64,000 nucleotides of DNA, from contig NZ_FQWQ01000003.1 in NCBI RefSeq assembly GCF_900129725.1, positions 716,686-780,685 of the forward strand. Reading direction: 5' to 3'. The notes beneath the pieces are model-generated. The model was not told the DNA's origin. It saw only the letters and a program-made list of their open reading frames with translations, and did not search any database. The stretch's first letter is position 1. Every line of letters begins with the position of its first letter. Positions 1 through 64,000 of the stretch are shown here, one piece after another. A program made the translations under genes and the position numbers. Source of the DNA: Chryseolinea serpens (GTDB lineage: Bacteria; Bacteroidota; Bacteroidia; Cytophagales; Cyclobacteriaceae).

Positions 1-291
1 GCCAGCGGGGCCAACTTCAAGGATGCTTTTTTGATCAAGGCCCACTTCGAGAACGCCTTCCTCATCAAAGCCAATTTCAACAATGCCTTTTTGATGGAGT
101 CCGACCTGCAAAATTGTTACCTCATGGGTGCTGATTTTGAAAATGCCAGCTTGTACAAAGCCGACTTGCGCGGGGCGAAAGGATTGACCGTAGAACAACT
201 GGCCAAAGTGAAAACCCTCTACCTGGCCAAGTTCGACGAGGAGATCCTGGAGCAGATCAAAACCGCACTGCCGGCCCTGGTGGGCGTTTGA
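1..291 (+). CDS. Pentapeptide-repeat protein, C-terminal part (5' end outside the window)
   Basis: The reading frame is open from base 1, so the gene is cut by the window edge; the TTG at 31 is just an internal leucine codon. The visible 96 residues consist of pentapeptide repeats of the A(D/N)(F/L)xx type (ANFKDAF, ANFNNAF, ADFENAS, ADLRGAK), expected to form a right-handed quadrilateral beta-helix. After about 60 residues of repeats comes a short non-repeat tail with predicted helical character (LTVEQLAKVKTLY). Such repeats occur in cytoplasmic or membrane-associated proteins of mostly unknown function, so no substrate or partner can be named. A strong hairpin with a T-run follows 44 bases after the stop and probably ends its transcript. 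Confidence 0.85.
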   Translation, partial: ASGANFKDAFLIKAHFENAFLIKANFNNAFLMESDLQNCYLMGADFENASLYKADLRGAKGLTVEQLAKVKTLYLAKFDEEILEQIKTALPALVGV

Positions 292-292
292 T

Positions 293-325
293 TTTGCATT
301 TCCGAATAAAAAAGTATTACATTTG
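293..325 (+). promoter_or_regulatory. Putative Bacteroidota-type promoter in front of greA
   Basis: TTTG at 293-296 and TACATTTG at 318-325 match the Bacteroidetes -33/-7 consensus (TTTG, 19-21 bases, TAnnTTTG) with a 21-base spacing. Transcription would begin near 332, just before the hairpin at 335-358. This is a pattern match only; a chance match is possible in AT-rich spacer DNA. Confidence 0.45.
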
Positions 326-334
326 TGCATTAGC

Positions 335-368
335 AACGGTCTCAGCGATGAGACCGTTGTTTCTTTTT
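335..368 (+). terminator. Intrinsic terminator or greA leader attenuator
   Basis: A perfect 10-bp stem (AACGGTCTCA paired with TGAGACCGTT, loop GCGA) is followed at once by GTTTCTTTTTTT. It ends the pentapeptide gene transcript. Because a promoter-like sequence lies just upstream and greA begins only 64 bases later, it could also act as an attenuator in the greA leader. Confidence 0.8.
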
Positions 369-431
369 TTGACCTCTGTCGAAACCTGCGGAGTCGTCCA
401 CTATACATCTCACGAGAAAACATGTTTAGTT

Positions 432-908
432 ATGAGTAAGAAAATATCATACTATACGAAGGAAGGATTGGAAAAACTGAAAGGCGAATTGACCCATCTC
501 AAATCGAAGGGTCGTGCCGACATCGCTCACCAGATCGCGGAAGCCCGCGACAAGGGCGACCTCAGTGAAAACGCAGAATACGATGCTGCCAAAGATGCGC
601 AAGGTCACCTCGAAGCCAAGATCGCCCAACTGGAAGACCTCGTGTCCAACGCGCGCCTGCTCGATGAAACCAATATCGATACTTCGAAAGTATCTATCTT
701 GTCGAAAGTAACCATCAAGAATAAAAAGAACGGTGCTTCGGTCACCTACACCCTGGTGTCGGAAGAAGAAGCTGACCTGAAGGCCGGCAAGATCTCCACC
801 ATGTCGCCCATTGGCAAAGGATTGTTGGGAAAGAAAAAAGGCGAGACGGCCACCATCAAAACACCAGCCGGTGAAATGGAATTTGAAGTGGTAAAGATCA
901 CCGCCTAA
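432..908 (+). CDS. greA: Transcription elongation factor GreA
   Basis: GreA binds in the RNA polymerase secondary channel and stimulates cleavage of backtracked transcripts. The 158-residue protein has the usual family length. It has an N-terminal antiparallel coiled coil (about residues 5-75) with the acidic tip motif GDLSENAEYD, giving D43 and E46 at the positions of the catalytic acidic pair, and a C-terminal FKBP-like domain with the family motif SPIGKGLLGKKKG. The frame runs open upstream to 288, but the ATG at 432 (MSKKISYYTKEG) matches the family start, and the upstream stretch contains the terminator hairpin. The HIT gene follows after 15 bases, probably on the same transcript. Confidence 0.96.
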   Translation: MSKKISYYTKEGLEKLKGELTHLKSKGRADIAHQIAEARDKGDLSENAEYDAAKDAQGHLEAKIAQLEDLVSNARLLDETNIDTSKVSILSKVTIKNKKNGASVTYTLVSEEEADLKAGKISTMSPIGKGLLGKKKGETATIKTPAGEMEFEVVKITA

Positions 909-923
909 TCATCCGCAGACAGC

Positions 924-1319
924 ATGGCCTCCATCTTCACGAAGATCATCAACCGCGAAATCCCGGCCCACATCGTGGCCGAAGACGAGCGTTATATCGC
1001 TTTCCTCGACATCAACCCGCTGGTGTTGGGCCACGCCCTGGTGGTTCCCAAACAAGAGATCGATTTCCTCTTTGACCTGGACGACGACACGCTCGCCGGA
1101 ATAAATGTGTTTGCAAAAAAAGTGGCCCATGCCATCAAGAAGGCCGTGCCCTGCCGTCGTGTAGGTGTAGCGGTAATCGGCTTGGAAGTGCCGCACGCAC
1201 ACGTTCATCTGATCCCGATGAACACCATGAACGATATCAACTTCACGCGCCCCAAACTCAACCCGTCTTCTGCCGAACTGACCCAAGTTGCAGAAGCCAT
1301 CCGGAAGGCCGTAAAGTAA
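924..1319 (+). CDS. HIT-family nucleotide-binding hydrolase (HINT-like)
   Basis: Histidine-triad proteins hydrolyse nucleoside phosphoramidates or dinucleoside polyphosphates in the cytoplasm. The 131 residues contain the signature HAHVHLIP at 91-98 (H91, H93, H95; the middle histidine is the nucleophile). The N-terminal SIFTKIINREIPAHIVAED is the hallmark of the HINT/HinT branch. Length is normal. It lies 15 bases after greA in the same direction, a likely two-gene operon; the physiological substrate cannot be read from the sequence. Confidence 0.93.
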   Translation: MASIFTKIINREIPAHIVAEDERYIAFLDINPLVLGHALVVPKQEIDFLFDLDDDTLAGINVFAKKVAHAIKKAVPCRRVGVAVIGLEVPHAHVHLIPMNTMNDINFTRPKLNPSSAELTQVAEAIRKAVK

Positions 1320-1379
1320 ATCACCCTAAAAACGATTTGACCTGGAGTGATCTGGACGTTCAATTTTTTGAGCGTTGCA

Positions 1380-2237
1380 TTATTCTTTTAAGAACGTCTT
1401 AAAAAGTTCGTTGTCATTGACCACCACCTTGTAACCATCGAGGCTGTTAAAGTCGACATCCGGGATGAAATAATCCGGCGTGACGTTCACTTTCTCACCA
1501 AACAACGTCAGCCTGGCTTGCACACCTCCTTTTTTTGCCTGCATGGAAAGCGTGGTCAGCGCGCGGCGAAGCTCTGTTTGTATTTCTGCTGTGGTGTAAT
1601 GCGCGCGGAGAATCTGAACGAGTTCATGCAGTAAACCCGCATTGGATGCCAGTCCATTGTCAAAGGTGTAAGGAACCAGGTTGCGCACCGCGCGCGCGTA
1701 TTGTCCTTTGCCCTCATAGAGCCGGGCGTACATCGTGGCTTTGAAGTGGTCATAGGCCGCCCATTCATTTCCGCAGAAATGCTGGTAGGGATATTCTTTG
1801 TCAAACATCTCCATATACGTCTCGGCCTGTGTAAAATCTTTTTCATCGAGGTAGATCTCCGCCAGGTGACGGCAACTGTTGTGTTTGTAGAGAGTATAGG
1901 GTTCCATCAATGAGTTTTCGTCATTCTCGTTGTAACCCTCGTTCAGTATCTCCTTGAAGACGGCAGCGGCCTTTGCATTGTAGTGAAGCTCGTGGTATAG
2001 ATAGGCCACATTGAAATGAGCCCGCGCCCGCAGGGGCGACCTGGGGAAGCGTTCCATAAAATCCGAGAAGCCCAGCACGGCTTTTTCATAAGCGCCGCTG
2101 TCATAGAGGGCAAACGCTTTGGCGAAGGCGAGTTGATCTTCCGTTTGATCTTCGGCAACCTCAACGGGTTGCGCCGAAAGTTTTGTGATGGTGGGTTGGG
2201 CGATGGCAAGTGCCAGAAAAAGTAGCGTCGTTTTCAT
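1380..2237 (-). CDS. Secreted tetratricopeptide-repeat protein
   Basis: This 285-residue protein begins with a cleavable-looking signal peptide (MKTTLLFLALAIAQPTITKLSAQ). It continues with TPR-like helical hairpins such as AFALYDSGAYEKAVLGFSDF, ARAHFNVAYLYHELHYNAKA and HLAEIYLDEKDFTQAETYM over about residues 35-200. This organisation resembles periplasmic TPR scaffolds (YbgF/BamD-like), but no specific family is recognised and no lipobox is clear. The last 80 residues lack obvious repeats. It is convergent with the HIT gene and lies downstream of pgk, separated from it by a terminator. Confidence 0.75.
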   Translation of the reverse strand: MKTTLLFLALAIAQPTITKLSAQPVEVAEDQTEDQLAFAKAFALYDSGAYEKAVLGFSDFMERFPRSPLRARAHFNVAYLYHELHYNAKAAAVFKEILNEGYNENDENSLMEPYTLYKHNSCRHLAEIYLDEKDFTQAETYMEMFDKEYPYQHFCGNEWAAYDHFKATMYARLYEGKGQYARAVRNLVPYTFDNGLASNAGLLHELVQILRAHYTTAEIQTELRRALTTLSMQAKKGGVQARLTLFGEKVNVTPDYFIPDVDFNSLDGYKVVVNDNELFKTFLKE

Positions 2238-2330
2238 AGCCGTTTTTTCCTTTAGGATGCATGAAGGGAGGGAAATGCATAAACTGATTGATGTTTTTTT
2301 AGGATGCCGGGTTCAAGCCCGGACGCAATA

Positions 2331-2368
2331 AAAGAGGCTGTCCTTTATGGGACAGCCTCTATATTTTT
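2331..2368 (-). terminator. Intrinsic terminator downstream of pgk
   Basis: AGAGGCTGTCC at 2333-2343 pairs perfectly with GGACAGCCTCT at 2350-2360. On the - strand the stem is followed by TTTA, so it probably ends pgk. It belongs to a group of near-identical stems also seen near 34277, 58620 and 59334. Confidence 0.75.
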
Positions 2369-2389
2369 GGTTTAGGATGATCGGAACCC

Positions 2390-3574
2390 TTATTCCAGCG
2401 CCTTCACGCCGGGAAGGACTTTTCCTTCGAAGTATTCCAGCAGTGCGCCACCGCCGGTAGATACGTAGCTTACGTCATCATTAAACCCAAATTGGGCTAC
2501 AGCAGCAGCAGAGTCACCACCACCAATCAGGGAGAATGCTCCTTTCTTCGTGGCGTCCACAACGGCTTGTGCGACGGCTTTGGTGCCGCCGGCAAATTTT
2601 TCCATTTCGAAAACACCCATCGGGCCGTTCCACAAGATCGTCTTGGATTCGCCAATGGCTTTGGAGAAGACGGCGATGGATTGGGGACCAATGTCCAGCC
2701 CCATCCAACCATCCTGGATGGCGTGGTTGTTGGCGATGGCAGTGTTGGCATCGGCGGCAAATTTGTCGGCCACGATCGAGTCGATGGGCAACAAGAGGTC
2801 GACGCCTTTTGCTTTTGCTTTTTGGATCAGGTCTTTGGCCAATTCAAGTTTATCTTCTTCCACCAACGAGTTGCCGATGTGGCCTCCCAATGCTTTGAAG
2901 AAGGTGTAGGCCATGCCGCCCCCGATGATGAGGTTGTTCACTTTGTCGAGGAGGTTTTCGATGATGAGCAGTTTGTCGCTGATCTTGGCGCCGCCCATGA
3001 TGGCGGTGAAAGGCTTCGCGGCTTTTTCCATCACTTTCTTGGCGTTGTCCAGTTCGGCGGCCATCACATAGCCGGCACACTTCTCTTTGAAGAACTGGGC
3101 CACGATGGTGGTGGAGGCGTGGGCGCGGTGAGCGGTCCCGAAAGCGTCGTTCACATAGATGTCGCCGTGTTTGGAAAGTTTTTCAGCAAAGGCCACGTCG
3201 CCTTTTTCTTCTTGTTTATAGAAGCGCAGGTTTTCCAACAGCAACACTTCACCGGGTTGCAAGGCGGCGGAAAGTTTATAGGCTTCGTCGCCAATGCAGT
3301 CGCCGGCAAATTTTACCGTGCGACCCAGCAGTTGCTCGGTCTTTGAGATGGCGTGTTTGAGTGAGTATTTATCTTCGGGTCCTTCCTTGGGACGGCCCAG
3401 GTGGGACATGAGGATGCAGCTACCGCCGTCCTGAAGGATCTTGTTCAGGGTGGGGATGGTGGCACGGATCCGGTTGTCGTCCGTTACGTTGAAGCTTTTG
3501 TCCAAGGGAACATTAAAGTCAACGCGGATCAGGGCGCGCTTGCCTTTAAAATTAATGTCGTTGATGGTTTTCAT
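2390..3574 (-). CDS. pgk: Phosphoglycerate kinase
   Basis: Catalyses transfer of phosphate from 1,3-bisphosphoglycerate to ADP in lower glycolysis (cytoplasm). The 394 residues are the normal length. Signature elements are VDFNVPLD (residues 18-25, substrate-binding Asp/Asn), SHLGRPKEG (57-65), the hinge and nucleotide-binding region with [10 protein letters not shown], and the late GGGDSAAAV loop that anchors ADP phosphates. It is monocistronic by appearance: a terminator follows and the next gene on the same strand starts more than 130 bases upstream. Confidence 0.98.
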
Positions 3575-3709
3575 AAATGAGGTCTGGCTGTTTGTAGATC
3601 GGGGACGAATTTAGGAAACTCGACAGAACTCCTCGCAAGCCACCCGCTTATTTTTCAGCAAACGATTTAAACGAATCAAAAGGCCGTTTAAGCCTTGCCA
3701 GTCCATTTT

Positions 3710-3985
3710 TTAAAGGAAGGCAAGTCTCACGATCGACGAGAATAGGGCGATGGCGTGGACCATGGCCGCCAGCGTGGAAGCCTGGTCTCCTTTTATGGCT
3801 TTGCTTAGGGTGTAAAACAGCAGGATCGAACTCAACAAGAAGGCTGTCCGAAAGATCATGAGCCCCAGCCACCCATCGTGTTCGGAGCCGCCGTGCCGGA
3901 ACAGATAAGCGAGCACGGCGCCCACCACCAGATAGTAAAGAAGGGGAATGACCGGTTTACTTGAATTTCGTTTTTTCATATTCAT
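3710..3985 (-). CDS. Small three-helix membrane protein, unknown function
   Basis: I place the start at the ATG at 3985, giving 91 residues (MNMKKRNSSKPVIPLLYYLV). The frame is open further upstream to 4180, but that part has no coherent character. The protein has a basic N-terminus and three hydrophobic segments: about residues 11-27 (VIPLLYYLVVGAVLAYLF), 43-63 (LGLMIFRTAFLLSSILLFYTL) and 72-90 (STLAAMVHAIALFSSIVRL). This suggests a small inner-membrane protein. I recognise no family. It could belong to the upstream redoxin transcript, about 225 bases away. Confidence 0.55.
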   Translation of the reverse strand: MNMKKRNSSKPVIPLLYYLVVGAVLAYLFRHGGSEHDGWLGLMIFRTAFLLSSILLFYTLSKAIKGDQASTLAAMVHAIALFSSIVRLAFL

Positions 3986-4210
3986 AGTTCTTCTGTCTAG
4001 CCATCGAGGAGAAATCGTGATCAAGTCATTGAAAATGGTGTCGGTCTTTTTTGAATACGTATTAGGAGAGGTGAAATGAATAGTCCAGGGATCAAACACA
4101 AAACGTTTGGATTGGTTACTGTTTGTGCGTTCGGAAGCAAATATAGACCGACCTACTGCAAGCCATTTGCAGTGATCCACTTCTTCGATAAAATGTAAAA
4201 AATGGGGAGA

Positions 4211-5143
4211 CTATCGCCCGTGCTTCTCCAACGCTTCCCTTATTTTTTTCAGGTGGTCGGGATCATCGCCTTGCAATTTCAACACCACGATGTGGTTCTC
4301 GTCGGTCACAATGTACATGGGGAAATAGTGGACGCTGTAGTCGTCAGCGTTTCGTGGTGTGACCACGGTGTATAAAAATGTTTGCGCGGGCAGCGAGGTT
4401 TCGAGTGATTCTTTTGATGCGTAAAAGACAGGGGCAATGAATGCTGTATTCCCGTCGGAGGCCTTCACGAATTCGTTCAGTTGTGGGATCTCCTCTACAC
4501 AGAATTTACATCCCGTCAACCAAAAGCTTAACACGATGCGTTTGCCTTTCAGTTGGTCCAGGGTAATGGAATCTCCTTTCAAATCGATGAACGTAAACGG
4601 AGGCAATGGCTTTCCCAACGTGAAGCGCGCACGCTTGTAGAAACCCGGATCGATGAGCGCAGCAAAGGAAGTATCGAAGGAGGGGATGACTTCCTGGATG
4701 ATCTCGAAGTGCGTGGATTGATGCAAGGGCTGTGTGAACAACCAACGCTCGCCGCCGTCGTCCGAGATGCCGGCGATGAAACGAAATTGACCGTCATATT
4801 TGGAGAGCAAAAGGATTTGCTGCGAGGTGCCGAATGTTTTGAAAGCCACTCGTTCGAGGTTCACGATCTCTGCGCCGCCGGGTACATTTTCCTTCAATGA
4901 AGCGACGAATCTTTCCTTTCGCGCTTCCTGGTTGCCATAGGCGCCGGGAGCCATGAAGTTGGTATACTTGACAAAGTTCCGGTTGTTGAAGACTGCGGCC
5001 ATCCGTTGGGCCTGAAGCAGGGCTTGCTCTTCGGGGTTTTCCTGGGCAACAACCGTTCCGGTCATCAGCCAAAATCCAAGACAAAGTGTGGTGAGGACTT
5101 TTACACAGGTGTTTTTTTTCGCAGCGAAGTACAATGCACTCAT
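4211..5143 (-). CDS. Secreted thioredoxin-fold protein (AhpC/TSA-TlpA-like redoxin)
   Basis: The ATG at 5143 gives 310 residues with a signal peptide (KVLTTLCLGFWLMTGTVVAQ). About 135 residues of unassigned N-terminal domain follow, then a redoxin domain (from about residue 180) with FTLGKPLPPFTFIDLKG and the active site WLTGCKFCVEEIP, giving the CxxC pair C212/C215. The cis-Pro region is represented by FPMYIVTDENHIV. TlpA-like proteins act as periplasmic thiol-disulphide reductants. The frame continues upstream to 5473 but would overlap the neighbouring dehydratase gene, so the internal ATG is preferred. It follows that gene by 17 bases and is probably co-transcribed. Confidence 0.85.
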   Translation of the reverse strand: MSALYFAAKKNTCVKVLTTLCLGFWLMTGTVVAQENPEEQALLQAQRMAAVFNNRNFVKYTNFMAPGAYGNQEARKERFVASLKENVPGGAEIVNLERVAFKTFGTSQQILLLSKYDGQFRFIAGISDDGGERWLFTQPLHQSTHFEIIQEVIPSFDTSFAALIDPGFYKRARFTLGKPLPPFTFIDLKGDSITLDQLKGKRIVLSFWLTGCKFCVEEIPQLNEFVKASDGNTAFIAPVFYASKESLETSLPAQTFLYTVVTPRNADDYSVHYFPMYIVTDENHIVVLKLQGDDPDHLKKIREALEKHGR

Positions 5144-5160
5144 GTTCTTTATACGCGTCG

Positions 5161-6117
5161 TCAGAGCCAATCGTTCATTTGTTTTTCGGTGACATTTCCA
5201 CCACAAAGAATGGTGGCTACGGTGCTGCCGTGGAAACGATCTTTGTTTTCCAGCAAGGCGGCGATGCCGAGGGCTCCCGAGGGTTCGACGACAACACCGG
5301 TGTGGAGGTGGATGAGTTGCATGGCGTTTAGTATCGATGTTTCCGCTACCAACAGCGCGTCGTCTACGAGTCCTTCCATGTCGTCCAGGGCTTGTTGCAC
5401 CGGGATGCGTACGGCCACACCGTCGGCGATGGTTTGGACGCGTTCGTGCGTGATCATTTTCTTTTGTTGCCACGACTCCACCATGGCCGGTGCACCCTGG
5501 GCTTGCACGGCGATGATTTTGGTCCCCGGGCTGCGCGCTTTAAAGATCCGGGCGATGCCGTTGACCATGGCGCCGTTCCCCAAGGCGATCAAAAGGGTAT
5601 CGATCGGTTCGTTAAATTTTAATAGTTCCAGTCCAATGGTGGCGGCACCTTCCAGGGTTTCGATGTCGAGACTGTCTTCCACGAAGCGTCCGCCGGATTG
5701 GGATGCTGCGCGTTTTGCTTCCAGCTTCGCCGCGTCGAAGTCATCGCCGTGCAGGATCACCCCGGCGCCGAAGTGTCGCATCTTTTCGATCTTTAATGGA
5801 TTGGCGTGGACGCTGGCGTAGACGGTGAGCTTTATGTTTCGCTTGCGGCAGGCATAGGCCATGGCCTGTCCGAAATTGCCGGCGCTGGCGCAGAGCAGTG
5901 GCGTGTGGGGATCCGCCTCCGAAACCAACAAGCCGGCACCGCGGCCCTTGAACGAACGAATGGGATTGAGCGTCTCTACTTTCAGTACGACGCGTACACC
6001 GAGCGCCTGGCTCAAGGCGTCGTCGACATATTGTGGTGTTTGAAGAAAGACGCTGTCAATTTTTTCGGCGGCTTTTTCTATGCGCTCCAGCGAAAGGCGG
6101 TAATGCGTTTTTAACAT
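5161..6117 (-). CDS. Threonine/serine dehydratase-like PLP enzyme
   Basis: Fold-type II pyridoxal-phosphate enzyme of the threonine ammonia-lyase/serine racemase group; expected to convert threonine or serine to 2-oxoacid and ammonia. From the ATG at 6117 it has 318 residues. SFKGRGAG carries the PLP lysine (K57), SAGNFGQAMAYA is the substrate loop, and GNGAMVNGI resembles the phosphate-binding glycine loop. No C-terminal ACT domain is present, as in catabolic TdcB-type enzymes. A TTG at 6135 would add six residues and overlap the phosphofructokinase stop by four bases; both starts are possible. Exact substrate is inference. Confidence 0.85.
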   Translation of the reverse strand: MLKTHYRLSLERIEKAAEKIDSVFLQTPQYVDDALSQALGVRVVLKVETLNPIRSFKGRGAGLLVSEADPHTPLLCASAGNFGQAMAYACRKRNIKLTVYASVHANPLKIEKMRHFGAGVILHGDDFDAAKLEAKRAASQSGGRFVEDSLDIETLEGAATIGLELLKFNEPIDTLLIALGNGAMVNGIARIFKARSPGTKIIAVQAQGAPAMVESWQQKKMITHERVQTIADGVAVRIPVQQALDDMEGLVDDALLVAETSILNAMQLIHLHTGVVVEPSGALGIAALLENKDRFHGSTVATILCGGNVTEKQMNDWL

Positions 6118-6131
6118 GCTTCGATGGGGCG

Positions 6132-7226
6132 TCAATCGCCAAAGCTGATGTTCAATCCTTTGGCAGCTTTGACGAGGTATGAATCCGTTTTCACAAAATT
6201 ATAATCCTTCGTGGCTTCCTCCAGGGTCACGGAGGTGATGTTGTTGTTCTGGTAGGCCACCATGCGGCCGAATTTTTTCTCCAGCACCAACTCAAAAGCT
6301 TTTACGCCAAACAAGGTGGCCAACACGCGGTCGAACGCTACGGGGCTTCCACCGCGCTGCACGTGGCCCAGCACGGTTTCGCGGATCTCCGCTGTACAGC
6401 CTGCGTCTTTCAATTGTTTGGAGAGTTGGTAAGCCACACCGCCCAGCCGAACGTGTTCCGAACCTTTGTCGCCTGCCGTGGAATGAATGGTTCCCGCTTT
6501 GGGGCACGCGCCTTCGGCAATGACGATGTTCACAAAGCCGCGACCTTTTTTATAGCGCAGTGCAATGCGTTTCACCAGCTTGCGAACATCGTATGGAATT
6601 TCAGGAATAAGACAAACTTCAGCGCCGCCGGCAATGGCGGTGTGGAGGGCGATCCAACCGGCGTCGCGGCCCATCACTTCCATGATCATGACGCGGTGAT
6701 GGCTTTCGGCGGTGGTCACGAGTTTGTCGAAACTGTCGGTTGCAATTTGTACGGCCGTTTGAAAGCCAAAGGTCATGTCGGTGGCCGAGAGGTCGTTGTC
6801 GATGGTCTTGGGTACGCCGATGACGGGAATGCCTTTGTCGAAGAGCACTTTCGATATTTTTTGGGAGCCGTCGCCACCGATGTTGATCACGGCGTCGAAG
6901 TGAAGGGCTTTCAATTTTGCGACCAGCTCGTCGGAGCGGTCCACAAACTTTGTGGTCCCGTCGGGCTGCGGCATGGGGAAGTTGATGGGATTCGATTTGT
7001 TGGTGGTCTTCAGGATCGTGCCGCCGCGCACGTGAATGCCGGCGGTGCGCTTGGAAGTGAGGAGGACAAGTTCCTGCGGTTCGTTGAACACGCCATTGAA
7101 CCCTTCGATACAGCCGTAGGTTTCCCAGCCTTTCTCCTTGCGGGCACGTTTTGCAATTCCACGGATGACGGCGTTGAGCCCGGGGCAGTCACCACCCCCG
7201 GTGAGGATAAGGATCTTTTTAGACAT
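6132..7226 (-). CDS. pfkA: 6-phosphofructokinase (PfkA family, mixed ATP/PPi signature)
   Basis: Phosphorylates fructose 6-phosphate to fructose 1,6-bisphosphate. The 364 residues are longer than E. coli PfkA (about 320), as in the group III branch. TGGGDCPGLNAVIRG begins the nucleotide site. GGDGS (117-121) has glycine at the position of E. coli G104, typical of ATP use. PKTIDND (139-145) has lysine where ATP enzymes usually have glycine (G124), a feature of pyrophosphate enzymes; D143 is the catalytic aspartate. Together this suggests an ATP enzyme of the branch related to PPi enzymes. It lies in a - strand run, 59 bases after sua5 and 14 bases before the dehydratase. Confidence 0.93.
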   Translation of the reverse strand: MSKKILILTGGGDCPGLNAVIRGIAKRARKEKGWETYGCIEGFNGVFNEPQELVLLTSKRTAGIHVRGGTILKTTNKSNPINFPMPQPDGTTKFVDRSDELVAKLKALHFDAVINIGGDGSQKISKVLFDKGIPVIGVPKTIDNDLSATDMTFGFQTAVQIATDSFDKLVTTAESHHRVMIMEVMGRDAGWIALHTAIAGGAEVCLIPEIPYDVRKLVKRIALRYKKGRGFVNIVIAEGACPKAGTIHSTAGDKGSEHVRLGGVAYQLSKQLKDAGCTAEIRETVLGHVQRGGSPVAFDRVLATLFGVKAFELVLEKKFGRMVAYQNNNITSVTLEEATKDYNFVKTDSYLVKAAKGLNISFGD

Positions 7227-7285
7227 GGCAGTACGGTTGTTGCAGTCAATATTAAAAAAATTAGTTGACAGTTGACAACGGGTTT

Positions 7286-8242
7286 TCAGGGGGTGTCGGT
7301 GGCTGCGGCGCGGCGGATGCGGTCGTTGATGGCGCGGCCCAGGCCCTGGTCGGGTACGGGCTCTGAAAGAATGATGTCGATGGGCATTTTGTCGAATTCG
7401 CGCAACGCGGTGAACAAATTTTGCGCGGCTTCCTCCAGCGTGCCCGATGGCGACAACACGTATTGATAAGGGAAATGATAGTTCTTCTGGAACGTGAGCA
7501 AACCGCAGGTCTGGGTTGGATAGCGGCGCAGCAATTCTTCGATCTTGCCGATCACCACTTTGTGGCCGGGTGCATAGTGGCTTTTTAACTGGCCCGGTGT
7601 TTTGGGGTTTGAAGACGAATAGGCCTGCAAAATAATTTTGCCTACCACGCTCTCGATGGCTTCCACACTAAGCCCGCCCATGCGATAGACGACGGGAACG
7701 TTTTTCTCAAACCCTACAATGGTAGATTCAATGCCCACGCCACAGGGTCCGCCGTCGAGGATGTAGGGGATCTTTTGTCCCAATTGATCGTTCACGTGCG
7801 CGGGGCGTGTGGGGCTCACATAGCCAAAGGGATTGGCGCTGGGAGCGGCCAGGGGAAAGCCCAATGACGAGAGCAGTTCGCGGGTGAGCGCATGATCGGG
7901 ACAACGCAAGCCAACGGTGTCCAGCCCGGAGGTTACGAGGTCGGGGATGATGTCCTTTTTTTTCAGCAACAGCGTGAGCGGGCCAGGCCAGAAATGTTTG
8001 GCGAGCAACGCCGCGCCGGCCGGAATTTCCGCGGCATATTTTTGCACGTGGTCAAAGTTGGGAACATGCACAATCAACGGATCGAATTCGGGACGCTCCT
8101 TTACTTTAAAGATCTTTGCTACCGCTTCCGGCTGCAGCGCATTGCCCGCAAGCCCATAGACGGTTTCGGTGGGAATGGCAACCAGTTCTCCGTTTTCCAG
8201 GAGGGCCTTCGCTTTTAAAATGTCGGTCCCGATTTCTGCCAT
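7286..8242 (-). CDS. Threonylcarbamoyl-AMP synthase (Sua5/YrdC family)
   Basis: Makes threonylcarbamoyl-adenylate from threonine, bicarbonate and ATP for the tRNA modification t6A37. The N-terminal YrdC domain (about residues 5-205) shows IPTETVYGLAGNA, FKVKERPEFDPLIVHV and RCPDHALTRELL. The remaining C-terminal part has the Sua5 domain, with linker features LKSHYAPGHKV. At 318 residues it is the full-length Sua5 type rather than the short TsaC type. It heads a likely - strand operon with pfkA. The 314 bases upstream to the serine hydrolase are AT-rich and would hold divergent promoters. Confidence 0.94.
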   Translation of the reverse strand: MAEIGTDILKAKALLENGELVAIPTETVYGLAGNALQPEAVAKIFKVKERPEFDPLIVHVPNFDHVQKYAAEIPAGAALLAKHFWPGPLTLLLKKKDIIPDLVTSGLDTVGLRCPDHALTRELLSSLGFPLAAPSANPFGYVSPTRPAHVNDQLGQKIPYILDGGPCGVGIESTIVGFEKNVPVVYRMGGLSVEAIESVVGKIILQAYSSSNPKTPGQLKSHYAPGHKVVIGKIEELLRRYPTQTCGLLTFQKNYHFPYQYVLSPSGTLEEAAQNLFTALREFDKMPIDIILSEPVPDQGLGRAINDRIRRAAATDTP

Positions 8243-8556
8243 TCTGTTTAAAGCTAGCCGGATATTATTCAGGGATGTCGCCCTTTTTATATGCCGGGAA
8301 TTAGTATTGTTCTTCTTTTATTAGTATACTTTAACTATTGAAAAATAGAATTTGACGTCCTTTTTTTTCAATCTATAAAAAATATAATTCAGTGTTTAAA
8401 GGAAGCCATGAATTTATTGTTGACCAAGAATTTGTCGTTCAACGGTTGCCAATTTTGGGAATGTTCTTTTGTTCTGCCCGAAACGAGGACGCGAATTTAG
8501 TCTCAAAGAATTGCAATAAAAATTTTATTCAACGCTTTAAGGAAACGATATCCCCC
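8243..8556. other. Divergent intergenic region
   Basis: 314 bases between sua5 (-) and the serine hydrolase (+), markedly AT-rich between about 8290 and 8400. The + frame is open from 8392, but that stretch has no protein-like character. I see no clear hairpin terminator and no good TAnnTTTG match; presumably it holds both promoters. Confidence 0.5.
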
Positions 8557-9462
8557 ATGAAATATACCGTGCTTTTTTGGATGAGTTTGCTCACCTTTTC
8601 GACATACGGTCAGAAGGAGGACAAGGTGCTCACCGGCAAACTGCAGGAAACGCTGCAGGGCTTCAAAGGCGTGGCCGGCGTGTATGTCCGCAACCTTCGC
8701 ACCGGCAAGACTGTCACCATAAACGCTGACACCCTTTTTCCGACGGCCAGCATGATAAAGATCCCCATCACCATAGGGATGTTCGACCGTATCGATCGGG
8801 GGGAGATCGATTATCACAGCACCCTCACCTATAAAGACTCCTTGCTTTATGAAGGCGAGGACATCCTGGGCTCATTTAAAAACGGAGAGCAGATTGCCCT
8901 CAGCAAGGTCATGATGCTCATGATCACCACGAGTGACAACACCGCCAGCCTCTGGTGCCAATCCCTCGCCGGCACAGGCACCGCCATCAACGCCTGGTTG
9001 GAGAAAAACGGGTTTGAAAATACACGTGTAAACTCGCGAACACCCGGCCGCGAAGCCAACCGCACGCGCTATGGATGGGGGCAAACCACACCCCGCGAAA
9101 TGGCAGAACTGGTGACCCGCATCCGCGAAGGCAAAGTCATCAGTCCACGCGCGAGCGAACGCATCTACCGGAACATGGTCCGCATCTATTGGGACAGCGA
9201 AGCGCTTTCACAAATACCACCCTACGTACAGGCCGCCTCCAAACAAGGTGCCGTTGACCAATCGCGCTCCGAAGTCGTGCTGGTCAATGCGCCCCACGGG
9301 GATTATGTCTTCTGTGTGATCACCAAAAAGCAAGAAGATCAAAGCTGGACACCGGCGAACGAGGGCTATGTGTTGTTGCGCAAAGTGTCGCGACTGTTGT
9401 GGAATTATTTCGAGCCCGATTCCCAATGGAAGCCTGCCGACAAGATCGAAGATTGGTATTGA
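8557..9462 (+). CDS. Secreted class A beta-lactamase-fold serine hydrolase
   Basis: The ATG at 8557 starts a signal peptide (MKYTVLFWMSLLTFSTYG); the 301-residue product is exported. It carries the penicillin-binding/beta-lactamase active-site triads in order: SMIK (S65, K68), SDN (S126) and KQG (K229, in place of KTG). In the omega-loop region (SRTPGREANRTRYGWG) I cannot find the ExxLN motif; the position of the general-base glutamate E166 seems to be glycine. It may therefore be a DD-peptidase-like or other acylating hydrolase rather than an efficient beta-lactamase. It stands alone on its strand. Confidence 0.83.
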   Translation: MKYTVLFWMSLLTFSTYGQKEDKVLTGKLQETLQGFKGVAGVYVRNLRTGKTVTINADTLFPTASMIKIPITIGMFDRIDRGEIDYHSTLTYKDSLLYEGEDILGSFKNGEQIALSKVMMLMITTSDNTASLWCQSLAGTGTAINAWLEKNGFENTRVNSRTPGREANRTRYGWGQTTPREMAELVTRIREGKVISPRASERIYRNMVRIYWDSEALSQIPPYVQAASKQGAVDQSRSEVVLVNAPHGDYVFCVITKKQEDQSWTPANEGYVLLRKVSRLLWNYFEPDSQWKPADKIEDWY

Positions 9463-9558
9463 TGTCTTTTGTTTGAAATAATTTGACCCTCGGCGAAAAG
9501 TAATATCCGAATTCTGAAATTTGATTTAGATTGAAACCTTTTAACCTGGTCATATCCT

Positions 9559-9720
9559 ATGAGTAACCGCACCCGTTCTATCCTCAAAGTCGCAGCCGTG
9601 ATCCTAGTGCTGCTCACCCTCGTCATGCAATTCCATTGGGTGTTGATCCCGGCCATCAACCCCTACAAATACTGGATCGTCGTGTTGGCGTTTGGCCTGT
9701 TGCTGGTGAGCTCAAAGTAG
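9559..9720 (+). CDS. Tiny membrane protein (53 residues), unknown
   Basis: An ATG at 9559 opens a 53-residue frame (MSNRTRSILKVAAVILVLL...). It has a basic N-terminus and two hydrophobic segments, about residues 9-31 and 38-52, separated by a short loop INPYKYW. This is what a small inner-membrane protein looks like. Its last nine bases overlap the end of the convergent Nudix gene. I recognise no family; the coherent hydrophobic pattern and clean stop are the only support. Confidence 0.5.
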   Translation: MSNRTRSILKVAAVILVLLTLVMQFHWVLIPAINPYKYWIVVLAFGLLLVSSK

Positions 9721-10248
9721 CTTGTCGACCATCCGCATCATGGACCGGTTGTTTTGAGAGATCGCGGCCACTTCCGTCAAGGGAACCCAGGCGAGGGCAT
9801 GCGATTCTTCCGAGAGCAGCAACGGATCATTTTTATCGGCGACCAAGAGAAACCGTACGTCATAGTGAAGATGTTCCGGAAAATCGGGGCGCGCAGGAAT
9901 AGGATGGATGTCGATGTCGAAGGGGCTTTGTTGTGGCAGGTCGGGCGGGTGAAGGCCCGTTTCTTCGTTGACTTCGCGAAGCGCGACGCGCAAAATATTT
10001 TCGTCGCCGTCGGCATGACCGCCCGGTTGAAGCCATTTGTTTAACTTGGCGTGGTGCGTGAGCAGGACAAACTTTCTTGAGGTGTCTACGATCCAGGCCG
10101 AACCGGTGATGTGCCCGGGCAGGTGCGTGCGCTGGTAGGCGTCGGCATGACGCAGCAGTTCGAGAAATTGGGGGACAAAGGCGATTTCATCGGGATCAGA
10201 CGAGGCGTAAGCCTGTAGGGCGGAGATGAGTTGCTGGCGGTTCATCAC
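9712..10248 (-). CDS. Nudix hydrolase
   Basis: Nudix enzymes hydrolyse nucleoside diphosphates linked to another group, using divalent metal. The 178 residues contain the box from G76 to L99: GGHADGDEN, then REVNEETGL, fitting Gx5Ex7REUxEExGU with the metal-binding REVNEE glutamates intact. The N-terminal helices (QQLISALQAYASSDPDE) and the HLPGHITGSAWIVD strand match a common group of about 180-residue Nudix proteins of unknown substrate. The second of two adjacent methionines may be the real start. The 3' end overlaps the small membrane gene by nine bases. Confidence 0.92.
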   Translation of the reverse strand: MMNRQQLISALQAYASSDPDEIAFVPQFLELLRHADAYQRTHLPGHITGSAWIVDTSRKFVLLTHHAKLNKWLQPGGHADGDENILRVALREVNEETGLHPPDLPQQSPFDIDIHPIPARPDFPEHLHYDVRFLLVADKNDPLLLSEESHALAWVPLTEVAAISQNNRSMMRMVDKLL

Positions 10249-10416
10249 AAATTTTAGCAGGGCAAGGTAGGAAGAATTGTTCAGCGATCATCCTAGTCTA
10301 ATGCCAAGGCTGCCGGAATGTGACCACTCATCCATCTTCCCCGTCCGTCATGTAAGGGTATAGTGAAAGAAACGTCGTCTTACGGTAAATATGCAAATCG
10401 AAAACTTGTACTCCAT

Positions 10417-11769
10417 ATGAAAAACAAAATGCTGGCCGTGATGGCCATGGTTCTCGCGGCCGGGTTTTGCCAGGCGCAGGCGAAATGGGTGAAACTTTTC
10501 AATGGGAAAGACCTGAGCGGGTGGAAGCAATTGAACGGCAAGGCCCAGTACAAAGCCGAGAATGGAGAAATCGTGGGCACCACGGTCTTTAATGAACCCA
10601 ATTCTTTTTTGGTGACCGAGGCAACGTATGGCGACTTTATCCTGGAGCTTGACTTCAAACTGGACGCCGATATGAACTCGGGCATCCAATTCAGAAGCGA
10701 GAGCAAAGCCGACTACCAGGACGGCCGCGTACACGGCTACCAATCCGAAATCGATCCCTCTGCCCGTGCATGGACCGGCGGCATCTATGATGAGGCGCGA
10801 CGTGGCTGGCTTTATTCGCTGGAATATAACCCCGACGCCAAAAAAGCTTTTAAGAAAGGTGAATGGAACACGTGCCGCATCGAATGCATCGGCCCGGTCA
10901 TTCGCACCTGGATCAACGGCGTGGCTACTGCCAATCTTTCTGACGATCTCACCTTGAAAGGTTTCATCGGCTTGCAAGTGCACGCCGTGGGCAAACCCGA
11001 AGAGGCCGGACAGAAAGTGCGTTGGCGCAACATCCGTATTCAAACCGAAGGCTTGAAAGCCTCGCCACCTGACAACATCTTTGTGATGAACACGCTTCCG
11101 AATGCTTTATCGGAACAAGAAAAAAAGAATGGCTATGCGTTGCTTTGGGATGGAAAGACCACCACGGGCTGGCGTGGTGCTTATAAAGATCAGTTCCCCA
11201 CCAACGGATGGGAAATAAAAGACGGCCTGCTCAGCGTCGTGAAATCTGCTGGCGCCGAGTCGGCAAACGGCGGTGACATCGTGAGCCAAAAAGAATACGG
11301 AGCCTTCGATCTGCAATTTCAATTCCGGCTCACCGAAGGAGCGAATAGCGGCGTGAAATATTTTGTGACCGAAAAAGAAGGCAACAAAGGGTCTGCCATC
11401 GGCCTCGAATACCAGGTGCTGGACGACGAGAAACATCCCGACGCAAAACTCGGCGCGGTGGGGAATCGGACGATCGCGTCGTTGTATGATCTCATTCCCT
11501 CGCTAAAACCCAAAGGAAGTCAGCACCCGATTGGTGAGTGGAATTTCGGACGCGTCGTGGTTTTCCCGGATGGACGCATAGAGCACTGGTTGAATGGCTA
11601 TAAAGTGGTGGAATATCAACGCGGCACACCGATCTTCTATGCGCTCGTGGCCCGCAGCAAATATGCAGAGTGGCCGAACTTCGGGATGGCGGAGAAAGGA
11701 CGCATCCTGATCCAGGATCATGGTGATAATGTGTCGTATCGCAGCATCAAGATAAAGGAACTGAAGTAA
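10417..11769 (+). CDS. Secreted protein with two DUF1080 (3-keto-disaccharide hydrolase-like) domains
   Basis: DUF1080 domains have a concanavalin/LamG-like beta-sandwich fold, and some members hydrolyse 3-keto-glycosides. From the ATG at 10417 the protein has 450 residues and a signal peptide ending near AAGFCQAQA. Domain 1 (about residues 22-220) has KLFNGKDLSGWKQLNG, the typical NSGIQFRSES and GGIYDEARRGW. Domain 2 (about 240-450) repeats the pattern: LLWDGKTTTGWRG, NSGVKYFVTE, GLEYQVLDDEKHPD. This suggests an internal duplication. An upstream extension to 10363 is open but not signal-like. No operon partners; enzymatic role is inference. Confidence 0.88.
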   Translation: MKNKMLAVMAMVLAAGFCQAQAKWVKLFNGKDLSGWKQLNGKAQYKAENGEIVGTTVFNEPNSFLVTEATYGDFILELDFKLDADMNSGIQFRSESKADYQDGRVHGYQSEIDPSARAWTGGIYDEARRGWLYSLEYNPDAKKAFKKGEWNTCRIECIGPVIRTWINGVATANLSDDLTLKGFIGLQVHAVGKPEEAGQKVRWRNIRIQTEGLKASPPDNIFVMNTLPNALSEQEKKNGYALLWDGKTTTGWRGAYKDQFPTNGWEIKDGLLSVVKSAGAESANGGDIVSQKEYGAFDLQFQFRLTEGANSGVKYFVTEKEGNKGSAIGLEYQVLDDEKHPDAKLGAVGNRTIASLYDLIPSLKPKGSQHPIGEWNFGRVVVFPDGRIEHWLNGYKVVEYQRGTPIFYALVARSKYAEWPNFGMAEKGRILIQDHGDNVSYRSIKIKELK

Positions 11770-11878
11770 GGGTCGCGCGTCCGCCGGTGCGAAGAGCGAG
11801 GCGGTGCGTGCGTTTCGTGCCAGGAAGTGTGAAGATCGATCTGATCTTTCCTGTGGCACGTTTTCGATGTTGTTGGTT

Positions 11879-11902
11879 AACCCCGGCCTAAAGGCCGGGG
11901 TT
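11879..11902 (+). repeat. AACCCCGGCC terminal hairpin; possible terminator
   Basis: AACCCCGGCC and GGCCGGGGTT form a perfect 10-bp stem with loop TAAA, followed by ATTTGTTT. It is one member of a family with copies at 58655, 58911, 58992 and 59251, where the stem reads AACCCCAGGC or AACCCCGGGC. It may also terminate the DUF1080 transcript. Confidence 0.75.
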
Positions 11903-12158
11903 ATTTGTTTAGAAGGGAACTCGTATGTTAGTGCTGGCGACTCACCTTTGTTGGTGAAGAACACAAACAAGAAACAACTGACATGCGGTGGACCGGCCAA
12001 GGATAGAAGTGGAAAGCCCGAAGTGCGCTGGGTTGGGGTGATGGGCGGACTTGTAACGGATAGCCTGACCCGAGGTACGAGGGGGGCCGCCAAATGTGCG
12101 CTAACTACTATCGTCTCGTTTCACTTTTCGCCGGAGGATTGTGTGTTGGCAGCTGGTT

Positions 12159-12220
12159 TTGTTGGTGAAGAACACCAACAAAGGCGGGGGATCGCCCTTG
12201 TTGGTGTTCTTCACCAACAA
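12159..12220. repeat. Head-to-head pair of AAGAA-loop hairpins
   Basis: At 12159-12181, stem TTGTTGGTG/CACCAACAA encloses loop AAGAA. At 12198-12220 the same 23-base hairpin occurs in the opposite orientation. The 16-base spacer can itself fold (GGCG/CGCC). The whole 62 bases form a near-perfect palindrome. A degenerate copy lies at 11948-11970; related hairpins occur at 21494 and 22551. Confidence 0.8.
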
Positions 12221-12277
12221 GAATTGCGTGCGAGTCACATTGAACTACAACATCTCCACAGCGTACACGCGCTAAAA

Positions 12278-13726
12278 TTACGGCACGGCAAAAGAAATCT
12301 CCACCTGCTGTCGCGAGCTGTTGATGCCGAAGAGGTAGCCTTCTCCTTTATACTTTCCAAAGAACTCTACAATCTCCTCCGGCTCTTTCACGCGCACGCG
12401 GTTGATTGCGATGATGGTGAAGTTTTCGGGGACGCCGATTTTTTTGAAGATGCTGTTGTCTTTGATCTTGAAGACTTTCACGCCGTATTGTGTGGCTTCC
12501 AGTTGCGCGCCGATGGCGGCGTTGGTGAAAATTTTGCGTTTGATCGTGTCCGTAGTGCCGTTGAGGTTCACCAGGGTGACGTTCGCGGTGGACGTCTTGT
12601 TGTCGCGGATGTAGGTCAGCGAGATCTTGTCGCCGGGGTAGTGGTAGCTGAGTTCTTCTTCGAAAGCGCTTTGTGTGTTCACGTCCGTGTTGTTGATGCG
12701 GGTGATGATGTCGCCGGGCTTGAGACCTGCTTTGATGGCGGGCCCTGTTTTTTCGATGCTCTCCAGGAGCACGCCATTGAAATTTTTGACCGTCGTGCTT
12801 AAATCATATTTGGTGGCGTTCTCAAAATTATATTCGATCACGCGGCCACCGATAAAGCTTTGCTGCACCACGCCATATTTCACGAGATCATCAAACACTT
12901 TGCGCGCGATGTCTACCGGCACAGCAAAGGCATAGCCTGTGTACGACCCGGTGCGGCTGAGGATAGCGGAGTTGATGCCCACCAGCTCACCACTCTTGTT
13001 CACCAGCGCTCCACCCGAGTTGCCGGGGTTGATGGCGGCGTCGGTTTGGATGAACGATTCGATGGGGAACTTGTCCTCCAGGATGCCAATGCGACGTCCT
13101 TTTGCGCTCACGATGCCGGCGGTGACGGTGGAGGCCAGCGAAAAAGGATTCCCTACGGCTACCACCCATTCGCCGACTTGCAGATTTTTTGAACTGCCCA
13201 GCGCTATGGCGGGCAAACCCGATTCGTTGATCTTGATCACGGCCAGGTCGGTGGAGGGATTGGTGCCGATGAGTTCGGCGGGGTAAACGCGTTTGTTATA
13301 GTTCACTTCGATGCGTTCGGCCGATTCGATCACGTGGTTGTTGGTGATGATGTAGCCATCGGCCGAAAAGATCACACCCGAGCCGCTGCTCACTTGTGTG
13401 CGCCCACCGCCCGTGCCTTCGCCAAAGAACCAGTCCCACGTCGAGTACGTGGCCCCGCGCGAAATGCTGTTGATGTAGACCACGCTTTGGGTGGCTTTGG
13501 CCGCCGCGTCGCTAAAGTCGATCGGGGTTACGGCTGTGGTGGGAGAGGTGGAATAGGAAGGAGTGGCCGGGGAGGTAGTGGCCGGTGTATCGTAGCTGAC
13601 CGTGTTGAATCGTGCTTCCGATTGACGCTGAGCCAGTTCCGGTTTGATAAAACCGATATAAAATAAAAAAGCTCCCCCAAAACCGGCCAGGGCGCCCAAT
13701 AGGATGATCTTGAATGCGTTTTTCAT
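12278..13726 (-). CDS. Membrane-anchored HtrA/Deg-type serine protease with PDZ domain
   Basis: Envelope quality-control protease. The 482 residues start with one hydrophobic segment (about 6-26, IILLGALAGFGGAFLFYIGF), serving as an anchor or signal. A Thr/Ser/Pro-rich linker (about 46-68) follows, then a trypsin-like domain with the complete triad: H131 (TNNHVI), D160 (TDLAVIK) and S237 (NPGNSGGAL). A PDZ domain starts near residue 315 (GVLLESIEKTGPAIKAGLKPGDIITRIN), and the last 80 residues may form a second, divergent PDZ. It diverges from the GH3-fold gene and no operon is evident. I cannot tell DegP from DegQ/DegS type function. Confidence 0.94.
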   Translation of the reverse strand: MKNAFKIILLGALAGFGGAFLFYIGFIKPELAQRQSEARFNTVSYDTPATTSPATPSYSTSPTTAVTPIDFSDAAAKATQSVVYINSISRGATYSTWDWFFGEGTGGGRTQVSSGSGVIFSADGYIITNNHVIESAERIEVNYNKRVYPAELIGTNPSTDLAVIKINESGLPAIALGSSKNLQVGEWVVAVGNPFSLASTVTAGIVSAKGRRIGILEDKFPIESFIQTDAAINPGNSGGALVNKSGELVGINSAILSRTGSYTGYAFAVPVDIARKVFDDLVKYGVVQQSFIGGRVIEYNFENATKYDLSTTVKNFNGVLLESIEKTGPAIKAGLKPGDIITRINNTDVNTQSAFEEELSYHYPGDKISLTYIRDNKTSTANVTLVNLNGTTDTIKRKIFTNAAIGAQLEATQYGVKVFKIKDNSIFKKIGVPENFTIIAINRVRVKEPEEIVEFFGKYKGEGYLFGINSSRQQVEISFAVP

Positions 13727-13904
13727 CTTTTATAAGGAAAGAAAAGTTTACGTCTTTGTCTGATGGGTGCGAAAATCAAAAAGTTTCAAATTATTAGCAA
13801 TAACGCACCAATCCACGCGGAAGTTTGTCGCCTGCCGGGTATTGAACGGCGGGGGAAATTTGAGAGTGTGGTTGAGCGGTCAAATTTATTTAGTTTTGCA
13901 AGGT

Positions 13905-15395
13905 ATGGGTATACGATCTCGCCTGGCAAAACCGATTGCCGCTTACATCGCTTCAGAAACCCGGAAATGGTCCCTGGACCCTTTTCGTTCACAGCAACGG
14001 GTATTCGATAAACTGATTGCCGAAGGGCGCAACACGCAGTTCGGTCGCGATCATGATTTTCAATCGATAAAAAATCACGAAGACTTCCGCAAGCGCGTGC
14101 CCATTCGCGACTATGAAGACCTGAAACCCTACATCGAGCGGGTGCTACACGGCGAACGCGACGTGCTGTGGCCGGGAAAGCCCACCTACTTCGCCAAAAC
14201 CTCGGGCACGACGTCGGGGATAAAATATATTCCCATGACCAAAGCATCGGTGGTGCACCAGTTCACCAGCTCACGCGATGCGGTTTTGAATTATGTACAC
14301 GAAACCGGCCGCTCCCAATTCCTGGACGGTGGTCTCATCTTTCTTTCCGGAAGCCCAGTGCTCGACGAAAAGGCGGGGATCAAAACCGGGCGCTTGTCGG
14401 GCATCATCAACCACCATGTGCCGGCGTATTTGCGCACCAATCAAAAGCCCAGCTACGAGACCAACTGTATCGACGATTGGGAAGAGAAACTGGACCGCAT
14501 CATCGACGAAACCCTGAAGGCCGACATGCGTCTCATTTCGGGCATACCGCCCTGGGCGCAAATGTATTTCGACCGCATCCGGGCCCGCACGGGCAAGAAA
14601 ATAAAAGACGTATTTCCCAATTTCTCCCTGTTCGTCTATGGCGGGGTGAATTTCGAACCCTATCGCGCCAAGTTGTTCGATTCCATTGGCAAACCGGTAG
14701 ACAGCATCGAGACCTACCCGGCGTCGGAAGGTTTTATTGCCTACCAGGATTCCCAGCGCGAACCCGGGTTGCTCTTGCTGCTGAACGGCGGCATCTTCTA
14801 TGAATTTATTCCCACCGAAGAATACTTCAACGAAAAACCGCGCCGCCTCGGCATCGAAGAGGTGGAGGTCGGAAAAAATTATGCCGTCATCATCAACAAC
14901 AATGCAGGGCTTTGGGGATATTCCATTGGTGATACGGTGAAGTTTGTTTCGAAGAATCCCTATCGCATTGAAGTCACGGGCCGTATCAAACATTTTATTT
15001 CCGCTTTCGGCGAACACGTCATCGGCGAAGAAGTGGAGAAGGCCATGAAGTTTACCATGGAAAAATTCCCGGGTGTAGAGTTGATCGAATTCACCGTCGC
15101 GCCCGAGGTAACGCCCAGCGAAGGATTGCCACACCATGAATGGTTCGTCGAGTTTGCCAAGGCCCCCGACAACCTGGAAGCATTCTCGCAGGAACTCGAC
15201 GATCAATTGCGCAAGCTCAATGTGTATTACGATGATCTCATCTCCGGGAACATCCTGAGCAGGCTGCGCATCCGCGACGTGAAAAAAAATGCATTCATCA
15301 GCTATATGCGTTCTATGGGCAAGCTGGGTGGCCAGAACAAAGTGCCCCGCCTGTCGAACGATCGCAAGATCGCGAACGCGTTGAATGAACTTTAA
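13905..15395 (+). CDS. GH3-family acyl-adenylase-like protein
   Basis: Named after plant auxin-responsive GH3 proteins, which adenylate an acid and conjugate it to an amino acid; bacterial members have unknown substrates. From the ATG at 13905 the protein has 496 residues. It shows the phosphate-loop motif FAKTSGTTSGIKYIPMT (about residues 95-112), YGGVNFEPYR, ETYPASEGFIAYQD and GLWGYSIGDTVKF, the conserved adenylation-site blocks of the family. The frame extends upstream to 13767 but lacks family similarity. A TAnnTTTG-like box (13891-13898) lies too close to the ATG to be convincing. dxr follows after 27 bases. Confidence 0.9.
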   Translation: MGIRSRLAKPIAAYIASETRKWSLDPFRSQQRVFDKLIAEGRNTQFGRDHDFQSIKNHEDFRKRVPIRDYEDLKPYIERVLHGERDVLWPGKPTYFAKTSGTTSGIKYIPMTKASVVHQFTSSRDAVLNYVHETGRSQFLDGGLIFLSGSPVLDEKAGIKTGRLSGIINHHVPAYLRTNQKPSYETNCIDDWEEKLDRIIDETLKADMRLISGIPPWAQMYFDRIRARTGKKIKDVFPNFSLFVYGGVNFEPYRAKLFDSIGKPVDSIETYPASEGFIAYQDSQREPGLLLLLNGGIFYEFIPTEEYFNEKPRRLGIEEVEVGKNYAVIINNNAGLWGYSIGDTVKFVSKNPYRIEVTGRIKHFISAFGEHVIGEEVEKAMKFTMEKFPGVELIEFTVAPEVTPSEGLPHHEWFVEFAKAPDNLEAFSQELDDQLRKLNVYYDDLISGNILSRLRIRDVKKNAFISYMRSMGKLGGQNKVPRLSNDRKIANALNEL

Positions 15396-15422
15396 TATCC
15401 ACACGACTAATCCGCTCTACGC

Positions 15423-16592
15423 TTGACCACAGATAAAAAGAGAATTGCAATTTTAGGCTCCACGGGGTCCATCGGCACACAAGCCCTCGACGTGGTGGCG
15501 TCGCATCCCGATGTGTTCGAGGTGGAGGTGCTCACGGCCCATCACAATGCCTTGTTGCTGGTGGAGCAGGCGCGCCGTTTCAAGCCCAATGCCGTGGTCA
15601 TCGTGAATGAGGAGCACTACGAGTTTGTGCGGGAATCATTAAAGACCGAACCCATCAAGGTATATGCCGGCGAAAACGCATTGAGTTCGGTGGTGCAGAT
15701 GGATACCATCGACATGGTGCTGACCGCGCTGGTGGGCTACTCCGGATTGCGCCCCACCATCAAAGCCATCGAAGCCGGCAAGACGCTCGCCCTGGCCAAC
15801 AAGGAGACGCTGGTGGTGGCGGGTGAACTCGTCACTTCGCTGGCGCGTGAAAAGGGGGTGAACATTTATCCCGTGGATTCGGAGCATTCCGCCATTTTTC
15901 AATGCATAGTTGGCGAATTCCATAACAAGATCGAAAAGATCATCCTCACGGCCTCGGGCGGACCTTTCCGGGGAAAGAAGCCTCACGACCTGAAGGGGGT
16001 GACCCTGGCGCAGGCCTTGAAGCATCCCAACTGGTCTATGGGCGCGAAAGTCACCATCGATTCGGCCACGCTCATGAACAAGGGGCTGGAGGTGATCGAG
16101 GCAAAATGGCTTTTTGGGCTCACCACAGCACAAGTGGAGGTGATTGTGCACCCCCAATCGATCGTCCATTCCCTGGTGCAATTTGAGGATGGGTCCATGA
16201 AGGCCCAGATGGGGCTGCCCGATATGCGGCTGCCCATCCAGTTTGCCATGTCGTATCCGGAGCGCCTGAAGTCCGATTTCCCGCGGTTCGACTTCCTGAA
16301 CTACCCCTCGCTGACCTTCGAAAAGCCGGATATGGAAACTTTTCGTAATCTTGCGCTGGCGTTTGAAGCCCTGAACCGGGCCGGGAACATGCCTTGCGTG
16401 CTCAACGCTGCCAATGAGGTGGCTGTGGCAGCATTTTTGAAGGAGCGGATAGGATTTCTGGAGATGCCGGACGTAGTGGAACGATGCCTGCAAAAAATGG
16501 ATTATATAAAGACTCCGGGCTACGAAGATTACGTAAATACTGACAAAGAGACACGAATCCGGGCATCCGAGTTTCTCAATGGCAGGTCTTAG
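15423..16592 (+). CDS. dxr: 1-deoxy-D-xylulose 5-phosphate reductoisomerase
   Basis: Converts DXP to 2-C-methyl-D-erythritol 4-phosphate, the committed NADPH step of the non-mevalonate isoprenoid pathway. The 389 residues are normal for the family. Seen: NADPH-binding GSTGSIGTQ (12-20), LANKETLVVAG, the metal-site motif PVDSEHSAIFQC, ASGGPFRG in the flexible region, MNKGLEVIEA and HPQSIVHSLVQ. The start appears to be TTG (15423), since no ATG lies near and this gives the correct N-terminus. It sits 27 bases after the GH3-fold gene and 46 bases before rseP; dxr-rseP linkage is common in bacteria. Confidence 0.97.
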   Translation: MTTDKKRIAILGSTGSIGTQALDVVASHPDVFEVEVLTAHHNALLLVEQARRFKPNAVVIVNEEHYEFVRESLKTEPIKVYAGENALSSVVQMDTIDMVLTALVGYSGLRPTIKAIEAGKTLALANKETLVVAGELVTSLAREKGVNIYPVDSEHSAIFQCIVGEFHNKIEKIILTASGGPFRGKKPHDLKGVTLAQALKHPNWSMGAKVTIDSATLMNKGLEVIEAKWLFGLTTAQVEVIVHPQSIVHSLVQFEDGSMKAQMGLPDMRLPIQFAMSYPERLKSDFPRFDFLNYPSLTFEKPDMETFRNLALAFEALNRAGNMPCVLNAANEVAVAAFLKERIGFLEMPDVVERCLQKMDYIKTPGYEDYVNTDKETRIRASEFLNGRS

Positions 16593-16638
16593 CAGGAATA
16601 TTAAAGGAATTTAACATACTTAACACGAGGAATACAGA

Positions 16639-17994
16639 ATGGAATGGATGATAAAATTGCCGCAGCTGCTGCTGAGCTTATCGTTTTTGGTGGCTGTGCA
16701 CGAAATGGGGCACTTGCTGGCGGCGAAATATTTTAAAATGCGCGTGGAGCAATTCTCCATCGGCTTTCCTCCAAAACTTTGGTCGTTCAAGAAAGGCGAA
16801 ACCGAATACGCCATCAGCGCCATACCGCTGGGTGGCTATGTGAAGATCTCGGGTATGATCGACGAGTCGCTCGACACCGAGGCCATGAAGCTACCACCCC
16901 AACCCTGGGAATTCCGCGCCAAACCCGCATGGCAACGCCTCATCGTGATGTTGGGCGGCATCTTTGTGAACGTGGTGGTGGGGATCATCATCTTTATCGG
17001 GATCACATACGTTTATGGCGACACCTATGTACTGAAAAAAGCCGTGAATGATAACGGCGGTTTTTTGGTGGGACCCATCGGCGAAACGCTCGGTCTGAAA
17101 ACGGGCGACAAGATCGTTGCCATTAACGGCAAGGACTTCGAGTATGCCGATGACGTCACCAAGCCCGAAACATTGATCGGCGCAAGCTCCTACACCATCG
17201 AACGCGACGGTCAGCGCATAGACATTCCGATCCCTGCCAATTTCATCGAAGAATTCAGCGAAAAAGGAAGCTCTGGAAATTTTGTAACGTTCCGTTTCGC
17301 TCCCATCGTGGAATTGGTTGCACCGAAGACCATTGCCGAGAAAGTAGGTCTGAAGAAGGGCGACAGGATCGTGGAGGTGAATGGTGTACCCATTACCTAC
17401 AAGGATGAGCTTGATCGCGAGATCCGCAACATAAAAACCAATTCGATCGAATTCAAAGTATCGCGCGATGGTAACATTCTCGCTTTCAAAGAAGCTTTCA
17501 ACACAGAAAAGCCGATGATCGGATTTCAGGCACAACGGCCTACCGCGCTCTTCGAAACCGTGACCTATGGTTTGGGCGAATCCATTCCCCTTGGAACGGA
17601 GCGCGCTTTCTCGATGCTCTTCACGCAAGTGAAAGCCTTTGGCAAATTGATCACTGGAAAATTGTCCGTCAACAAATCCTTGTCGGGTCCGCTGGGCATC
17701 ATGGATGCTTTTGATGCCGGATGGGATTGGGTGCGCTTCTGGTCACTCACCGGCATGCTCTCCCTCGTTCTGGCGTTCATGAACCTGCTGCCCATCCCAG
17801 CCCTGGATGGTGGCCACGTGATGTTCCTCTCCTACGAGATCATCTCCCGCCGCAAACCCTCCGACAAATTCCTGGAGACCGCCCAAAAAGTAGGCATGGT
17901 CTTCCTCCTGGCCCTCATGGTCTTCATCTTCGCCAACGACATCATCAAGAAGATCCCTTCATCCAAAGACAAAACCGAAAAGAGCTCCACCTAA
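16639..17994 (+). CDS. rseP: RIP metalloprotease RseP (site-2 protease)
   Basis: Zinc intramembrane protease that cleaves membrane-bound regulators and signal peptides. The 451 residues have the active-site HEMGH (H21, E22, H25) in the first membrane helix. Two PDZ domains lie in the middle (about residues 130-205 and 220-290, with GETLGLKTGDKIVAING and AEKVGLKKGDRIVEVNG). The second active-site motif NLLPIPALDGGHV is in the third helix near residue 385, and there is a final C-terminal helix. Together with the HtrA protease at 12.3 kb this suggests an envelope-stress pathway, although no anti-sigma factor is in view. A strong terminator follows. Confidence 0.96.
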   Translation: MEWMIKLPQLLLSLSFLVAVHEMGHLLAAKYFKMRVEQFSIGFPPKLWSFKKGETEYAISAIPLGGYVKISGMIDESLDTEAMKLPPQPWEFRAKPAWQRLIVMLGGIFVNVVVGIIIFIGITYVYGDTYVLKKAVNDNGGFLVGPIGETLGLKTGDKIVAINGKDFEYADDVTKPETLIGASSYTIERDGQRIDIPIPANFIEEFSEKGSSGNFVTFRFAPIVELVAPKTIAEKVGLKKGDRIVEVNGVPITYKDELDREIRNIKTNSIEFKVSRDGNILAFKEAFNTEKPMIGFQAQRPTALFETVTYGLGESIPLGTERAFSMLFTQVKAFGKLITGKLSVNKSLSGPLGIMDAFDAGWDWVRFWSLTGMLSLVLAFMNLLPIPALDGGHVMFLSYEIISRRKPSDKFLETAQKVGMVFLLALMVFIFANDIIKKIPSSKDKTEKSST

Positions 17995-18010
17995 AAGCTC
18001 AGTTGCCATA

Positions 18011-18057
18011 AAAAAAGAAACCGGCGCGTTACAAGCTCGCCGGTTTCTTTTTTTTAT
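18011..18057. terminator. Strong bidirectional intrinsic terminator after rseP
   Basis: AAGAAACCGGCG and CGCCGGTTTCTT form a 12-bp stem around an 11-base loop. It is flanked by A-run and T-run on the two sides, so it can stop transcripts from rseP (+) and from kduI (-). Confidence 0.9.
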
Positions 18058-18084
18058 GACGCCTGAATCACCGACACCAAAATC

Positions 18085-18180
18085 CTGTCTCCTGAATTCT
18101 GACTCCTAAAGACTTCTGTCTCCTGAATTCTATCTCCTAAAAATTCTGGCTCCTGGCTCCTGGCTTCTGGCTCCTGACTC
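18085..18180. repeat. Degenerate CTCCTG(A/G)nTTCTG micro-repeat
   Basis: About eight short units related to CTCCTGAATTCTGA and CTCCTGGCTTCTGG follow one another directly up to the kduI stop codon. They are 7-14 bases long and imperfect. Similar sequence (CTTACTTCTTACTCCTGATT) occurs once at 23378. No coding function is evident. Confidence 0.65.
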
Positions 18181-19009
18181 ACCGCAGTTCCCCCGGCGCC
18201 ACCGCATCCATATCTCCATAATCCAAATTCTCCCCCGCCATTCCCCAGATGAAAGTATAGCTGCTCGTTCCCGCTCCACTATGAATCGACCAGGGCGGCG
18301 AGATCACCGCCTGATGGTTCTTCACAAACAAATGCCTGGTCTCTGCAGGCTCACCCATGAAATGACAAACTACCTGGTTGGGTGGAAGATCAAAATAAAA
18401 GTAAGCCTCCATCCGCCGGTCGTGTACGTGTGGCGGCATGGTGTTCCAGACGCTTCCGGTTTTTAATTCGGTTAGTCCCATTTGGAGTTGGCAGGTTTCC
18501 AGCACGCTATTCACCAACAGCTTGCGTATGGTGCGGTGGTTGGATGTTTCGGGTCCGCCAATGGTGACGGTCTCTGCCTCTTCTAAGGTGACCTTGCGTC
18601 GCGGATAGGTGGTATGTGCAGGGGCGGAGTTAAAATAGTAAAGCGGTTTGTCGGCGCCGGGCTGGAAGGTCACTTCGCGGGTGCCCCGGCCGATGTAGAG
18701 CGCTTCTTTGTTCGCGAGCGGATAGTCCATGTCGTCGACGGTCACGGTGCCCTTGCCTCCCACGTTGATGATGCCGATCTCGCGGCGTTGCAGGAAGAAG
18801 TCGGCCTTGAGGGCGTTGAACGTTGTGAGTTGGATCGGGGCTGTGGCGGGGTTGGCGCCGCCGATGATCAGGCGGTCGTAGTGCGTGTAGCAAACCCTCA
18901 GCTCATTTTCGGGGAAGAGGTTCTCCACGAGAAAGGCTTCGCGAAGTTGCTGGGTTTGAAATGTTTTTACGGCGTCGGGATGGATGGCGTAGCGGATTTC
19001 GTGTTTCAT
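18179..19009 (-). CDS. kduI: 5-dehydro-4-deoxy-D-glucuronate isomerase (KduI)
   Basis: Converts 5-keto-4-deoxyuronate (DKI) to 3-deoxy-D-glycero-2,5-hexodiulosonate in breakdown of unsaturated uronates from pectin and related polymers. From the ATG at 19009 it has 276 residues, close to the usual 278. The zinc site HVHDRRME gives H194, H196 and E201, matching known ligands in E. coli KduI with an offset of two; DYGDMDAV lies at the end. Other family blocks: LREAFLVENLF, IGRGTREV, PAHTTYPRR. An upstream codon would add eight residues. The partner dehydrogenase KduD is not in the window; kdgF lies across the divergent promoter. Confidence 0.96.
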   Translation of the reverse strand: MKHEIRYAIHPDAVKTFQTQQLREAFLVENLFPENELRVCYTHYDRLIIGGANPATAPIQLTTFNALKADFFLQRREIGIINVGGKGTVTVDDMDYPLANKEALYIGRGTREVTFQPGADKPLYYFNSAPAHTTYPRRKVTLEEAETVTIGGPETSNHRTIRKLLVNSVLETCQLQMGLTELKTGSVWNTMPPHVHDRRMEAYFYFDLPPNQVVCHFMGEPAETRHLFVKNHQAVISPPWSIHSGAGTSSYTFIWGMAGENLDYGDMDAVAPGELR

Positions 19010-19224
19010 AAGATCGAGTCGTGAGGGATGCAATATACTGTAAATTTAAAATGATGGTTTTAGCCTCGAGCAATGCGGGTGAAAAGCGCTAAGGTGTGAT
19101 GCCTGTGCGACCGTACAAAACGGATTCCGGCAGAAAATGAACGATTTGCTTTTCATTATGCGAATAAGTTGATAACATGTAAATCCTTTGCATAAAACCT
19201 GTAAGCGCCGAACGTCTCTTCGAC

Positions 19225-20424
19225 ATGAAAGAAACTCCTCTAAAAACAAAGTTGAAGCCTTATGTCCTGCTGACCGCCGGATGCATCGCGATGGCTTCCT
19301 GCAGCAAGCCCGGAGCCGCCATCGAACTCTCCAACGAACTGGACCTGGAGCGCACCGAAATGATCTCCCTGAACCTGCACCTGCTGGATTCTTCTCTTTA
19401 TAAAAATGCGCATCTCCAGATGAAGGATGCGCAAGGAAATATCCTGCCCAGCCAGGAGTTGGATGAGGATGGCGACGGAAAGCCGGAAGAGATCATTTTT
19501 CAGGCCACCCTGAAGCCAAAAGAAACCCAAACCGTGTCTGTTGAAAGGACGGAAAAAACGAGCGACACCACTACAACCCAGGGAACCTATGCCCGGTTTG
19601 TACCTGAACGCATCGACGACTACGCCTGGGAAAACGACCGCGTGGCCTTTCGCACCTATGGCCCCGAAGCGCAGCGCCTCGTAGACGAGAATCAACCGGG
19701 GGGAACGCTTTCCAGCGGAATAGATTGCTGGCTGAAGCGTGTTGACTATCCCATCATCAACAAATGGTATAAAAAGGGCGAGACCGGTGGCACCTATCAC
19801 CACGACGACGGCGAGGGATTGGACAACTACCACGTGGGCGCCAGCCGCGGGAATGGTGGTATCGGTGTTTGGAAAAATGACTCACTCTATGTTTCAAAAA
19901 ATTTCACGACCTACAAGCGCCTTGCGAATGGCCCACTCCGGACGCTCTTCGAACTCACCTATGCGCCCTGGAAAGTGGACGACGTCACGGTGAACGAGAC
20001 CAAACGGATCACCATCGACCTGGGCACGCAGATGAGTAAGGTTGAAGTGAGTCTCAGCACGTCGGCGCCGCTTCCCAATGTCACGATCGGCATCACGCTT
20101 CACGACAAGAAAGGGGAGACCAAGACCGACTCCATCCACGGCTGGACCAGCTATTGGGAGCCGCTCGACGATTCCTATCTGGGCACGGGTGTGATCATCA
20201 ATCCGCAGGATGTGATCCGCTTCCAGGAATTCCGTACGGAGAAAAAAGATCTGAGTCATTTGTATGTGGTGGCGAAGCCCATCGATGGCAAAGTGACTTA
20301 CTACAATGGTTTTGGATGGAAGAAAGCCGGTCGCTTCGATGCGTTTGAAAAATGGACGGCCTATCTCACGGAGATGTCGCAGCGATTGGCTTCACCAGTA
20401 AAAATAAAATACATCAAAAAATAG
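19225..20424 (+). CDS. DUF4861 lipoprotein
   Basis: This 399-residue protein has a lipoprotein-type signal (LLTAGCIAMASC, probable lipidated Cys at about residue 27) and the DUF4861 domain typical of Bacteroidota polysaccharide utilisation loci for pectic or other uronate-containing glycans. Seen: FVPERIDDYAWENDRVAFR, GIDCWLKRVDYPIINKWY, the histidine-rich YHHDDGEGLDNYHVG and FGWKKAGRF. The function of the domain is not established as far as I know; a uronate-related role is inferred from its neighbours kduI and kdgF. It begins the operon DUF4861-kdgF-lectin-fold gene. Confidence 0.88.
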   Translation: MKETPLKTKLKPYVLLTAGCIAMASCSKPGAAIELSNELDLERTEMISLNLHLLDSSLYKNAHLQMKDAQGNILPSQELDEDGDGKPEEIIFQATLKPKETQTVSVERTEKTSDTTTTQGTYARFVPERIDDYAWENDRVAFRTYGPEAQRLVDENQPGGTLSSGIDCWLKRVDYPIINKWYKKGETGGTYHHDDGEGLDNYHVGASRGNGGIGVWKNDSLYVSKNFTTYKRLANGPLRTLFELTYAPWKVDDVTVNETKRITIDLGTQMSKVEVSLSTSAPLPNVTIGITLHDKKGETKTDSIHGWTSYWEPLDDSYLGTGVIINPQDVIRFQEFRTEKKDLSHLYVVAKPIDGKVTYYNGFGWKKAGRFDAFEKWTAYLTEMSQRLASPVKIKYIKK

Positions 20425-20426
20425 CC

Positions 20427-20768
20427 ATGCCTGTTCTGAAAGCCGATCATGTGCCCGCCGTCCCCGTAAGGGACGGAGTTCAACGAAGGTTGATCCACAC
20501 CAACGACCTCATGATGGTGGTGATCGACTTTGACAAAGGGCCTTGGCCGGAGCCTGAACCACCGCATCATCACGTGCATGAACAAATTACCTATGTCGTC
20601 TCCGGTGAGCTTATCTTTTTTTGTGAAGGTGAACCCGATCAGCGATTAAAAGCCGGCGACATGTTCAGTGTGCCTTCCGGCAAGCAACATAAAATTCAAC
20701 TCCTTTCGGAGAAGGGAAGGATCATCGATAGTTTTAACCCCATCAGAAAAGATTTTTTACCAAAATAA
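20427..20768 (+). CDS. kdgF: KdgF-like cupin (unsaturated uronate linearisation)
   Basis: KdgF converts 4,5-unsaturated monouronates into linear 5-keto-4-deoxyuronate, the substrate of KduI. The ATG at 20427 gives 113 residues, the family size. It has a metal-binding cupin motif with H47-H49, H51 and Q53 (PPHHHVHEQITYVVSGE), a second motif with H88 (SVPSGKQHKI), and the characteristic ending DSFNPIRKDFL, like the DVFTP.REDFL of known KdgF proteins. It starts two bases after the DUF4861 stop, so they are translationally linked. Position opposite kduI strongly supports the pathway assignment. Confidence 0.87.
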   Translation: MPVLKADHVPAVPVRDGVQRRLIHTNDLMMVVIDFDKGPWPEPEPPHHHVHEQITYVVSGELIFFCEGEPDQRLKAGDMFSVPSGKQHKIQLLSEKGRIIDSFNPIRKDFLPK

Positions 20769-20775
20769 AAATACT

Positions 20776-21480
20776 ATGAAACGCATCTGCATTCCGGCAC
20801 TCTGCCTGTTCTTCGTCACCGCTTCCTTGGTTGCGCAAGAAATTCCAAAGGGATATAAAGAAGTCTACAAGCAAGACTTCAATTCAGATAAGGCGCTGAA
20901 GGATTTTCGGTTCACGCAACCCGTCAAATGGTTGTTGAGCAAAGAAGACAAGGGCATGGCGTTGGAGTTCACCGGCATCAGCGATGGTTATACGCCTCCG
21001 TTTCGATCGCCACACACCATCGGCTTGCTGTCGACGCTCCAGGTGGGAAGCTTTGTGCTCGAGGTGGATATGTTGCAGACGGGACGTGAGTATGGGCACC
21101 GCGACATGTGCATCATCTTTGGATTCAATGATCCATCCCATTTCTACTACACGCACATTGCCACGGCTATGGACCCGAACGCACACCAGATCATGCTGGT
21201 GAACAACGCGCCGCGAACCAACATCAGCACGTTCACCACGCAAGGTGTGGCATGGGGTCAAAATGTGTGGCATAAAGTGCGGGTGGAGCGGAACATTGAG
21301 GAAGGTACTATCAAAGTGTTCTTCGATGGCACTTTAGTGGAGGAGGCGAAGGATACGACGTTCGGGAAGGGTTATGTTGGCTTTGGGTCGTTTGATGATA
21401 GTGGGAAGATCGATAACATCAGGATTTGGGCAAAGGATGTGGAGAAGAAGGGGACAACGGTGTTTGAGGAGAAGAAATAA
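20776..21480 (+). CDS. Secreted laminin-G/concanavalin-fold protein
   Basis: Starting at the ATG at 20776, seven bases after kdgF, the 234-residue product has a signal peptide (MKRICIPALCLFFVTASLVAQ). It appears to be a single beta-sandwich domain: alternating strands such as GSFVLEVDMLQTG, HRDMCIIFGFNDPSHFYYTHI, WHKVRVERN and GTIKVFFDGTLV, ending with the KIDNIRIWAK strand typical of LamG/DUF1080-like folds. Probably binds or cleaves a glycan at the cell surface; no catalytic motif is recognised. Third gene of the uronate operon. Confidence 0.75.
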   Translation: MKRICIPALCLFFVTASLVAQEIPKGYKEVYKQDFNSDKALKDFRFTQPVKWLLSKEDKGMALEFTGISDGYTPPFRSPHTIGLLSTLQVGSFVLEVDMLQTGREYGHRDMCIIFGFNDPSHFYYTHIATAMDPNAHQIMLVNNAPRTNISTFTTQGVAWGQNVWHKVRVERNIEEGTIKVFFDGTLVEEAKDTTFGKGYVGFGSFDDSGKIDNIRIWAKDVEKKGTTVFEEKK

Positions 21481-21493
21481 TCCTTTAGAAAAT

Positions 21494-21518
21494 GTTGTTG
21501 GAAAAGAACTCCAACAAC
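21494..21518. repeat. AAGAA-type dispersed hairpin, copy
   Basis: GTTGTTGGA pairs with TCCAACAAC around AAAGAAC. It lies between two convergent genes and may act as terminator or as a mobile hairpin repeat. Compared with the copy at 12159 the inner pair is changed on both arms (T-A to A-T), keeping the stem. Confidence 0.7.
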
Positions 21519-21535
21519 GGCGCTGCTGGGCAAAG

Positions 21536-22462
21536 TCAATGGTACTCAAACGTCATCACACATCGTTTGTCGCCGTACGAATGCGTGATCCGCAATAGAA
21601 GTCCTTTGTCGTCATACTCGTAGGCCTCGTTATAGGTTCCTCCGTCCGGACATTCACTAAATGAACCGCTGGTGGCATAATAAACTAATCGGTCCATTGC
21701 ATCATATTGATAGATCGTCTTGGTCGAAGGACGATTTGTTAAGTTGTTGTAGTCATCCACTCTTAAGAGTTTCCATGTTCTGTTGTATTTAAGCTTTGTG
21801 GTGAGGAATAGTCTTTTATTCTCATAGGTTTGGGATTGACCAGTCAGTTTGTCATCCACATATTTAAATGTTGTGGTGTATACAGAGTTTTCGTGACCTG
21901 CGCCGGGATCGTAATACTGCCTTATCTCCTTTACTAGCCTGTCCTTACTGTCATAGGCAAATGCTGAGTAATCTGACTGCTCGTCTGCCAAGGCGTTGCC
22001 CTTCCCGTCGCGTTCTTTGCTTTTGACTAACCTATTTTTGGAGTCATAAGTATAGTCAGTGATTTCGGATGAAAAACTGGTGTTTTTTTGCTCCAGGCTG
22101 TCAAGATACGTGAACGTTTGCTTCACGATGTTTCCGGAAGAATTTCTGTCAAATTCATAAAGGGAAGGATTGCCTTCCCGGTTATATTCTGTCCTGGAGA
22201 CAACTTGTCCTTTGTTGTCAAAGTTGAACTTCATCTCCCGATACCTGTCAGTCTTTTCTTTCGAAGGTAAGTCGGTTCCCTGCGTGAAAACCGTCACGCC
22301 GTGGATGTTCCCATTTTGAATTTTGTTGTGCGGAAAAAGGGGCTCATAGTCAATCTTAAATTTTAGAGACGTATACGAGCAACATTCACAGGGCTCAATC
22401 TGTCCATATATCGAATGGGGTGAACAAAGGAGGATGAGAAATAGCAGCCAGTTGATTTTCAT
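21536..22462 (-). CDS. Secreted YD-repeat-like orphan protein
   Basis: 308 residues with a signal peptide (MKINWLLFLILLCSPHSIYG) followed by a cysteine cluster (EPCECCSY). The rest consists of YD/RHS-like repeats: DYTYDSKNRLVKSKERD, FAYDSKDRLVKEIRQYYD, IYQYDAMDRLVYYAT, EYDDKGLLLRITH. Such repeats form beta-strand barrels or shells in toxins and cell-surface proteins, but the typical RHS core-associated cleavage motif is absent and the protein is short. The gene looks AT-richer than its surroundings and has a related hairpin repeat on each side (21494, 22551), which suggests acquisition as a unit. Confidence 0.65.
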   Translation of the reverse strand: MKINWLLFLILLCSPHSIYGQIEPCECCSYTSLKFKIDYEPLFPHNKIQNGNIHGVTVFTQGTDLPSKEKTDRYREMKFNFDNKGQVVSRTEYNREGNPSLYEFDRNSSGNIVKQTFTYLDSLEQKNTSFSSEITDYTYDSKNRLVKSKERDGKGNALADEQSDYSAFAYDSKDRLVKEIRQYYDPGAGHENSVYTTTFKYVDDKLTGQSQTYENKRLFLTTKLKYNRTWKLLRVDDYNNLTNRPSTKTIYQYDAMDRLVYYATSGSFSECPDGGTYNEAYEYDDKGLLLRITHSYGDKRCVMTFEYH

Positions 22463-22550
22463 AAGACAATTTCCAATGTTACATAAACACTTACATGCGT
22501 CATGGGTAGCGTAAATATAGGAAGCGCCATTAGCGTTTTGGCGTTGAGGT

Positions 22551-22575
22551 GTTGTTGGAGAAGAACTCCAGCAAC
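22551..22575. repeat. AAGAA-type dispersed hairpin, copy
   Basis: GTTGTTGGAG pairs with CTCCAGCAAC (one T-G wobble) around loop AAGAA. Same orientation as the copy at 21494, so the two form direct repeats flanking the YD-like gene. Confidence 0.7.
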
Positions 22576-22617
22576 GAGGGTGGCGTTAATTTATACGCCT
22601 TGTTTTTTTGTTGACTG

Positions 22618-23292
22618 TCATTTTATAAACTTTGAATAATTTTTGGCCCAATAATCGGCAATGAATCCCCATTTACGATCGTGGTATTTTTCCAAAATGT
22701 CCAATGGAAATTTCTCAACTATTTTCTTTTGTTCATCCTTTACTTTGGACACAACTATCCCCATTTCACCACTACATTCATTTCCTGAAATATTAGCTAC
22801 CCGTTGTGTCTTGAAATTGGCAATGTAAAATAAGTCACTGTTCCAAAAATTGTCGGCACAACCACTGCGATGATACGAGTAATAATAGCCTGTCCCTTCA
22901 ATGGGTTGGGGATCGGGAAAGTTGTTAAATCCCTTCACCATGGTGAAGGTCATTTTTGCCCTGTCGAACAAAAGTAAATCCTGGACGGAGGGAGTGTTGC
23001 TTAACTCGTGTACGACAATGTCTTTTAAGCTGTCGCCATCAAAATCGCGAAACTCAAAATCAAAGTACATGTCGGACTGGCTAACTACTGTGTCTCCTTT
23101 CGAATTCAATACAAATAGTTTCTGTTCGCTTGTTCCAAAGCCTCTATATTCCTCTCCTAAGATTGTTGTGGTGTGGGAAGAGACTAGCGTACTGTCAATA
23201 TCCGATTGGGTAATGACCACCGTGTCGCGGGGATCCTTAGAAGGACTACATGCAAAAATTCCTAGCATTAAAACTATTGTCGGTTTGATCAT
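22618..23292 (-). CDS. Putative lipoprotein with Ca-binding-type DxDGDxxxD motif
   Basis: 224 residues. The N-terminus (MIKPTIVLMLGIFACSPSKD) looks like a short lipoprotein signal with Cys15 as the lipidation site. FRDFDGDSLKDIVV (about residue 77-90) matches the FG-GAP/VCBS calcium-loop pattern. Several cysteines (GCADNFW, NECSGE) could form disulphides. No enzyme family recognised. Like its - strand neighbour it is AT-rich and lysine-rich relative to nearby genes. Its stop lies about 40 bases from the hairpin repeat at 22551. Role unknown. Confidence 0.65.
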   Translation of the reverse strand: MIKPTIVLMLGIFACSPSKDPRDTVVITQSDIDSTLVSSHTTTILGEEYRGFGTSEQKLFVLNSKGDTVVSQSDMYFDFEFRDFDGDSLKDIVVHELSNTPSVQDLLLFDRAKMTFTMVKGFNNFPDPQPIEGTGYYYSYHRSGCADNFWNSDLFYIANFKTQRVANISGNECSGEMGIVVSKVKDEQKKIVEKFPLDILEKYHDRKWGFIADYWAKNYSKFIK

Positions 23293-23399
23293 TGGATTCG
23301 TTCGTCAAAATGACAGCTACGTGTGAATATATGCAATTATGCAGATTCGACGCGGTGTAAGATGTGGCGTTGCCCGCTTTCTTACTTCTTACTCCTGAT

Positions 23400-24866
23400 T
23401 TAAAATTGAAAGTAGATAAACGGCTGCACCCCCGCCATTTTCATCTGCAACACCAACACAATCACGGCAGTAAGGCACGCGGCTTGCCCGACAAGCGGCA
23501 GACGGGTAATGATTTCTTCGGCGCTAAATTCGAATCGCTTCGGCATGAAATGCAGGGCATAACCTAACAACATAAGCAAGACCACGCCCTTATAACCGGC
23601 AATAAAGTCGAAGAAAATTTGCGGTTTGAAATGGGTGACGATCTGTGCCAGCATTTGACCTACGGTGTCGAGGTCGGGCGCGCGGAAGAAGATCCAGCAG
23701 AAGCAAACAAAATGAAACGTGATGACCACGCCGGCAATGCGCCAGCCACGCCAGGAGAGGTCGACGCGTTCGGTGATGTATTTGTGAAATGCAAGGGCGC
23801 CGCCATGCAGTCCACCCCAAATGAGGAAACGCCACGACGCACCGTGCCACAAGCCGCCAAGCAGCATCGTGATCATAAGATTGAGATACGTGCGAAGTTT
23901 TCCTTTGCGGTTGCCACCCAACGAAATGTACAGATAGTCGCGCAGCCACGACGACAGCGAAATGTGCCACCGCCGCCAAAACTCTATGATGTTCCTGGAC
24001 TGGTAAGGCGAATCGAAGTTGATGTTGAAATGAAAACCTAACAACAAAGCGATGCCGATGGCCATGTCGGAATAGCCCGAGAAGTCGCAATAGATCTGCA
24101 GAGCGTAGCCATACACCGCAAAAAGATTTTCAAGACCGGTGTATAAAGCGGGGGCGTCGAACACGCGATCGACAAAATTGACACTGATGTAATCGGCGAT
24201 CACGGCCTTTTTGAAAAGCCCACAGCCGATCAGGAAGATGGCGCGGCCCAGCATTTCCCGGGTAACAATCGTCGGCTTATAGATCTGCGGGATGAAATCT
24301 GCCGCGCGCACAATGGGGCCTGCTACCAGTTGGGGAAAGAACGACACAAAGAAAGCGTAGTCGACAAGATGATCCACAGGCTTCAGCGTGCCACGGTACA
24401 CATCGAGCGTATAGCTCAGCGACTGAAAGGTGAAGAACGAGACACCGACCGGCAGAAAGATATCCAACGGCTCGAAAGGCTTGCCGGCGACAAAGCAAAA
24501 TGACTCGTACAGCAGGTTACTGTATTTGAAATAACCCAGCAGACCCAAGTTGATGAGCAACGTCACGACGATGAAGAATTTTCGCCGCCAGGGATCGGTA
24601 CTGGCGTGAATCCATTTGGCCAGCGTAAAATCCACGACGGCTGCAAAAATGAGCAGCACGAAATAGCCACCGCTCGATTTATAGTAGAAGTACAGAGAGA
24701 AAAGCGTGACAAAGATCAGCTTCGGCCGCTGCATAGGGCTGAGGATGATGTAGACCCAAATAAACCCCGTAAACAAAAACAGGAAGAACCCGCTGTTGAA
24801 CAACAGCGGCTCGTCGGCGTGATAGGCGAATTGCTCCGCCAGCTTATGGATGTCGAAGCCCAACAT
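23400..24866 (-). CDS. MBOAT O-acyltransferase (AlgI/PatA-like)
   Basis: Membrane-bound acyltransferase that moves acetyl groups across the membrane for O-acetylation of exopolysaccharide or cell-wall glycans. The 488 residues contain about ten hydrophobic segments, the AlgI blocks FFPQLVAGPIVRAADFIPQI and YCDFSGYSDMAIG, and the catalytic MBOAT histidine in LGGLWHGASWRF (H341). It overlaps the upstream SGNH gene by 23 bases, showing tight coupling. The three-gene arrangement MBOAT-SGNH-SGNH resembles alginate and peptidoglycan acetylation operons; which glycan is acetylated here cannot be told. Confidence 0.94.
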   Translation of the reverse strand: MLGFDIHKLAEQFAYHADEPLLFNSGFFLFLFTGFIWVYIILSPMQRPKLIFVTLFSLYFYYKSSGGYFVLLIFAAVVDFTLAKWIHASTDPWRRKFFIVVTLLINLGLLGYFKYSNLLYESFCFVAGKPFEPLDIFLPVGVSFFTFQSLSYTLDVYRGTLKPVDHLVDYAFFVSFFPQLVAGPIVRAADFIPQIYKPTIVTREMLGRAIFLIGCGLFKKAVIADYISVNFVDRVFDAPALYTGLENLFAVYGYALQIYCDFSGYSDMAIGIALLLGFHFNINFDSPYQSRNIIEFWRRWHISLSSWLRDYLYISLGGNRKGKLRTYLNLMITMLLGGLWHGASWRFLIWGGLHGGALAFHKYITERVDLSWRGWRIAGVVITFHFVCFCWIFFRAPDLDTVGQMLAQIVTHFKPQIFFDFIAGYKGVVLLMLLGYALHFMPKRFEFSAEEIITRLPLVGQAACLTAVIVLVLQMKMAGVQPFIYFQF

Positions 24867-26106
24867 AGCGATTGTAGGTTTTTATAAATGCTTCGTATAA
24901 TAAATTTCCCTGGTATGCATAGCCTTCTTTGGTGAAGTGAATGCCGTCGGGTCGGAGTATGCCTTTTGCCCGCCACTTGGCTGCGGAGTGTTTGCCGCCG
25001 GCTACTTTGTAGAAGTCCCAAAAGGCGAGCCCGTTTTCCACTGCATATTGAATGATCTGGTTCCGGATCTTCTCCACACCGGGATTGGGTTTCACCTTTT
25101 TGCGAAACGCATCCGGGGGCGTGACCAGGATAAATTTTGTCTCGGGATTGACTTCTCTCAACGACTGCACGAGCTTGTCGATGTGATAGAGCAGGGTAGG
25201 GTCCAGGTAGGGGTACTCTACCGATTCGTTCGTGCCCAGGGCGATGATAAAAAGATCGGGCTTAAGCGCCGCAGTCTGTTTGGCAAAGTGAACGGCCGCA
25301 TTGTAGTGCTTGTACTTGGCGCCGTTCACGCCGATGGCATGATACAACACACCATCGTTGCCATTCTCCAATTCGATTCCGAAAAGGGTTGCTTGTTTTT
25401 GATCGTCGTTTGATTTTACGGCCTGGATGGATACCTGGTCGACACAATTGTTCAACTCGATGTGCGACACGTTTGCCATCCCTTCTTCGTAGGGTCCGGT
25501 GATGCCCAACTCCTGGCCCGTAACATCGTTCACGGAGAAACTGTAGCTGCTGGGATCTTTTTGAAAGAACAAGGTGACCGAACTAAAACTGTAATCGTTC
25601 AACGTGTTGTCTACTTTTATGGAGATGCTTGCATCGGATTCTTCCGTGTTCACGGTAATGCCCCCGATGCCAATCGGCAGCGGCTGCTCGGGGTAGGTGC
25701 AGCGTTTGGCTTTCCAGGCGGTGGTCGATCCTGTGCGGATGTTGTTGGGTTCGTTTGTGCCCGCCACACGACCCGGCACGATGAGGCCCCGGCCGGCGTT
25801 CCCAAAATCGTTTTGAAAATTACGACGCACCACATCGGTAATGAAATCGGCCTGGATGTGTGAGTCGCCCAGGTGAATGATGTTCACTTTGCCACGCCCG
25901 GTGGTTTTCAACTGGATCAGCGACTCAAAAAAACTGTCGAGGTAATCTGCGTTTTGGATGAGATTGGCCGTGTCGTCTGCGAGGTCATAGGAGGGGAACG
26001 TGAAGTTGACCGTGGCCTGGCCGTGGGCTTGATGTGTCATCGCCCATAGCAGCAACAGCGTCATCGCGACGGCGTGTTTGCTGGTTTTGGGTGAGGCGAC
26101 GATCAT
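24844..26106 (-). CDS. Secreted SGNH/GDSL-family protein (acetyl transfer or esterase)
   Basis: 420 residues with N-terminal signal (AVAMTLLLLWAMTHQAHGQ). The SGNH blocks are complete: GDSH with nucleophile S82, GTNE in the third block, and DGIHFT near residue 385 providing Asp and His. In MBOAT operons such proteins take acetyl from the membrane protein and place it on the glycan, or remove it. It lies between the second SGNH gene (gap two bases) and the MBOAT gene (23-base overlap), so all three are surely co-transcribed. A beta-rich insert of about 150 residues sits between blocks I and III. Confidence 0.88.
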   Translation of the reverse strand: MIVASPKTSKHAVAMTLLLLWAMTHQAHGQATVNFTFPSYDLADDTANLIQNADYLDSFFESLIQLKTTGRGKVNIIHLGDSHIQADFITDVVRRNFQNDFGNAGRGLIVPGRVAGTNEPNNIRTGSTTAWKAKRCTYPEQPLPIGIGGITVNTEESDASISIKVDNTLNDYSFSSVTLFFQKDPSSYSFSVNDVTGQELGITGPYEEGMANVSHIELNNCVDQVSIQAVKSNDDQKQATLFGIELENGNDGVLYHAIGVNGAKYKHYNAAVHFAKQTAALKPDLFIIALGTNESVEYPYLDPTLLYHIDKLVQSLREVNPETKFILVTPPDAFRKKVKPNPGVEKIRNQIIQYAVENGLAFWDFYKVAGGKHSAAKWRAKGILRPDGIHFTKEGYAYQGNLLYEAFIKTYNRYVGLRHP

Positions 26107-26108
26107 GC

Positions 26109-27482
26109 TTATTTCTTTTTATTATACTTTTCCAATTCGTAGAGAAGACTTTTGGCCATCCTGCCCGAAAGCCTCCGGCCGCCTTTGAAGTTGAGGTGCG
26201 TGTAGTCCTTGGCGGCCAGCGCAGGTTTGCCCTCCGTCATTTTCACCATGCTGTTCTCTCCACCCATGGCTTCATACAAATCCCAAAAAACAATGCCGGT
26301 GCGCTCGGCAACCAGGCGCTGGGCATTGCGCATGATGGGGATGGCTTTCATGGTTTTGTATTCACCGCTCGTGTTCGAACTGCGGTCGCTGACGCTCATC
26401 AGTAAAATGCTCGCCTTGGGATAAACGCTCTTTAACTTGTTCACCACTTTGATCATGCCGTGTGCATACCGGCCATAGTTCATCGAATCTTCCAGCACCA
26501 CGTTCAGGCCATATTGCAGGATGATCAATTTGTAATCGCGATAGCGGTTGAAATCCGTGTACATCGCGTCGTCGATCTTGTAGAGGCCGATACCGGAATT
26601 TCCACGCATGGAAAAATTGTCGACATAAACACCCTCGCGTGCCTCGAAGCTTGCACCAAACAAATTCAGGCTGTCCGGTTGAAGAAACGCGAGGCGCACG
26701 GCTTCGATGTTTTTGCCTTTGTGTGTCCATTCCTGGAGCTTGTCGGAGGTCTTTAATTCTTCGGTGGAAGTGATCGTGTCGTTCAAGGTGTACTCCACGC
26801 TGGCGTGCCCTTGATTCTTATAATAAAGTTTGACGGTATTGAAGGTCTTCAAAAAACGATGGTGTGTAGGTTTGTATTCCACCCAGTTCTCTTCCTGCGG
26901 CACAAAGCTGAACCCCACCGGTCCCAGTTCAACCGTCACGGTGGAATCTTTCTTGCTGATCAGCGAGTAGGTTTTCCAATTTTCAAATTGATGCTTGATC
27001 GTCGTGCGAAAGCCCGCGACTTCCGACGTGAGCGGGACATAGCCAACACCCTCGCCTCCAAAGACAGACTGCAGCGTATCGCGCAAGCTTCCGCAAAACA
27101 CATCGCCTTCGATAAAGGAATCACCATAGAACGCAATGCGCACAGCGTTGTGCTTCTCCTTGATATGACTCAGCGCCCTGACAAAATTCCGGATCCCGGT
27201 GCTGTCGGGGGAATAATCTTCGATACAAGTGATCCCGACAGGACAACCCTTTCGCGCCACCTTCGCCAGCGAGTCCACTTTCTGGAAGGTGGAGTCGCGT
27301 TGCAGGGAATCCAACTCCGCGAAGGCCGTGTCGGGCTCGGTCACGCGGATGTCGGCAAGCGGGTCGACGTTCTTGACCTTCCATGCACCGATCGCAAAAG
27401 GCTTTACCCGCGACAGGATCAGCAGGAAGCCGATGACCAGCAGGCAGAGACCGAAAACGTAATGCAGTTTATTCCGAGTCAC
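26109..27482 (-). CDS. Membrane-anchored SGNH/GDSL-family protein
   Basis: 457 residues with a single N-terminal hydrophobic segment (about 7-24, VFGLCLLVIGFLLILSRV), probably an uncleaved anchor. SGNH blocks: GDSFIEGD (S122), LQYGLNVV as the Asn-bearing block, and DYTHLNFKG near residue 425 with the Asp/His pair. It is first gene of the MBOAT operon, two bases upstream of the second SGNH gene. The two SGNH proteins share layout but are clearly divergent. One may be transferase and the other accessory; the sequence does not show which. Confidence 0.86.
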   Translation of the reverse strand: MTRNKLHYVFGLCLLVIGFLLILSRVKPFAIGAWKVKNVDPLADIRVTEPDTAFAELDSLQRDSTFQKVDSLAKVARKGCPVGITCIEDYSPDSTGIRNFVRALSHIKEKHNAVRIAFYGDSFIEGDVFCGSLRDTLQSVFGGEGVGYVPLTSEVAGFRTTIKHQFENWKTYSLISKKDSTVTVELGPVGFSFVPQEENWVEYKPTHHRFLKTFNTVKLYYKNQGHASVEYTLNDTITSTEELKTSDKLQEWTHKGKNIEAVRLAFLQPDSLNLFGASFEAREGVYVDNFSMRGNSGIGLYKIDDAMYTDFNRYRDYKLIILQYGLNVVLEDSMNYGRYAHGMIKVVNKLKSVYPKASILLMSVSDRSSNTSGEYKTMKAIPIMRNAQRLVAERTGIVFWDLYEAMGGENSMVKMTEGKPALAAKDYTHLNFKGGRRLSGRMAKSLLYELEKYNKKK

Positions 27483-27617
27483 AGAAGAAGGTTAAAAAAA
27501 TGAAGCCGGATCGCCGGGCTCTAAAAAGTATTCCGGCAAAATTAGTAAAAATACGCACTCCTGCTTGCGGGAGTGGGCTTCAGCAAAGGATCAACGCTGA
27601 CCCGGGACGGTATAGTA

Positions 27618-27659
27618 TTCAGTCTTTACGCCGAAAGGATTACCGGAGTAAAGACTGAA
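27618..27659. terminator. 12-bp hairpin between uxaA and the acetylation operon
   Basis: TTCAGTCTTTAC pairs perfectly with GTAAAGACTGAA across an 18-base loop. No long T-run follows on the - strand, so it may be a weak terminator or an mRNA 3'-end stabiliser for uxaA, whose stop lies 18 bases before it. Confidence 0.65.
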
Positions 27660-27677
27660 ATTTGTGGATAGGGATGG

Positions 27678-29324
27678 TCACAATGAAACGCCGCGTTTCC
27701 AGGGAATAAAATCATCCTGGTTCAGGGCGACGGACTTTGCTGTGGTCCGGCCGCTGGCCACCTCGATGATGAAGTCGAGGATCTCTTCGCCGACCTGCTC
27801 GATGGTCTTCTCCCCCGAAATGATCTGGCCGGTGTTGAAGTCGATGATGTCGGGCATCTTTTGTGCCAGCCGGGTGTTTGTGGAAAGTTTGATTACCTGC
27901 GACACGGGGTTGCCCGTGGGGGTGCCGAGGCCGGTGGTAAACAAAATGATCTGTGCGCCGGAGCCGGTGGTGCCGGTGGTGCTCTCCACGTCGTTGCCGG
28001 GCGTGCACAGCAGGTTTAGGCCGGGCTTTCGGATGTAGGTGGCGTAGGGCAGCACATCGGCAACGGGCGCGGTACCACCTTTTTTGGCAGCGCCGGCCGA
28101 CTTGATGGCGTCCGTAATGAGGCCGTCCTTGATGTTGCCCGGTGAGGGGTTCATGTCAAAGCCGGAGCCTACCGCTTCGGCGGCATCGGAATAGGTGCGC
28201 ATCAATTGGATGAACCGGTTGCCGGCTTCGTCTTCCTCGCAGCGGTTGATGAGTTCCTGCTCCACACCGCAAAGTTCCGGGAATTCGGAAAGGATGGTGC
28301 TCCCTCCTAAAGCTACCAGCAAATCGGAGGTGTGGCCGATCGCCGGGTTGGCGGAAATGCCGGAGAAGCCGTCGGAGCCGCCGCACTTGAGGCCGACCAC
28401 GAGTTTATTAAGGGGTGCGGGCTTGCGCTCGGTCTTGTCGGCTTCGATGAGGGCCAGGAATGTTTTTTGGATGGCCTGGCTCAGCAATTCCTGCTCGGTG
28501 CCGGATTGTTGCTGGTCCAGGATGATCACGGGCTTCAAACTTTTCGGGTCGAGCGCGGCCAGTCTTTCCTGGATCGTTTTTATTTCTGCGTTCTGACAGC
28601 CCAGGCTTAGGATGGTCGCCCCGGCCACGTTGGGGTTGTGGATGTAGCCGGCCAACAGCGCACACAAGGTTTGTGCATCCTGGCGTGTGCCGCCACAGCC
28701 GCCCTGGTGGGTAAGCACTTTGATACCGTCGATGTTTTTGAACACGCGTTTCGAGGGCACTTCCGTGGCCGGCTGAAAACGCACATCGCCGAGCTTTTCG
28801 GTTTTGCCCTCGCGATAGAGATTGACCAGCTCGTGGACATAGTGCTTATAAACATCCGGTTTGGTGAACCCCAGTTCGTCCTGGAAGGCCTGACGGATCA
28901 TTTCCACATTCCGGTTTTCACAAAAGACCAGGGGAATCACAAGCCAATAGTTGGCGGTGCCCACCTGGCCGTCGGCGCGATGAAAGCCCATAAAGGTCTT
29001 GCTCTTGAATGCCGAAACATCCGGCGGCGTCCATTGATAGGTCTTCGTCCTTCCGGAATACGGCGCGGCTTTGTGTTTGAGATTGTGTGTGCCGATAACA
29101 CCGCCCTGTTTGATGGGCTGTGTGGCTTTGCCCACGACGGTGCCATACATGAACACTTCGTCCTCGGGCGCCAGATCGTTCTCGGCAAATTTATGTTTGG
29201 CATTCACGTCGTCTTTCAGCACGAGCGATTTGCCTTCATAAGAAATTTTTTCTCCGGCTTTGAGGTCGGTCAAGGCGACGAACACATTGTCGGCCGGGTG
29301 AATCTTTAAAAACGTGTTTGACAT
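27678..29324 (-). CDS. uxaA: Altronate dehydratase (UxaA family)
   Basis: Dehydrates D-altronate to 2-keto-3-deoxygluconate in galacturonate breakdown. From the ATG at 29324 (MSNTFLKIHPADNV) it has 548 residues. An N-terminal SAF domain (about 5-100, with LKAGEKI and GVIGTHNLKH) joins the large C-terminal iron-dependent dehydratase domain, marked by THQGGCGG, LSLGCQNAEI, GLKCGGSDGFSGISANPAIG and NPSPGNIKDGLITDAIKSAGA. Family members also act on galactarate; altronate is favoured because kdgK and eda are adjacent. An extra 12 upstream codons would run through the operator-like palindrome, so the internal start is preferred. Confidence 0.93.
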   Translation of the reverse strand: MSNTFLKIHPADNVFVALTDLKAGEKISYEGKSLVLKDDVNAKHKFAENDLAPEDEVFMYGTVVGKATQPIKQGGVIGTHNLKHKAAPYSGRTKTYQWTPPDVSAFKSKTFMGFHRADGQVGTANYWLVIPLVFCENRNVEMIRQAFQDELGFTKPDVYKHYVHELVNLYREGKTEKLGDVRFQPATEVPSKRVFKNIDGIKVLTHQGGCGGTRQDAQTLCALLAGYIHNPNVAGATILSLGCQNAEIKTIQERLAALDPKSLKPVIILDQQQSGTEQELLSQAIQKTFLALIEADKTERKPAPLNKLVVGLKCGGSDGFSGISANPAIGHTSDLLVALGGSTILSEFPELCGVEQELINRCEEDEAGNRFIQLMRTYSDAAEAVGSGFDMNPSPGNIKDGLITDAIKSAGAAKKGGTAPVADVLPYATYIRKPGLNLLCTPGNDVESTTGTTGSGAQIILFTTGLGTPTGNPVSQVIKLSTNTRLAQKMPDIIDFNTGQIISGEKTIEQVGEEILDFIIEVASGRTTAKSVALNQDDFIPWKRGVSL

Positions 29325-29346
29325 ACTGGTAAAAAAACTATCTTGC

Positions 29347-29358
29347 GCAATCGATTGC
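29347..29358. promoter_or_regulatory. LacI-family-type operator palindrome in the uxaA/eda-like divergent promoter
   Basis: GCAATCGATTGC is a perfect 12-base palindrome with the central CG typical of LacI-family operators. It is located between uxaA (-) and the + strand uronate genes, flanked by TTGC and AAGT. No LacI-family gene lies in the window, so the regulator would be encoded elsewhere. Confidence 0.5.
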
Positions 29359-29430
29359 AAGTGATAAATCTAAAATTTTAATACAGGAAAATTTTATTTG
29401 GACGAATCCTGCATAAATATCTATACCAGA

Positions 29431-30123
29431 ATGTCAGTAAGCAAGAAAGACGCGATTATCAATATAAAGGCAACCGGCCTCATCCCAGTCTACTTTCACC
29501 ACGATGTGGACATGTTGCTCCGCAGTGTGTCGGTGAGCTATGCCTGTGGCATTCGCGCTTTCGAGTTCATGCACCAACGCGACAACAAGGGTCTGCGCTA
29601 TTTCGAATACCTCGTGGAACGCCTCGATAAGTTTCCCGGCCTGATGCTCGGCGTGGGCACGGTGCTGGACGCCACCATGACGGAACGCTACATTCACTCC
29701 GGTGCCAGTTTTATAGCCTCACCTTTTCTGCGCCCCGACATGGGCGAAGTGTGTCAACGTCACGACATCCTCTGGATGCCCGGATGTTCAGCAGCACCCG
29801 AAATAGAAAAAGCAAAAGCATTGGGCGCACAAGTCATCAACGTATCGCCCGGCAACGTGCTCGGTCCTGACTTTGTCGCCACCGTGGCGCGGCAGTTCAC
29901 CGACCTGCAATTTATACCGTCGGGCATAGCCGACCTGCGCGATGCCGAGTTGATGAAATGGTTCGAGTCCGGGGCGATGGCCGTGAAATTGAACGCCCTG
30001 CTTTTCACGAAGGACCTGATCGCGGAAAAAAACTGGAAAGCCATTGAACACAATCTTTTAGCATTATTGAAAAGTATTCGTAAAATTCAGGCCACGGTAA
30101 AACCCCTGAATATCCTCAAATGA
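29431..30123 (+). CDS. KDPG-aldolase paralogue lacking the Schiff-base lysine
   Basis: 230 residues from the ATG at 29431; clearly homologous to the aldolase at 32262 along its whole length (FEF, LGxGTV, PGC, SPGNVLGPDFV). However, the catalytic lysine is replaced: INVSPG has N137 where the paralogue has K136 in IKLFPG. The phosphate-binding glycine pair (TGGV) reads PSGI, and VGMGSQLFT reads VKLNALLFT. The base-carrying E45 is kept. It is therefore unlikely to be a class I KDPG aldolase; it could be a pseudoenzyme, regulator or have changed chemistry. It overlaps the next gene by four bases (ATGA) and opens the operon. Confidence 0.85.
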   Translation: MSVSKKDAIINIKATGLIPVYFHHDVDMLLRSVSVSYACGIRAFEFMHQRDNKGLRYFEYLVERLDKFPGLMLGVGTVLDATMTERYIHSGASFIASPFLRPDMGEVCQRHDILWMPGCSAAPEIEKAKALGAQVINVSPGNVLGPDFVATVARQFTDLQFIPSGIADLRDAELMKWFESGAMAVKLNALLFTKDLIAEKNWKAIEHNLLALLKSIRKIQATVKPLNILK

Positions 30124-31163
30124 CTCCCATCAACACAGCGCTCCTCTCCTTTGGCATGTCAGGAGAAGTTTTTCATGCCCCTTTAATAAACGCCCATTCC
30201 GGATTTAACCTCACCACCGTCCTCCAACGCAGTTCCTCGCGTGCCAAGGACCTGTACCCCAACGTGAAGATCGTACGCCAGTTGGACGAGGTGATCAACG
30301 ACAAGAGCATCGAACTGGTCGTGGTGAATACACCCAATGATACACACCAACCCTATGCTGCCAAGGCCCTGGAAGCGGGCAAGCACGTGATCGTGGAGAA
30401 ACCCTTCACCGTCACCACGGCAGAAGCCGACAGCCTGATCGCCCTGGCAAAAAAGGTGGGCAAGACCCTCACCGTTTTTCAAAGCCGGAGATGGGATGGA
30501 GATTTTCTCACCCTGAAGCGCGTCATCGATAACAAACTTGTGGGAAAGATCGTGGAGATCGAGATGCATTATGACCGCTTCCGCAACTACATCGAGCCCA
30601 ACACCTGGAAAGAAGAGGCCGGCATCGGAAAGGGAATTCTTTATAACCTGGGGTCACACATGCTGGACCAGGTGCTGTTGATGTTCGGAATGCCCAAGAC
30701 CGTCGACGCCCGCATCGGCACACAGCGCCCGGGTGGAAAAGTGGACGATTATTATGATATACGCCTGCAGTATGATGGTTTTCATGCCATTGTGAAATCC
30801 AGCTACCTCGTGCGCGAGCCGGGGCCCCGCTATATTGTGCACGGAGTGGACGGTTCGTTTGTGAAATATGGAATTGATCTGCAAGAACAGGCTTTGAAAG
30901 AGGGTAAGAGCCCGAAATCTACGTCATGGGCTATAGAGACGAAGGAATGGTGGGGGACGCTGAACACTAGCATTGGGTCGCTCCATGTGGAGGGGGCTGT
31001 GGAGACCGTGCCGGGGAACTACCTGGGATTCTACCAGAATGTGTATGAAGCCATACGGGAAGGGAAGGCAGTAGCGGTGAAGCCGGAGGAGTCGCGGGAT
31101 GTGATCCGGTTGATTGAATTGTGTTATGAGAGCAGCAAGTTGAATAAGGCGGTATCGGCTTAG
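30120..31163 (+). CDS. Gfo/Idh/MocA-family oxidoreductase (YdgJ-like)
   Basis: NAD(P)-dependent sugar or sugar-acid oxidoreductase. The 347 residues begin with a Rossmann fold (LLSFGMSGEVFHAPLINAH), with VVVNTPNDTHQPYA and the family motif EKPF (93-96) carrying the catalytic lysine. It resembles E. coli YdgJ along its length, including FQSRRWDGDFLTLK, YNLGSHMLDQ and RYIVHGVDGSFVKYG. Physiological substrate of YdgJ-type enzymes is not firmly known; its place between uronate genes suggests a uronate or its keto-acid. Starts inside the previous stop codon (ATGA overlap). Confidence 0.9.
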   Translation: MTPINTALLSFGMSGEVFHAPLINAHSGFNLTTVLQRSSSRAKDLYPNVKIVRQLDEVINDKSIELVVVNTPNDTHQPYAAKALEAGKHVIVEKPFTVTTAEADSLIALAKKVGKTLTVFQSRRWDGDFLTLKRVIDNKLVGKIVEIEMHYDRFRNYIEPNTWKEEAGIGKGILYNLGSHMLDQVLLMFGMPKTVDARIGTQRPGGKVDDYYDIRLQYDGFHAIVKSSYLVREPGPRYIVHGVDGSFVKYGIDLQEQALKEGKSPKSTSWAIETKEWWGTLNTSIGSLHVEGAVETVPGNYLGFYQNVYEAIREGKAVAVKPEESRDVIRLIELCYESSKLNKAVSA

Positions 31164-31257
31164 CGTAAAAAAAGAATTTAAACCGCCTCACCTTCGCTAA
31201 AGCTTCGGCAAGCAAAGAGAGGCGCCTCCTTCACTGAAGCGGTGTAATATAGTAACG

Positions 31258-32256
31258 ATGAAGAAGAAGATTGTCACTTTTGGAGAGATCATGATGCGGC
31301 TTTCTGCGCCGGGGTTTGCCCGGTTCACGCAGGCCGGAAGTTTTCAGGTGTTGTATGCCGGTTCGGAGGCGAACGTGGCCGTGTCGCTGCGCAATTTTGG
31401 ATTTGAAGCCGCCCACGTCACGCGCTTTCCCAGCAATGACCTGGGCATAGCGGCCACCCAAAGCCTGCAACGCAACGGCGTGGATACGCGCCACATCCTT
31501 TATGGCGACGAACGGATGGGTCTCTATTTCCTGGAGAACGGCGCCATGCAGCGCTCGTCGCGTATCATCTACGACCGCTTTGACTCCGCCTTTGCGCACA
31601 TTGCTCCCGGCAGCGTGGACTGGGATAGCATCATGAAAGACGCCGCCTGGTTTCACTGGACCGGCATCACACCGGCCATCTCGCAAGGTGCCGCCACGGT
31701 GTGTCACGAGGCCCTGGTGTCGGCGCGTAAACACGGCGTGATGATCTCCGGCGACATCAACTACCGGCGCAATTTGTGGCAATACGGCAAGACCGCCCGC
31801 GATATAATGCCCGACCTCATTCAACTCACCGACCGCATCGTGGCCGGCATCACCGATTTTGAGAACTGCATCGGTGTGAGCGGCAAGACGTTTGAAGAAG
31901 TCAGTCACCACGCGATGAAACAATACCCCAACATCCAAAAGGTGTCATGCACCTACCGGGAGTCGGTCAGCTCATCGCACAACAACGTGTCGGCGGTGAT
32001 CTGGAATGGCAAGACGTTGAGCACTTCGAAAACCTATGCGCTCACACACATCGTTGACCGCGTGGGCGGAGGCGATGCCTTTATGGCCGGCCTTATCTAT
32101 GGCTGGCTCACCGGCAAGACCGATGAGCAAACGGTGGAGTTTGCCGCAGCCGCCACGGCGCTCAAACACAGCATGGAGGGCGACGTGAACCTGGCCTCCG
32201 TCGAAGAGGTGGAGACGTTGGTGAAGGGTGAAAATATTGGAAAACTTTTACGATAA
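31258..32256 (+). CDS. kdgK: 2-keto-3-deoxygluconate kinase (PfkB family)
   Basis: Phosphorylates KDG to KDPG. The 332 residues show the ribokinase fold: TFGEIMMRLSAPG at the N-terminus, YAGSEANVAVSLRNFG for sugar binding, GDINYRRNLW, and the anion-hole/catalytic motif GGGDAF with D273. KDG kinase is preferred over other PfkB kinases because of the GEIMMRLS/SEANVA pattern and because uxaA and eda are adjacent. A 94-base gap upstream has loose inverted-repeat character (CGCCTC/GAGGCG) but no clear terminator; eda follows after five bases. Confidence 0.93.
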   Translation: MKKKIVTFGEIMMRLSAPGFARFTQAGSFQVLYAGSEANVAVSLRNFGFEAAHVTRFPSNDLGIAATQSLQRNGVDTRHILYGDERMGLYFLENGAMQRSSRIIYDRFDSAFAHIAPGSVDWDSIMKDAAWFHWTGITPAISQGAATVCHEALVSARKHGVMISGDINYRRNLWQYGKTARDIMPDLIQLTDRIVAGITDFENCIGVSGKTFEEVSHHAMKQYPNIQKVSCTYRESVSSSHNNVSAVIWNGKTLSTSKTYALTHIVDRVGGGDAFMAGLIYGWLTGKTDEQTVEFAAAATALKHSMEGDVNLASVEEVETLVKGENIGKLLR

Positions 32257-32261
32257 CGATC

Positions 32262-32924
32262 ATGACATTCAGCAAACAACAGATAGTAGACACCATAAAA
32301 GCATCGGGCATGGTCCCGTTGTTCACACACGACGATCCCAAAGACGCACAGGAGGTACTCGAAGCATCCTATGCCGGCGGCGTTCGCGTGTTCGAGTTTA
32401 CCAACCGGCGTAAAAATTCTTTTGAAGTATTTTCGCACTTGCTCAGTGCCCGCGAAAAATACCCCGATCTCATGCTCGGCATTGGCACGGTGATGGACGG
32501 ACCCATGACGAAACGTTTCATCGACGCCGGGGCACACTTCATCATTTCGCCCATCATGAAACCCGAGATGGCCGAAGTCTGCCATGCCCACGACATGTTG
32601 TGGATTCCGGGCTGTGCCACGCCGACGGAAATCGTGAACGCGAAGCAACTGGGCGCCGAGATCATAAAACTTTTCCCGGGTTCGGTCTTAGGTCCCAACT
32701 TTGTGTCGTCTATCATGCCCGTTGTACCGGATCTGCAGCTCATGATCACGGGTGGCGTTGAACCCACCGAGGCGAGTCTTTCTTCGTGGTTCAAGGCAGG
32801 CGCGGTATGCGTGGGGATGGGTTCTCAATTGTTTACAAAAGATATACTTCAACAACGGAATTGGCCTTTGTTGAAACAACGTGTGGAGGAGACCTTGCGC
32901 CTGGTGAAGGCGATCCGAAAATAA
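32262..32924 (+). CDS. eda: KDPG/KHG aldolase (Eda)
   Basis: Cleaves 2-keto-3-deoxy-6-phosphogluconate to pyruvate and glyceraldehyde 3-phosphate. The 220 residues carry the active-site set: E45 (VFEF), the GIGTV loop, PGCATPTEI, Schiff-base K136 in IKLFPGS, and phosphate-binding TGGV (163-166) and VGMGSQLF. It begins five bases after kdgK, completing the KDG-to-pyruvate step. It is the functional-looking member of a pair; the other, at 29431, has lost the lysine. Confidence 0.94.
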   Translation: MTFSKQQIVDTIKASGMVPLFTHDDPKDAQEVLEASYAGGVRVFEFTNRRKNSFEVFSHLLSAREKYPDLMLGIGTVMDGPMTKRFIDAGAHFIISPIMKPEMAEVCHAHDMLWIPGCATPTEIVNAKQLGAEIIKLFPGSVLGPNFVSSIMPVVPDLQLMITGGVEPTEASLSSWFKAGAVCVGMGSQLFTKDILQQRNWPLLKQRVEETLRLVKAIRK

Positions 32925-32948
32925 ACTTCTTTCCCTAAACATTTTATT

Positions 32949-34250
32949 GTGCAAAACCTGTCCAAACCCGAAGGCAACTACCGCTGGACCATCTGCGCCC
33001 TGGTGTTCTTTGCCACGACGGTGAACTATCTCGATCGTTCGGTGATCAGCCTCATGAAAACCGAACTGTCATCGGAGTTTCATTGGAACGACGGCGATTA
33101 TACCAACACCGAGATCGCTTTCAAATTGATGTATGCGTTAGGCATGCTGGGCGCGGGGAGGTTGATGGACAAACTGGGAACGAAACTGGGTTATCTCCTG
33201 GCTACCGGCTTGTGGAGTTTGGCGGCTATTGGCCACGCGTTCGCTGGCAGCACGTTGGGATTTGTTTTAGCGCGCGGCGCCCTGGGCGCTACGGAATCTG
33301 GAAATTTTCCTGCGGCCATCAAAACCACGGCAGAATGGTTCCCGAAAAAAGAACGCGCATTGGCCACGGGCATCTTCAATTCCGGGACCAATATCGGTGC
33401 CATTATTGCGCCCCTCAGTGTTCCTTTTATTATTGAAGAATGGGGATGGCAGTGGGCCTTTATCATCACGGGCTCGTTTGGTTTCATCTGGCTGGTGTTG
33501 TGGATCGTTGTCTACGACGTGCCGTCGAAACATAAAAAACTCTCCAAGGAAGAATTCGAATACATTCACAGCGATGTAGAGGACAATGCAGCGTCGTCGA
33601 CCGAAAAAGTTTCCTGGTTCAGGTTGCTCGGGTTTCGCCAGACGTGGGCTTTCGTGTTGGGGAAATTTCTGACCGATCCCATCTGGTGGTTCTATCTTTT
33701 CTGGCTCCCCGATTTTCTCACCAGCGAGTATGGATTGAAGGGGACCCAATTGTCGTTGCCGGTGGCCATGGTGTATGTGATCTCTACGTTCGGCAGCGTC
33801 TGGGGAGGCTGGCTTCCGCTCAACTTCATCCAAAAAGGGTGGCCGGCGTTCAAAGCGCGGAAGACGTCGATGCTCATCTATGCTTTCCTGGTCATTCCCA
33901 TCGTGTTTGCACAGATTGCCGGACAGGTCAATATGTGGCTGGCGGTGATCGTGATCGGCATTGCAACCTCCGCGCACCAGGCGTGGAGCGCCAATATTTT
34001 TACAACGGTGTCGGACATGTTCCCCAAAAAGGCGGTAGGCTCGGTTACCGGCATCGGTGGTATGTTTGGCGGTCTGGGTGGAATTGCCTTCAGCCTTTTT
34101 GTACAGAAAGATTTATTCGTGCATTATAGAGCGATCGGCAACATCGAAGCGGCCTACTATATTATGTTTATCATCTGCGGGTCGGCCTACCTGCTGGCCT
34201 GGGCCATCATGCATTTCCTGGTGCCGAAAATGCGGCGTGTAGAAATATGA
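32949..34250 (+). CDS. Hexuronate:H+ symporter-like MFS transporter (ExuT family)
   Basis: The 433-residue protein has 12 hydrophobic segments. It has the anion:cation symporter/ExuT signature near the N-terminus (FFATTVNYLDRSVIS), and GALGATESGNFPAAIKTTAEWFPKKERALATGIFNSG, the typical MFS motif of hexuronate transporters written here only as family blocks GATESGNFPAA and FPKKERALATGIF. The start is GTG at 32949, 24 bases after eda. Substrate is probably glucuronate or galacturonate, by family and operon context. A terminator follows, closing the uronate operon. Confidence 0.9.
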   Translation: MQNLSKPEGNYRWTICALVFFATTVNYLDRSVISLMKTELSSEFHWNDGDYTNTEIAFKLMYALGMLGAGRLMDKLGTKLGYLLATGLWSLAAIGHAFAGSTLGFVLARGALGATESGNFPAAIKTTAEWFPKKERALATGIFNSGTNIGAIIAPLSVPFIIEEWGWQWAFIITGSFGFIWLVLWIVVYDVPSKHKKLSKEEFEYIHSDVEDNAASSTEKVSWFRLLGFRQTWAFVLGKFLTDPIWWFYLFWLPDFLTSEYGLKGTQLSLPVAMVYVISTFGSVWGGWLPLNFIQKGWPAFKARKTSMLIYAFLVIPIVFAQIAGQVNMWLAVIVIGIATSAHQAWSANIFTTVSDMFPKKAVGSVTGIGGMFGGLGGIAFSLFVQKDLFVHYRAIGNIEAAYYIMFIICGSAYLLAWAIMHFLVPKMRRVEI

Positions 34251-34274
34251 GGCGCGTTCGGTAAACGCGTTGAA

Positions 34275-34314
34275 AGGGCTGTCACGAAAAAGAGGTGACA
34301 GCCTTTTTTATTTT
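34275..34314 (+). terminator. Intrinsic terminator after the uronate operon
   Basis: GGCTGTCAC (34277-34285) pairs with GTGACAGCC (34295-34303) and is followed by TTTTTTATTTT. Its stem core is shared with terminators at 2333, 58620 and 59334. Confidence 0.88.
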
Positions 34315-34455
34315 CATTCGAACGCTACTTTGAATTTGGGTTATGGGTTGACCGGAGGGATGTTGCATTTGCGGATAAAATCGTTGCGAGATCATCCAAA
34401 GCCAGCTTTTATTGGCCATCCCAACATCACGCGATAGCCCTCGGGAAACAAGCGC

Positions 34456-37400
34456 GTGATTATCCGAAAGATTTTTCCTACTTTTCTTCCACCTGTGAAG
34501 AAGAGACTACACCTGTTCCTGATCCTGTCGATCCTCGTATGCGATTTTGAGGAGATTTGTGCGCAAACAGAGCAATACAAGTTTTCGCACGTCAATGTGA
34601 ACCAGGGCTTATCCCACAACCAGATCAAATGCTTTCTCAAAGACAGCCGCGGTTTTGTTTGGTTTGGGACCCTTTCAGGTTTGAACCGCTACGACGGCTA
34701 TACCATCAAAGTCTTTCGCAACACGGCCGGCGACACCACCTCCATCCGCAACAGCGACATCAACAAAATGTTCGAGGATCCCGATGGCCGGATCTGGATC
34801 TCGACCTGGACCGGCATCGACGTGTACGACCCGGCAACCGAAACTTTTTATCACGATCCCCGCGTGTATCTCGAACGCTTTGGCATCCCCGCGGGCACGA
34901 TCAACGACATCCGCAAAGACCGCCAGGGGAATTTCTGGTTTGTGCACAACACTTTAGGACTTTTCAAATTCCAGCCGGCCACCCAAACCCTGATGCCGCT
35001 CTTTCACAAAGAAGCCGACACCACTTCGATCGCCACCAATCACATCGTGTCGCTGGCCGACGATGCATATGGAAATCTCTGGCTCGTGCATAAGAATGGC
35101 ATCGTGGAAAAGGCAGATCTAAAGACAGGCGCTGTTACCTGGCGCAGCGCAGCGTTGCGCAACCTGCTGAAAAGTGAGGATCAAAAATATGTGATTACCG
35201 TAGACACCGATGGCGATGCCTGGATTTTTATGTCCGACAGCAACCGGGGAATTTTTCAATTTTCCAACGGAGGGAGAACCTTTGTTCACATCGACGACCG
35301 TTCATCGCCGCTGCGGCTAAAGACCAGCATCGTGCGGGGCATCGTGCAAGACAACAAAGGCGTGATCTGGGTAGCGACGGATCATGGGGGCATCAACCTG
35401 ATCCATAAGAAAGCGCAGCAGGTGACCTATCTCTTCAACGACCCCTCCGACGAAAAGAGCCTGAGCCAGAACAGCATCAACACGATGTACAAGGATTATG
35501 AAGGGATCATCTGGATTGGCACGTTTAAACAGGGCGTGGACTACTACCACGAAAACATTATCCGTTTCAACCTCTACCGCCATGCTCCCGGCACGACGAG
35601 TTTACCCTTTGATGACATCAACGCATTTGTGAGCGATGAGAGAGGCAATTTGTGGATCGGCACCAACGGAGGGGGCCTCATCTTTTTTGATCGTGAAAAA
35701 AACAAGTTCACGCAATACCTTCATAACCCCAGCAACCCGCAAAGCATCAGCAACAATGTGATTGTAAGTCTGCGGATGGGACACGACAAAAAATTATGGA
35801 TCGGCACCTATTTCGGCGGTCTCAATATGTTCGACGGTGTGAAGTTCACCCGCTACCAACATGACCCCGACAATCCGTCGAGCCTTGCCGACGACAATGT
35901 GTGGGAGATCCTGGAAGACCGGCAACATCAGTTGTGGATCGGTACATTGAACCAGGGACTCGAGCGGTTTGATCAACAAACCCCGCAATTCCATCATTAC
36001 CCGATCGGCGAAAATTCCGTTCACTCCACCTACGTCCCGTCGTTGATGGAGGACGTGGAGGGCAATTTATGGGTGGGCACGGGGTATGGGATAGACGTCA
36101 TGGAAAAATCCACCGGCAAAATAGCGCACTATCTCAACGACCCGAAGGATCCCCGCAGCCTGAGCAACAACAGTGTGCTTTTCTTGCTGCAAGACAGCCG
36201 CGGGCTGGTTTGGGCTGGAACACACGGCGGGCTCAATGTTTTCGATGCCCGCACCAAAACGTTCAAGCACTTTACCGAAGAGGACGGCTTGCCCCACAAT
36301 TCCATTCTTACGCTGGTGGAGGACAACCAGCGGAATTTGTGGGTGAGCACACCCCATGGACTTTCCAATGTTATCATAGACTATGATTCGACTACGCATG
36401 CGATTAAAGTTTCCTGCAAGAACTATGATGAATCGGATGGATTGCAAGGCCGGCAATTCAACGACAACGCCGTAGGGGAGACCCCACGGGGCGAACTTGT
36501 TTTCGGGGGATCGAACGGCTTCAATCTTTTCCGGCCGGACGAGATCGGGGTCAATAAAAACATTCCCAAGGTGATCCTCACCGACTTGCAGATCTTCAAC
36601 AAGAGCGTGAAGATCGGGGAGATCCTTCACAAGCAAGTGATCCTGGAGCGTTCCATCGGCGAGACCGAAACGATCACATTGCCCCACAACGACAACGTAT
36701 TCTCCCTCGAATTTGTGGCCCTCAACTATTTTCATCCCCAGAAAAGCCAATACAAATACAAGCTCGAAGGCTTCAGCAAAGACTGGCTCACCACCGACGG
36801 CACACAGCGCAAAGTGACCTACACCAACCTGGATCCGGGCGACTACACGTTTCTGGTGACGGCATCCAACAACGAAGGAGTTTGGAATGAAAAGGCGGCG
36901 CGGCTCAAGATCGTCATCCTGCCGCCGTTCTGGAAAACAAAGACGGCCTTTGTCCTTTATGTGTTTATCATCCTCGGCGCGTTGTTGCTTTCACGACAGC
37001 TCATCCTGGAACGCGAGCGCATGAAATACCGGATCGAAAAAGAACGGCAGGAGGCGCAACAGCTTCATGAGCTGGACATGATGAAGATAAAATTCTTCAC
37101 CAACGTGAGCCACGAATTCCGCACACCGCTCACGCTCATCCTAACCCCGCTCGAGCGCTTGTTGAAGGTTACCAAAGACGACGAACAACGCGGACAATTT
37201 CAACTCATCCATCGCAATGCCCGCCGCCTGCTCAACCTGGTGAATCAGTTGCTCGATTTTCGCCGCATGGAGGTGCAGGAGGTGAAGCTGAACAGTTCCG
37301 AAGGCGACATCGTGGCGTTTGTAAAAGAAGCGACACTTTCGTTTTCCGATCTGTCGGAAAAGAAAAATATCGGGCTTGCCTTTCATACGGCCGTGCCTTC

Positions 37401-38649
37401 CCTGGAGACCGTCTTTGACAAGGACAAGCTGGAGAAGATCCTGTTCAATCTTTTGTCGAACGCGTTCAAATTTACACCCGAGGGTGGCCACGTGGATGTG
37501 GCCATGGCCGTTCGCGTGCAGGATGACGAAAAATGGATGGAAATAAAAGTGAAAGACACCGGCATCGGTGTGCCGGCCGAAAAACACGAAAAAATATTCG
37601 AGCGCTTTTTTCAAAACGATCTGCCCCGCACGATGGTGAACCAGGGGAGCGGCATCGGCCTGTCGATCACCCGGGAATTTGTGAAAGCGCATAACGGATC
37701 CATTACGGTAGAGAGCGCGCCCAACGAGGGAAGCTGTTTTACGGTGAGGATCCCGGTTGTCGAACTATCGACCGAAAGCGTACCGGATCCGTTGCCCCAA
37801 TGGGAAGAGACCAACCTGAACCAAGTGGCGGCGTGGACGACCCACGATAACCAATCATCTCAACTCAAAAAGCCCGTGTTGCTGTTAGTGGAGGACAATG
37901 AGGACTTTCGTTTCTATCTGAAAGACAACTTGAAAGGACAATACCAGATCCTGGAGGCCCGGAACGGCAGCGAAGGCTGGGAGAAAGTTGTGCAGCACCT
38001 TCCCGACCTGGTGGTGAGCGACGTGATGATGCCGGTAATGAACGGGATCGAACTGTGCAAGAAGATCAAAAACGATCCCTCCGTTTCGCACACCCCCGTG
38101 GTGTTGTTGACGGCCCGCACCAACGAAGAACAAAAAATGGAAGGCTTCGAGATTGGCGCCGACGACTATGTGACGAAGCCCTTTAACTTCGAGATCCTGC
38201 AGTCGCGCATCCGCAACCTGATCCATCAGCGCGAAATGTTCCACAAGGAGTTTCGCAAACAGATCGAGGTCAAGGCCACCGACATCAACATCACTTCCCT
38301 GGACGAGAAACTGATCAAGAATGCCATCAAGGCCGTGGAGGATCAGTTGGAGAACGCCGACTTTTCCGTAGAAGACCTGAGCCGCGAGCTTGGGATGAGC
38401 CGGGTGCACCTGTACAAGAAGCTGCTGGCCCTCACCGGGAAAGCTCCGTTGGAGTTTATCCGCACCATTCGCCTGCAACGGTCGGCGCAGCTGCTGGAGA
38501 AAAGTCAGCTCACCATTTCGGAGGTGGCCTATAAAGTGGGTTTCAACAGCCCGAAGTATTTTGCCAAGTATTTCAAGGACGAGTTTGGGATGCTCCCGTC
38601 AGCGTATGTGGCCACAAAAAAGAATGGTCCAGCGCCCGCGGCAGGATAG
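34456..38649 (+). CDS. Hybrid two-component system regulator (HTCS)
   Basis: A 1397-residue one-protein signalling chain that senses glycan fragments in the periplasm and activates its PUL. Order: signal/anchor (about 15-37); two seven-bladed Reg_prop propellers (about 40-745, repeated GLSHNQIKCFLKDSRGFVWFGT-like blades such as DSRGFVWFGT and DGRIWIST); Y_Y_Y domain (about 763-825); membrane helix (about 830-851); HisKA with H886 (NVSHEFRTPL); HATPase (NLLSNAFKF, DTGIGVP, GSGIGLSI); receiver domain with D1189 (VVSDVMMPVMNG); and AraC HTH (about 1290-1392, VAYKVGFNSPKYFAKYFK). All phosphorelay residues are present. It precedes and probably controls the SusCD genes. Confidence 0.97.
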   Translation: MIIRKIFPTFLPPVKKRLHLFLILSILVCDFEEICAQTEQYKFSHVNVNQGLSHNQIKCFLKDSRGFVWFGTLSGLNRYDGYTIKVFRNTAGDTTSIRNSDINKMFEDPDGRIWISTWTGIDVYDPATETFYHDPRVYLERFGIPAGTINDIRKDRQGNFWFVHNTLGLFKFQPATQTLMPLFHKEADTTSIATNHIVSLADDAYGNLWLVHKNGIVEKADLKTGAVTWRSAALRNLLKSEDQKYVITVDTDGDAWIFMSDSNRGIFQFSNGGRTFVHIDDRSSPLRLKTSIVRGIVQDNKGVIWVATDHGGINLIHKKAQQVTYLFNDPSDEKSLSQNSINTMYKDYEGIIWIGTFKQGVDYYHENIIRFNLYRHAPGTTSLPFDDINAFVSDERGNLWIGTNGGGLIFFDREKNKFTQYLHNPSNPQSISNNVIVSLRMGHDKKLWIGTYFGGLNMFDGVKFTRYQHDPDNPSSLADDNVWEILEDRQHQLWIGTLNQGLERFDQQTPQFHHYPIGENSVHSTYVPSLMEDVEGNLWVGTGYGIDVMEKSTGKIAHYLNDPKDPRSLSNNSVLFLLQDSRGLVWAGTHGGLNVFDARTKTFKHFTEEDGLPHNSILTLVEDNQRNLWVSTPHGLSNVIIDYDSTTHAIKVSCKNYDESDGLQGRQFNDNAVGETPRGELVFGGSNGFNLFRPDEIGVNKNIPKVILTDLQIFNKSVKIGEILHKQVILERSIGETETITLPHNDNVFSLEFVALNYFHPQKSQYKYKLEGFSKDWLTTDGTQRKVTYTNLDPGDYTFLVTASNNEGVWNEKAARLKIVILPPFWKTKTAFVLYVFIILGALLLSRQLILERERMKYRIEKERQEAQQLHELDMMKIKFFTNVSHEFRTPLTLILTPLERLLKVTKDDEQRGQFQLIHRNARRLLNLVNQLLDFRRMEVQEVKLNSSEGDIVAFVKEATLSFSDLSEKKNIGLAFHTAVPSLETVFDKDKLEKILFNLLSNAFKFTPEGGHVDVAMAVRVQDDEKWMEIKVKDTGIGVPAEKHEKIFERFFQNDLPRTMVNQGSGIGLSITREFVKAHNGSITVESAPNEGSCFTVRIPVVELSTESVPDPLPQWEETNLNQVAAWTTHDNQSSQLKKPVLLLVEDNEDFRFYLKDNLKGQYQILEARNGSEGWEKVVQHLPDLVVSDVMMPVMNGIELCKKIKNDPSVSHTPVVLLTARTNEEQKMEGFEIGADDYVTKPFNFEILQSRIRNLIHQREMFHKEFRKQIEVKATDINITSLDEKLIKNAIKAVEDQLENADFSVEDLSRELGMSRVHLYKKLLALTGKAPLEFIRTIRLQRSAQLLEKSQLTISEVAYKVGFNSPKYFAKYFKDEFGMLPSAYVATKKNGPAPAAG

Positions 38650-38798
38650 ACTTAACATTTGCAACCCTACGGGTTAACGTTCTGTGCTGTGAAATTCTGG
38701 ATCACGCAACATTTCAAACCCATATTGTTACGATTTGACAACCGTGCGGGGCTTGGCCAGCGTGTAGCTTTGAAGAAAATTACACCGCAGCTACCATC

Positions 38799-38906
38799 AT
38801 GCCGGCCGACCGTCACAAGAAGAAACTTTCCCGCTTCATGCTCGTCCTCGAGATTATTCTCTATATATTTATTGCTTCCGCCATGGCCTATGCGATCGTA
38901 AACTAG
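38799..38906 (+). CDS. Possible 35-residue single-span membrane peptide
   Basis: In the 276-base gap after the HTCS gene, an ATG at 38799 opens a frame encoding MPADRHKKKLSRFMLVLEII and 15 more residues. A strongly basic start is followed by one hydrophobic segment of about 21 residues. The topology is credible for a small inner-membrane peptide. There is no ribosome-binding site to confirm it and I know no homologue. Confidence 0.4.
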   Translation: MPADRHKKKLSRFMLVLEIILYIFIASAMAYAIVN

Positions 38907-38925
38907 TGGCCAGGCGTACCGCTTC

Positions 38926-41900
38926 ATGACCAGCATGCGTATCCCCATCGTCCTTGCCGCGGCCCTCTTTGGTTTGCTTTCCTGCAGCAAGCCTGCATCC
39001 GAAACCCCAAGTCCCCTTTTTCAGAAGCTGGAGCCCGGACAAACCGGTGTGTCATTCGCCAACCTCAACCATGAAGACCAGGGGCAGCACATTCTCGCTT
39101 ACGAGTACTTTTACAACGGCGGCGGCGTAGCGGCAGGTGATATCAACAACGATGGCTATGTCGACCTGTATTTCTCATCCAATCAAGGCGAGAACAAACT
39201 CTACCTCAACAAAGGGAACTTCACGTTCGAAGACATTACCGAGAAAGCCGGCGTGGGAGCCAAAAGCGGCTGGAAGACCGGCGTGGCCATGGTGGACATC
39301 AACGCCGACGGATACCTGGATATTTACGTATGCCGATCCGGCCCGCAACACGAAATGCTCCGGCAAAATGCACTGTACATCAATAACCAGAACCTCACCT
39401 TTACCAACAAGGCCAAAGACTTCGGGTTAGACGATAATTCCTATTCTACCCAGGCCGCCTTCCTGGACTATGATCGCGATGGTGACCTCGACATGTTTCT
39501 CCTCAATCACTCGCGCCTCACCATCTCCAATTCATACGACATCACGCAGCGCTACAAGACGACACGCGTGCCCTATGTGGGGAACAAGCTATTCCGGAAC
39601 GACAACCAAAAGTTTGTCGACGTGAGCGATGCCATGGGGATTTATGGTCCGGCTTCCAACTATGGACTGGGCATGGCGTATGGGGACCTGAACGCCGATG
39701 GCTGGCCCGATCTCTACACGTCCAACGACTACACCGAAAAGGACAACGTGCTTCTGAACGACCGCGGACGGTTCTTCAACGAAGTCAGCGACAGCCTGCT
39801 CACCCACATGTCGCAATTCTCCATGGGTGTGGACATGGCCGACGTGAACAACGACGGTCGCCTCGACCTGGTCACGCTGGACATGCTTCCCGACAACAAT
39901 CAACGTCAAAAAGAATTCTTTTGGCCCGATCGCTACGATGTATATGCCGCCATGGTGAAGAGCGGACGGCACCACCAGTACATGCGCAACATGCTGCACC
40001 TCAACAACGGTGACGGTACGTTTTCCGAGATCGGGCAACTGGCCGGCATCTCCAACACCGACTGGAGTTGGTCGGCCCTCATCGCCGACTATGACAACGA
40101 CGGGTGGCAGGATCTGTTTGTGTCCAATGGCTTCAAACGCAATTTCACCAGCAACGATTTTCTTCGCTACAAGATCGACCTGGCCCTGAAAGCGCAGAAA
40201 GGCCAACGCGATGCCACCCTGCAGGATGTGCTCAACAAAATGCCTTCCAGCAAGGAGCACAACTACATGTTCCATAACACGAACGGGATCCAATTTGAGG
40301 ATGTCAGCGACACCTGGGGCTTTGCACCAAAAAATCTGACCAATGGGACCGCTTATGCCGATCTCGACAACGACGGCGATTTGGACCTGGTGATGAATAA
40401 CCTCGATGAAACTGCCGGCATCTACCGCAACGACGCGGCCAATAAAAAACAAAATCATTACCTCACCGTACGCTTAAAAGGAAATGACGGCAACACCGCA
40501 GGGTTAGGTGGGACGGTGCACATCAGCGTGGGTGGGCAGTCGATGACACGCTCGTTATGCCCCTACAGAGGTTTTCAATCGTCGATGGAGCCTGCTTTGT
40601 TTTTTGGATTGGGAAAAGAACAGAAAATCGATTGGCTCTGGGTCCAATGGCCGGGTGGTGAATCCCAAATAATAAAGAATGTGGCCGCAGATCAAGTATT
40701 GGTATTGAAGCAAACCGAAGCCATCAACAAAGGCGGAAGATTGAGAAATGCAACGCCACCGTGGTTCGGGAAAGTTGAGCGCGCGCTTCCCTTCCGTCAC
40801 AAAGAAAATGCGTTCATCGATTTTAAAGTGCAACCCCTGCTGCCGCGCATGTATTCAACGGAAGGACCAGCATTGACTTCCGCCGACGTAAACAAAGACG
40901 GCCTGGCCGATGTGTTCATCGGCGGTGCGAAGGGTCAACGCAGTGCGCTTTTTATACAGCACCGCGACGGAACGTTCACAGAGAAAGCACAAGCCTGGAA
41001 GGACGATACCTCTGAAAAAACAGACGCCGTGTTCTTCGACATGGATAAAGATGGCGACCAGGACCTCTATGTGGTGAGCGGCGGATATGAGTACGACACC
41101 CTCGATGTGGCGTTGGCCGATCACTTGTATCGAAACGATGGCAAAGGAAATTTTAGCGCCGTGGCATTGCCGGCGTTGATCAGCAGCGGTTCGTGCGTAC
41201 GACCGGCGGACCTCGACCGCGACGGTGACCTCGACCTGTTTGTGGGTGGAAGAATAATTCCCGGCCGATATCCCGAGGCGCCGCGTAGTTATATATTATT
41301 GAACGACGGCAAAGGGAATTTTACGGAACAGACCCAGGCCATAGCCCCAGAGCTGCTGCGGCCCGGCATGGTAACCGACGCGTTATGGATGCAGATCGAT
41401 CTCGATGAATGGCCCGACTTGATCGTGGTGGGCGAGTGGATGCCGGTGAAAGTATTCCTGAACAAAAAAGGAAAGCTGGAAGACCAATCGAAGGGCTATA
41501 TAGATAAGAACACGGAGGGCTGGTGGAGCTGTATGGTTGCCGAAGACCTCGATGGCGACGGCGACAAAGACCTTGTGGTCGGCAATTTTGGAATGAACAA
41601 CCAATTCAAGGCAACACCCGAAAGACCCGTAACGCTTTTTGCTGCCGATATAGATAACAACGGATCCATCGACCCGTTGATGAGCTATTTTATCGGCGAC
41701 AAGTCCTATCCCATGCCCACGCGCGATGAACTGACCGACCAACTACCTTCCTTCAAGAAAAAATTTCCGGACTATGCGTCTTACACCCAGGCCACGTTGC
41801 AAACCATGCTCACGCCCGAGGACCTAAAGAAGGGGCACATGCTACAGGCCTTCACGTTCCAAACCACCTGGTTTAGAAATGACGGCACGGGCTTTAAGGC

Positions 41901-42276
41901 CTATCCCTTGCCGGTTCAATTGCAGTTCTCGCCGGTGATGGCGTTGTCGGTGTTCGATGTTAACGGCGACGACCATGCCGACATCGTGGCAACGGGCAAC
42001 ATTTCCGCCGCTCGCTCACGCTTCGGTAAGGCTACTGGAAATTTCGGTACGGTGATGTTGGGCGATGGCAAGGGCAAATTCAGGTTGGCTGATCCCCTGA
42101 GTCTCACGACCGGCCTTTCCGTTCGTGGCGACGCTCGTCGCATGATTCTTGTAGATGACAAAACCCTGGTGGTCGGAGTGAACAACGATTTTCCCCAAGT
42201 CTATAAACTCCATTTAGGCACGCAAATCCTCCTGGGTACGGTAGACGCCGACTCATCCCAGACCGACAAGCACTGA
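38926..42276 (+). CDS. FG-GAP/VCBS-repeat lipoprotein with ASPIC/UnbV domain
   Basis: 1116 residues. The signal ends in a lipobox (LAAALFGLLSCSKP), so it is likely an outer-membrane lipoprotein. Many calcium-loop repeats follow (DINNDGYVDLYF, DINADGYLDIYV, DYDRDGDLDMFL, DLDNDGDLDLVM, DLDGDGDKDLVV), expected to form beta-propellers. Between the two propeller halves is an ASPIC/UnbV domain (about 508-598, GLGGTVHISVGG, YRGFQSS, WVQWPGG). Such proteins are common next to SusC/SusD; their molecular role is unknown, glycan binding is a guess. The start at 38926 or the in-frame ATG at 38935 are both possible. Confidence 0.9.
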   Translation: MTSMRIPIVLAAALFGLLSCSKPASETPSPLFQKLEPGQTGVSFANLNHEDQGQHILAYEYFYNGGGVAAGDINNDGYVDLYFSSNQGENKLYLNKGNFTFEDITEKAGVGAKSGWKTGVAMVDINADGYLDIYVCRSGPQHEMLRQNALYINNQNLTFTNKAKDFGLDDNSYSTQAAFLDYDRDGDLDMFLLNHSRLTISNSYDITQRYKTTRVPYVGNKLFRNDNQKFVDVSDAMGIYGPASNYGLGMAYGDLNADGWPDLYTSNDYTEKDNVLLNDRGRFFNEVSDSLLTHMSQFSMGVDMADVNNDGRLDLVTLDMLPDNNQRQKEFFWPDRYDVYAAMVKSGRHHQYMRNMLHLNNGDGTFSEIGQLAGISNTDWSWSALIADYDNDGWQDLFVSNGFKRNFTSNDFLRYKIDLALKAQKGQRDATLQDVLNKMPSSKEHNYMFHNTNGIQFEDVSDTWGFAPKNLTNGTAYADLDNDGDLDLVMNNLDETAGIYRNDAANKKQNHYLTVRLKGNDGNTAGLGGTVHISVGGQSMTRSLCPYRGFQSSMEPALFFGLGKEQKIDWLWVQWPGGESQIIKNVAADQVLVLKQTEAINKGGRLRNATPPWFGKVERALPFRHKENAFIDFKVQPLLPRMYSTEGPALTSADVNKDGLADVFIGGAKGQRSALFIQHRDGTFTEKAQAWKDDTSEKTDAVFFDMDKDGDQDLYVVSGGYEYDTLDVALADHLYRNDGKGNFSAVALPALISSGSCVRPADLDRDGDLDLFVGGRIIPGRYPEAPRSYILLNDGKGNFTEQTQAIAPELLRPGMVTDALWMQIDLDEWPDLIVVGEWMPVKVFLNKKGKLEDQSKGYIDKNTEGWWSCMVAEDLDGDGDKDLVVGNFGMNNQFKATPERPVTLFAADIDNNGSIDPLMSYFIGDKSYPMPTRDELTDQLPSFKKKFPDYASYTQATLQTMLTPEDLKKGHMLQAFTFQTTWFRNDGTGFKAYPLPVQLQFSPVMALSVFDVNGDDHADIVATGNISAARSRFGKATGNFGTVMLGDGKGKFRLADPLSLTTGLSVRGDARRMILVDDKTLVVGVNNDFPQVYKLHLGTQILLGTVDADSSQTDKH

Positions 42277-42676
42277 TTTTAGATAGGCACTGAAAGCAGG
42301 TTTAGGATGACTCCTGAACGCCTTTTTTTCGCCCGCTCCGGGCTTTTCTTCGCGCGGCGTTAACAAATTGCCCTGTCTCCTGAAACATTTCATCCCCCCG
42401 GTTAACGCCACGGGAAGTAATCCGCAACATTTCCATACCCTCCTCCGCGCCTTTCCAGTCCAAATTTGTCATGACGAATTTCAATCGTTTGTGAAATCGA
42501 AAGAAATCCAACGATTGGTCTGCTAAAGAACGGTACCTGGGTTAGGTATGATTCGGGCGTTGCCGGGGAGGCTGGCTGATAGAAACAGCTTCCTTCCGGC
42601 AACCCTCCCGGCAGGCGCGGTTCCGAACGAACGTGGTTTACCCAAACAACTATACTCTATCCACTAAACCAAATCT
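42277..42676. other. 400-bp leader region of the SusCD operon
   Basis: Contains a small GC hairpin with T-run at 42331-42350 (GCCCG/CGGGC then TTTTCTT), a weak terminator for the FG-GAP gene. The remainder presumably holds the susC promoter and a long 5' leader. A longer hairpin lies at 42560-42613. I see no convincing -33/-7 pair and no protein-like frame. Confidence 0.6.
42560..42613 (+). promoter_or_regulatory. Hairpin in the susC 5' leader
   Basis: TGCCGGGGAGG (42560-42570) can pair with CCTCCCGGCA (42604-42613) with one bulged G, enclosing about 33 bases. No T-run follows directly. It lies about 65 bases before the susC ATG and may affect transcript stability or translation. Confidence 0.45.
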
Positions 42677-45600
42677 ATGATTATGAAAGAAGTCTACCGA
42701 AGCTTTTTCAAAAGGGCTTCCGTGTTTTTGTTGCTGCTGACGAGTGTGGCCGCCTATGGCCAGCACATCGTCACGGGAACAATCAAGGACCCCGCGGGCA
42801 GTCCTATGCCCGGTGTGAACGTGCTCATCAAGGGCACCGGCAATGGGACCACGACCACCATTGACGGAAACTATACCCTGGAGGCAAGCGATGAAGATGT
42901 GCTCGTCATTTCCTTCATCGGCTACAGATCGCAGGAGATCCGGGTGGGCAACCAAACCCGCATCGATGCCGACATGCGCGAAGATGTATCCACCCTCCAG
43001 GAAGTGGTGGTGGTCGGATACGGTGAAATGAAACGCACCGATCTTTCGGGAGCCCAAACGTCTGTGGGGTCCGAGCAAATTGCGAAGACCATCAACACCA
43101 CCATCGAGCAGGCCATCCAAGGCCGGGCCGCAGGGGTGTATGTGACGCAGAACACCGGCCAGCCCGGCGGTGGTATCTCCGTGAACATCCGCGGCGTGAA
43201 CACCATCACCGGATCGAACGAGCCGCTGTATGTGGTGGACGGCGTGCAGATCCAGCCATCGACGCTCAGCTATGGTGCCACCAGTTCTTCCAACGTTTTG
43301 GCAGGGATCAACCCCTCGGATATTTCCAACATTGAAATTCTTCAGGGTCCTTCGGCCACGGCCATCTATGGATCACGGGGAACGAACGGCGTGGTGCTTA
43401 TCAGCACGAAGCGCGGTAAGGCCGGTGAAATGAAAGTGAACTATGGTTTCACTTATAGCTTGCAGGAGAAACCGAAGAACCTGCCGGTGATGACACTGCC
43501 GCAGTTTGCAGAAATGACAAACCAGATCCGCGCGATCACCGGGGGCACACCGCCGCCGGAATTTGCCAATCCTGCGTTGTTGGGACCGGGCACCAATTGG
43601 CAAGATGCGCTTTTCAAGACCGCACCACTCGCCAAACACCAATTAAGCCTTAGTGGAGGAAGTGAAAAAACGACATTCTATTTGTCCGGTGAACATTTCG
43701 ATCAGGAAGGCGTAGCGCTCGGGTCGAGCTTTGCACGTTCCAGCATTCGCCTCAATGTCGACAACCAGACGCGTAAATGGTTAAAGATCGGTGCAAACCT
43801 GAACGTGAACCAAACCAAGGAAAAAATCACGGCCACGCAGGAGAACACCATTCTCAACGCCCTTCAACTGGCACCGAACATCCCGGTAAAAAACCCTGAC
43901 GGAACATGGGGTGGTGCCAACGGCACCAACGGGAGCAGCGTGCAGTTCACGCCCCTCAACCCGGTGGCAATCTCCAGCCTGATCCAGAACAAACAAAAGA
44001 AATTTCAGGTTTTGGGTGGTGTAAATGTGGATGTGACCTTGTTGAAGGGTTTGGTTTTCCGAACCTCCCTCAACGGAAACCTCGGGTTCAACCGCACCGA
44101 CTATTTCATACCCACTTACCGGCTAGGCGACAAAACGAATGACGTGGCCAGCCTCACTTCCGGCGCCAGCGACAATACGTATTGGAACTGGAACCAAATG
44201 CTCCAATACAATACGCGCATTGGGAAACATGATATTGGGGTGATGGCCAGCCACGAATCGCAGGAATCGCATTGGGAAAATGTGAGTGGATCCAAGAAAG
44301 GCTTCGTGACCAACAGCGTACCCGACTTGAACGTGGGCAACACACAAGGCGCAACGACTTCGGGTGGACAGTCACCCTGGGCGATGGAATCATACTTCGG
44401 ACGATTAAACTATACTTTCAATGACAAGTACATCGTGCAAGGTTCGATCCGCGCCGATGGCTCGGTCAATTTTGGCCCCGACAACAAATGGGGATACTTC
44501 CCTTCGGTGTCCGCTGCCTGGAGAGTTACACAGGAGCCTTTCATGCAAAACGTGTCGTTTATCAATGAATTAAAATTGAGAGTCGAGACGGGTATAACGG
44601 GTAACCAGGGAAGTACATCGTATTATGGGCCCCTGGCCAGTGTGTCTACCCCTTGGGGCACAGGCTTCCCGTTGTCTCGCTATCCAAACGCTGCGCTGCA
44701 GTGGGAAGAGACGCATACAAACAACATTGGCTTCAACCTGAACCTGTTCCAGAACCGCATTCAATTGGAAGGTGATTTCTATGTAAAGAAAACCAGCAAC
44801 CTGTTGATGACGAGTCCGCTTCCCGATTATATGGGAGTAAGCGCCGAGGGAGCGATTTCCCCGCCTCAGGTGAACGTCGGTTCTCTGGAGAACAGAGGTT
44901 GGGGTTTCACCTTGAATACCGTGAATATCGACCGGAATGGATTTAGCTGGCGAAGCAATTTCAACGTGTCGGGATTCAAGACGAAGATGACGGAGCTCTA
45001 TTCCGACAATGCTTTTATTGATCACACCGCCTGGTTCATCGGCGACACAGGCTCCGGCAATAACTGGACACAACGTTCGGCCGTGGGCCAGGCACCCTGG
45101 TTGTTCCGCGGATATTTGTATGACGGCATTTTTCAATCCGTAGACCAGATCAACAACAGCGCCATCCCCGTCAAGGTCAATGGCGATCGCCAGGATGTAG
45201 CGCCCGGTGGAGTTTGGGTGGGCGACATCAAATACAAAGACCTGAACGGCGACAACAAGATCGACGAAAAGGACATCACCAACATTGGTAACCCCTGGCC
45301 TAAAGCAACCTTCGGGTTTACCAACACCTTTACGTACATGGGCTTTGATTTGAATATATTGTTGACAGCCTCCTATGGCAACGACATTTACAACTTCCTC
45401 CGGTTCAGCAACACGAATCCCAACAACATCAACCTGGGTAGAAATTTGATGGCGGAAACTTTCAACTATGCCCGCGTGGAAGGTGACGGTTCGGAAGCGC
45501 ACCTGACCAATCCGGGTACTGACATCCCCCGCATTGTAACACCCGACGTGAACGGCAATGGCTTGCGCTTTACGGACAAGTTTGTAGAGGATGGATCCTA

Positions 45601-45856
45601 CATCCGCATCAAGAACATCACACTTGGCTACAGCATTCCCAAGACACTGATTGGAAAACAAAACGTCGTTCAGGGCGTGCGATTAGCCGTGGGTGTGCAA
45701 AACCTGTATACGTTCACCAAGTACAAAGGCTATGATCCGGAAGTGGGCGCCTATGTGGGGCGCGATTCGCAATCCACGAATCAATCCATCGGTGTGGACT
45801 TTGGACGGTACCCGATGACACCGGTGTATACCTTCAACCTGGCCGTTGATTTTTAA
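42677..45856 (+). CDS. SusC/RagA-type TonB-dependent outer-membrane transporter
   Basis: Imports oligosaccharides across the outer membrane with TonB energy. The 1059 residues have a signal peptide (FFKRASVFLLLLTSVAAYGQ) and a carboxypeptidase-regulatory-like N-terminal extension (about 30-115, GTIKDPAGSPMPGVNVLIKG). Next come a TonB-box-like stretch (EVVVVGYGEMKR), the plug with SusC hallmarks (GRAAGVYVTQNTGQPGGG, IRGVNTITGSNEPLYVVDG) and the 22-strand barrel, ending in aromatic VYTFNLAVDF. SusD follows after 21 bases, so the pair forms the usual pedal-bin complex. Substrate not readable from sequence. Confidence 0.97.
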   Translation: MIMKEVYRSFFKRASVFLLLLTSVAAYGQHIVTGTIKDPAGSPMPGVNVLIKGTGNGTTTTIDGNYTLEASDEDVLVISFIGYRSQEIRVGNQTRIDADMREDVSTLQEVVVVGYGEMKRTDLSGAQTSVGSEQIAKTINTTIEQAIQGRAAGVYVTQNTGQPGGGISVNIRGVNTITGSNEPLYVVDGVQIQPSTLSYGATSSSNVLAGINPSDISNIEILQGPSATAIYGSRGTNGVVLISTKRGKAGEMKVNYGFTYSLQEKPKNLPVMTLPQFAEMTNQIRAITGGTPPPEFANPALLGPGTNWQDALFKTAPLAKHQLSLSGGSEKTTFYLSGEHFDQEGVALGSSFARSSIRLNVDNQTRKWLKIGANLNVNQTKEKITATQENTILNALQLAPNIPVKNPDGTWGGANGTNGSSVQFTPLNPVAISSLIQNKQKKFQVLGGVNVDVTLLKGLVFRTSLNGNLGFNRTDYFIPTYRLGDKTNDVASLTSGASDNTYWNWNQMLQYNTRIGKHDIGVMASHESQESHWENVSGSKKGFVTNSVPDLNVGNTQGATTSGGQSPWAMESYFGRLNYTFNDKYIVQGSIRADGSVNFGPDNKWGYFPSVSAAWRVTQEPFMQNVSFINELKLRVETGITGNQGSTSYYGPLASVSTPWGTGFPLSRYPNAALQWEETHTNNIGFNLNLFQNRIQLEGDFYVKKTSNLLMTSPLPDYMGVSAEGAISPPQVNVGSLENRGWGFTLNTVNIDRNGFSWRSNFNVSGFKTKMTELYSDNAFIDHTAWFIGDTGSGNNWTQRSAVGQAPWLFRGYLYDGIFQSVDQINNSAIPVKVNGDRQDVAPGGVWVGDIKYKDLNGDNKIDEKDITNIGNPWPKATFGFTNTFTYMGFDLNILLTASYGNDIYNFLRFSNTNPNNINLGRNLMAETFNYARVEGDGSEAHLTNPGTDIPRIVTPDVNGNGLRFTDKFVEDGSYIRIKNITLGYSIPKTLIGKQNVVQGVRLAVGVQNLYTFTKYKGYDPEVGAYVGRDSQSTNQSIGVDFGRYPMTPVYTFNLAVDF

Positions 45857-45877
45857 GTCACAAAAAAAGCAAGAGCA

Positions 45878-47554
45878 ATGAAAACTTTAAAACATATGAA
45901 AACGTACCTCGCTGTCCTGCTTTTGGTTGGACTGTTTGCCGGCTGCAGCAGCGACTTTCTGGACCAGCCGCCGCAGGACACGATCCTCGACGTAAACTTC
46001 TACAAAACACCCGAACAGGTATTGGCGGGTAGTGGACCGTTGTATGGCGTGGTGTGGTTCGCCTACAACGACAAAGCATCGCACGGTATCGGCGATGGAA
46101 GAGGCGGCGTGCTCACGTCGGGCTCTTATCAATTGGAGAACGTGGAATTCAAAACCACCAGTGTTACGGCGGAGAATTTGAGTGCATGGCGTGCTTTCTA
46201 CAACATCGTAGGGCAATCCAACACCCTCATCAGCAACCTGCGCAAATATGCGGGAGAAGATGTGCCTCAGAACATCGTAGAACACGCCATCGCTGAAGCC
46301 CGCTTTATGCGCGGCATGGCCTACATGTTCCTGGTGCAGAACTGGGGTGAGGTGCCCATCATCACCGACAACACTGCGTTGCTTCAGGACACGACGATCA
46401 CGCGCAATACCGTGCCGTCTATCTGGGAATTCATCACCCGCGACATTCGCTATGGAACAACCCACCTTCCTGCGACGCCCATCATGAAAGGAAGACTTAC
46501 AAAATATTCCGCCGAAGGCATGCTGGCCAAAGTTTACCTGACCCGCGCCGGCGTGGGTAAAAGCATAACACGCGATGCCGTGTTCCTGGACAGCGCCCGC
46601 ATCCTGGCAAAAGACGTGATCGAGAACAGCGGTGCTACGTTGATGACAGACTATGAAGAACTGTTCAAGACCAAGAACAATAACAATCAAGAAACCTTGT
46701 TCGCCCTGCAGTGGGTGTACAATGGTGCAGATTGGGGTTCGCAGAACAGCGTGCAGGCTTTTCTTGCCTTCGGTTCCAGCATCACCGGCTTTGCCGATGG
46801 ATGGGGTGGCGATATCGGTGCCTCTTTATATATGTTGAACAAGTATGACGGTTTGATCGACAACGGCAACACACCCGACGCGCGACGCAAAGCAACCTTT
46901 ATGTTCCCGGGCGATCACTACACCTACATACACCAACAGGTGATTGATCCGAACACCGGCAATCCGATAACCCAGGAGCTGCGCGTTCCACTCGGAGGCA
47001 GTGGCTACAACAGCCGTGCTTGGGTGAAGAAATATGTCGTAGGCCGTCCCGAGGACAACGACGGAAAAGTTTCTCAGCAACACACGGAGAACGGCACCTA
47101 CATGCTGCGTCTTGCCGAAGTATACCTGATCTATGCGGAAGCAATATTGGGTGATGCGGCATCAACCTCCGACGGGGAAGCCTTGAAATACTATAACCGC
47201 GTCCGCCTTCGCGCGAACGTTGCGACCAAGGGCGTCATCACGTGGCAGGATATCTTCGACGAACGCCACCTGGAGTTCGCCATGGAAGGACAACTCTGGT
47301 ATGATTTCGTCCGCCTGCACTATTACAATCCGCAAAAGGCATACGACATCCTCAGCACACAAGACCGGGGCTTCTATCGCATCACACCGGATAAAACCCC
47401 CGACCCAACAAAGTGGACGATCGCACCGGATCCCGACGATCAAACCCGGACCTTCCCGGTCGACGACGGCAACTTTAAGATCCCACTTCCCTCCACCGAA
47501 GTGTTGCGGGCTCCCAACCTGTCGAAGACACCCGTTCCTTATGTTTTTAACTGA
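45878..47554 (+). CDS. SusD/RagB-family outer-membrane glycan-binding lipoprotein
   Basis: Caps the SusC barrel and captures glycan at the surface. The 558 residues begin with a lipoprotein signal (LLLVGLFAGCSSDFLDQPP, lipid Cys at about residue 24). The TPR-rich SusD fold shows RFMRGMAYMFLVQNWGEVPI, AKVYLTRAGVGK, MLRLAEVYLIYAEAI and the late ILDERHLEF-like block IFDERHLEFAMEGQLWYDFVR. Complete length. Directly after susC; an intercistronic hairpin separates it from the surface glycan-binding gene. Confidence 0.97.
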   Translation: MKTLKHMKTYLAVLLLVGLFAGCSSDFLDQPPQDTILDVNFYKTPEQVLAGSGPLYGVVWFAYNDKASHGIGDGRGGVLTSGSYQLENVEFKTTSVTAENLSAWRAFYNIVGQSNTLISNLRKYAGEDVPQNIVEHAIAEARFMRGMAYMFLVQNWGEVPIITDNTALLQDTTITRNTVPSIWEFITRDIRYGTTHLPATPIMKGRLTKYSAEGMLAKVYLTRAGVGKSITRDAVFLDSARILAKDVIENSGATLMTDYEELFKTKNNNNQETLFALQWVYNGADWGSQNSVQAFLAFGSSITGFADGWGGDIGASLYMLNKYDGLIDNGNTPDARRKATFMFPGDHYTYIHQQVIDPNTGNPITQELRVPLGGSGYNSRAWVKKYVVGRPEDNDGKVSQQHTENGTYMLRLAEVYLIYAEAILGDAASTSDGEALKYYNRVRLRANVATKGVITWQDIFDERHLEFAMEGQLWYDFVRLHYYNPQKAYDILSTQDRGFYRITPDKTPDPTKWTIAPDPDDQTRTFPVDDGNFKIPLPSTEVLRAPNLSKTPVPYVFN

Positions 47555-47569
47555 TCGACAAAAGCGCTG

Positions 47570-47600
47570 GGCGAGGCCTGAGAAAATGAAAGGCCTTGCC
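47570..47600 (+). other. Intercistronic hairpin after susD
   Basis: GGCGAGGCC (47570-47578) pairs with GGCCTTGCC (47592-47600) with one mismatch. No T-run follows, so it is more likely a transcript-processing or stabilising element than a terminator. Confidence 0.5.
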
Positions 47601-47620
47601 ACAGCATAAAAAATAATCTT

Positions 47621-48670
47621 ATGGATATACAGAAGAAAATAACACGAAAAGTATTGACGGCCATGGGCCTGTTGATCGGTGCGGCTTCGTTGTTTGTGTC
47701 GTGTAACGACGACGAGCCCGGTGGCACCCCGGCCCTGGAGCGTGTGAGTTTGGTGGCAAAAGACTCCACCACGCAAAGCGGAAAGAGAGGGACCACCTAT
47801 GTGATCTACGGTAACAACCTGGCGACAACCCGCGAAGTCTATTTCAACGAATCGCTGGCGCCGCTGAACGTCACGCTGGTGCGCAACGACAACATCATCA
47901 TCCGCATTCCCGACAACGCACCGTTTGCCGATGTGCCCAACAAGATCAGGGTGGTTACTGAATTCGGGCAAGCCGAGCTACCCTTCGTGATCCAGCAACC
48001 CGGACCGAAGATCACCAGTTTTGATCCTGCCTTTATCGGCGCCGGCGGCATCGTGACCATCGAAGGCGAGTTCTTTGAAAACCTGCAAAGCGTCAAGTTC
48101 GATGATGCTGAAGCGGAGGTCGTCTCTGCCAGCGGAAAAGAGATCGAAGTGAAAGTTCCCGACGGTGTGACATCCGCCTACTTGTACGTGACCACTTCGG
48201 CAGGCACGGTGAAGTCAACATCGGCCTTTGGTTTCAAATTCGTGATCTACGACGAGGACCTCGTGGCCACCTGGCAGAAATGGGGTGGATGGAGCAGCAC
48301 CACCGATTGGACGAGCACGCAGCAAGCCAAGCGCGGCGACAAATCCATGAAGATCACCTACGATGGCGCCTGGGGTGGTTCTCAATCGCACCCGTCAAAC
48401 ACGTTTGTGTTGGTCAATAATTATACCGCGGTGAAGTTGTCGATCTTTGGAGGAGCCGGTACAACCGGGAAGAACGTGATGTTGTTTATCAAAGACAACG
48501 ACGGTGTAGTGGGTACACAAAAGTCATTGGCCATCACGGAGGGCGTGTGGACCGACTATACCATTCCGCTAACGGAATTGGGCAGCCCGTCGACCATCAA
48601 TGAATTTGTTTTTCAGGATCAGGGCGGAGCACCCTACGTGATCTTTATAGATGATATCGGATTATTGTAA
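47621..48670 (+). CDS. Surface glycan-binding protein with IPT/TIG domains (SusE-position)
   Basis: 349 residues with a lipoprotein signal (AASLFVSCNDDEP, Cys at about 27). Two immunoglobulin-like IPT/TIG domains follow (about 40-125 and 126-210: TTYVIYGNNLATTREVYFN; GGIVTIEGEFFENLQSVKF). A C-terminal beta-sandwich of about 140 residues ends in YVIFIDDIGLL, typical of carbohydrate-binding modules. Position directly after susD and this layout are those of SusE/SGBP-type binding proteins that help recruit polysaccharide. Binding specificity unknown. Confidence 0.88.
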   Translation: MDIQKKITRKVLTAMGLLIGAASLFVSCNDDEPGGTPALERVSLVAKDSTTQSGKRGTTYVIYGNNLATTREVYFNESLAPLNVTLVRNDNIIIRIPDNAPFADVPNKIRVVTEFGQAELPFVIQQPGPKITSFDPAFIGAGGIVTIEGEFFENLQSVKFDDAEAEVVSASGKEIEVKVPDGVTSAYLYVTTSAGTVKSTSAFGFKFVIYDEDLVATWQKWGGWSSTTDWTSTQQAKRGDKSMKITYDGAWGGSQSHPSNTFVLVNNYTAVKLSIFGGAGTTGKNVMLFIKDNDGVVGTQKSLAITEGVWTDYTIPLTELGSPSTINEFVFQDQGGAPYVIFIDDIGLL

Positions 48671-48696
48671 ACCTTTTAGAGCATTTTGATCTTATA

Positions 48697-48736
48697 CCGG
48701 TGGTACGTCCGCAAAGATGTGCCACCGGATTTTTTA
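48697..48736 (+). terminator. Terminator inside the PUL
   Basis: CCGGTGGTAC (48697-48706) pairs with GTGCCACCGG (48719-48728) including one T-G wobble; ATTTTTT follows. It separates the SusCD-binding-protein block from the glycosidase gene 36 bases downstream, so that gene is probably partly uncoupled or has its own promoter. Confidence 0.85.
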
Positions 48737-48771
48737 CCCCGGTATCCCTTGCCGACAACTCATTCATTTAC

Positions 48772-50703
48772 ATGCAGAGACTGTACGCTATTCTTCTTTT
48801 TGTGAACCTCCTGTCCTTGCCGGTCATGGCCCAGGATACGCAAGGTTTTTTCCTGGACGATGCAACCGCAAAGGATGCTGTTATTCCGTCCTTTGCAGAA
48901 TTTGATAAACCCTCAAAACCTTCCACCGCCACCGTGTCGGTTGATGTCTCCAATGTGGTGGCGCCCGTATCGAAATATCTCTACGGAAACAACGCCAACG
49001 TCTACATGACACAAATGGTAGATCAGCCCACGTTGCTGGGTTACATCAAGACCTTATCGCCAAATGTGCTGCGCTTTCCTGGCGGGAATCTCAGCAGCGT
49101 TTATTTCTGGAATGCCCAAAATGCGTCACAGCTTCCGGCCGATGTCCCCCCGACACTCATCAATGCCGATGGCACCACCGGCGACCCGAATCCCTATTGG
49201 TTTGGGAAGAATGCTGACAGCTGGACGATGTCGCTGGATAACTATTATGAAATGCTGAAGCAAACAAAAAGCACCGGCATCATCACGGTGAACTACAGCT
49301 ATGCGCGCTACAGCACCGCCGAAAATCCCGTCGCTGCCGCCGCGCACCTCGCCGCCGATTGGGTGCGCTATGACAACGGTCGTACAAAGTTTTGGGAGCT
49401 TGGAAACGAAAATTACGGCACATGGCAAGCCGGCTACCGCATCAAGACCGCAGACAACAAAGACGGCCAGCCCGAGATCATGACCGGTGAGACCTATGGC
49501 AAACACTTCAAAGTATTTGCCGACTCCATGCGCAAAGCGGCCACAGAGCTCGGTGTGGAAATTCACATTGGTGCCCAGTTGTTCGAAGCACCACCCGCAA
49601 GTTGGTCGGGTGATATCGAACGGAACTGGAACACGGGCGTGTTGTCCAACGCAACATCAACCCCGGATTTTTATATTGCCCACAGCTACTTCACACCCTA
49701 CGATACCGACTCGAAAGCCGCCGACATTCTCGCCACCGCGTTGACCGTCCCCACAGACATCATGAGCTTTTTGAAGAAAACCATATCCGACGCAGGCCAA
49801 CCTATAAAACCCATCGCGCTCACGGAGTGGAATATCTTTGCTGTACATTCCAAACAAATGGTGTCCTACATCAGCGGCGTGCACGCAACCATGGTGTTGG
49901 GTGAACTGATAAAAAACAAATACGGCATGGCCAGCCGTTGGGACCTGGCCAATGGATGGAGCAACGGCGACGACCATGGCATGTTCAACAACGGAGACGA
50001 GCCAGGAGGCATCCCGAAGTGGAATCCAAGACCGATCTATTTCTACATGTATTACTTTCAACAATACTTTGGCGATAACATGGTGAGCGCGTCCGTCTCG
50101 GGCAGTTCGGATGTCGTGGCCTACGCTTCTACGTTTCATTCCGGAGAGGTCGGGTTGGTCGTTGTGAACAAAGGCACTTCCGAACAAACCGTAAGCGTAA
50201 ACCTGCAGCACTTTGGCTATGGCAATCGATTCTATACCCACACGCTGTCCGGCGGCACCGACAATGGTGAATTCTCGCTAAAGGTTTCGGTCAACGGTCA
50301 GGGGCCCACGCTGTCGTCCGGTGGGCCGGCAAATGTGGAAAGTATCAAAGCCCGGTCGGCGCTTGTCGGAAGCGGCGTAAAAGTGACCGCTCCCCCCAGG
50401 TCAGTGGTTTATGTCTTGGTCGAGAATGGCGAGAACATTGTCACCCCCGTAGAAAAAGAACAACCGGTCCAGAAAATGAAAGTGTATCCCAATCCCGCCA
50501 CGGAAAATTTCAGATTGGATTTCCCGACCGCCGGATTCGACAGGATGGAACTGTTGGACACCACGGGCAAAACCGCCTTCAGAGCAGCCATCGATCCATC
50601 CCAAACCTCCGCGGAATTTCACGCCCATCTTCCCGCGGGGCTCTATTTCATCCGGGTCTCCGGCTCCAAAATGATTTTGCTGGATAAATTAATGACACAG
50701 TAA
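48772..50703 (+). CDS. Secreted clan GH-A glycoside hydrolase with T9SS sorting domain
   Basis: 643 residues from the ATG at 48772. Signal peptide (AILLFVNLLSLPVMAQ), then a TIM-barrel of the arabinofuranosidase/GH51-GH39 kind: LSPNVLRFPGGNLSSVYFW, acid/base E213 in WELGNENYG, and nucleophile E352 in IALTEWNIFA. A beta-sandwich domain follows. The last about 75 residues (VYPNPATENF, GLYFIRVSG) form a type A type IX secretion sorting domain, so the enzyme is exported by the Por system and cell-attached. Exact family and substrate are inferred, not certain; alpha-L-arabinofuranosidase is the best guess. Confidence 0.87.
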   Translation: MQRLYAILLFVNLLSLPVMAQDTQGFFLDDATAKDAVIPSFAEFDKPSKPSTATVSVDVSNVVAPVSKYLYGNNANVYMTQMVDQPTLLGYIKTLSPNVLRFPGGNLSSVYFWNAQNASQLPADVPPTLINADGTTGDPNPYWFGKNADSWTMSLDNYYEMLKQTKSTGIITVNYSYARYSTAENPVAAAAHLAADWVRYDNGRTKFWELGNENYGTWQAGYRIKTADNKDGQPEIMTGETYGKHFKVFADSMRKAATELGVEIHIGAQLFEAPPASWSGDIERNWNTGVLSNATSTPDFYIAHSYFTPYDTDSKAADILATALTVPTDIMSFLKKTISDAGQPIKPIALTEWNIFAVHSKQMVSYISGVHATMVLGELIKNKYGMASRWDLANGWSNGDDHGMFNNGDEPGGIPKWNPRPIYFYMYYFQQYFGDNMVSASVSGSSDVVAYASTFHSGEVGLVVVNKGTSEQTVSVNLQHFGYGNRFYTHTLSGGTDNGEFSLKVSVNGQGPTLSSGGPANVESIKARSALVGSGVKVTAPPRSVVYVLVENGENIVTPVEKEQPVQKMKVYPNPATENFRLDFPTAGFDRMELLDTTGKTAFRAAIDPSQTSAEFHAHLPAGLYFIRVSGSKMILLDKLMTQ

Positions 50704-50737
50704 TTTAGCGTTACTTTACATCACGGCCGATGACAGG

Positions 50738-51523
50738 ATATGCAGGAAGTACTGCCGAGCTCTCCGACAACCTCGTCATTCCGCAGGCACGCGCTTCCTC
50801 GATCTTCGCATGTGGCCCAAGGAATCCCGTGGATAGCGCACTGAATCTGTGTGGTGATGCATTTCAACCGGGCGTGAGACTCTCGGTGTTTGCCGGTGTT
50901 CGTTTCACCACATCCGCAGGTTATCCAGTTTCACTGCTCTCGAAATTCGGGATGTCTTGAATTACTGGCGTAGATTTTTAAAAAGTGTGTGCCTGCGACA
51001 TGACGAAGTACTGCCGGGCTTTCCGACAAGCTCGTCGTTCCGCAGGCACGCACTTCCTCGATCTTCACGTGCGGCCCAAGGAACCCCGTGGATAGCGCAT
51101 TGGATCTGTGTGGTGATGCATTTTAATCGGGCGCGCGGCTATCGGTGTTTGCCGGTGTTCGTTTCAGCACATGCGCAGGTTATCCAGTTTCACTGCTCTC
51201 GAAATTCGGGATGTCTTGAATTACGGGCGTAGATTTTTAAAAAGTGTGTGCCTGCGACATGACGAAGTACTGCCGGGCTTTCCGACAAGCTCGTCGTTCC
51301 GCAGGCACGCACTTCCTCGATCTTCGCATGTGGCTCAAGGAACCCCGTGGATGGCGCATTGGATCTGTGTGGTGATGCATTTCAATCGGGCGTGCGGCTA
51401 TCGGTGTTTGCCGGTGTTCGTTTCAGCACATGCGCAGGTTATCCAGTTTCACTGCTCTCGAAATTCGGGATGTCTTGAATTCCGGGCGTAGATCTTTAAA
51501 GAACTTGTGCCTGCGACATGACG
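50738..51523. repeat. Three tandem copies of a 259-bp non-coding repeat
   Basis: The marker GAAGTACTGCC recurs at 50746, 51004 and 51264, giving periods of 258 and 260 bases. Copies 2 and 3 are nearly identical and copy 1 is more diverged. Each junction carries a hairpin: GTGCCTGCG (50989-50997) pairs with CGCAGGCAC (51041-51049), extended by an inner TGACGA/TCGTCG stem. Open frames through the repeat merely translate it. It fills most of the 860 bases between the GH-A gene and the GH9 gene. Confidence 0.92.
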
Positions 51524-51563
51524 CGGTCATCCGGCATTGCAATAAAATACGAAATTGAATTCT

Positions 51564-53321
51564 ATGTCATCCAAAATTAGCATCCTCATCACCATCCTGT
51601 TACTCCATGCTACGTGTGCAGGCAAAGCACAAGATGGTCTTTCGACAGACATCCGACTCAACCAAACAGGCTTTTACCCCAGAAGCCAAAAAGTGGCCGT
51701 GATCACCGCTGAAAGCCCAGCTGAATTTTATATCGAAACCATCGGAGAAAAGAAAAAAGTATGGGAAGGAAAATTGACCGATTATCGCCCGGCAACATTC
51801 ACCAGCAAAAAGACCCGCATCGCCGACTTCACATCGTTTCAACAACAAGGTAACTATCGCCTTGTCGTGAAGGACTTGGGATTCTCCCATCCCTTCGCCA
51901 TCCAAAACAACGTTCACGAAGCCGTGGCAAAAGGCTCTATAAAAGCGTTTTACTTTATCAGAGCCTCCACAGCACTCACCAAACCGTATGCCGGCAAGTG
52001 GGCTCGCGCGGCTGGACATCCGGATACAAAAGTTCTGGTTCACCCCTCTGCCGCCTCAGCACAACGAAAAGCAGGCACCATCATTTCATCGCCGCGCGGC
52101 TGGTACGATGCGGGAGACTACAATAAGTATGTCGTGAACAGCGGCATCACCACGGGGACATTGCTTTCGCTCTACGAAGACTTCCCCCAATACATGAACG
52201 CGGCGTCCTGGAACATTCCCGAAAGCAAAAATGCCGTCCCCGATCTCCTGGACGAAGTGTTGTGGAACCTCCGCTGGATGCTCACCATGCAAGATCCCAA
52301 CGACGGAGGCGTCTATCACAAATGCACCAATGCAAAATTCGACGGGATGGTGATGCCCGAAGTAACCAAAGACCCCCGTTATGTCGTACAGAAAAGTACG
52401 GCGGCCGCGCTGGATTTGGCTGCGGTCATGGCGCAAGCTTCCCGGGTGTACAGAAAATTTGACACGGAATTCCCGGGCTTGGCCGACTCTTGTTTGAACG
52501 CATCCACAAACGCATGGCAATGGGCGACAAAAAATCCGGAGGTGCTGTACGACCAGAACAAGCTCAATGCCGCCTTCGAACCGAAGATCACCACCGGGGC
52601 GTATGGCGACAGTGACGTGAAAGACGAATGGATGTGGGCCGCGGCCGAATTGTATCTCACCACGCACGAAGAAACGTACTACAAAGCTGTGGCGATGTTG
52701 CCGGACGAAAAGATGCCGTTGCCGTCGTGGCCACAGGTGCGACTGCTGGGATACTATTCGCTGGCGCGCTTTTCCGAGGTCTTGACGGGGAAAGCAAAGG
52801 AAGATTTCCCGGAGATCAAAAAGCGACTGCTGCAAACCGGTGATGATCTCACCCGGAAAGTAGACCTGCAACCTTATCAAACCGTGATGGGGCAGACGGC
52901 CAAAGATTTTATTTGGGGCAGCAACGCCGTGGCAGCCAATCAGGGGATCTTGCTGTTGCAATGCTATCGCCTCACAAAGGACAAAAAATATGTGTTCTAC
53001 GCCCTGACCAACCTGGACTACCTCCTGGGAAGAAATGCCACGGGCTATTCTTTTGTTACGGGCTTCGGTTCGAAAACACCCATGCACCCACACCACCGCC
53101 CATCCGAAGCCGACGGCATTGCTGAGCCAGTGCCCGGACTGTTGGCGGGTGGACCCAATCCATCGATGCAGGATAAGTGTCAATACCCCAGCGCCGTCCC
53201 GGATGAAGCCTATGTGGATAATGTGTGTTCCTATGCATCCAATGAAATCGCGATCAACTGGAATGCACCGTTGGTATACCTGGCCTTTGGTATCGAGGCA
53301 TTAGCAGGAGAAGGTCGCTGA
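51564..53321 (+). CDS. Glycoside hydrolase family 9 (endoglucanase-like)
   Basis: 585 residues from the ATG at 51564 (a TTG nine bases earlier is also in frame). Signal peptide (ISILITILLLHATCAGKAQ), N-terminal Ig-like cellulase domain (about 28-115, RLNQTGFYPRSQKVAVI), then the GH9 barrel. GWYDAGDYNKYVVNSG holds catalytic D182/D185, HPHHRPS has the conserved H510/H511-R512, and SYASNEIAINWNAPLVYL has the acid E561. GH9 enzymes cut beta-1,4-glucans (cellulose, xyloglucan, mixed linkage or glucomannan). No sorting domain. The tandem repeat separates it from the PUL, so co-regulation is uncertain. Confidence 0.95.
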   Translation: MSSKISILITILLLHATCAGKAQDGLSTDIRLNQTGFYPRSQKVAVITAESPAEFYIETIGEKKKVWEGKLTDYRPATFTSKKTRIADFTSFQQQGNYRLVVKDLGFSHPFAIQNNVHEAVAKGSIKAFYFIRASTALTKPYAGKWARAAGHPDTKVLVHPSAASAQRKAGTIISSPRGWYDAGDYNKYVVNSGITTGTLLSLYEDFPQYMNAASWNIPESKNAVPDLLDEVLWNLRWMLTMQDPNDGGVYHKCTNAKFDGMVMPEVTKDPRYVVQKSTAAALDLAAVMAQASRVYRKFDTEFPGLADSCLNASTNAWQWATKNPEVLYDQNKLNAAFEPKITTGAYGDSDVKDEWMWAAAELYLTTHEETYYKAVAMLPDEKMPLPSWPQVRLLGYYSLARFSEVLTGKAKEDFPEIKKRLLQTGDDLTRKVDLQPYQTVMGQTAKDFIWGSNAVAANQGILLLQCYRLTKDKKYVFYALTNLDYLLGRNATGYSFVTGFGSKTPMHPHHRPSEADGIAEPVPGLLAGGPNPSMQDKCQYPSAVPDEAYVDNVCSYASNEIAINWNAPLVYLAFGIEALAGEGR

Positions 53322-53380
53322 GCCTGACCGTCGATGTGGGAAAGGAACAAAGAAATTGTATTTTAGGGGACAACCAAAAA

Positions 53381-54211
53381 ATGCCCTCTATGCGCAAGCT
53401 TGTTTCTATCTTTTTGTTTTTAACAGTCACCATTCCTACGCTCGCAACGGTACGCGCGGCGGAACCATCATCCAATTCTGCTGACTCGCTACTATTCTTC
53501 ACCGCTGCCGACGGTGTAAAGATCCACTACGACGTGAAAGGCGAAGGCAAAGCTGTAGTCCTTGTTCACGGATTCATTGTAGACGGTGAATCCTGGAAGC
53601 GCACAGCACTCTACAACGATCTCCTGACAAACGGATTCAAAGTGATCACCCTGGACCAACGCGGCAACGGCAAGTCCGACAAACCTCACACTGCAGAAGC
53701 CTACGCGAACGACGCGGAAGCACGCGACATCATGGGATTGATTTCATTCTTAAAGATCAAATCGTACGACGTGGTGGGCTATTCCAGAGGAGCCATCATC
53801 ACCGCCCGGCTGCTGGTGCTGGATAAACGCGTAGACCATGCTGTGCTCGGCGGGATGGGCGACGACTTTACAAACCCCGAGTGGCCCCGAAGGATCATGT
53901 TCTACAAAGCCCTTAGCGGAGAGCCCGTAAAAGAATTGGAAGCCGTGGTGAAACGCATACAAGATACCGGCCTCGATCAACAAGCCTTGGCGCTCATGCA
54001 AAAAGAACAGCCCTCCACCAGCAAAGAAGCATTGGGAAAAATAAAGAAACCGGTGTTGGTGCTTTGCGGCGACAAAGACTCCGATAATGGGTCTGCCGGC
54101 AAGCTGGCTGCCTTGATCCCGAAAGCAACGTTTCACACCGTGCCCGGCGATCATGGCGGCGCATCGTCCACCAAAGAATTTTCCAGCGAAGTACTGAACT
54201 TCTTTAAATAG
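53381..54211 (+). CDS. Secreted alpha/beta hydrolase
   Basis: 276 residues from the ATG at 53381. It has a signal peptide (KLVSIFLFLTVTIPTLATVRA) and an alpha/beta-hydrolase domain: oxyanion region VVLVHGFIVDGESW, nucleophile S135 in GYSRGA, acid in VLVLCGDKD, and His in VPGDHGG near the end. The triad is complete. Substrate unknown: esterase, lactonase or haloperoxidase-like activities are all possible. It starts 59 bases after the GH9 stop and its 3' end overlaps the convergent PII gene by eight bases. Confidence 0.88.
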   Translation: MPSMRKLVSIFLFLTVTIPTLATVRAAEPSSNSADSLLFFTAADGVKIHYDVKGEGKAVVLVHGFIVDGESWKRTALYNDLLTNGFKVITLDQRGNGKSDKPHTAEAYANDAEARDIMGLISFLKIKSYDVVGYSRGAIITARLLVLDKRVDHAVLGGMGDDFTNPEWPRRIMFYKALSGEPVKELEAVVKRIQDTGLDQQALALMQKEQPSTSKEALGKIKKPVLVLCGDKDSDNGSAGKLAALIPKATFHTVPGDHGGASSTKEFSSEVLNFFK

Positions 54212-54548
54212 CGTCAGGCCCGCGTTCGCCGGTACGCAAACGGATCACTTCTTCCAGCGGGGTGATAAAGATCTTTCCGCTGCCGACCAATCCGCCATCG
54301 TTGGCCTTGGTGGCGCTGATGATGGCGTTGCAAGTGACGTCTACGAACTCGTTGTTGACGGCAATTTCCAGACGGATGTTGGGCACCAGGTTGGGGATCA
54401 CCACCTGCCCGCGATAGATCTCCTCTGTCTTGCTGCGGCCGTGACCGGAAACATGGCTCACCGTGATGCGCGTGATGCCGGCATCGATCAGGGCCTCGCG
54501 CACCTGGTCGAGTTGATTTTCGCGAATGATTGCTATAATGAGTTTCAT
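54204..54548 (-). CDS. P-II nitrogen regulatory protein with atypical T-loop
   Basis: Trimeric sensor of ATP/ADP and 2-oxoglutarate that blocks the ammonium channel. 114 residues with PII signatures: HGRSKTEEIYRGQ, and the C-terminal SGKIFITPLEEVIRLRTGE. The T-loop reads YRGQVVIPNLVPN, so the tyrosine that is uridylylated in enterobacterial GlnB/GlnK (Y51) is absent and the loop is slightly short. Control by covalent modification at that residue is thus excluded; control by nucleotide/2-oxoglutarate binding remains likely. It lies 58 bases after amt on the same strand, the usual amt-glnK pairing. Confidence 0.94.
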   Translation of the reverse strand: MKLIIAIIRENQLDQVREALIDAGITRITVSHVSGHGRSKTEEIYRGQVVIPNLVPNIRLEIAVNNEFVDVTCNAIISATKANDGGLVGSGKIFITPLEEVIRLRTGERGPDAI

Positions 54549-54606
54549 GGATGTTTCAATTTAGTAAAGCGCCGGGTGGAATGCCCAACTTTTTTGTGTG
54601 AATGAA

Positions 54607-55935
54607 TTAGCTGGGATTCGTCATGCCGTATCCTCTTTCACCATGGTAGTAGTTATCCAAACCACGCATCTCGGCCTCGGCGTTGGCGCGTAGCGGGATG
54701 ATCTTGTTCAGGACCACCAGGATGATCCATGTCCCTACACCTGCATAAACAATGGCAATGCCTACTGCTGATGCCTGCACACCCAATTGTTGCCATACGG
54801 TCCAGCTTCCTGCAGCGGTTGCTGCTTCAGCCATCCAGGTGTCGCGGATAAAGAACGTAAGGAAAAGAGCGCCTACAATTCCGCCCACACCGTGGATCCC
54901 AAAAGCATCCAGCGTGTCGTCGTAGCCCAATTTGTTTTTGAGGATAATGGCCAGGTAGCAGATCACGGTCGCCAGGGCTCCCAGTGCTAAAGCGCCAACC
55001 GGTTTCACCACGCCTGCGGCAGGCGTAATGGCTACAAGACCGGCGAGGATACCGCTCACAAATCCAACGGCAGTAGCCTTGCCTTGGTGAAATCCTTCGA
55101 TGATGATCCACGTAAGCGCTCCCGCCGCGGCAGCCACTTGTGTGGCCGTCAAGGCCTGTGCTGTGCTAAGTCCGCTGGAGATACTGCTGCCGGCGTTGAA
55201 GCCGAACCATCCAACCCAAAGCAACCCGGCACCGATCATGGTCATCACCAGGTTGTTCGGACGCATGGGAAGGTGAGGGAACGACTTGCGTCCGCCCAAA
55301 TAGATGGCCGCCACAAGCCCGCTCACACCTGCAGAGATGTGCACCACCGTGCCCCCCGCAAAATCAATCGCGCCTTTCGCGCCAAGGTTGAACAGGAACC
55401 CGTCTGCTGCCCACACCCAGTGGCAAAGCGGGTTGTAAATAAGGATGCCCCACAAGGCAATGAAGAAGCAATAGGATTTGAACGACACCCGTTCGGCAAA
55501 CGCGCCGGCGATGAGTGCGGGCGTGATGATGGCGAACTTGGCCTGGAACATGGAGAATACATATTCAGGAATGCCGGCGGCCATTACTTTGTCGTCGATG
55601 CCGCCGAGAAAGAAATAGTCGTCGCTCCACCCAAACCAGCCTCCCAATACGCTGGGGCCGAAGGCCATGCTATACCCACAGGCTACCCACAGCACCGTCA
55701 TGATGCCCATGGCGGCAAAGCTGTGCATCATGGTGCCCAGCACGTTCTTGGTTCGTACGAGGCCGCCATAGAACATGGCCAGGCCGGGGATCATTAAAAG
55801 CACGAGCGCGGCCGAGGTCAGCATCCAGGCCGTGGCACCGGAATCGATGACCGGCGCATCGGCAGCCCACAAGTGAGCAGCAGGGAAAAGCGTGAAGGCC
55901 AGCAGCAAAAGGAGGAAGCGCGTAGTAATTTTCAT
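54607..55935 (-). CDS. amt: Ammonium transporter (Amt)
   Basis: 442 residues with a signal peptide (FLLLLLAFTLFPAAHLWA) and eleven membrane helices. Amt signatures: MIPGLAMFYGGLVRTKNVL, FNPLCHWVWAADGF-like block NPLCHWVWAADGF, DFAGGTVVHISAGVSGL (pore His in VVHISAG), GWFGFNAGSS and the second pore His in AFGIHGVGGIVGAL. Mediates ammonium uptake under nitrogen limitation, gated by the PII protein encoded next. The 270 bases upstream contain a small CGGT/ACCG hairpin but no motif I can assign to a nitrogen regulator. Confidence 0.97.
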   Translation of the reverse strand: MKITTRFLLLLLAFTLFPAAHLWAADAPVIDSGATAWMLTSAALVLLMIPGLAMFYGGLVRTKNVLGTMMHSFAAMGIMTVLWVACGYSMAFGPSVLGGWFGWSDDYFFLGGIDDKVMAAGIPEYVFSMFQAKFAIITPALIAGAFAERVSFKSYCFFIALWGILIYNPLCHWVWAADGFLFNLGAKGAIDFAGGTVVHISAGVSGLVAAIYLGGRKSFPHLPMRPNNLVMTMIGAGLLWVGWFGFNAGSSISSGLSTAQALTATQVAAAAGALTWIIIEGFHQGKATAVGFVSGILAGLVAITPAAGVVKPVGALALGALATVICYLAIILKNKLGYDDTLDAFGIHGVGGIVGALFLTFFIRDTWMAEAATAAGSWTVWQQLGVQASAVGIAIVYAGVGTWIILVVLNKIIPLRANAEAEMRGLDNYYHGERGYGMTNPS

Positions 55936-56205
55936 TTAAGGCGAATTGGTGGTCTGGTTATATGAAAACTGAGACAGGCATCGCTTAACTTGGAGGGCCC
56001 TCGGTCGAACCGAAGAAAAGCCGTTCAGGTATGGCACGAGCTGCCTAAATTTAGGGGGCAAAATAAAGTAGTTTGGATGGATCTACAAAATCAAGGGTCA
56101 GAAACAACCCAGGGAAGCCCAAAAGAATACAAAAAATATAAAAATCAGTTTAAATTTTAACGAACTAGTAAGCCTTATCAACCCTAACAAACGGTAACCA
56201 GCCTT

Positions 56206-57225
56206 ATGCGCGAGACAAAACCCGAATTCATACACATCCCTAAACCTCAAATGGAAGAAGCCTTCCGGCAGATCCTGCTTCGCCATGGTTTCCCCACCGC
56301 CAAAGCGGCAACGTGTGCGGCAATATTCACCGACAACAGCATCGATGGCGTGTACACCCACGGCGTGAACCGCTTCTCCCGGTTTGTCAAATACACCCAA
56401 CAGGGCCATATTCTCCCGGAGAAAGAAGCCGTGCTGAAACATGCCGCCGGGTGCCTGGAGCAATGGGATGGTCAGTCGGCTGCAGGGCCGCTCAATGCCT
56501 TGCAGTGCACCGAGCGCGTGATGGAGATCGCCGGCGTACAGGGCATGGGTTGTGTGGCCCTCGCGCATACCAACCACTGGATGCGTGGCGGAACCTATGG
56601 CTGGAAGGCTGCCAAAGAAGGCTTTGTCTTCATCGGCTGGACCAACACCACCGCCAACATGCCCACCTGGGGTGCCCTCGACAACAAACTGGGCAACAAC
56701 CCGCTCGTCATCGCCGTGCCCCACGAGGGCGAAGCGATCGTGCTCGACATGGCCATGTCTCAATACTCTTATGGCGCCCTGGATTTCTATGAACTCAAGA
56801 AACAGCAACTCCCCGTACCCGGCGGCTTCACAAAAGACGGCGTGCTGACGACCGACCCTTCGGCCATCCGCGAGTCGCAACGCATTTTGCCTATTGGCTA
56901 CTGGAAGGGCTCCGGTTTATCGCTCTTGTTGGATATCGTGGCCACGTTGCTTTCGGGTGGACTTTCCACCGCCGGCGTCTCCCAACAAAAAGCAGAGACC
57001 GGTGTTTCCCAGGTGTTCATGGCCATCGACCTGAAACGGCTGGGGAACTACAAGGCCATGGCCGCCTCGTTGCAACAGATCCTCGATGACTATCATGCCT
57101 CGCGCCCCGATGGGAATTCGCGTGTGATCTTCCCGGGCGAAAGGGTGCTGGCCACCCGCGAAGAAAACACAAAGAATGGAATACCCGTTTTGAAGAAGGT
57201 TTGGGATGAGATCCAACAATTATAG
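56206..57225 (+). CDS. 2,3-diketo-L-gulonate reductase-like (YiaK/DlgD family)
   Basis: NAD(P)H-dependent reductase of the malate/L-lactate dehydrogenase-2 fold. The 339 residues show the catalytic H52 in DGVYTHGVNRF, AHTNHWMRGGTYGW (121 onward, a hallmark of YiaK), NPLVIAVP and LPIGYWKGSGLSLLLD. YiaK reduces 2,3-diketo-L-gulonate to 3-keto-L-gulonate in L-ascorbate/gulonate breakdown; the remaining pathway genes are not visible here. Fits the sugar-acid theme of the window, but it stands alone between amt and a lipase gene. Substrate assignment is by family resemblance. Confidence 0.88.
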   Translation: MRETKPEFIHIPKPQMEEAFRQILLRHGFPTAKAATCAAIFTDNSIDGVYTHGVNRFSRFVKYTQQGHILPEKEAVLKHAAGCLEQWDGQSAAGPLNALQCTERVMEIAGVQGMGCVALAHTNHWMRGGTYGWKAAKEGFVFIGWTNTTANMPTWGALDNKLGNNPLVIAVPHEGEAIVLDMAMSQYSYGALDFYELKKQQLPVPGGFTKDGVLTTDPSAIRESQRILPIGYWKGSGLSLLLDIVATLLSGGLSTAGVSQQKAETGVSQVFMAIDLKRLGNYKAMAASLQQILDDYHASRPDGNSRVIFPGERVLATREENTKNGIPVLKKVWDEIQQL

Positions 57226-57254
57226 TAAATTAGGTAAAACGTTTTTTGTAGAAC

Positions 57255-58343
57255 ATGAAGAGAAAATACTTCGCCCTGTTGGTGTTGATCTTGCTGACAA
57301 CGTTCGCTACAGCGCAAAAATTAAAACCCGGATTCAACAAAGCGGAATACATCGAAATGCTTCGGATAACGTCACGGCATTTTGACACGGCCGCTTCCAT
57401 TCTCAAAATTCCCGGGCCGAAAGATTTTAGAAAGGCCTACAGGTCACCCGTGATGGGTCTCGACAACCGGTGGGACCTCTGGACCAATGGTGATGGCGTT
57501 GGCGTGATCAGCATTCGCGGCACCACGGCGAATCCAAAGGGATGGCTGGAAAATTTTTATGCGGCTATGGTTCCGGCAGCGGGCAAGATTAGGGTGGCCA
57601 GTGATTATGAATTCAGCTATGCACTCAGCCAAAACCCAAAAGCCGCTGTGCACCTCGGCTGGCTCATCGGCACGGCCTTCCTGGCCAGGGACATCGTTCC
57701 AAAGATCGACTCTTGCTATAAGGCCGGCATGAAAGATTTCGTGATCGTCGGTCACAGCCAGGGCGGAGCCATTTCGTACCTGATGACCTCCCACCTGCGC
57801 AGCCTGCAGCAACAAAAACATCTGCCGGCCGATATACAATTCAAGACCTATTGCAGCGCAGGACCGAAGCCCGGCAATTTATATTATGCCTACGAATATG
57901 AAAGCATCACCCTGGGATGGGCATTCAACGTAGTGAACTCGGCCGACTGGGTGCCGGAGACTCCCATCAGCCTTCAAACGGTGAACGACTTCAACAAAAC
58001 CAACGCCTTCGTGAATGCGAGGCCGTTCATCAAAAAGCAAAAGTTCCCAGCGAAACTCGCGCTGAAGCACGTGTATAACAAACTAGAGAAACCACCGCGG
58101 AGAGCGCAGCGCAAATATGAAAAATACCTCGGCAGCTTCCTGTCAAAGCGCGTAAAGAAGGCTTTGCCCGGCTATGTCACACCCGCTTTCGTACACTCGA
58201 CGGATTATGTGCGCACAGGAGCATTCATCATCTTGCTGGCCGATCAGGAATACTTCACAAAGTTCCCCGACAGCAAAGAAAAAATTTTCACACACCACCT
58301 TTTTGAACCCTATTTCTACCTGGCTGACAAATTGCCAGATTGA
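57255..58343 (+). CDS. Secreted class 3-type lipase
   Basis: 362 residues with signal peptide (YFALLVLILLTTFATAQ) and a lipase-3 fold: oxyanion region VGVISIRGTTANPKGWLENFYA, nucleophile S168 in IVGHSQGGAISYLMTSHL, and YCSAGPKPGN following as in fungal-type lipases. The acid is probably in NSADWVPE. The protein is long for the domain, with a basic region near residues 265-300 (RRAQRKYEKY). It lies 29 bases after the YiaK-like gene, perhaps in one transcript. Substrate (lipid or other ester) unknown. Confidence 0.88.
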   Translation: MKRKYFALLVLILLTTFATAQKLKPGFNKAEYIEMLRITSRHFDTAASILKIPGPKDFRKAYRSPVMGLDNRWDLWTNGDGVGVISIRGTTANPKGWLENFYAAMVPAAGKIRVASDYEFSYALSQNPKAAVHLGWLIGTAFLARDIVPKIDSCYKAGMKDFVIVGHSQGGAISYLMTSHLRSLQQQKHLPADIQFKTYCSAGPKPGNLYYAYEYESITLGWAFNVVNSADWVPETPISLQTVNDFNKTNAFVNARPFIKKQKFPAKLALKHVYNKLEKPPRRAQRKYEKYLGSFLSKRVKKALPGYVTPAFVHSTDYVRTGAFIILLADQEYFTKFPDSKEKIFTHHLFEPYFYLADKLPD

Positions 58344-58469
58344 AAATATTATCGCCACCGCACAAACAAATTTCGAAATTTCTGCGTTTTGATTGCTGAT
58401 GACGGACGTTATCCGAAGCTGCGACGACAGTCGTTGCACTGTTAACCCGCTTCGCATGTTTCACTAAAA

Positions 58470-58552
58470 GAAAGGAGGTACAAATGTCTAGTCCCAATGA
58501 AATTTTATCAAAATCAATCAAATCAATCCATCTCACAGGTGTACTGTGTTGA
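58470..58552 (+). other. Perfect Shine-Dalgarno site with 22-codon frame
   Basis: AAAGGAGGT at 58471-58479 lies four bases before ATG at 58484, which opens a frame encoding MSSPNEILSKSIKSIHLTGV plus two residues. Strong Shine-Dalgarno sites are unusual in Bacteroidota, so this could be a real leader peptide. Equally the purine tract may be part of the structured RNA beginning at 58502. No homologue known to me. Confidence 0.3.
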
Positions 58553-58599
58553 AATGAGGGTTTGAATTCCTTGTGAGATTTTTGATTTGTTGATAAAAT
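58502..58599 (+). ncRNA. Long imperfect hairpin, candidate structured RNA
   Basis: Left arm 58502-58539 starts ATTTTATCAA and ends ATCTCACAGG; right arm 58569-58599 starts CCTTGTGAGAT and ends TTGATAAAAT. Pairing covers about 25 base pairs with a few bulges and an internal asymmetric loop. A T-run terminator follows 20 bases later. No transcription start was identified. Confidence 0.4.
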
Positions 58600-58619
58600 T
58601 GAATGAGGATTTATTGAAG

Positions 58620-58652
58620 GAGGCTGTCTCAAAAAGACAGCCTCTCTTTTTT
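58620..58652 (+). terminator. Intrinsic terminator, AGGCTGTC type
   Basis: GAGGCTGTCT pairs with AGACAGCCTC around CAAAA, then TCTTTTTT. Ends the transcript containing the long hairpin, or reads from the lipase gene. Confidence 0.88.
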
Positions 58653-58654
58653 GT

Positions 58655-58934
58655 AACCCCAGGCTTTAGCCTGGGGGTTAGCGCTGACTCTTGCCATTGC
58701 GCCGCGCTCGCATGTTACTGAAAGCACCAACGTTCATGGCGCACCTTTACCACCTCTGGCTCCGAAGTGTGATTGGGCCACCGGCTCAAAGGATAGTCTA
58801 TAGGAGAAGGGCTCGCCACGTCGGCGCACGAGGCATTGCGTACGGTCGGCGCCAAGAAACGTGAAGATCGATCCGCCTTTCCTATGGCGCCTTGTTCTCG
58901 TTATGCCGCTAACCCCAGGCTAAAGCCTGGGGTT
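58655..58934. repeat. 280-bp element, copy A
   Basis: Bounded on both sides by a hairpin AACCCCAGGC/GCCTGGGG(G)TT with tetraloop (TTTA left, TAAA right). Inside, an imperfect hairpin at 58848-58881 has arms GGCGCCA/TGGCGCC. By eye it is about 85% identical to copy B, and its right part matches 11790-11903. No protein-like frame. Confidence 0.85.
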
Positions 58935-58991
58935 ATTATGAATACCTTAGCATGGAGAGCATCGTCTGCGATCTCAAAAAAAATTTCTTGT

Positions 58992-59274
58992 AACCCCAGG
59001 CTTTAGCCTGGGGTTAGCGCGGCTGCCTGCCACTGCGCCACGTTCGCATTTCGGTAGTAGCACGAACGTTCATGGCGCACCTTCACCACCTCTGGCACCG
59101 AAGTGCGATTGGGCCACCCGCTCAAAGGATGGATAGTCTACAGGAGAAGGGCTCACCACGTCGGTGCACGAGGCATTGCGTGCGGTCGGCGCCAAGAAAC
59201 GTGAAGATCGATCCGACTTTCCTGTGGCGCCTTGTTTTCATAGCGCCCGTAACCCCGGGCTAGAGCCTGGGATT
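58992..59274. repeat. 280-bp element, copy B
   Basis: Same orientation and organisation as copy A, starting 337 bases later. End hairpins are AACCCCAGGC/GCCTGGGGTT (58992-59015) and AACCCCGGGC/GCCTGGGATT (59251-59274). The internal hairpin lies at 59188-59231. A 63-codon open frame inside is a by-product. Confidence 0.85.
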
Positions 59275-59333
59275 ACTAAAACCCGGAGTGGGTGCCCATG
59301 GTTTGTTCCGGTTGCTGGCGCTCTCAAAAAAGT

Positions 59334-59364
59334 AGAGGCTGCCTTTTTGAGGCAGCCTCTTTTT
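59334..59364. terminator. Bidirectional terminator next to the permease gene
   Basis: AGAGGCTGCC pairs with GGCAGCCTCT around TTTTTGA; TTTT follows on + and a T-run (ACTTTTTT) on -. Likely ends the permease transcript on the - strand. Confidence 0.88.
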
Positions 59365-59392
59365 CTGTTTTATGATTTAGCGTCAACGGGTC

Positions 59393-61852
59393 CTATTCAT
59401 ACCGCAGCGTCTGCGTGGGATTGCTTGTGGCGGCTTTGATGGTTTGCATACTTACGGTGACGAGTGCCAGCGCAATGGCCGACGCGGCCGTCAGGAAGTA
59501 GACCAGCAAATTCATGTCGATGTGGTAGGCAAAGGTGCCCAACCATTTTTGCATGAAGTACCATGCCACGGGCCAGGCCATCACATTGGCAACCACGATG
59601 AGCACGACAATCTCCTTCGACAACAATCCCAGGATGTTCGGCACGGAAGCACCCAAGACTTTGCGGATGCCGATCTCTTTCACGCGTTGCATCGTGTTGA
59701 AGGTTGCCAACCCGAAAAGCCCCATGCAGGCAATAAAGATGGCGAGGCCTGCAAAGATCGTGAACAATTGACTTTGCTTTTGTTCCGACGCATAGAGTTG
59801 TTGATACCGCTCACTAAGGAATTCATAGTCGAACGGACGCTTCGGCAAAAATTCATGCCACAGCTTTTCCAGGTGGGCCATGCCTTCCTCCATATTTTTT
59901 CCAGAGATGCTCACCGCCATGCGACGGTAGCCGCCTTTGCGGGGATAGAACACGAGCGGCACAATTTCCTGATGTAACGACTCGAAGTGGAAGTCTTTGA
60001 CAACGCCCACGAGTTTTCCCGTCGTGCCGCCATAGGCGAAATCTTTCCCGACGCCTTCAGCAGGCGTCTTCCAGCCATAGGCCTTCGCTGCAGCCTCGTT
60101 GACGATGAACGCCAGCGTGTCGTCGGTGGTGATGTCTTTCGAGAAATCACGGCCGGCGGCGATGGGGATGTCGAACGTTTTGAAGAATTCATAATCTACC
60201 CGCACGTCCTTTGTGGTCACGGTCGAGGACACCAGGCTGTCGCCTTTCATGATGAGCGGCGCGCCCTGGCTATCCAACAGCCTTCCCGTTGGGACACGCG
60301 AGGACCGGGACACATTTTTGATATGCGACGATTTTGTCATTTCGTTATAAAAGGCGTCATAAACCGGATCCAGCTCCTCATCGTAGTAAGGCAACGTGAT
60401 GACCTGGTCTTTGCTATAGCCCAAATCCAGACTGTTGAGATAACCCAGTTGTTGGAAGGTGATGGCGGTGGCAATGATGAGGGCAATGGAAATAGCAAAC
60501 TGCGCTACCACCAGCGCTTTGCGCAGGGCGCCTTTGCCACGGGTGGAACCTTGTTGACCCTTCAGCACCAAAGCAGGTTTGAAACCGGAAACCACAAAGG
60601 CCGGGTACACACCCGCCAGGATCCCCACAAAGAATGCGAAGGCGATCAGCCCGATCAACAACGGCCAGTTGGTAATGAGATTCAGTGAGAGGGCTTTACC
60701 GGTGAACACGTTGAGCCAATGCAGGCTGATGAACGCAAGGCCTGTCCCCAACACCAGCGCAAACCAGGAAATGAGCACCGATTCGCTGAGGTACTGGCTG
60801 ATCAATTGCATCTTGAAAGCTCCCACCACTTTGCGCAGACCCACTTCCTTTGCACGCTTCGTGGCGCGGGCGGTGGAGAGGTTGATAAAGTTGAAGCACG
60901 CGATGAGGATGATGAACAAACCGATGATGCCCATCATGTATACCGTGTTGATGTTGCCGTTCACTTCGAGTTCGTCGTCGAGGTGTGAGCGAAGGTGGAT
61001 GTCGGTCACTTTTTGGAGAAAGAGGGTGGTGGACTTGGAGGCTACCCAGTCGGCGGGAACGCCCCAGTTGGCTTTGGCGTAGTTGCCAAAATGTTTGTCG
61101 AGAAAGGCGGGGAAGCGGGCTTCGATCTTTTTCGGGTCGGCGCCTTCTTCCAGGAGCATGTAGGTGCCAAAAGAATTGTTGCCCCAGTTGGTCTCCAGGT
61201 TTTTGCGTCCATAGATCTTGTCGTCGTCCAGTGTGCTAAAGGCCATCAGGTATTCGGGATGCCAGTGGGCCTGGGGTGGAAGGTCTTCGTAGACGCCGGT
61301 CACTTCGATGTCGAATTGATTGTTGGCGCGCAGCCTTTTGCCGGTCACGTTCACATCGTTGAAGAACTTCATGGCCGTTTTGCGCGACAGCATGATCGTC
61401 ATCGGGCGCGTGAGGGCCGTGGCCGGGTCGCCAGTCACGATCTTGAAATCGAAAATTTTAAAGATGTCGGGCTCCGCCAGGAACAGGTGGTCCTCCGAGA
61501 AATTCTTTTCCAGCTTCCCGTTTTCTTCCAGCCCCATAACGATCCCAAAATTGACCGTGCGGGCCAGGACCTTGATCTCGCCAAAGTCGTTCTTGAGCAG
61601 CGGACCGATAGGAGGGGCCACGTTGCCCAGGTGCAGGTTTGGGGTGCCGTCGTCCGACAGGAAATTGCGGGTGACGCGGTAGATGCGGTCGGCCGAGGCA
61701 TGTTGCTTGTCATAGCTCACCTCGTCGCGGATATATAAATAGATGAGCATACAGCACATCATGGCCAACGCCAGCCCGGCGATGTTGATGAAGGCCGTAA
61801 GCTTGTTGCGGAAGATGGACCGCAGGGCTACTTTTAAATAGTTTTTGATCAT
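59393..61852 (-). CDS. FtsX/MacB-type ABC transporter permease
   Basis: 819 residues with two MacB/FtsX modules. Module 1: N-terminal helix (FINIAGLALAMMCCMLIYLYI), a periplasmic MacB_PCD domain (about 50-270) and a three-helix FtsX domain starting near 295 with FNFINLSTARATKRAKEVGLRKVVGA. Module 2: helix near 440 (VVAQFAISIALIIATAITF), periplasmic domain, and FtsX helices from about 690 with the matching MQRVKEIGIRKVLGASVPNI. Such long permeases are abundant in Bacteroidota and work with a separate ATPase; none is adjacent. Substrate unknown (peptide, lipoprotein or drug export are family options). Confidence 0.93.
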   Translation of the reverse strand: MIKNYLKVALRSIFRNKLTAFINIAGLALAMMCCMLIYLYIRDEVSYDKQHASADRIYRVTRNFLSDDGTPNLHLGNVAPPIGPLLKNDFGEIKVLARTVNFGIVMGLEENGKLEKNFSEDHLFLAEPDIFKIFDFKIVTGDPATALTRPMTIMLSRKTAMKFFNDVNVTGKRLRANNQFDIEVTGVYEDLPPQAHWHPEYLMAFSTLDDDKIYGRKNLETNWGNNSFGTYMLLEEGADPKKIEARFPAFLDKHFGNYAKANWGVPADWVASKSTTLFLQKVTDIHLRSHLDDELEVNGNINTVYMMGIIGLFIILIACFNFINLSTARATKRAKEVGLRKVVGAFKMQLISQYLSESVLISWFALVLGTGLAFISLHWLNVFTGKALSLNLITNWPLLIGLIAFAFFVGILAGVYPAFVVSGFKPALVLKGQQGSTRGKGALRKALVVAQFAISIALIIATAITFQQLGYLNSLDLGYSKDQVITLPYYDEELDPVYDAFYNEMTKSSHIKNVSRSSRVPTGRLLDSQGAPLIMKGDSLVSSTVTTKDVRVDYEFFKTFDIPIAAGRDFSKDITTDDTLAFIVNEAAAKAYGWKTPAEGVGKDFAYGGTTGKLVGVVKDFHFESLHQEIVPLVFYPRKGGYRRMAVSISGKNMEEGMAHLEKLWHEFLPKRPFDYEFLSERYQQLYASEQKQSQLFTIFAGLAIFIACMGLFGLATFNTMQRVKEIGIRKVLGASVPNILGLLSKEIVVLIVVANVMAWPVAWYFMQKWLGTFAYHIDMNLLVYFLTAASAIALALVTVSMQTIKAATSNPTQTLRYE

Positions 61853-62063
61853 ACAGATAGGGTTACAAACAGGGTAAACTGAATCGATAGACTCTGGTTA
61901 CACAAAGACTGTGCTTTTTTCCAAAAGGTTGCCTGGAGTCGGGAATGACGCTTTTATTTTTTGAGAGTGTTCATTTTTGTGCAGCGCGATGTTCGTTTTT
62001 CGGTGGTCTTTGCTTCACCGTCGCCCAAAATGTGTCTACCTTCACGGTCTTGACTGTAGAACT

Positions 62064-63830
62064 ATGCGATCGATCATTACCAGGTTAGGATGGAGCATTA
62101 TCGTGGGAATGTTGCCCCTGCTGGCCACCGCGCAAACCGGCGGCCGGACCACCTATTGCAACCCCATGGACATCGACTACAAATACAACTACGAGCAACT
62201 GAACGACAGCATTTCCTACCGCGCGGGCGCCGACCCCGTGATCGTCAACCACAAAGGCTCCTACTTTCTTTTTGTGACGATCTCGGGAGGCTACTGGCAC
62301 TCCAACAACCTGGTCGATTGGTCCTACATCGTACCCGATAAATGGCCCATGGAAGATATGTGCGCACCGGCGGCCATGTCGGTGAAAGACACGTTGTATC
62401 TCTTTCAGTCCACTTTTGAGCAACGGCCCATCTTTTATTCACTTGAACCGGAAAAGGGAAAGCTGAAATTTTACAACCGCTGGCTCCCCGCGTTACCCAA
62501 GGAAGTCGGGCCCTGGGACCCCGCGTTGTTTTATGACGAAGAACTGAATAAATGGTATATGTACTGGGGCTCGTCGAACGTGTTTCCCATGTATGGCAGC
62601 GAACTGGACAAACACAAACGCCTCAGCTATAAGGGGGCCTACAAACCCATGCTCTACCTGCAACCGGAGGAACATGGCTGGGAGCGTTTCGGAAGAGATC
62701 ACACCAGCAGCATCAAGCCCTTCATGGAAGGCGCCTGGATGACGAAGCACAACGGCAAATATTATCTGCAATACGGGGCGCCAGGGACGGAATATAACGT
62801 GTATGCCAACGGTACGTATGTGGGCGATAGTCCGCTGGGACCCTTTACCTATGCACCCTACAATCCTGTTTCCTACAAACCCGGCGGCTTTGTTACGGGT
62901 GCAGGCCATGGCAACACCTTCCAGGATGTCTATGGAAACTACTGGAACACCGGCACACCCTGGATTGCCGTGAACTGGAACTTCGAACGCCGCATCGCCA
63001 TGTTCCCCGCCGGCTTCGACGCCGACGGCCAAATGTTTTCCAACACACGTTTTGGCGATTTGCCCCACCGGCTGCCAACAAAGAAATGGACGAGCAAAGA
63101 TGAGTTGTTCACCGGCTGGATGTTGCTGTCCTACAAGAAAACGGCCACAGCCTCATCGGTGCGCGATACTTTTCGCGTCTCCAATTTAACAGACGAAAAC
63201 CCACGGACGTTTTGGGTGGCGCGCCAAAACAAAGCAGGGGAGTGGGCAGCGATCGACCTTCAGAAAGAACAGGAAGTAAGAGCCGTGCAAATAAATTATA
63301 CAGACTACAAGTCGGATATTTTTGACAACGATACGGCCCGGGTCTACACGCAATTCAAATTATTTGCCTCCCGCGATGGCAAGCAATGGGATTTGATCAC
63401 CGATCTCACACGCGAAAAAAAACGCGACCGCCCAAACGCCTATGTGGAATTTGAAAAACCGGTGAAGGCCCGCTATATCAAGTATGAACACGTTTATGTG
63501 GCGTCGCCTAATCTGGCCGTTAGCGATATTCGCGTTTTTGGGAATGGCCAAGGAAAACCCCCGGTCGCACCTTCTAAAATCACAGCCAAGCGGGACACGG
63601 ATGTGCGCAATGCTTTTGTTTCATGGACGCCGGTGCCGGGTGCTGTAGGTTATAATATTTTGTGGGGTATCGGTAAGGACAAGCTTTATCAAACCTATCA
63701 GGTCTTTGCCGACCAACCTGCGTCGAAAGAGATCCGGGCATTGTCGCGTGGGGTTACCTATTATTTTGCCGTTGAAGCTTTTAGTGAGAATGGCGTGTCG
63801 GCGAGGAGTGAGGTGGTAATGGTGAAGTAG
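62064..63830 (+). CDS. GH43-like secreted glycosidase with F5/8C-type and Fn3 domains
   Basis: 588 residues from the ATG at 62064 (the open frame reaches back to 61977 without signal character). Signal peptide (GWSIIVGMLPLLATAQ). A five-bladed propeller of the GH43 type follows, with the expected three acids: D57 (GADPVI), D152 (GPWDPALFYD) and E222 (FMEGAWM). A discoidin-like domain (about 375-500, ARQNKAGEWAAIDL, ARYIKYEHVYV) and a fibronectin type III domain (about 510-588) complete it. GH43 enzymes release arabinose, xylose or galactose residues. Monocistronic. Confidence 0.88.
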   Translation: MRSIITRLGWSIIVGMLPLLATAQTGGRTTYCNPMDIDYKYNYEQLNDSISYRAGADPVIVNHKGSYFLFVTISGGYWHSNNLVDWSYIVPDKWPMEDMCAPAAMSVKDTLYLFQSTFEQRPIFYSLEPEKGKLKFYNRWLPALPKEVGPWDPALFYDEELNKWYMYWGSSNVFPMYGSELDKHKRLSYKGAYKPMLYLQPEEHGWERFGRDHTSSIKPFMEGAWMTKHNGKYYLQYGAPGTEYNVYANGTYVGDSPLGPFTYAPYNPVSYKPGGFVTGAGHGNTFQDVYGNYWNTGTPWIAVNWNFERRIAMFPAGFDADGQMFSNTRFGDLPHRLPTKKWTSKDELFTGWMLLSYKKTATASSVRDTFRVSNLTDENPRTFWVARQNKAGEWAAIDLQKEQEVRAVQINYTDYKSDIFDNDTARVYTQFKLFASRDGKQWDLITDLTREKKRDRPNAYVEFEKPVKARYIKYEHVYVASPNLAVSDIRVFGNGQGKPPVAPSKITAKRDTDVRNAFVSWTPVPGAVGYNILWGIGKDKLYQTYQVFADQPASKEIRALSRGVTYYFAVEAFSENGVSARSEVVMVK

Positions 63831-63912
63831 GCGCTTCGGTAGGGATAGCTATTTTTTAAAAATAATTTCCCCACACGGAATTAATAATGAATCAAGCCGT
63901 GAAGGTCTAAAA

Positions 63913-63934
63913 AAAAGATTGTGATCTTTTAAAA
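63913..63934 (+). terminator. Possible terminator after the GH43-like gene
   Basis: AAAAGAT pairs with ATCTTTT around TGTG, about 80 bases after the stop. The stem is AT-rich and short, so termination would be weak. Nothing else is seen from 63831 to the window end. Confidence 0.45.
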
Positions 63935-64000
63935 CAAGCTCGGCCCTTGGAACACCGGCTGTTTTTTGATAGAGCGCTCCGATATAGAAAACACGCTCGT

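Follow-up and report, generated by a model that had tools for sequence, protein, structure and literature searches.

A KDPG-aldolase paralogue without the Schiff-base lysine, apparently maintained with a remodelled pocket, in a uronate-type operon of Chryseolinea serpens

Roles are given for Lys133, Glu45, Arg49, Thr73, Pro94, and Phe135 of Escherichia coli Eda in PMC5334617, and the same paper describes FlAld of Flavobacterium UMI-01 as a KDPG aldolase encoded in a sugar-acid cluster with a KDG kinase. FlAld is, like the paralogue reported here (ALDn), a Bacteroidota member of this enzyme family and keeps Lys133, Glu45, Arg49, Pro94, and Phe135, with Ser in place of Thr73, whereas ALDn has neither Lys133 nor Phe135 (PMC5334617). 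The KDPG/KHG aldolase of Tannerella forsythia (Bfo2294, 8di1), the best solved-fold match of the ALDn model (TM 0.90/0.94), also keeps the lysine, unlike ALDn. Outside the family, PDX1.2 is a TIM barrel without catalytic lysines and, as a dead paralogue, reportedly pairs with the active enzyme PDX1.3. In trypanosomes, a dead activator subunit of AdoMet decarboxylase, referred to as prozyme, pairs with the active enzyme (PMC6221367). Both cases may be taken as analogues of ALDn, i.e., a paralogue of inactive appearance retained alongside an active one, but they concern other families and organisms. No paper on a lysine-less or pseudoenzyme KDPG aldolase was found in the open-licence PMC literature by title and start of abstract, nor was one found there on Chryseolinea and galacturonate.

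The window, a 64,000-nucleotide stretch of the C. serpens genome, carries ALDn at the head of a uronate operon, serving the degradation of plant sugar acids, with the following features.

27678..29324, minus strand: UxaA-type (galactarate/altronate family) dehydratase, divergent from ALDn (PF20629, PF04295, PF08666)
29346..29359, no strand: near-perfect palindrome CGCAATCGATTGCA, LacI-type operator candidate between the divergent transcripts (palindrome comparison)
29431..30123, plus strand: ALDn, KDPG-aldolase paralogue without the lysine, opening the operon (PF01081, alignments, AlphaFold model)
30120..31163, plus strand: YdgJ/YvaA-like Gfo/Idh/MocA oxidoreductase (NF008607 (PRK11579), 330.2 bits, cut-off 330; PF01408, PF02894)
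31258..32256, plus strand: sugar kinase, probable 2-keto-3-deoxygluconate kinase (PF00294)
32262..32924, plus strand: ALDk, intact KDPG/KHG aldolase with E45, K136, the TGG loop, and VGMGS (alignments, NF005499)
32949..34250, plus strand: MFS transporter, probably for sugar acids (PF07690, 184.5 bits; TIGR00893, 218.6 bits, below its cut-off)

ALDn comprises 230 residues from the ATG at 29431, with an in-frame TTG further upstream at 29398, and ALDk comprises 220. PF01081 is matched by both (77.3 and 118.9 bits, respectively; curated cut-off 27.8), and the equivalog model NF005499, with a cut-off of 275, is missed narrowly by ALDk (268.3 bits) and by ALDn with 179.8 bits. The Pfam domain alone thus labels ALDn a KDPG/KHG aldolase, so that aldolase counts in these bacteria would be too high. 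The AlphaFold model (pLDDT 90.0, pTM 0.86) predicts the aldolase TIM barrel. Among the neighbours, the dehydratase scores 273.6 bits with TIGR03248, below its cut-off, the kinase matches KDG/KDGal kinase models below their curated cut-offs, and the nearest solved structures of the YdgJ-like protein are 3fhl and 3gdo (YvaA). An earlier, sequence-only reading of this DNA had described two aldolase genes at these places with a four-base overlap between ALDn and the YdgJ-like gene, E45 retained in ALDn, N137 opposite K136 of ALDk, PSGI at the phosphate loop, and VKLNALLFT opposite VGMGSQLFT, and all of these details were verified, with ITGG of ALDk opposite PSGI.

The Schiff-base lysine is present in 128 of 140 distinct aldolase copies and absent from the remaining 12, in a sample that is not random, being drawn from top search matches, the surroundings of the operons, and 40 regions retrieved to look for additional copies. 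These 12 losses coincide exactly with the ALDn group and are therefore not attributable to chance. The position corresponding to E. coli Lys133 (codon 29839-29841 in the window) is occupied by N, G, S, T, I, or M; asparagine, which the sequence-only reading had taken as the group signature, occurs in 5 of the 12. It is very unlikely that ALDn is still an aldolase with its Schiff-base lysine relocated, e.g., to K186 on strand 8, which lies at the barrel mouth of the window protein and is Lys in 7/12 members, since the same position is Arg in the other 5/12 and no column of the 12 sequences holds a lysine throughout. Another conserved active-site lysine, which would have contradicted an altered function, was thus absent across the group.

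In comparison with Eda (PF01081, NF005499), ALDn is alike in fold, length, Glu45, the Thr of GxGT, the Pro of SP, and an operon shared with a sugar kinase. Glu45 is invariant in 12/12, as are T77 and P98 (equivalent to Thr73 and Pro94). Unlike Eda, ALDn lacks the lysine as well as the Phe at the second position after it (L, S, I, or V in 12/12), and has as constant characters a one-residue insertion after Glu45, Pro-Ser in place of Ile-Thr on strand 7, and Lys/Arg in place of the strand-8 glycine, a glycine kept in 127 of the 128 lysine-bearing copies. The Arg49 position reads Q49 in 10/12 (L or T in the others) and is followed by an invariant R50, with the register made uncertain by the insertion. 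A stretch of the form R-D-x-K/R-x-x-R follows strand 2, and K/R53, R56, and K/R186 occur in 12/12. Ten columns (the insertion counted as one) are fixed for differing states in at least 11/12 ALDn and at least 10/11 ALDk sequences, and seven of them lie at the barrel mouth, taken here as the final two residues of every strand plus the three that follow. The ALDn mouth is more conserved than the rest of the protein (entropy 0.76 vs 1.35; 0 of 10000 permutations as low), and this effect is stronger in ALDk (0.20 vs 0.74). Such mouth conservation is equally expected of a non-catalytic binder.

The phosphate site, which we take to be TGG on strand 7 with GxGS on strand 8, is found in this form in none of the 12. 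Strand 7 reads SGI, SGG, or SAG. S-G-G is kept in 5/12 and the strand-8 residue is basic throughout, and the site has therefore been remodelled rather than simply lost; the earlier statement that phosphate binding had gone was too strong for the group. ALDn may accordingly be imagined to hold a phosphorylated sugar acid through its new basic residues, as a ligand buffer or sensor for KDPG, and the retained S-G-G together with K/R53, R56, and K/R186 would suit such a role. We regard it as rather unlikely, as Ile replaces the second glycine of strand 7 in 6/12 and none of the 12 has Ser opposite Ser188 of ALDk. The strand-8 Lys/Arg and the new stretch could also bind something besides a sugar acid.

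Within the family, 12 of 390 genomes, spread over three genera, carry ALDn. Among the matches listed for the order (390 genomes) and the phylum (395), no ALDn-like copy stood out besides that of its own genome; these draws overlap the family draw, reach down to matches of E 1e-30 and 1e-55, and score at most 7 places per genome, so that a more diverged copy without the lysine may have escaped them. All 12 carriers have an open frame, neither frameshift nor stop was seen across them, and dN/dS in four pairs is 0.036, 0.076, 0.153, and 0.128, which in two of the four is the highest value of the operon, the transporter aside. In G212/G225, ALDn is 87.6% identical, vs 94–99% for UxaA, YdgJ, and KdgK. 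A decaying duplicate without function might be suspected from the lost catalytic residue, from an identity lower than that of the intact aldolase in G000/G136 (78% vs 86%) and G015/G093 (76% vs 85%), and from two genomes, G156 and G177, which have the operon without ALDn and fall among the carriers on the UxaA tree. This explanation is nevertheless hardly credible because of the open frames and the dN/dS values; moreover, new residues are invariant across three genera, and in G000/G163 ALDn is not less conserved (97% vs 96%). The retained, altered function proposed in the sequence-only reading is thus borne out by the open frame, the low dN/dS, and a pocket conserved in changed form, and the sporadic decay with frameshifts that would have spoken against it was not seen. 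ALDn is, as judged from these alignments, a maintained aldolase paralogue with a remodelled pocket, unable to perform the usual Schiff-base chemistry, and very probably has a job other than the sugar splitting of the aldolase.

One aldolase copy, in G283, combines the lysine with the insertion and with Pro-Ser on strand 7. It falls inside the 12 ALDn on a very long branch of the midpoint-rooted aldolase tree, and forcing the 12 together without it costs 0.58 log units (p-AU 0.397); if it is a member of the group, the order in which the changes arose may be visible in it. Of the idea of one clade always linked to ydgJ, the linkage stands, as a ydgJ-like gene directly follows ALDn in 12/12 carriers, and the 12 may form a single clade.

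The gene order in these loci is UxaA|ALDn-YdgJ-(SDR)-KdgK-Eda. YdgJ is single-copy (E 1e-40) in 18/18 genomes tested; it lies in the operon without ALDn in two (G156, G177) and outside it in four (G183, G160, G283, G044), and in these four none of the adjacent ORFs matched a reference protein of the operon. On the poorly resolved YdgJ tree, the 12 ALDn neighbours do not form one group, three changes being needed, though they may share one origin. The linkage is steady but loose. Joint action of the two proteins, as previously suggested, is favoured by their adjacency, but not by the YdgJ genes without ALDn or elsewhere; YdgJ as an obligate partner is unsupported, given a single copy in 18/18 and a location elsewhere in four. 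Replacement of UxaC, KduI, or UxaB by ALDn and YdgJ was rejected, as these pathway genes are nearly all present in 18 genomes chosen as the 12 carriers and six others. UxaC occurs in 18/18 and the KduI family in 17/18 (G044 without), and these are therefore not steps that ALDn supplies. Only G000 and G163 are without a Mannitol_dh (UxaB-family) gene, and in both a gene related to the operon SDR is found next to uxaC, separated from it by uxuA in G000.

Taken together, ALDn is somewhat probably either a Schiff-base-free enzyme for a sugar acid of the hexuronate pathway or a bacterial 'prozyme' of KDPG aldolase. The reading we put first, tentatively and at a little under an even chance, is that ALDn, having given up Schiff-base chemistry while retaining the barrel and a conserved pocket, contributes to the hexuronate pathway by other means. 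It would bind a carboxylated compound formed as galacturonate or glucuronate is degraded, Glu45 might act as general acid/base in proton transfer without a covalent intermediate, and the reaction could be an isomerisation, epimerisation, or tautomerisation, with the product passing either to the oxidoreductase (YdgJ-type or SDR) encoded on the same transcript or to the UxaA-KdgK-Eda route. The ligand, the role of Glu45, and the fate of the product are less certain than the intact gene, the lysine loss, and the rebuilt pocket. Only somewhat less likely is a pseudoenzyme that assembles with Eda, or else with YdgJ or the kinase, and modulates its partner, perhaps by sensing a sugar acid. A lysine-bearing aldolase shares the operon in 12/12 genomes, the six different residues at the lysine position are as expected where chemistry is unneeded, and heterodimers of a dead paralogue with its active partner are documented for AdoMet decarboxylase (PMC6221367). 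Against this, aldolases are widespread in the family without ALDn (the aldolase query matched in 284/390 genomes, ALDn in 12), the G156 and G177 operons do without it, and ten newly fixed columns seem too many for a mere scaffold. In G225, a run of undetermined bases in the assembly interrupts the lysine-bearing aldolase of the operon.

A new enzyme or a prozyme would, if true, represent a new use of the KDPG-aldolase fold, at present hidden behind the Pfam name 'KDPG and KHG aldolase'. Paralogues with and without the covalent catalyst in one operon amount to a natural experiment on the repurposing of a class I aldolase barrel. The operator-like palindrome, for its part, connects ALDn with uronate genes. 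By itself its count in the window is uninformative (1 vs 0.58 expected at up to two mismatches), and its inner 12-mer occurs once in the 8.36 Mb of its own genome. The palindrome recurs, with at most one mismatch, in the uxaA-ALDn gap of 11/12 ALDn loci, and in G074 it is also found approximately 180 bases upstream of a kduI-SDR-lacI-uxaC-uxaB cluster.

The operon headed by ALDn, the lysine-less KDPG-aldolase paralogue, is set in uronate breakdown and also encodes ALDk, the intact KDPG/KHG aldolase (Eda).

ALDn operon and its divergent neighbour (window positions)
27678-29324, minus strand: UxaA-type dehydratase, divergent from the ALDn operon
29431-30123: ALDn, first gene of the operon
30120-31163: YdgJ-like oxidoreductase, second gene
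31258-32256: sugar kinase, third gene
32262-32924: ALDk, intact KDPG/KHG aldolase, fourth gene
32949-34250: MFS transporter, fifth gene

ALDn and ALDk are the two PF01081 matches in the 8.36-Mb genome, and related loci in named genome records number three, all in Chryseolinea (Cytophagales, Bacteroidota). A KduI-family gene (18179-19033) lies within the window; it and the DUF4861 gene adjoining it back to back span 18179-20424 together, approximately 9 kb from the ALDn operon. A further sugar-acid enzyme, 3-dehydro-L-gulonate 2-dehydrogenase, is encoded at 56206-57225, with a score of 408 bits on NF009750 (cut-off 316).

The sequence-only reading had placed Asn at the Schiff-base lysine position, and the alignment bears this out, N137 of ALDn standing opposite K136 of ALDk. 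In a paper on a Flavobacterium enzyme (PMC5334617), Lys133 is given as catalytic in the Escherichia coli enzyme, and substrate recognition is attributed to Glu45, Arg49, Thr73, Pro94, and Phe135. Compared with the E. coli enzyme, ALDn retains Glu45, Thr77, and Pro98 but lacks the catalytic lysine and the Phe, and its Arg49 counterpart is uncertain owing to a one-residue insertion. Among 140 distinct aldolase copies (a non-random sample, with 29 duplicates and no copy for length dropped), this column holds K in 128, and N (5), T (2), G (2), I, S, and M (one each) in the other 12. Asn as the signature is therefore not supported as proposed: the lysine is gone from 12 of 12, whereas the residue replacing it varies and is N in five. 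With the lysine gone, the covalent mechanism is unavailable at the usual site. A lysine conserved in all 12 ALDn was sought over all columns and none was found, which leaves no substitute common to the whole group and makes an aldolase with a relocated lysine quite unlikely.

AlphaFold modelling of ALDn from the 12 group sequences reached a mean pLDDT of 90.0 and a pTM of 0.86. The best 50 Foldseek rows comprise KDPG-type aldolases together with designed cages and fusions, of which a good number, judged by name, are based on a KDPG-type aldolase; the best of the matches listed is 8di1 from Tannerella forsythia (TM 0.90/0.94). As modelled, the fold of ALDn is unchanged and the change sits in the pocket. 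Of the 128 lysine-bearing copies, 127 have Gly at ALDk position 185; every one of the 12 lysine-less copies has a basic residue at the equivalent site, Lys in seven and Arg in five. Furthermore, R50, D51, R56, N142, P163, and S164 are invariant in the 12 ALDn, and position 53 is always K or R. Judging from the alignment, the lysine replacements vary and the new pocket is constant. The phosphate side of the pocket has gained basic residues; these gains and the retained Glu45, Thr, and Pro fit binding of a sugar acid. We tentatively favour, at somewhat below even chances, a protein that would bind a sugar acid, perhaps unphosphorylated, on which Glu45 would act as a proton shuttle. Barrel-mouth entropy in ALDn is 0.76 against 1.35 elsewhere, below all of 10000 permutations; ALDk has a like, stronger pattern (0.20 against 0.74), so low mouth entropy indicates a pocket that is kept, not one that is catalytic. 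The basic residues and the retained Glu45, Thr, and Pro also fit a pseudoenzyme partner, rated slightly lower than acid binding with a proton shuttle, which would sense a sugar acid of this kind and modulate Eda or YdgJ; they fit a sensor of KDPG itself too, which is improbable. Among the open-licence PMC papers found on KDPG-aldolase pseudoenzymes, the catalytic lysine, and paralogues, none describes such a protein in its title or at the start of its abstract; pseudoenzymes and class I aldolases are already known, and the lysine-less ALDn type is new among them.

A decaying duplicate is very unlikely. ALDn dN/dS is 0.036 (genomes G000/G163), 0.076 (G074/G197), 0.153 (G212/G225), and 0.128 (G000/G136, with dS above 1); G015/G093 is saturated. 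The remaining operon genes, transporter excluded, range from 0.005 to 0.113; ALDn is the highest of the operon on that basis in two pairs, and in G000/G163 it is below YdgJ, the kinase, and ALDk. The MFS gene shares only 57% identity with its G163 counterpart, against 95-98% for the remaining operon genes, and may have been replaced in either lineage.

ALDn represents a group of sequences and is no one-off. A profile of the 12 ALDn, run against 390 family genomes, matched 12 genomes at 340-391 bits, without internal stops, the next match (255 bits) being a lysine-bearing aldolase of G044; since the profile rows came from those same 12 genomes, the gap denotes distinctness and is no independent discovery. 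A search with the window copy alone had already shown the first nine, among ordinary aldolases. Three genera hold the 12: six own-genus genomes listed (own included), five of the seven listed for g74, and one of g17 (G305). In order-level (390 genomes) and phylum-level (395) draws, only the own copy stood out among the matches listed; these draws overlap the family draw, with matches kept to E 1e-30 and 1e-55 and up to seven places scored per genome, so a divergent lysine-less copy could have been missed. In a midpoint-rooted tree of 76 sequences, the 12 ALDn and one G283 copy are separated from the 63 others with support of 100/100. The G283 copy (L053:8794-9510), found at the equivalent point of the operon, retains the lysine; it shares the insertion and the strand-7 Pro-Ser, but strand 8 carries Gln and the active-site Thr is replaced by Gly. 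It falls inside the ALDn group on a very long branch, and a tree that holds the 12 together is not rejected (p-AU 0.397); the copy is possibly an intermediate or an independent divergence.

That ALDn and YdgJ act together, as previously proposed, is only partly backed by a steady neighbourhood: YdgJ is the next gene after ALDn, in the same orientation, in every one of the 12 genomes, although adjacency is no proof of joint action. The junction is a 4-base overlap in six and a gap of 1-13 bases in the remainder. At E 1e-40, each of the 18 genomes tested (the 12 carriers and six others picked by the author) has a single YdgJ gene, which lies within the operon in 14 and elsewhere in four. The poorly resolved YdgJ tree requires three changes for the 12 ALDn neighbours. 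The UxaA tree (18 rows; 11 carriers, the incomplete G182 being left out) requires four for ALDn presence and places the non-carriers G156 and G177 among carriers, which suggests that ALDn was lost there. A gene of 273-289 codons follows YdgJ in eight of the 12; the three checked by Pfam are SDR oxidoreductases, two of them also of the PRK08277 'D-mannonate oxidoreductase' type by NCBIfam. Four genomes have no such gene in the operon (the window genome and G163, G136, and G182), and the first three carry a relative of it in the uxaC cluster. The whole genomes of G000 and G163 contain UxaC and a UxaA-type dehydratase and no Mannitol_dh (UxaB-family) match; there, reduction of fructuronate and of tagaturonate alike may fall to an SDR encoded in the uxaC cluster. 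Two tandem lysine-bearing aldolase genes occupy each of the uronate operons of G182 (L038:9564-10901), in addition to ALDn, and G183 (L052:7187-8517).

Between uxaA and ALDn lies a palindrome, CGCAATCGATTGCG, exact in eight of the 12 genomes and with at most one mismatch in 11, the form in G182 being weaker. The palindrome does not depend on ALDn as such, being present in genomes without the lysine-less gene (exact in G156, G177, and G283; at most one mismatch in G183). Genome counts of its inner 12-mer are one each for the own genome and G163, four for G015, and six for G074; the backward control gave none. LacI-family KdgR, UxaR, and UxuR are predicted for uronates in Bacteroides thetaiotaomicron, according to an excerpt of PMC3878776. 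One G074 site precedes a kduI-SDR-lacI-uxaC-uxaB cluster by approximately 180 bases, which makes the LacI-family gene of that cluster, whose matches fall below curated cut-offs, a candidate regulator.
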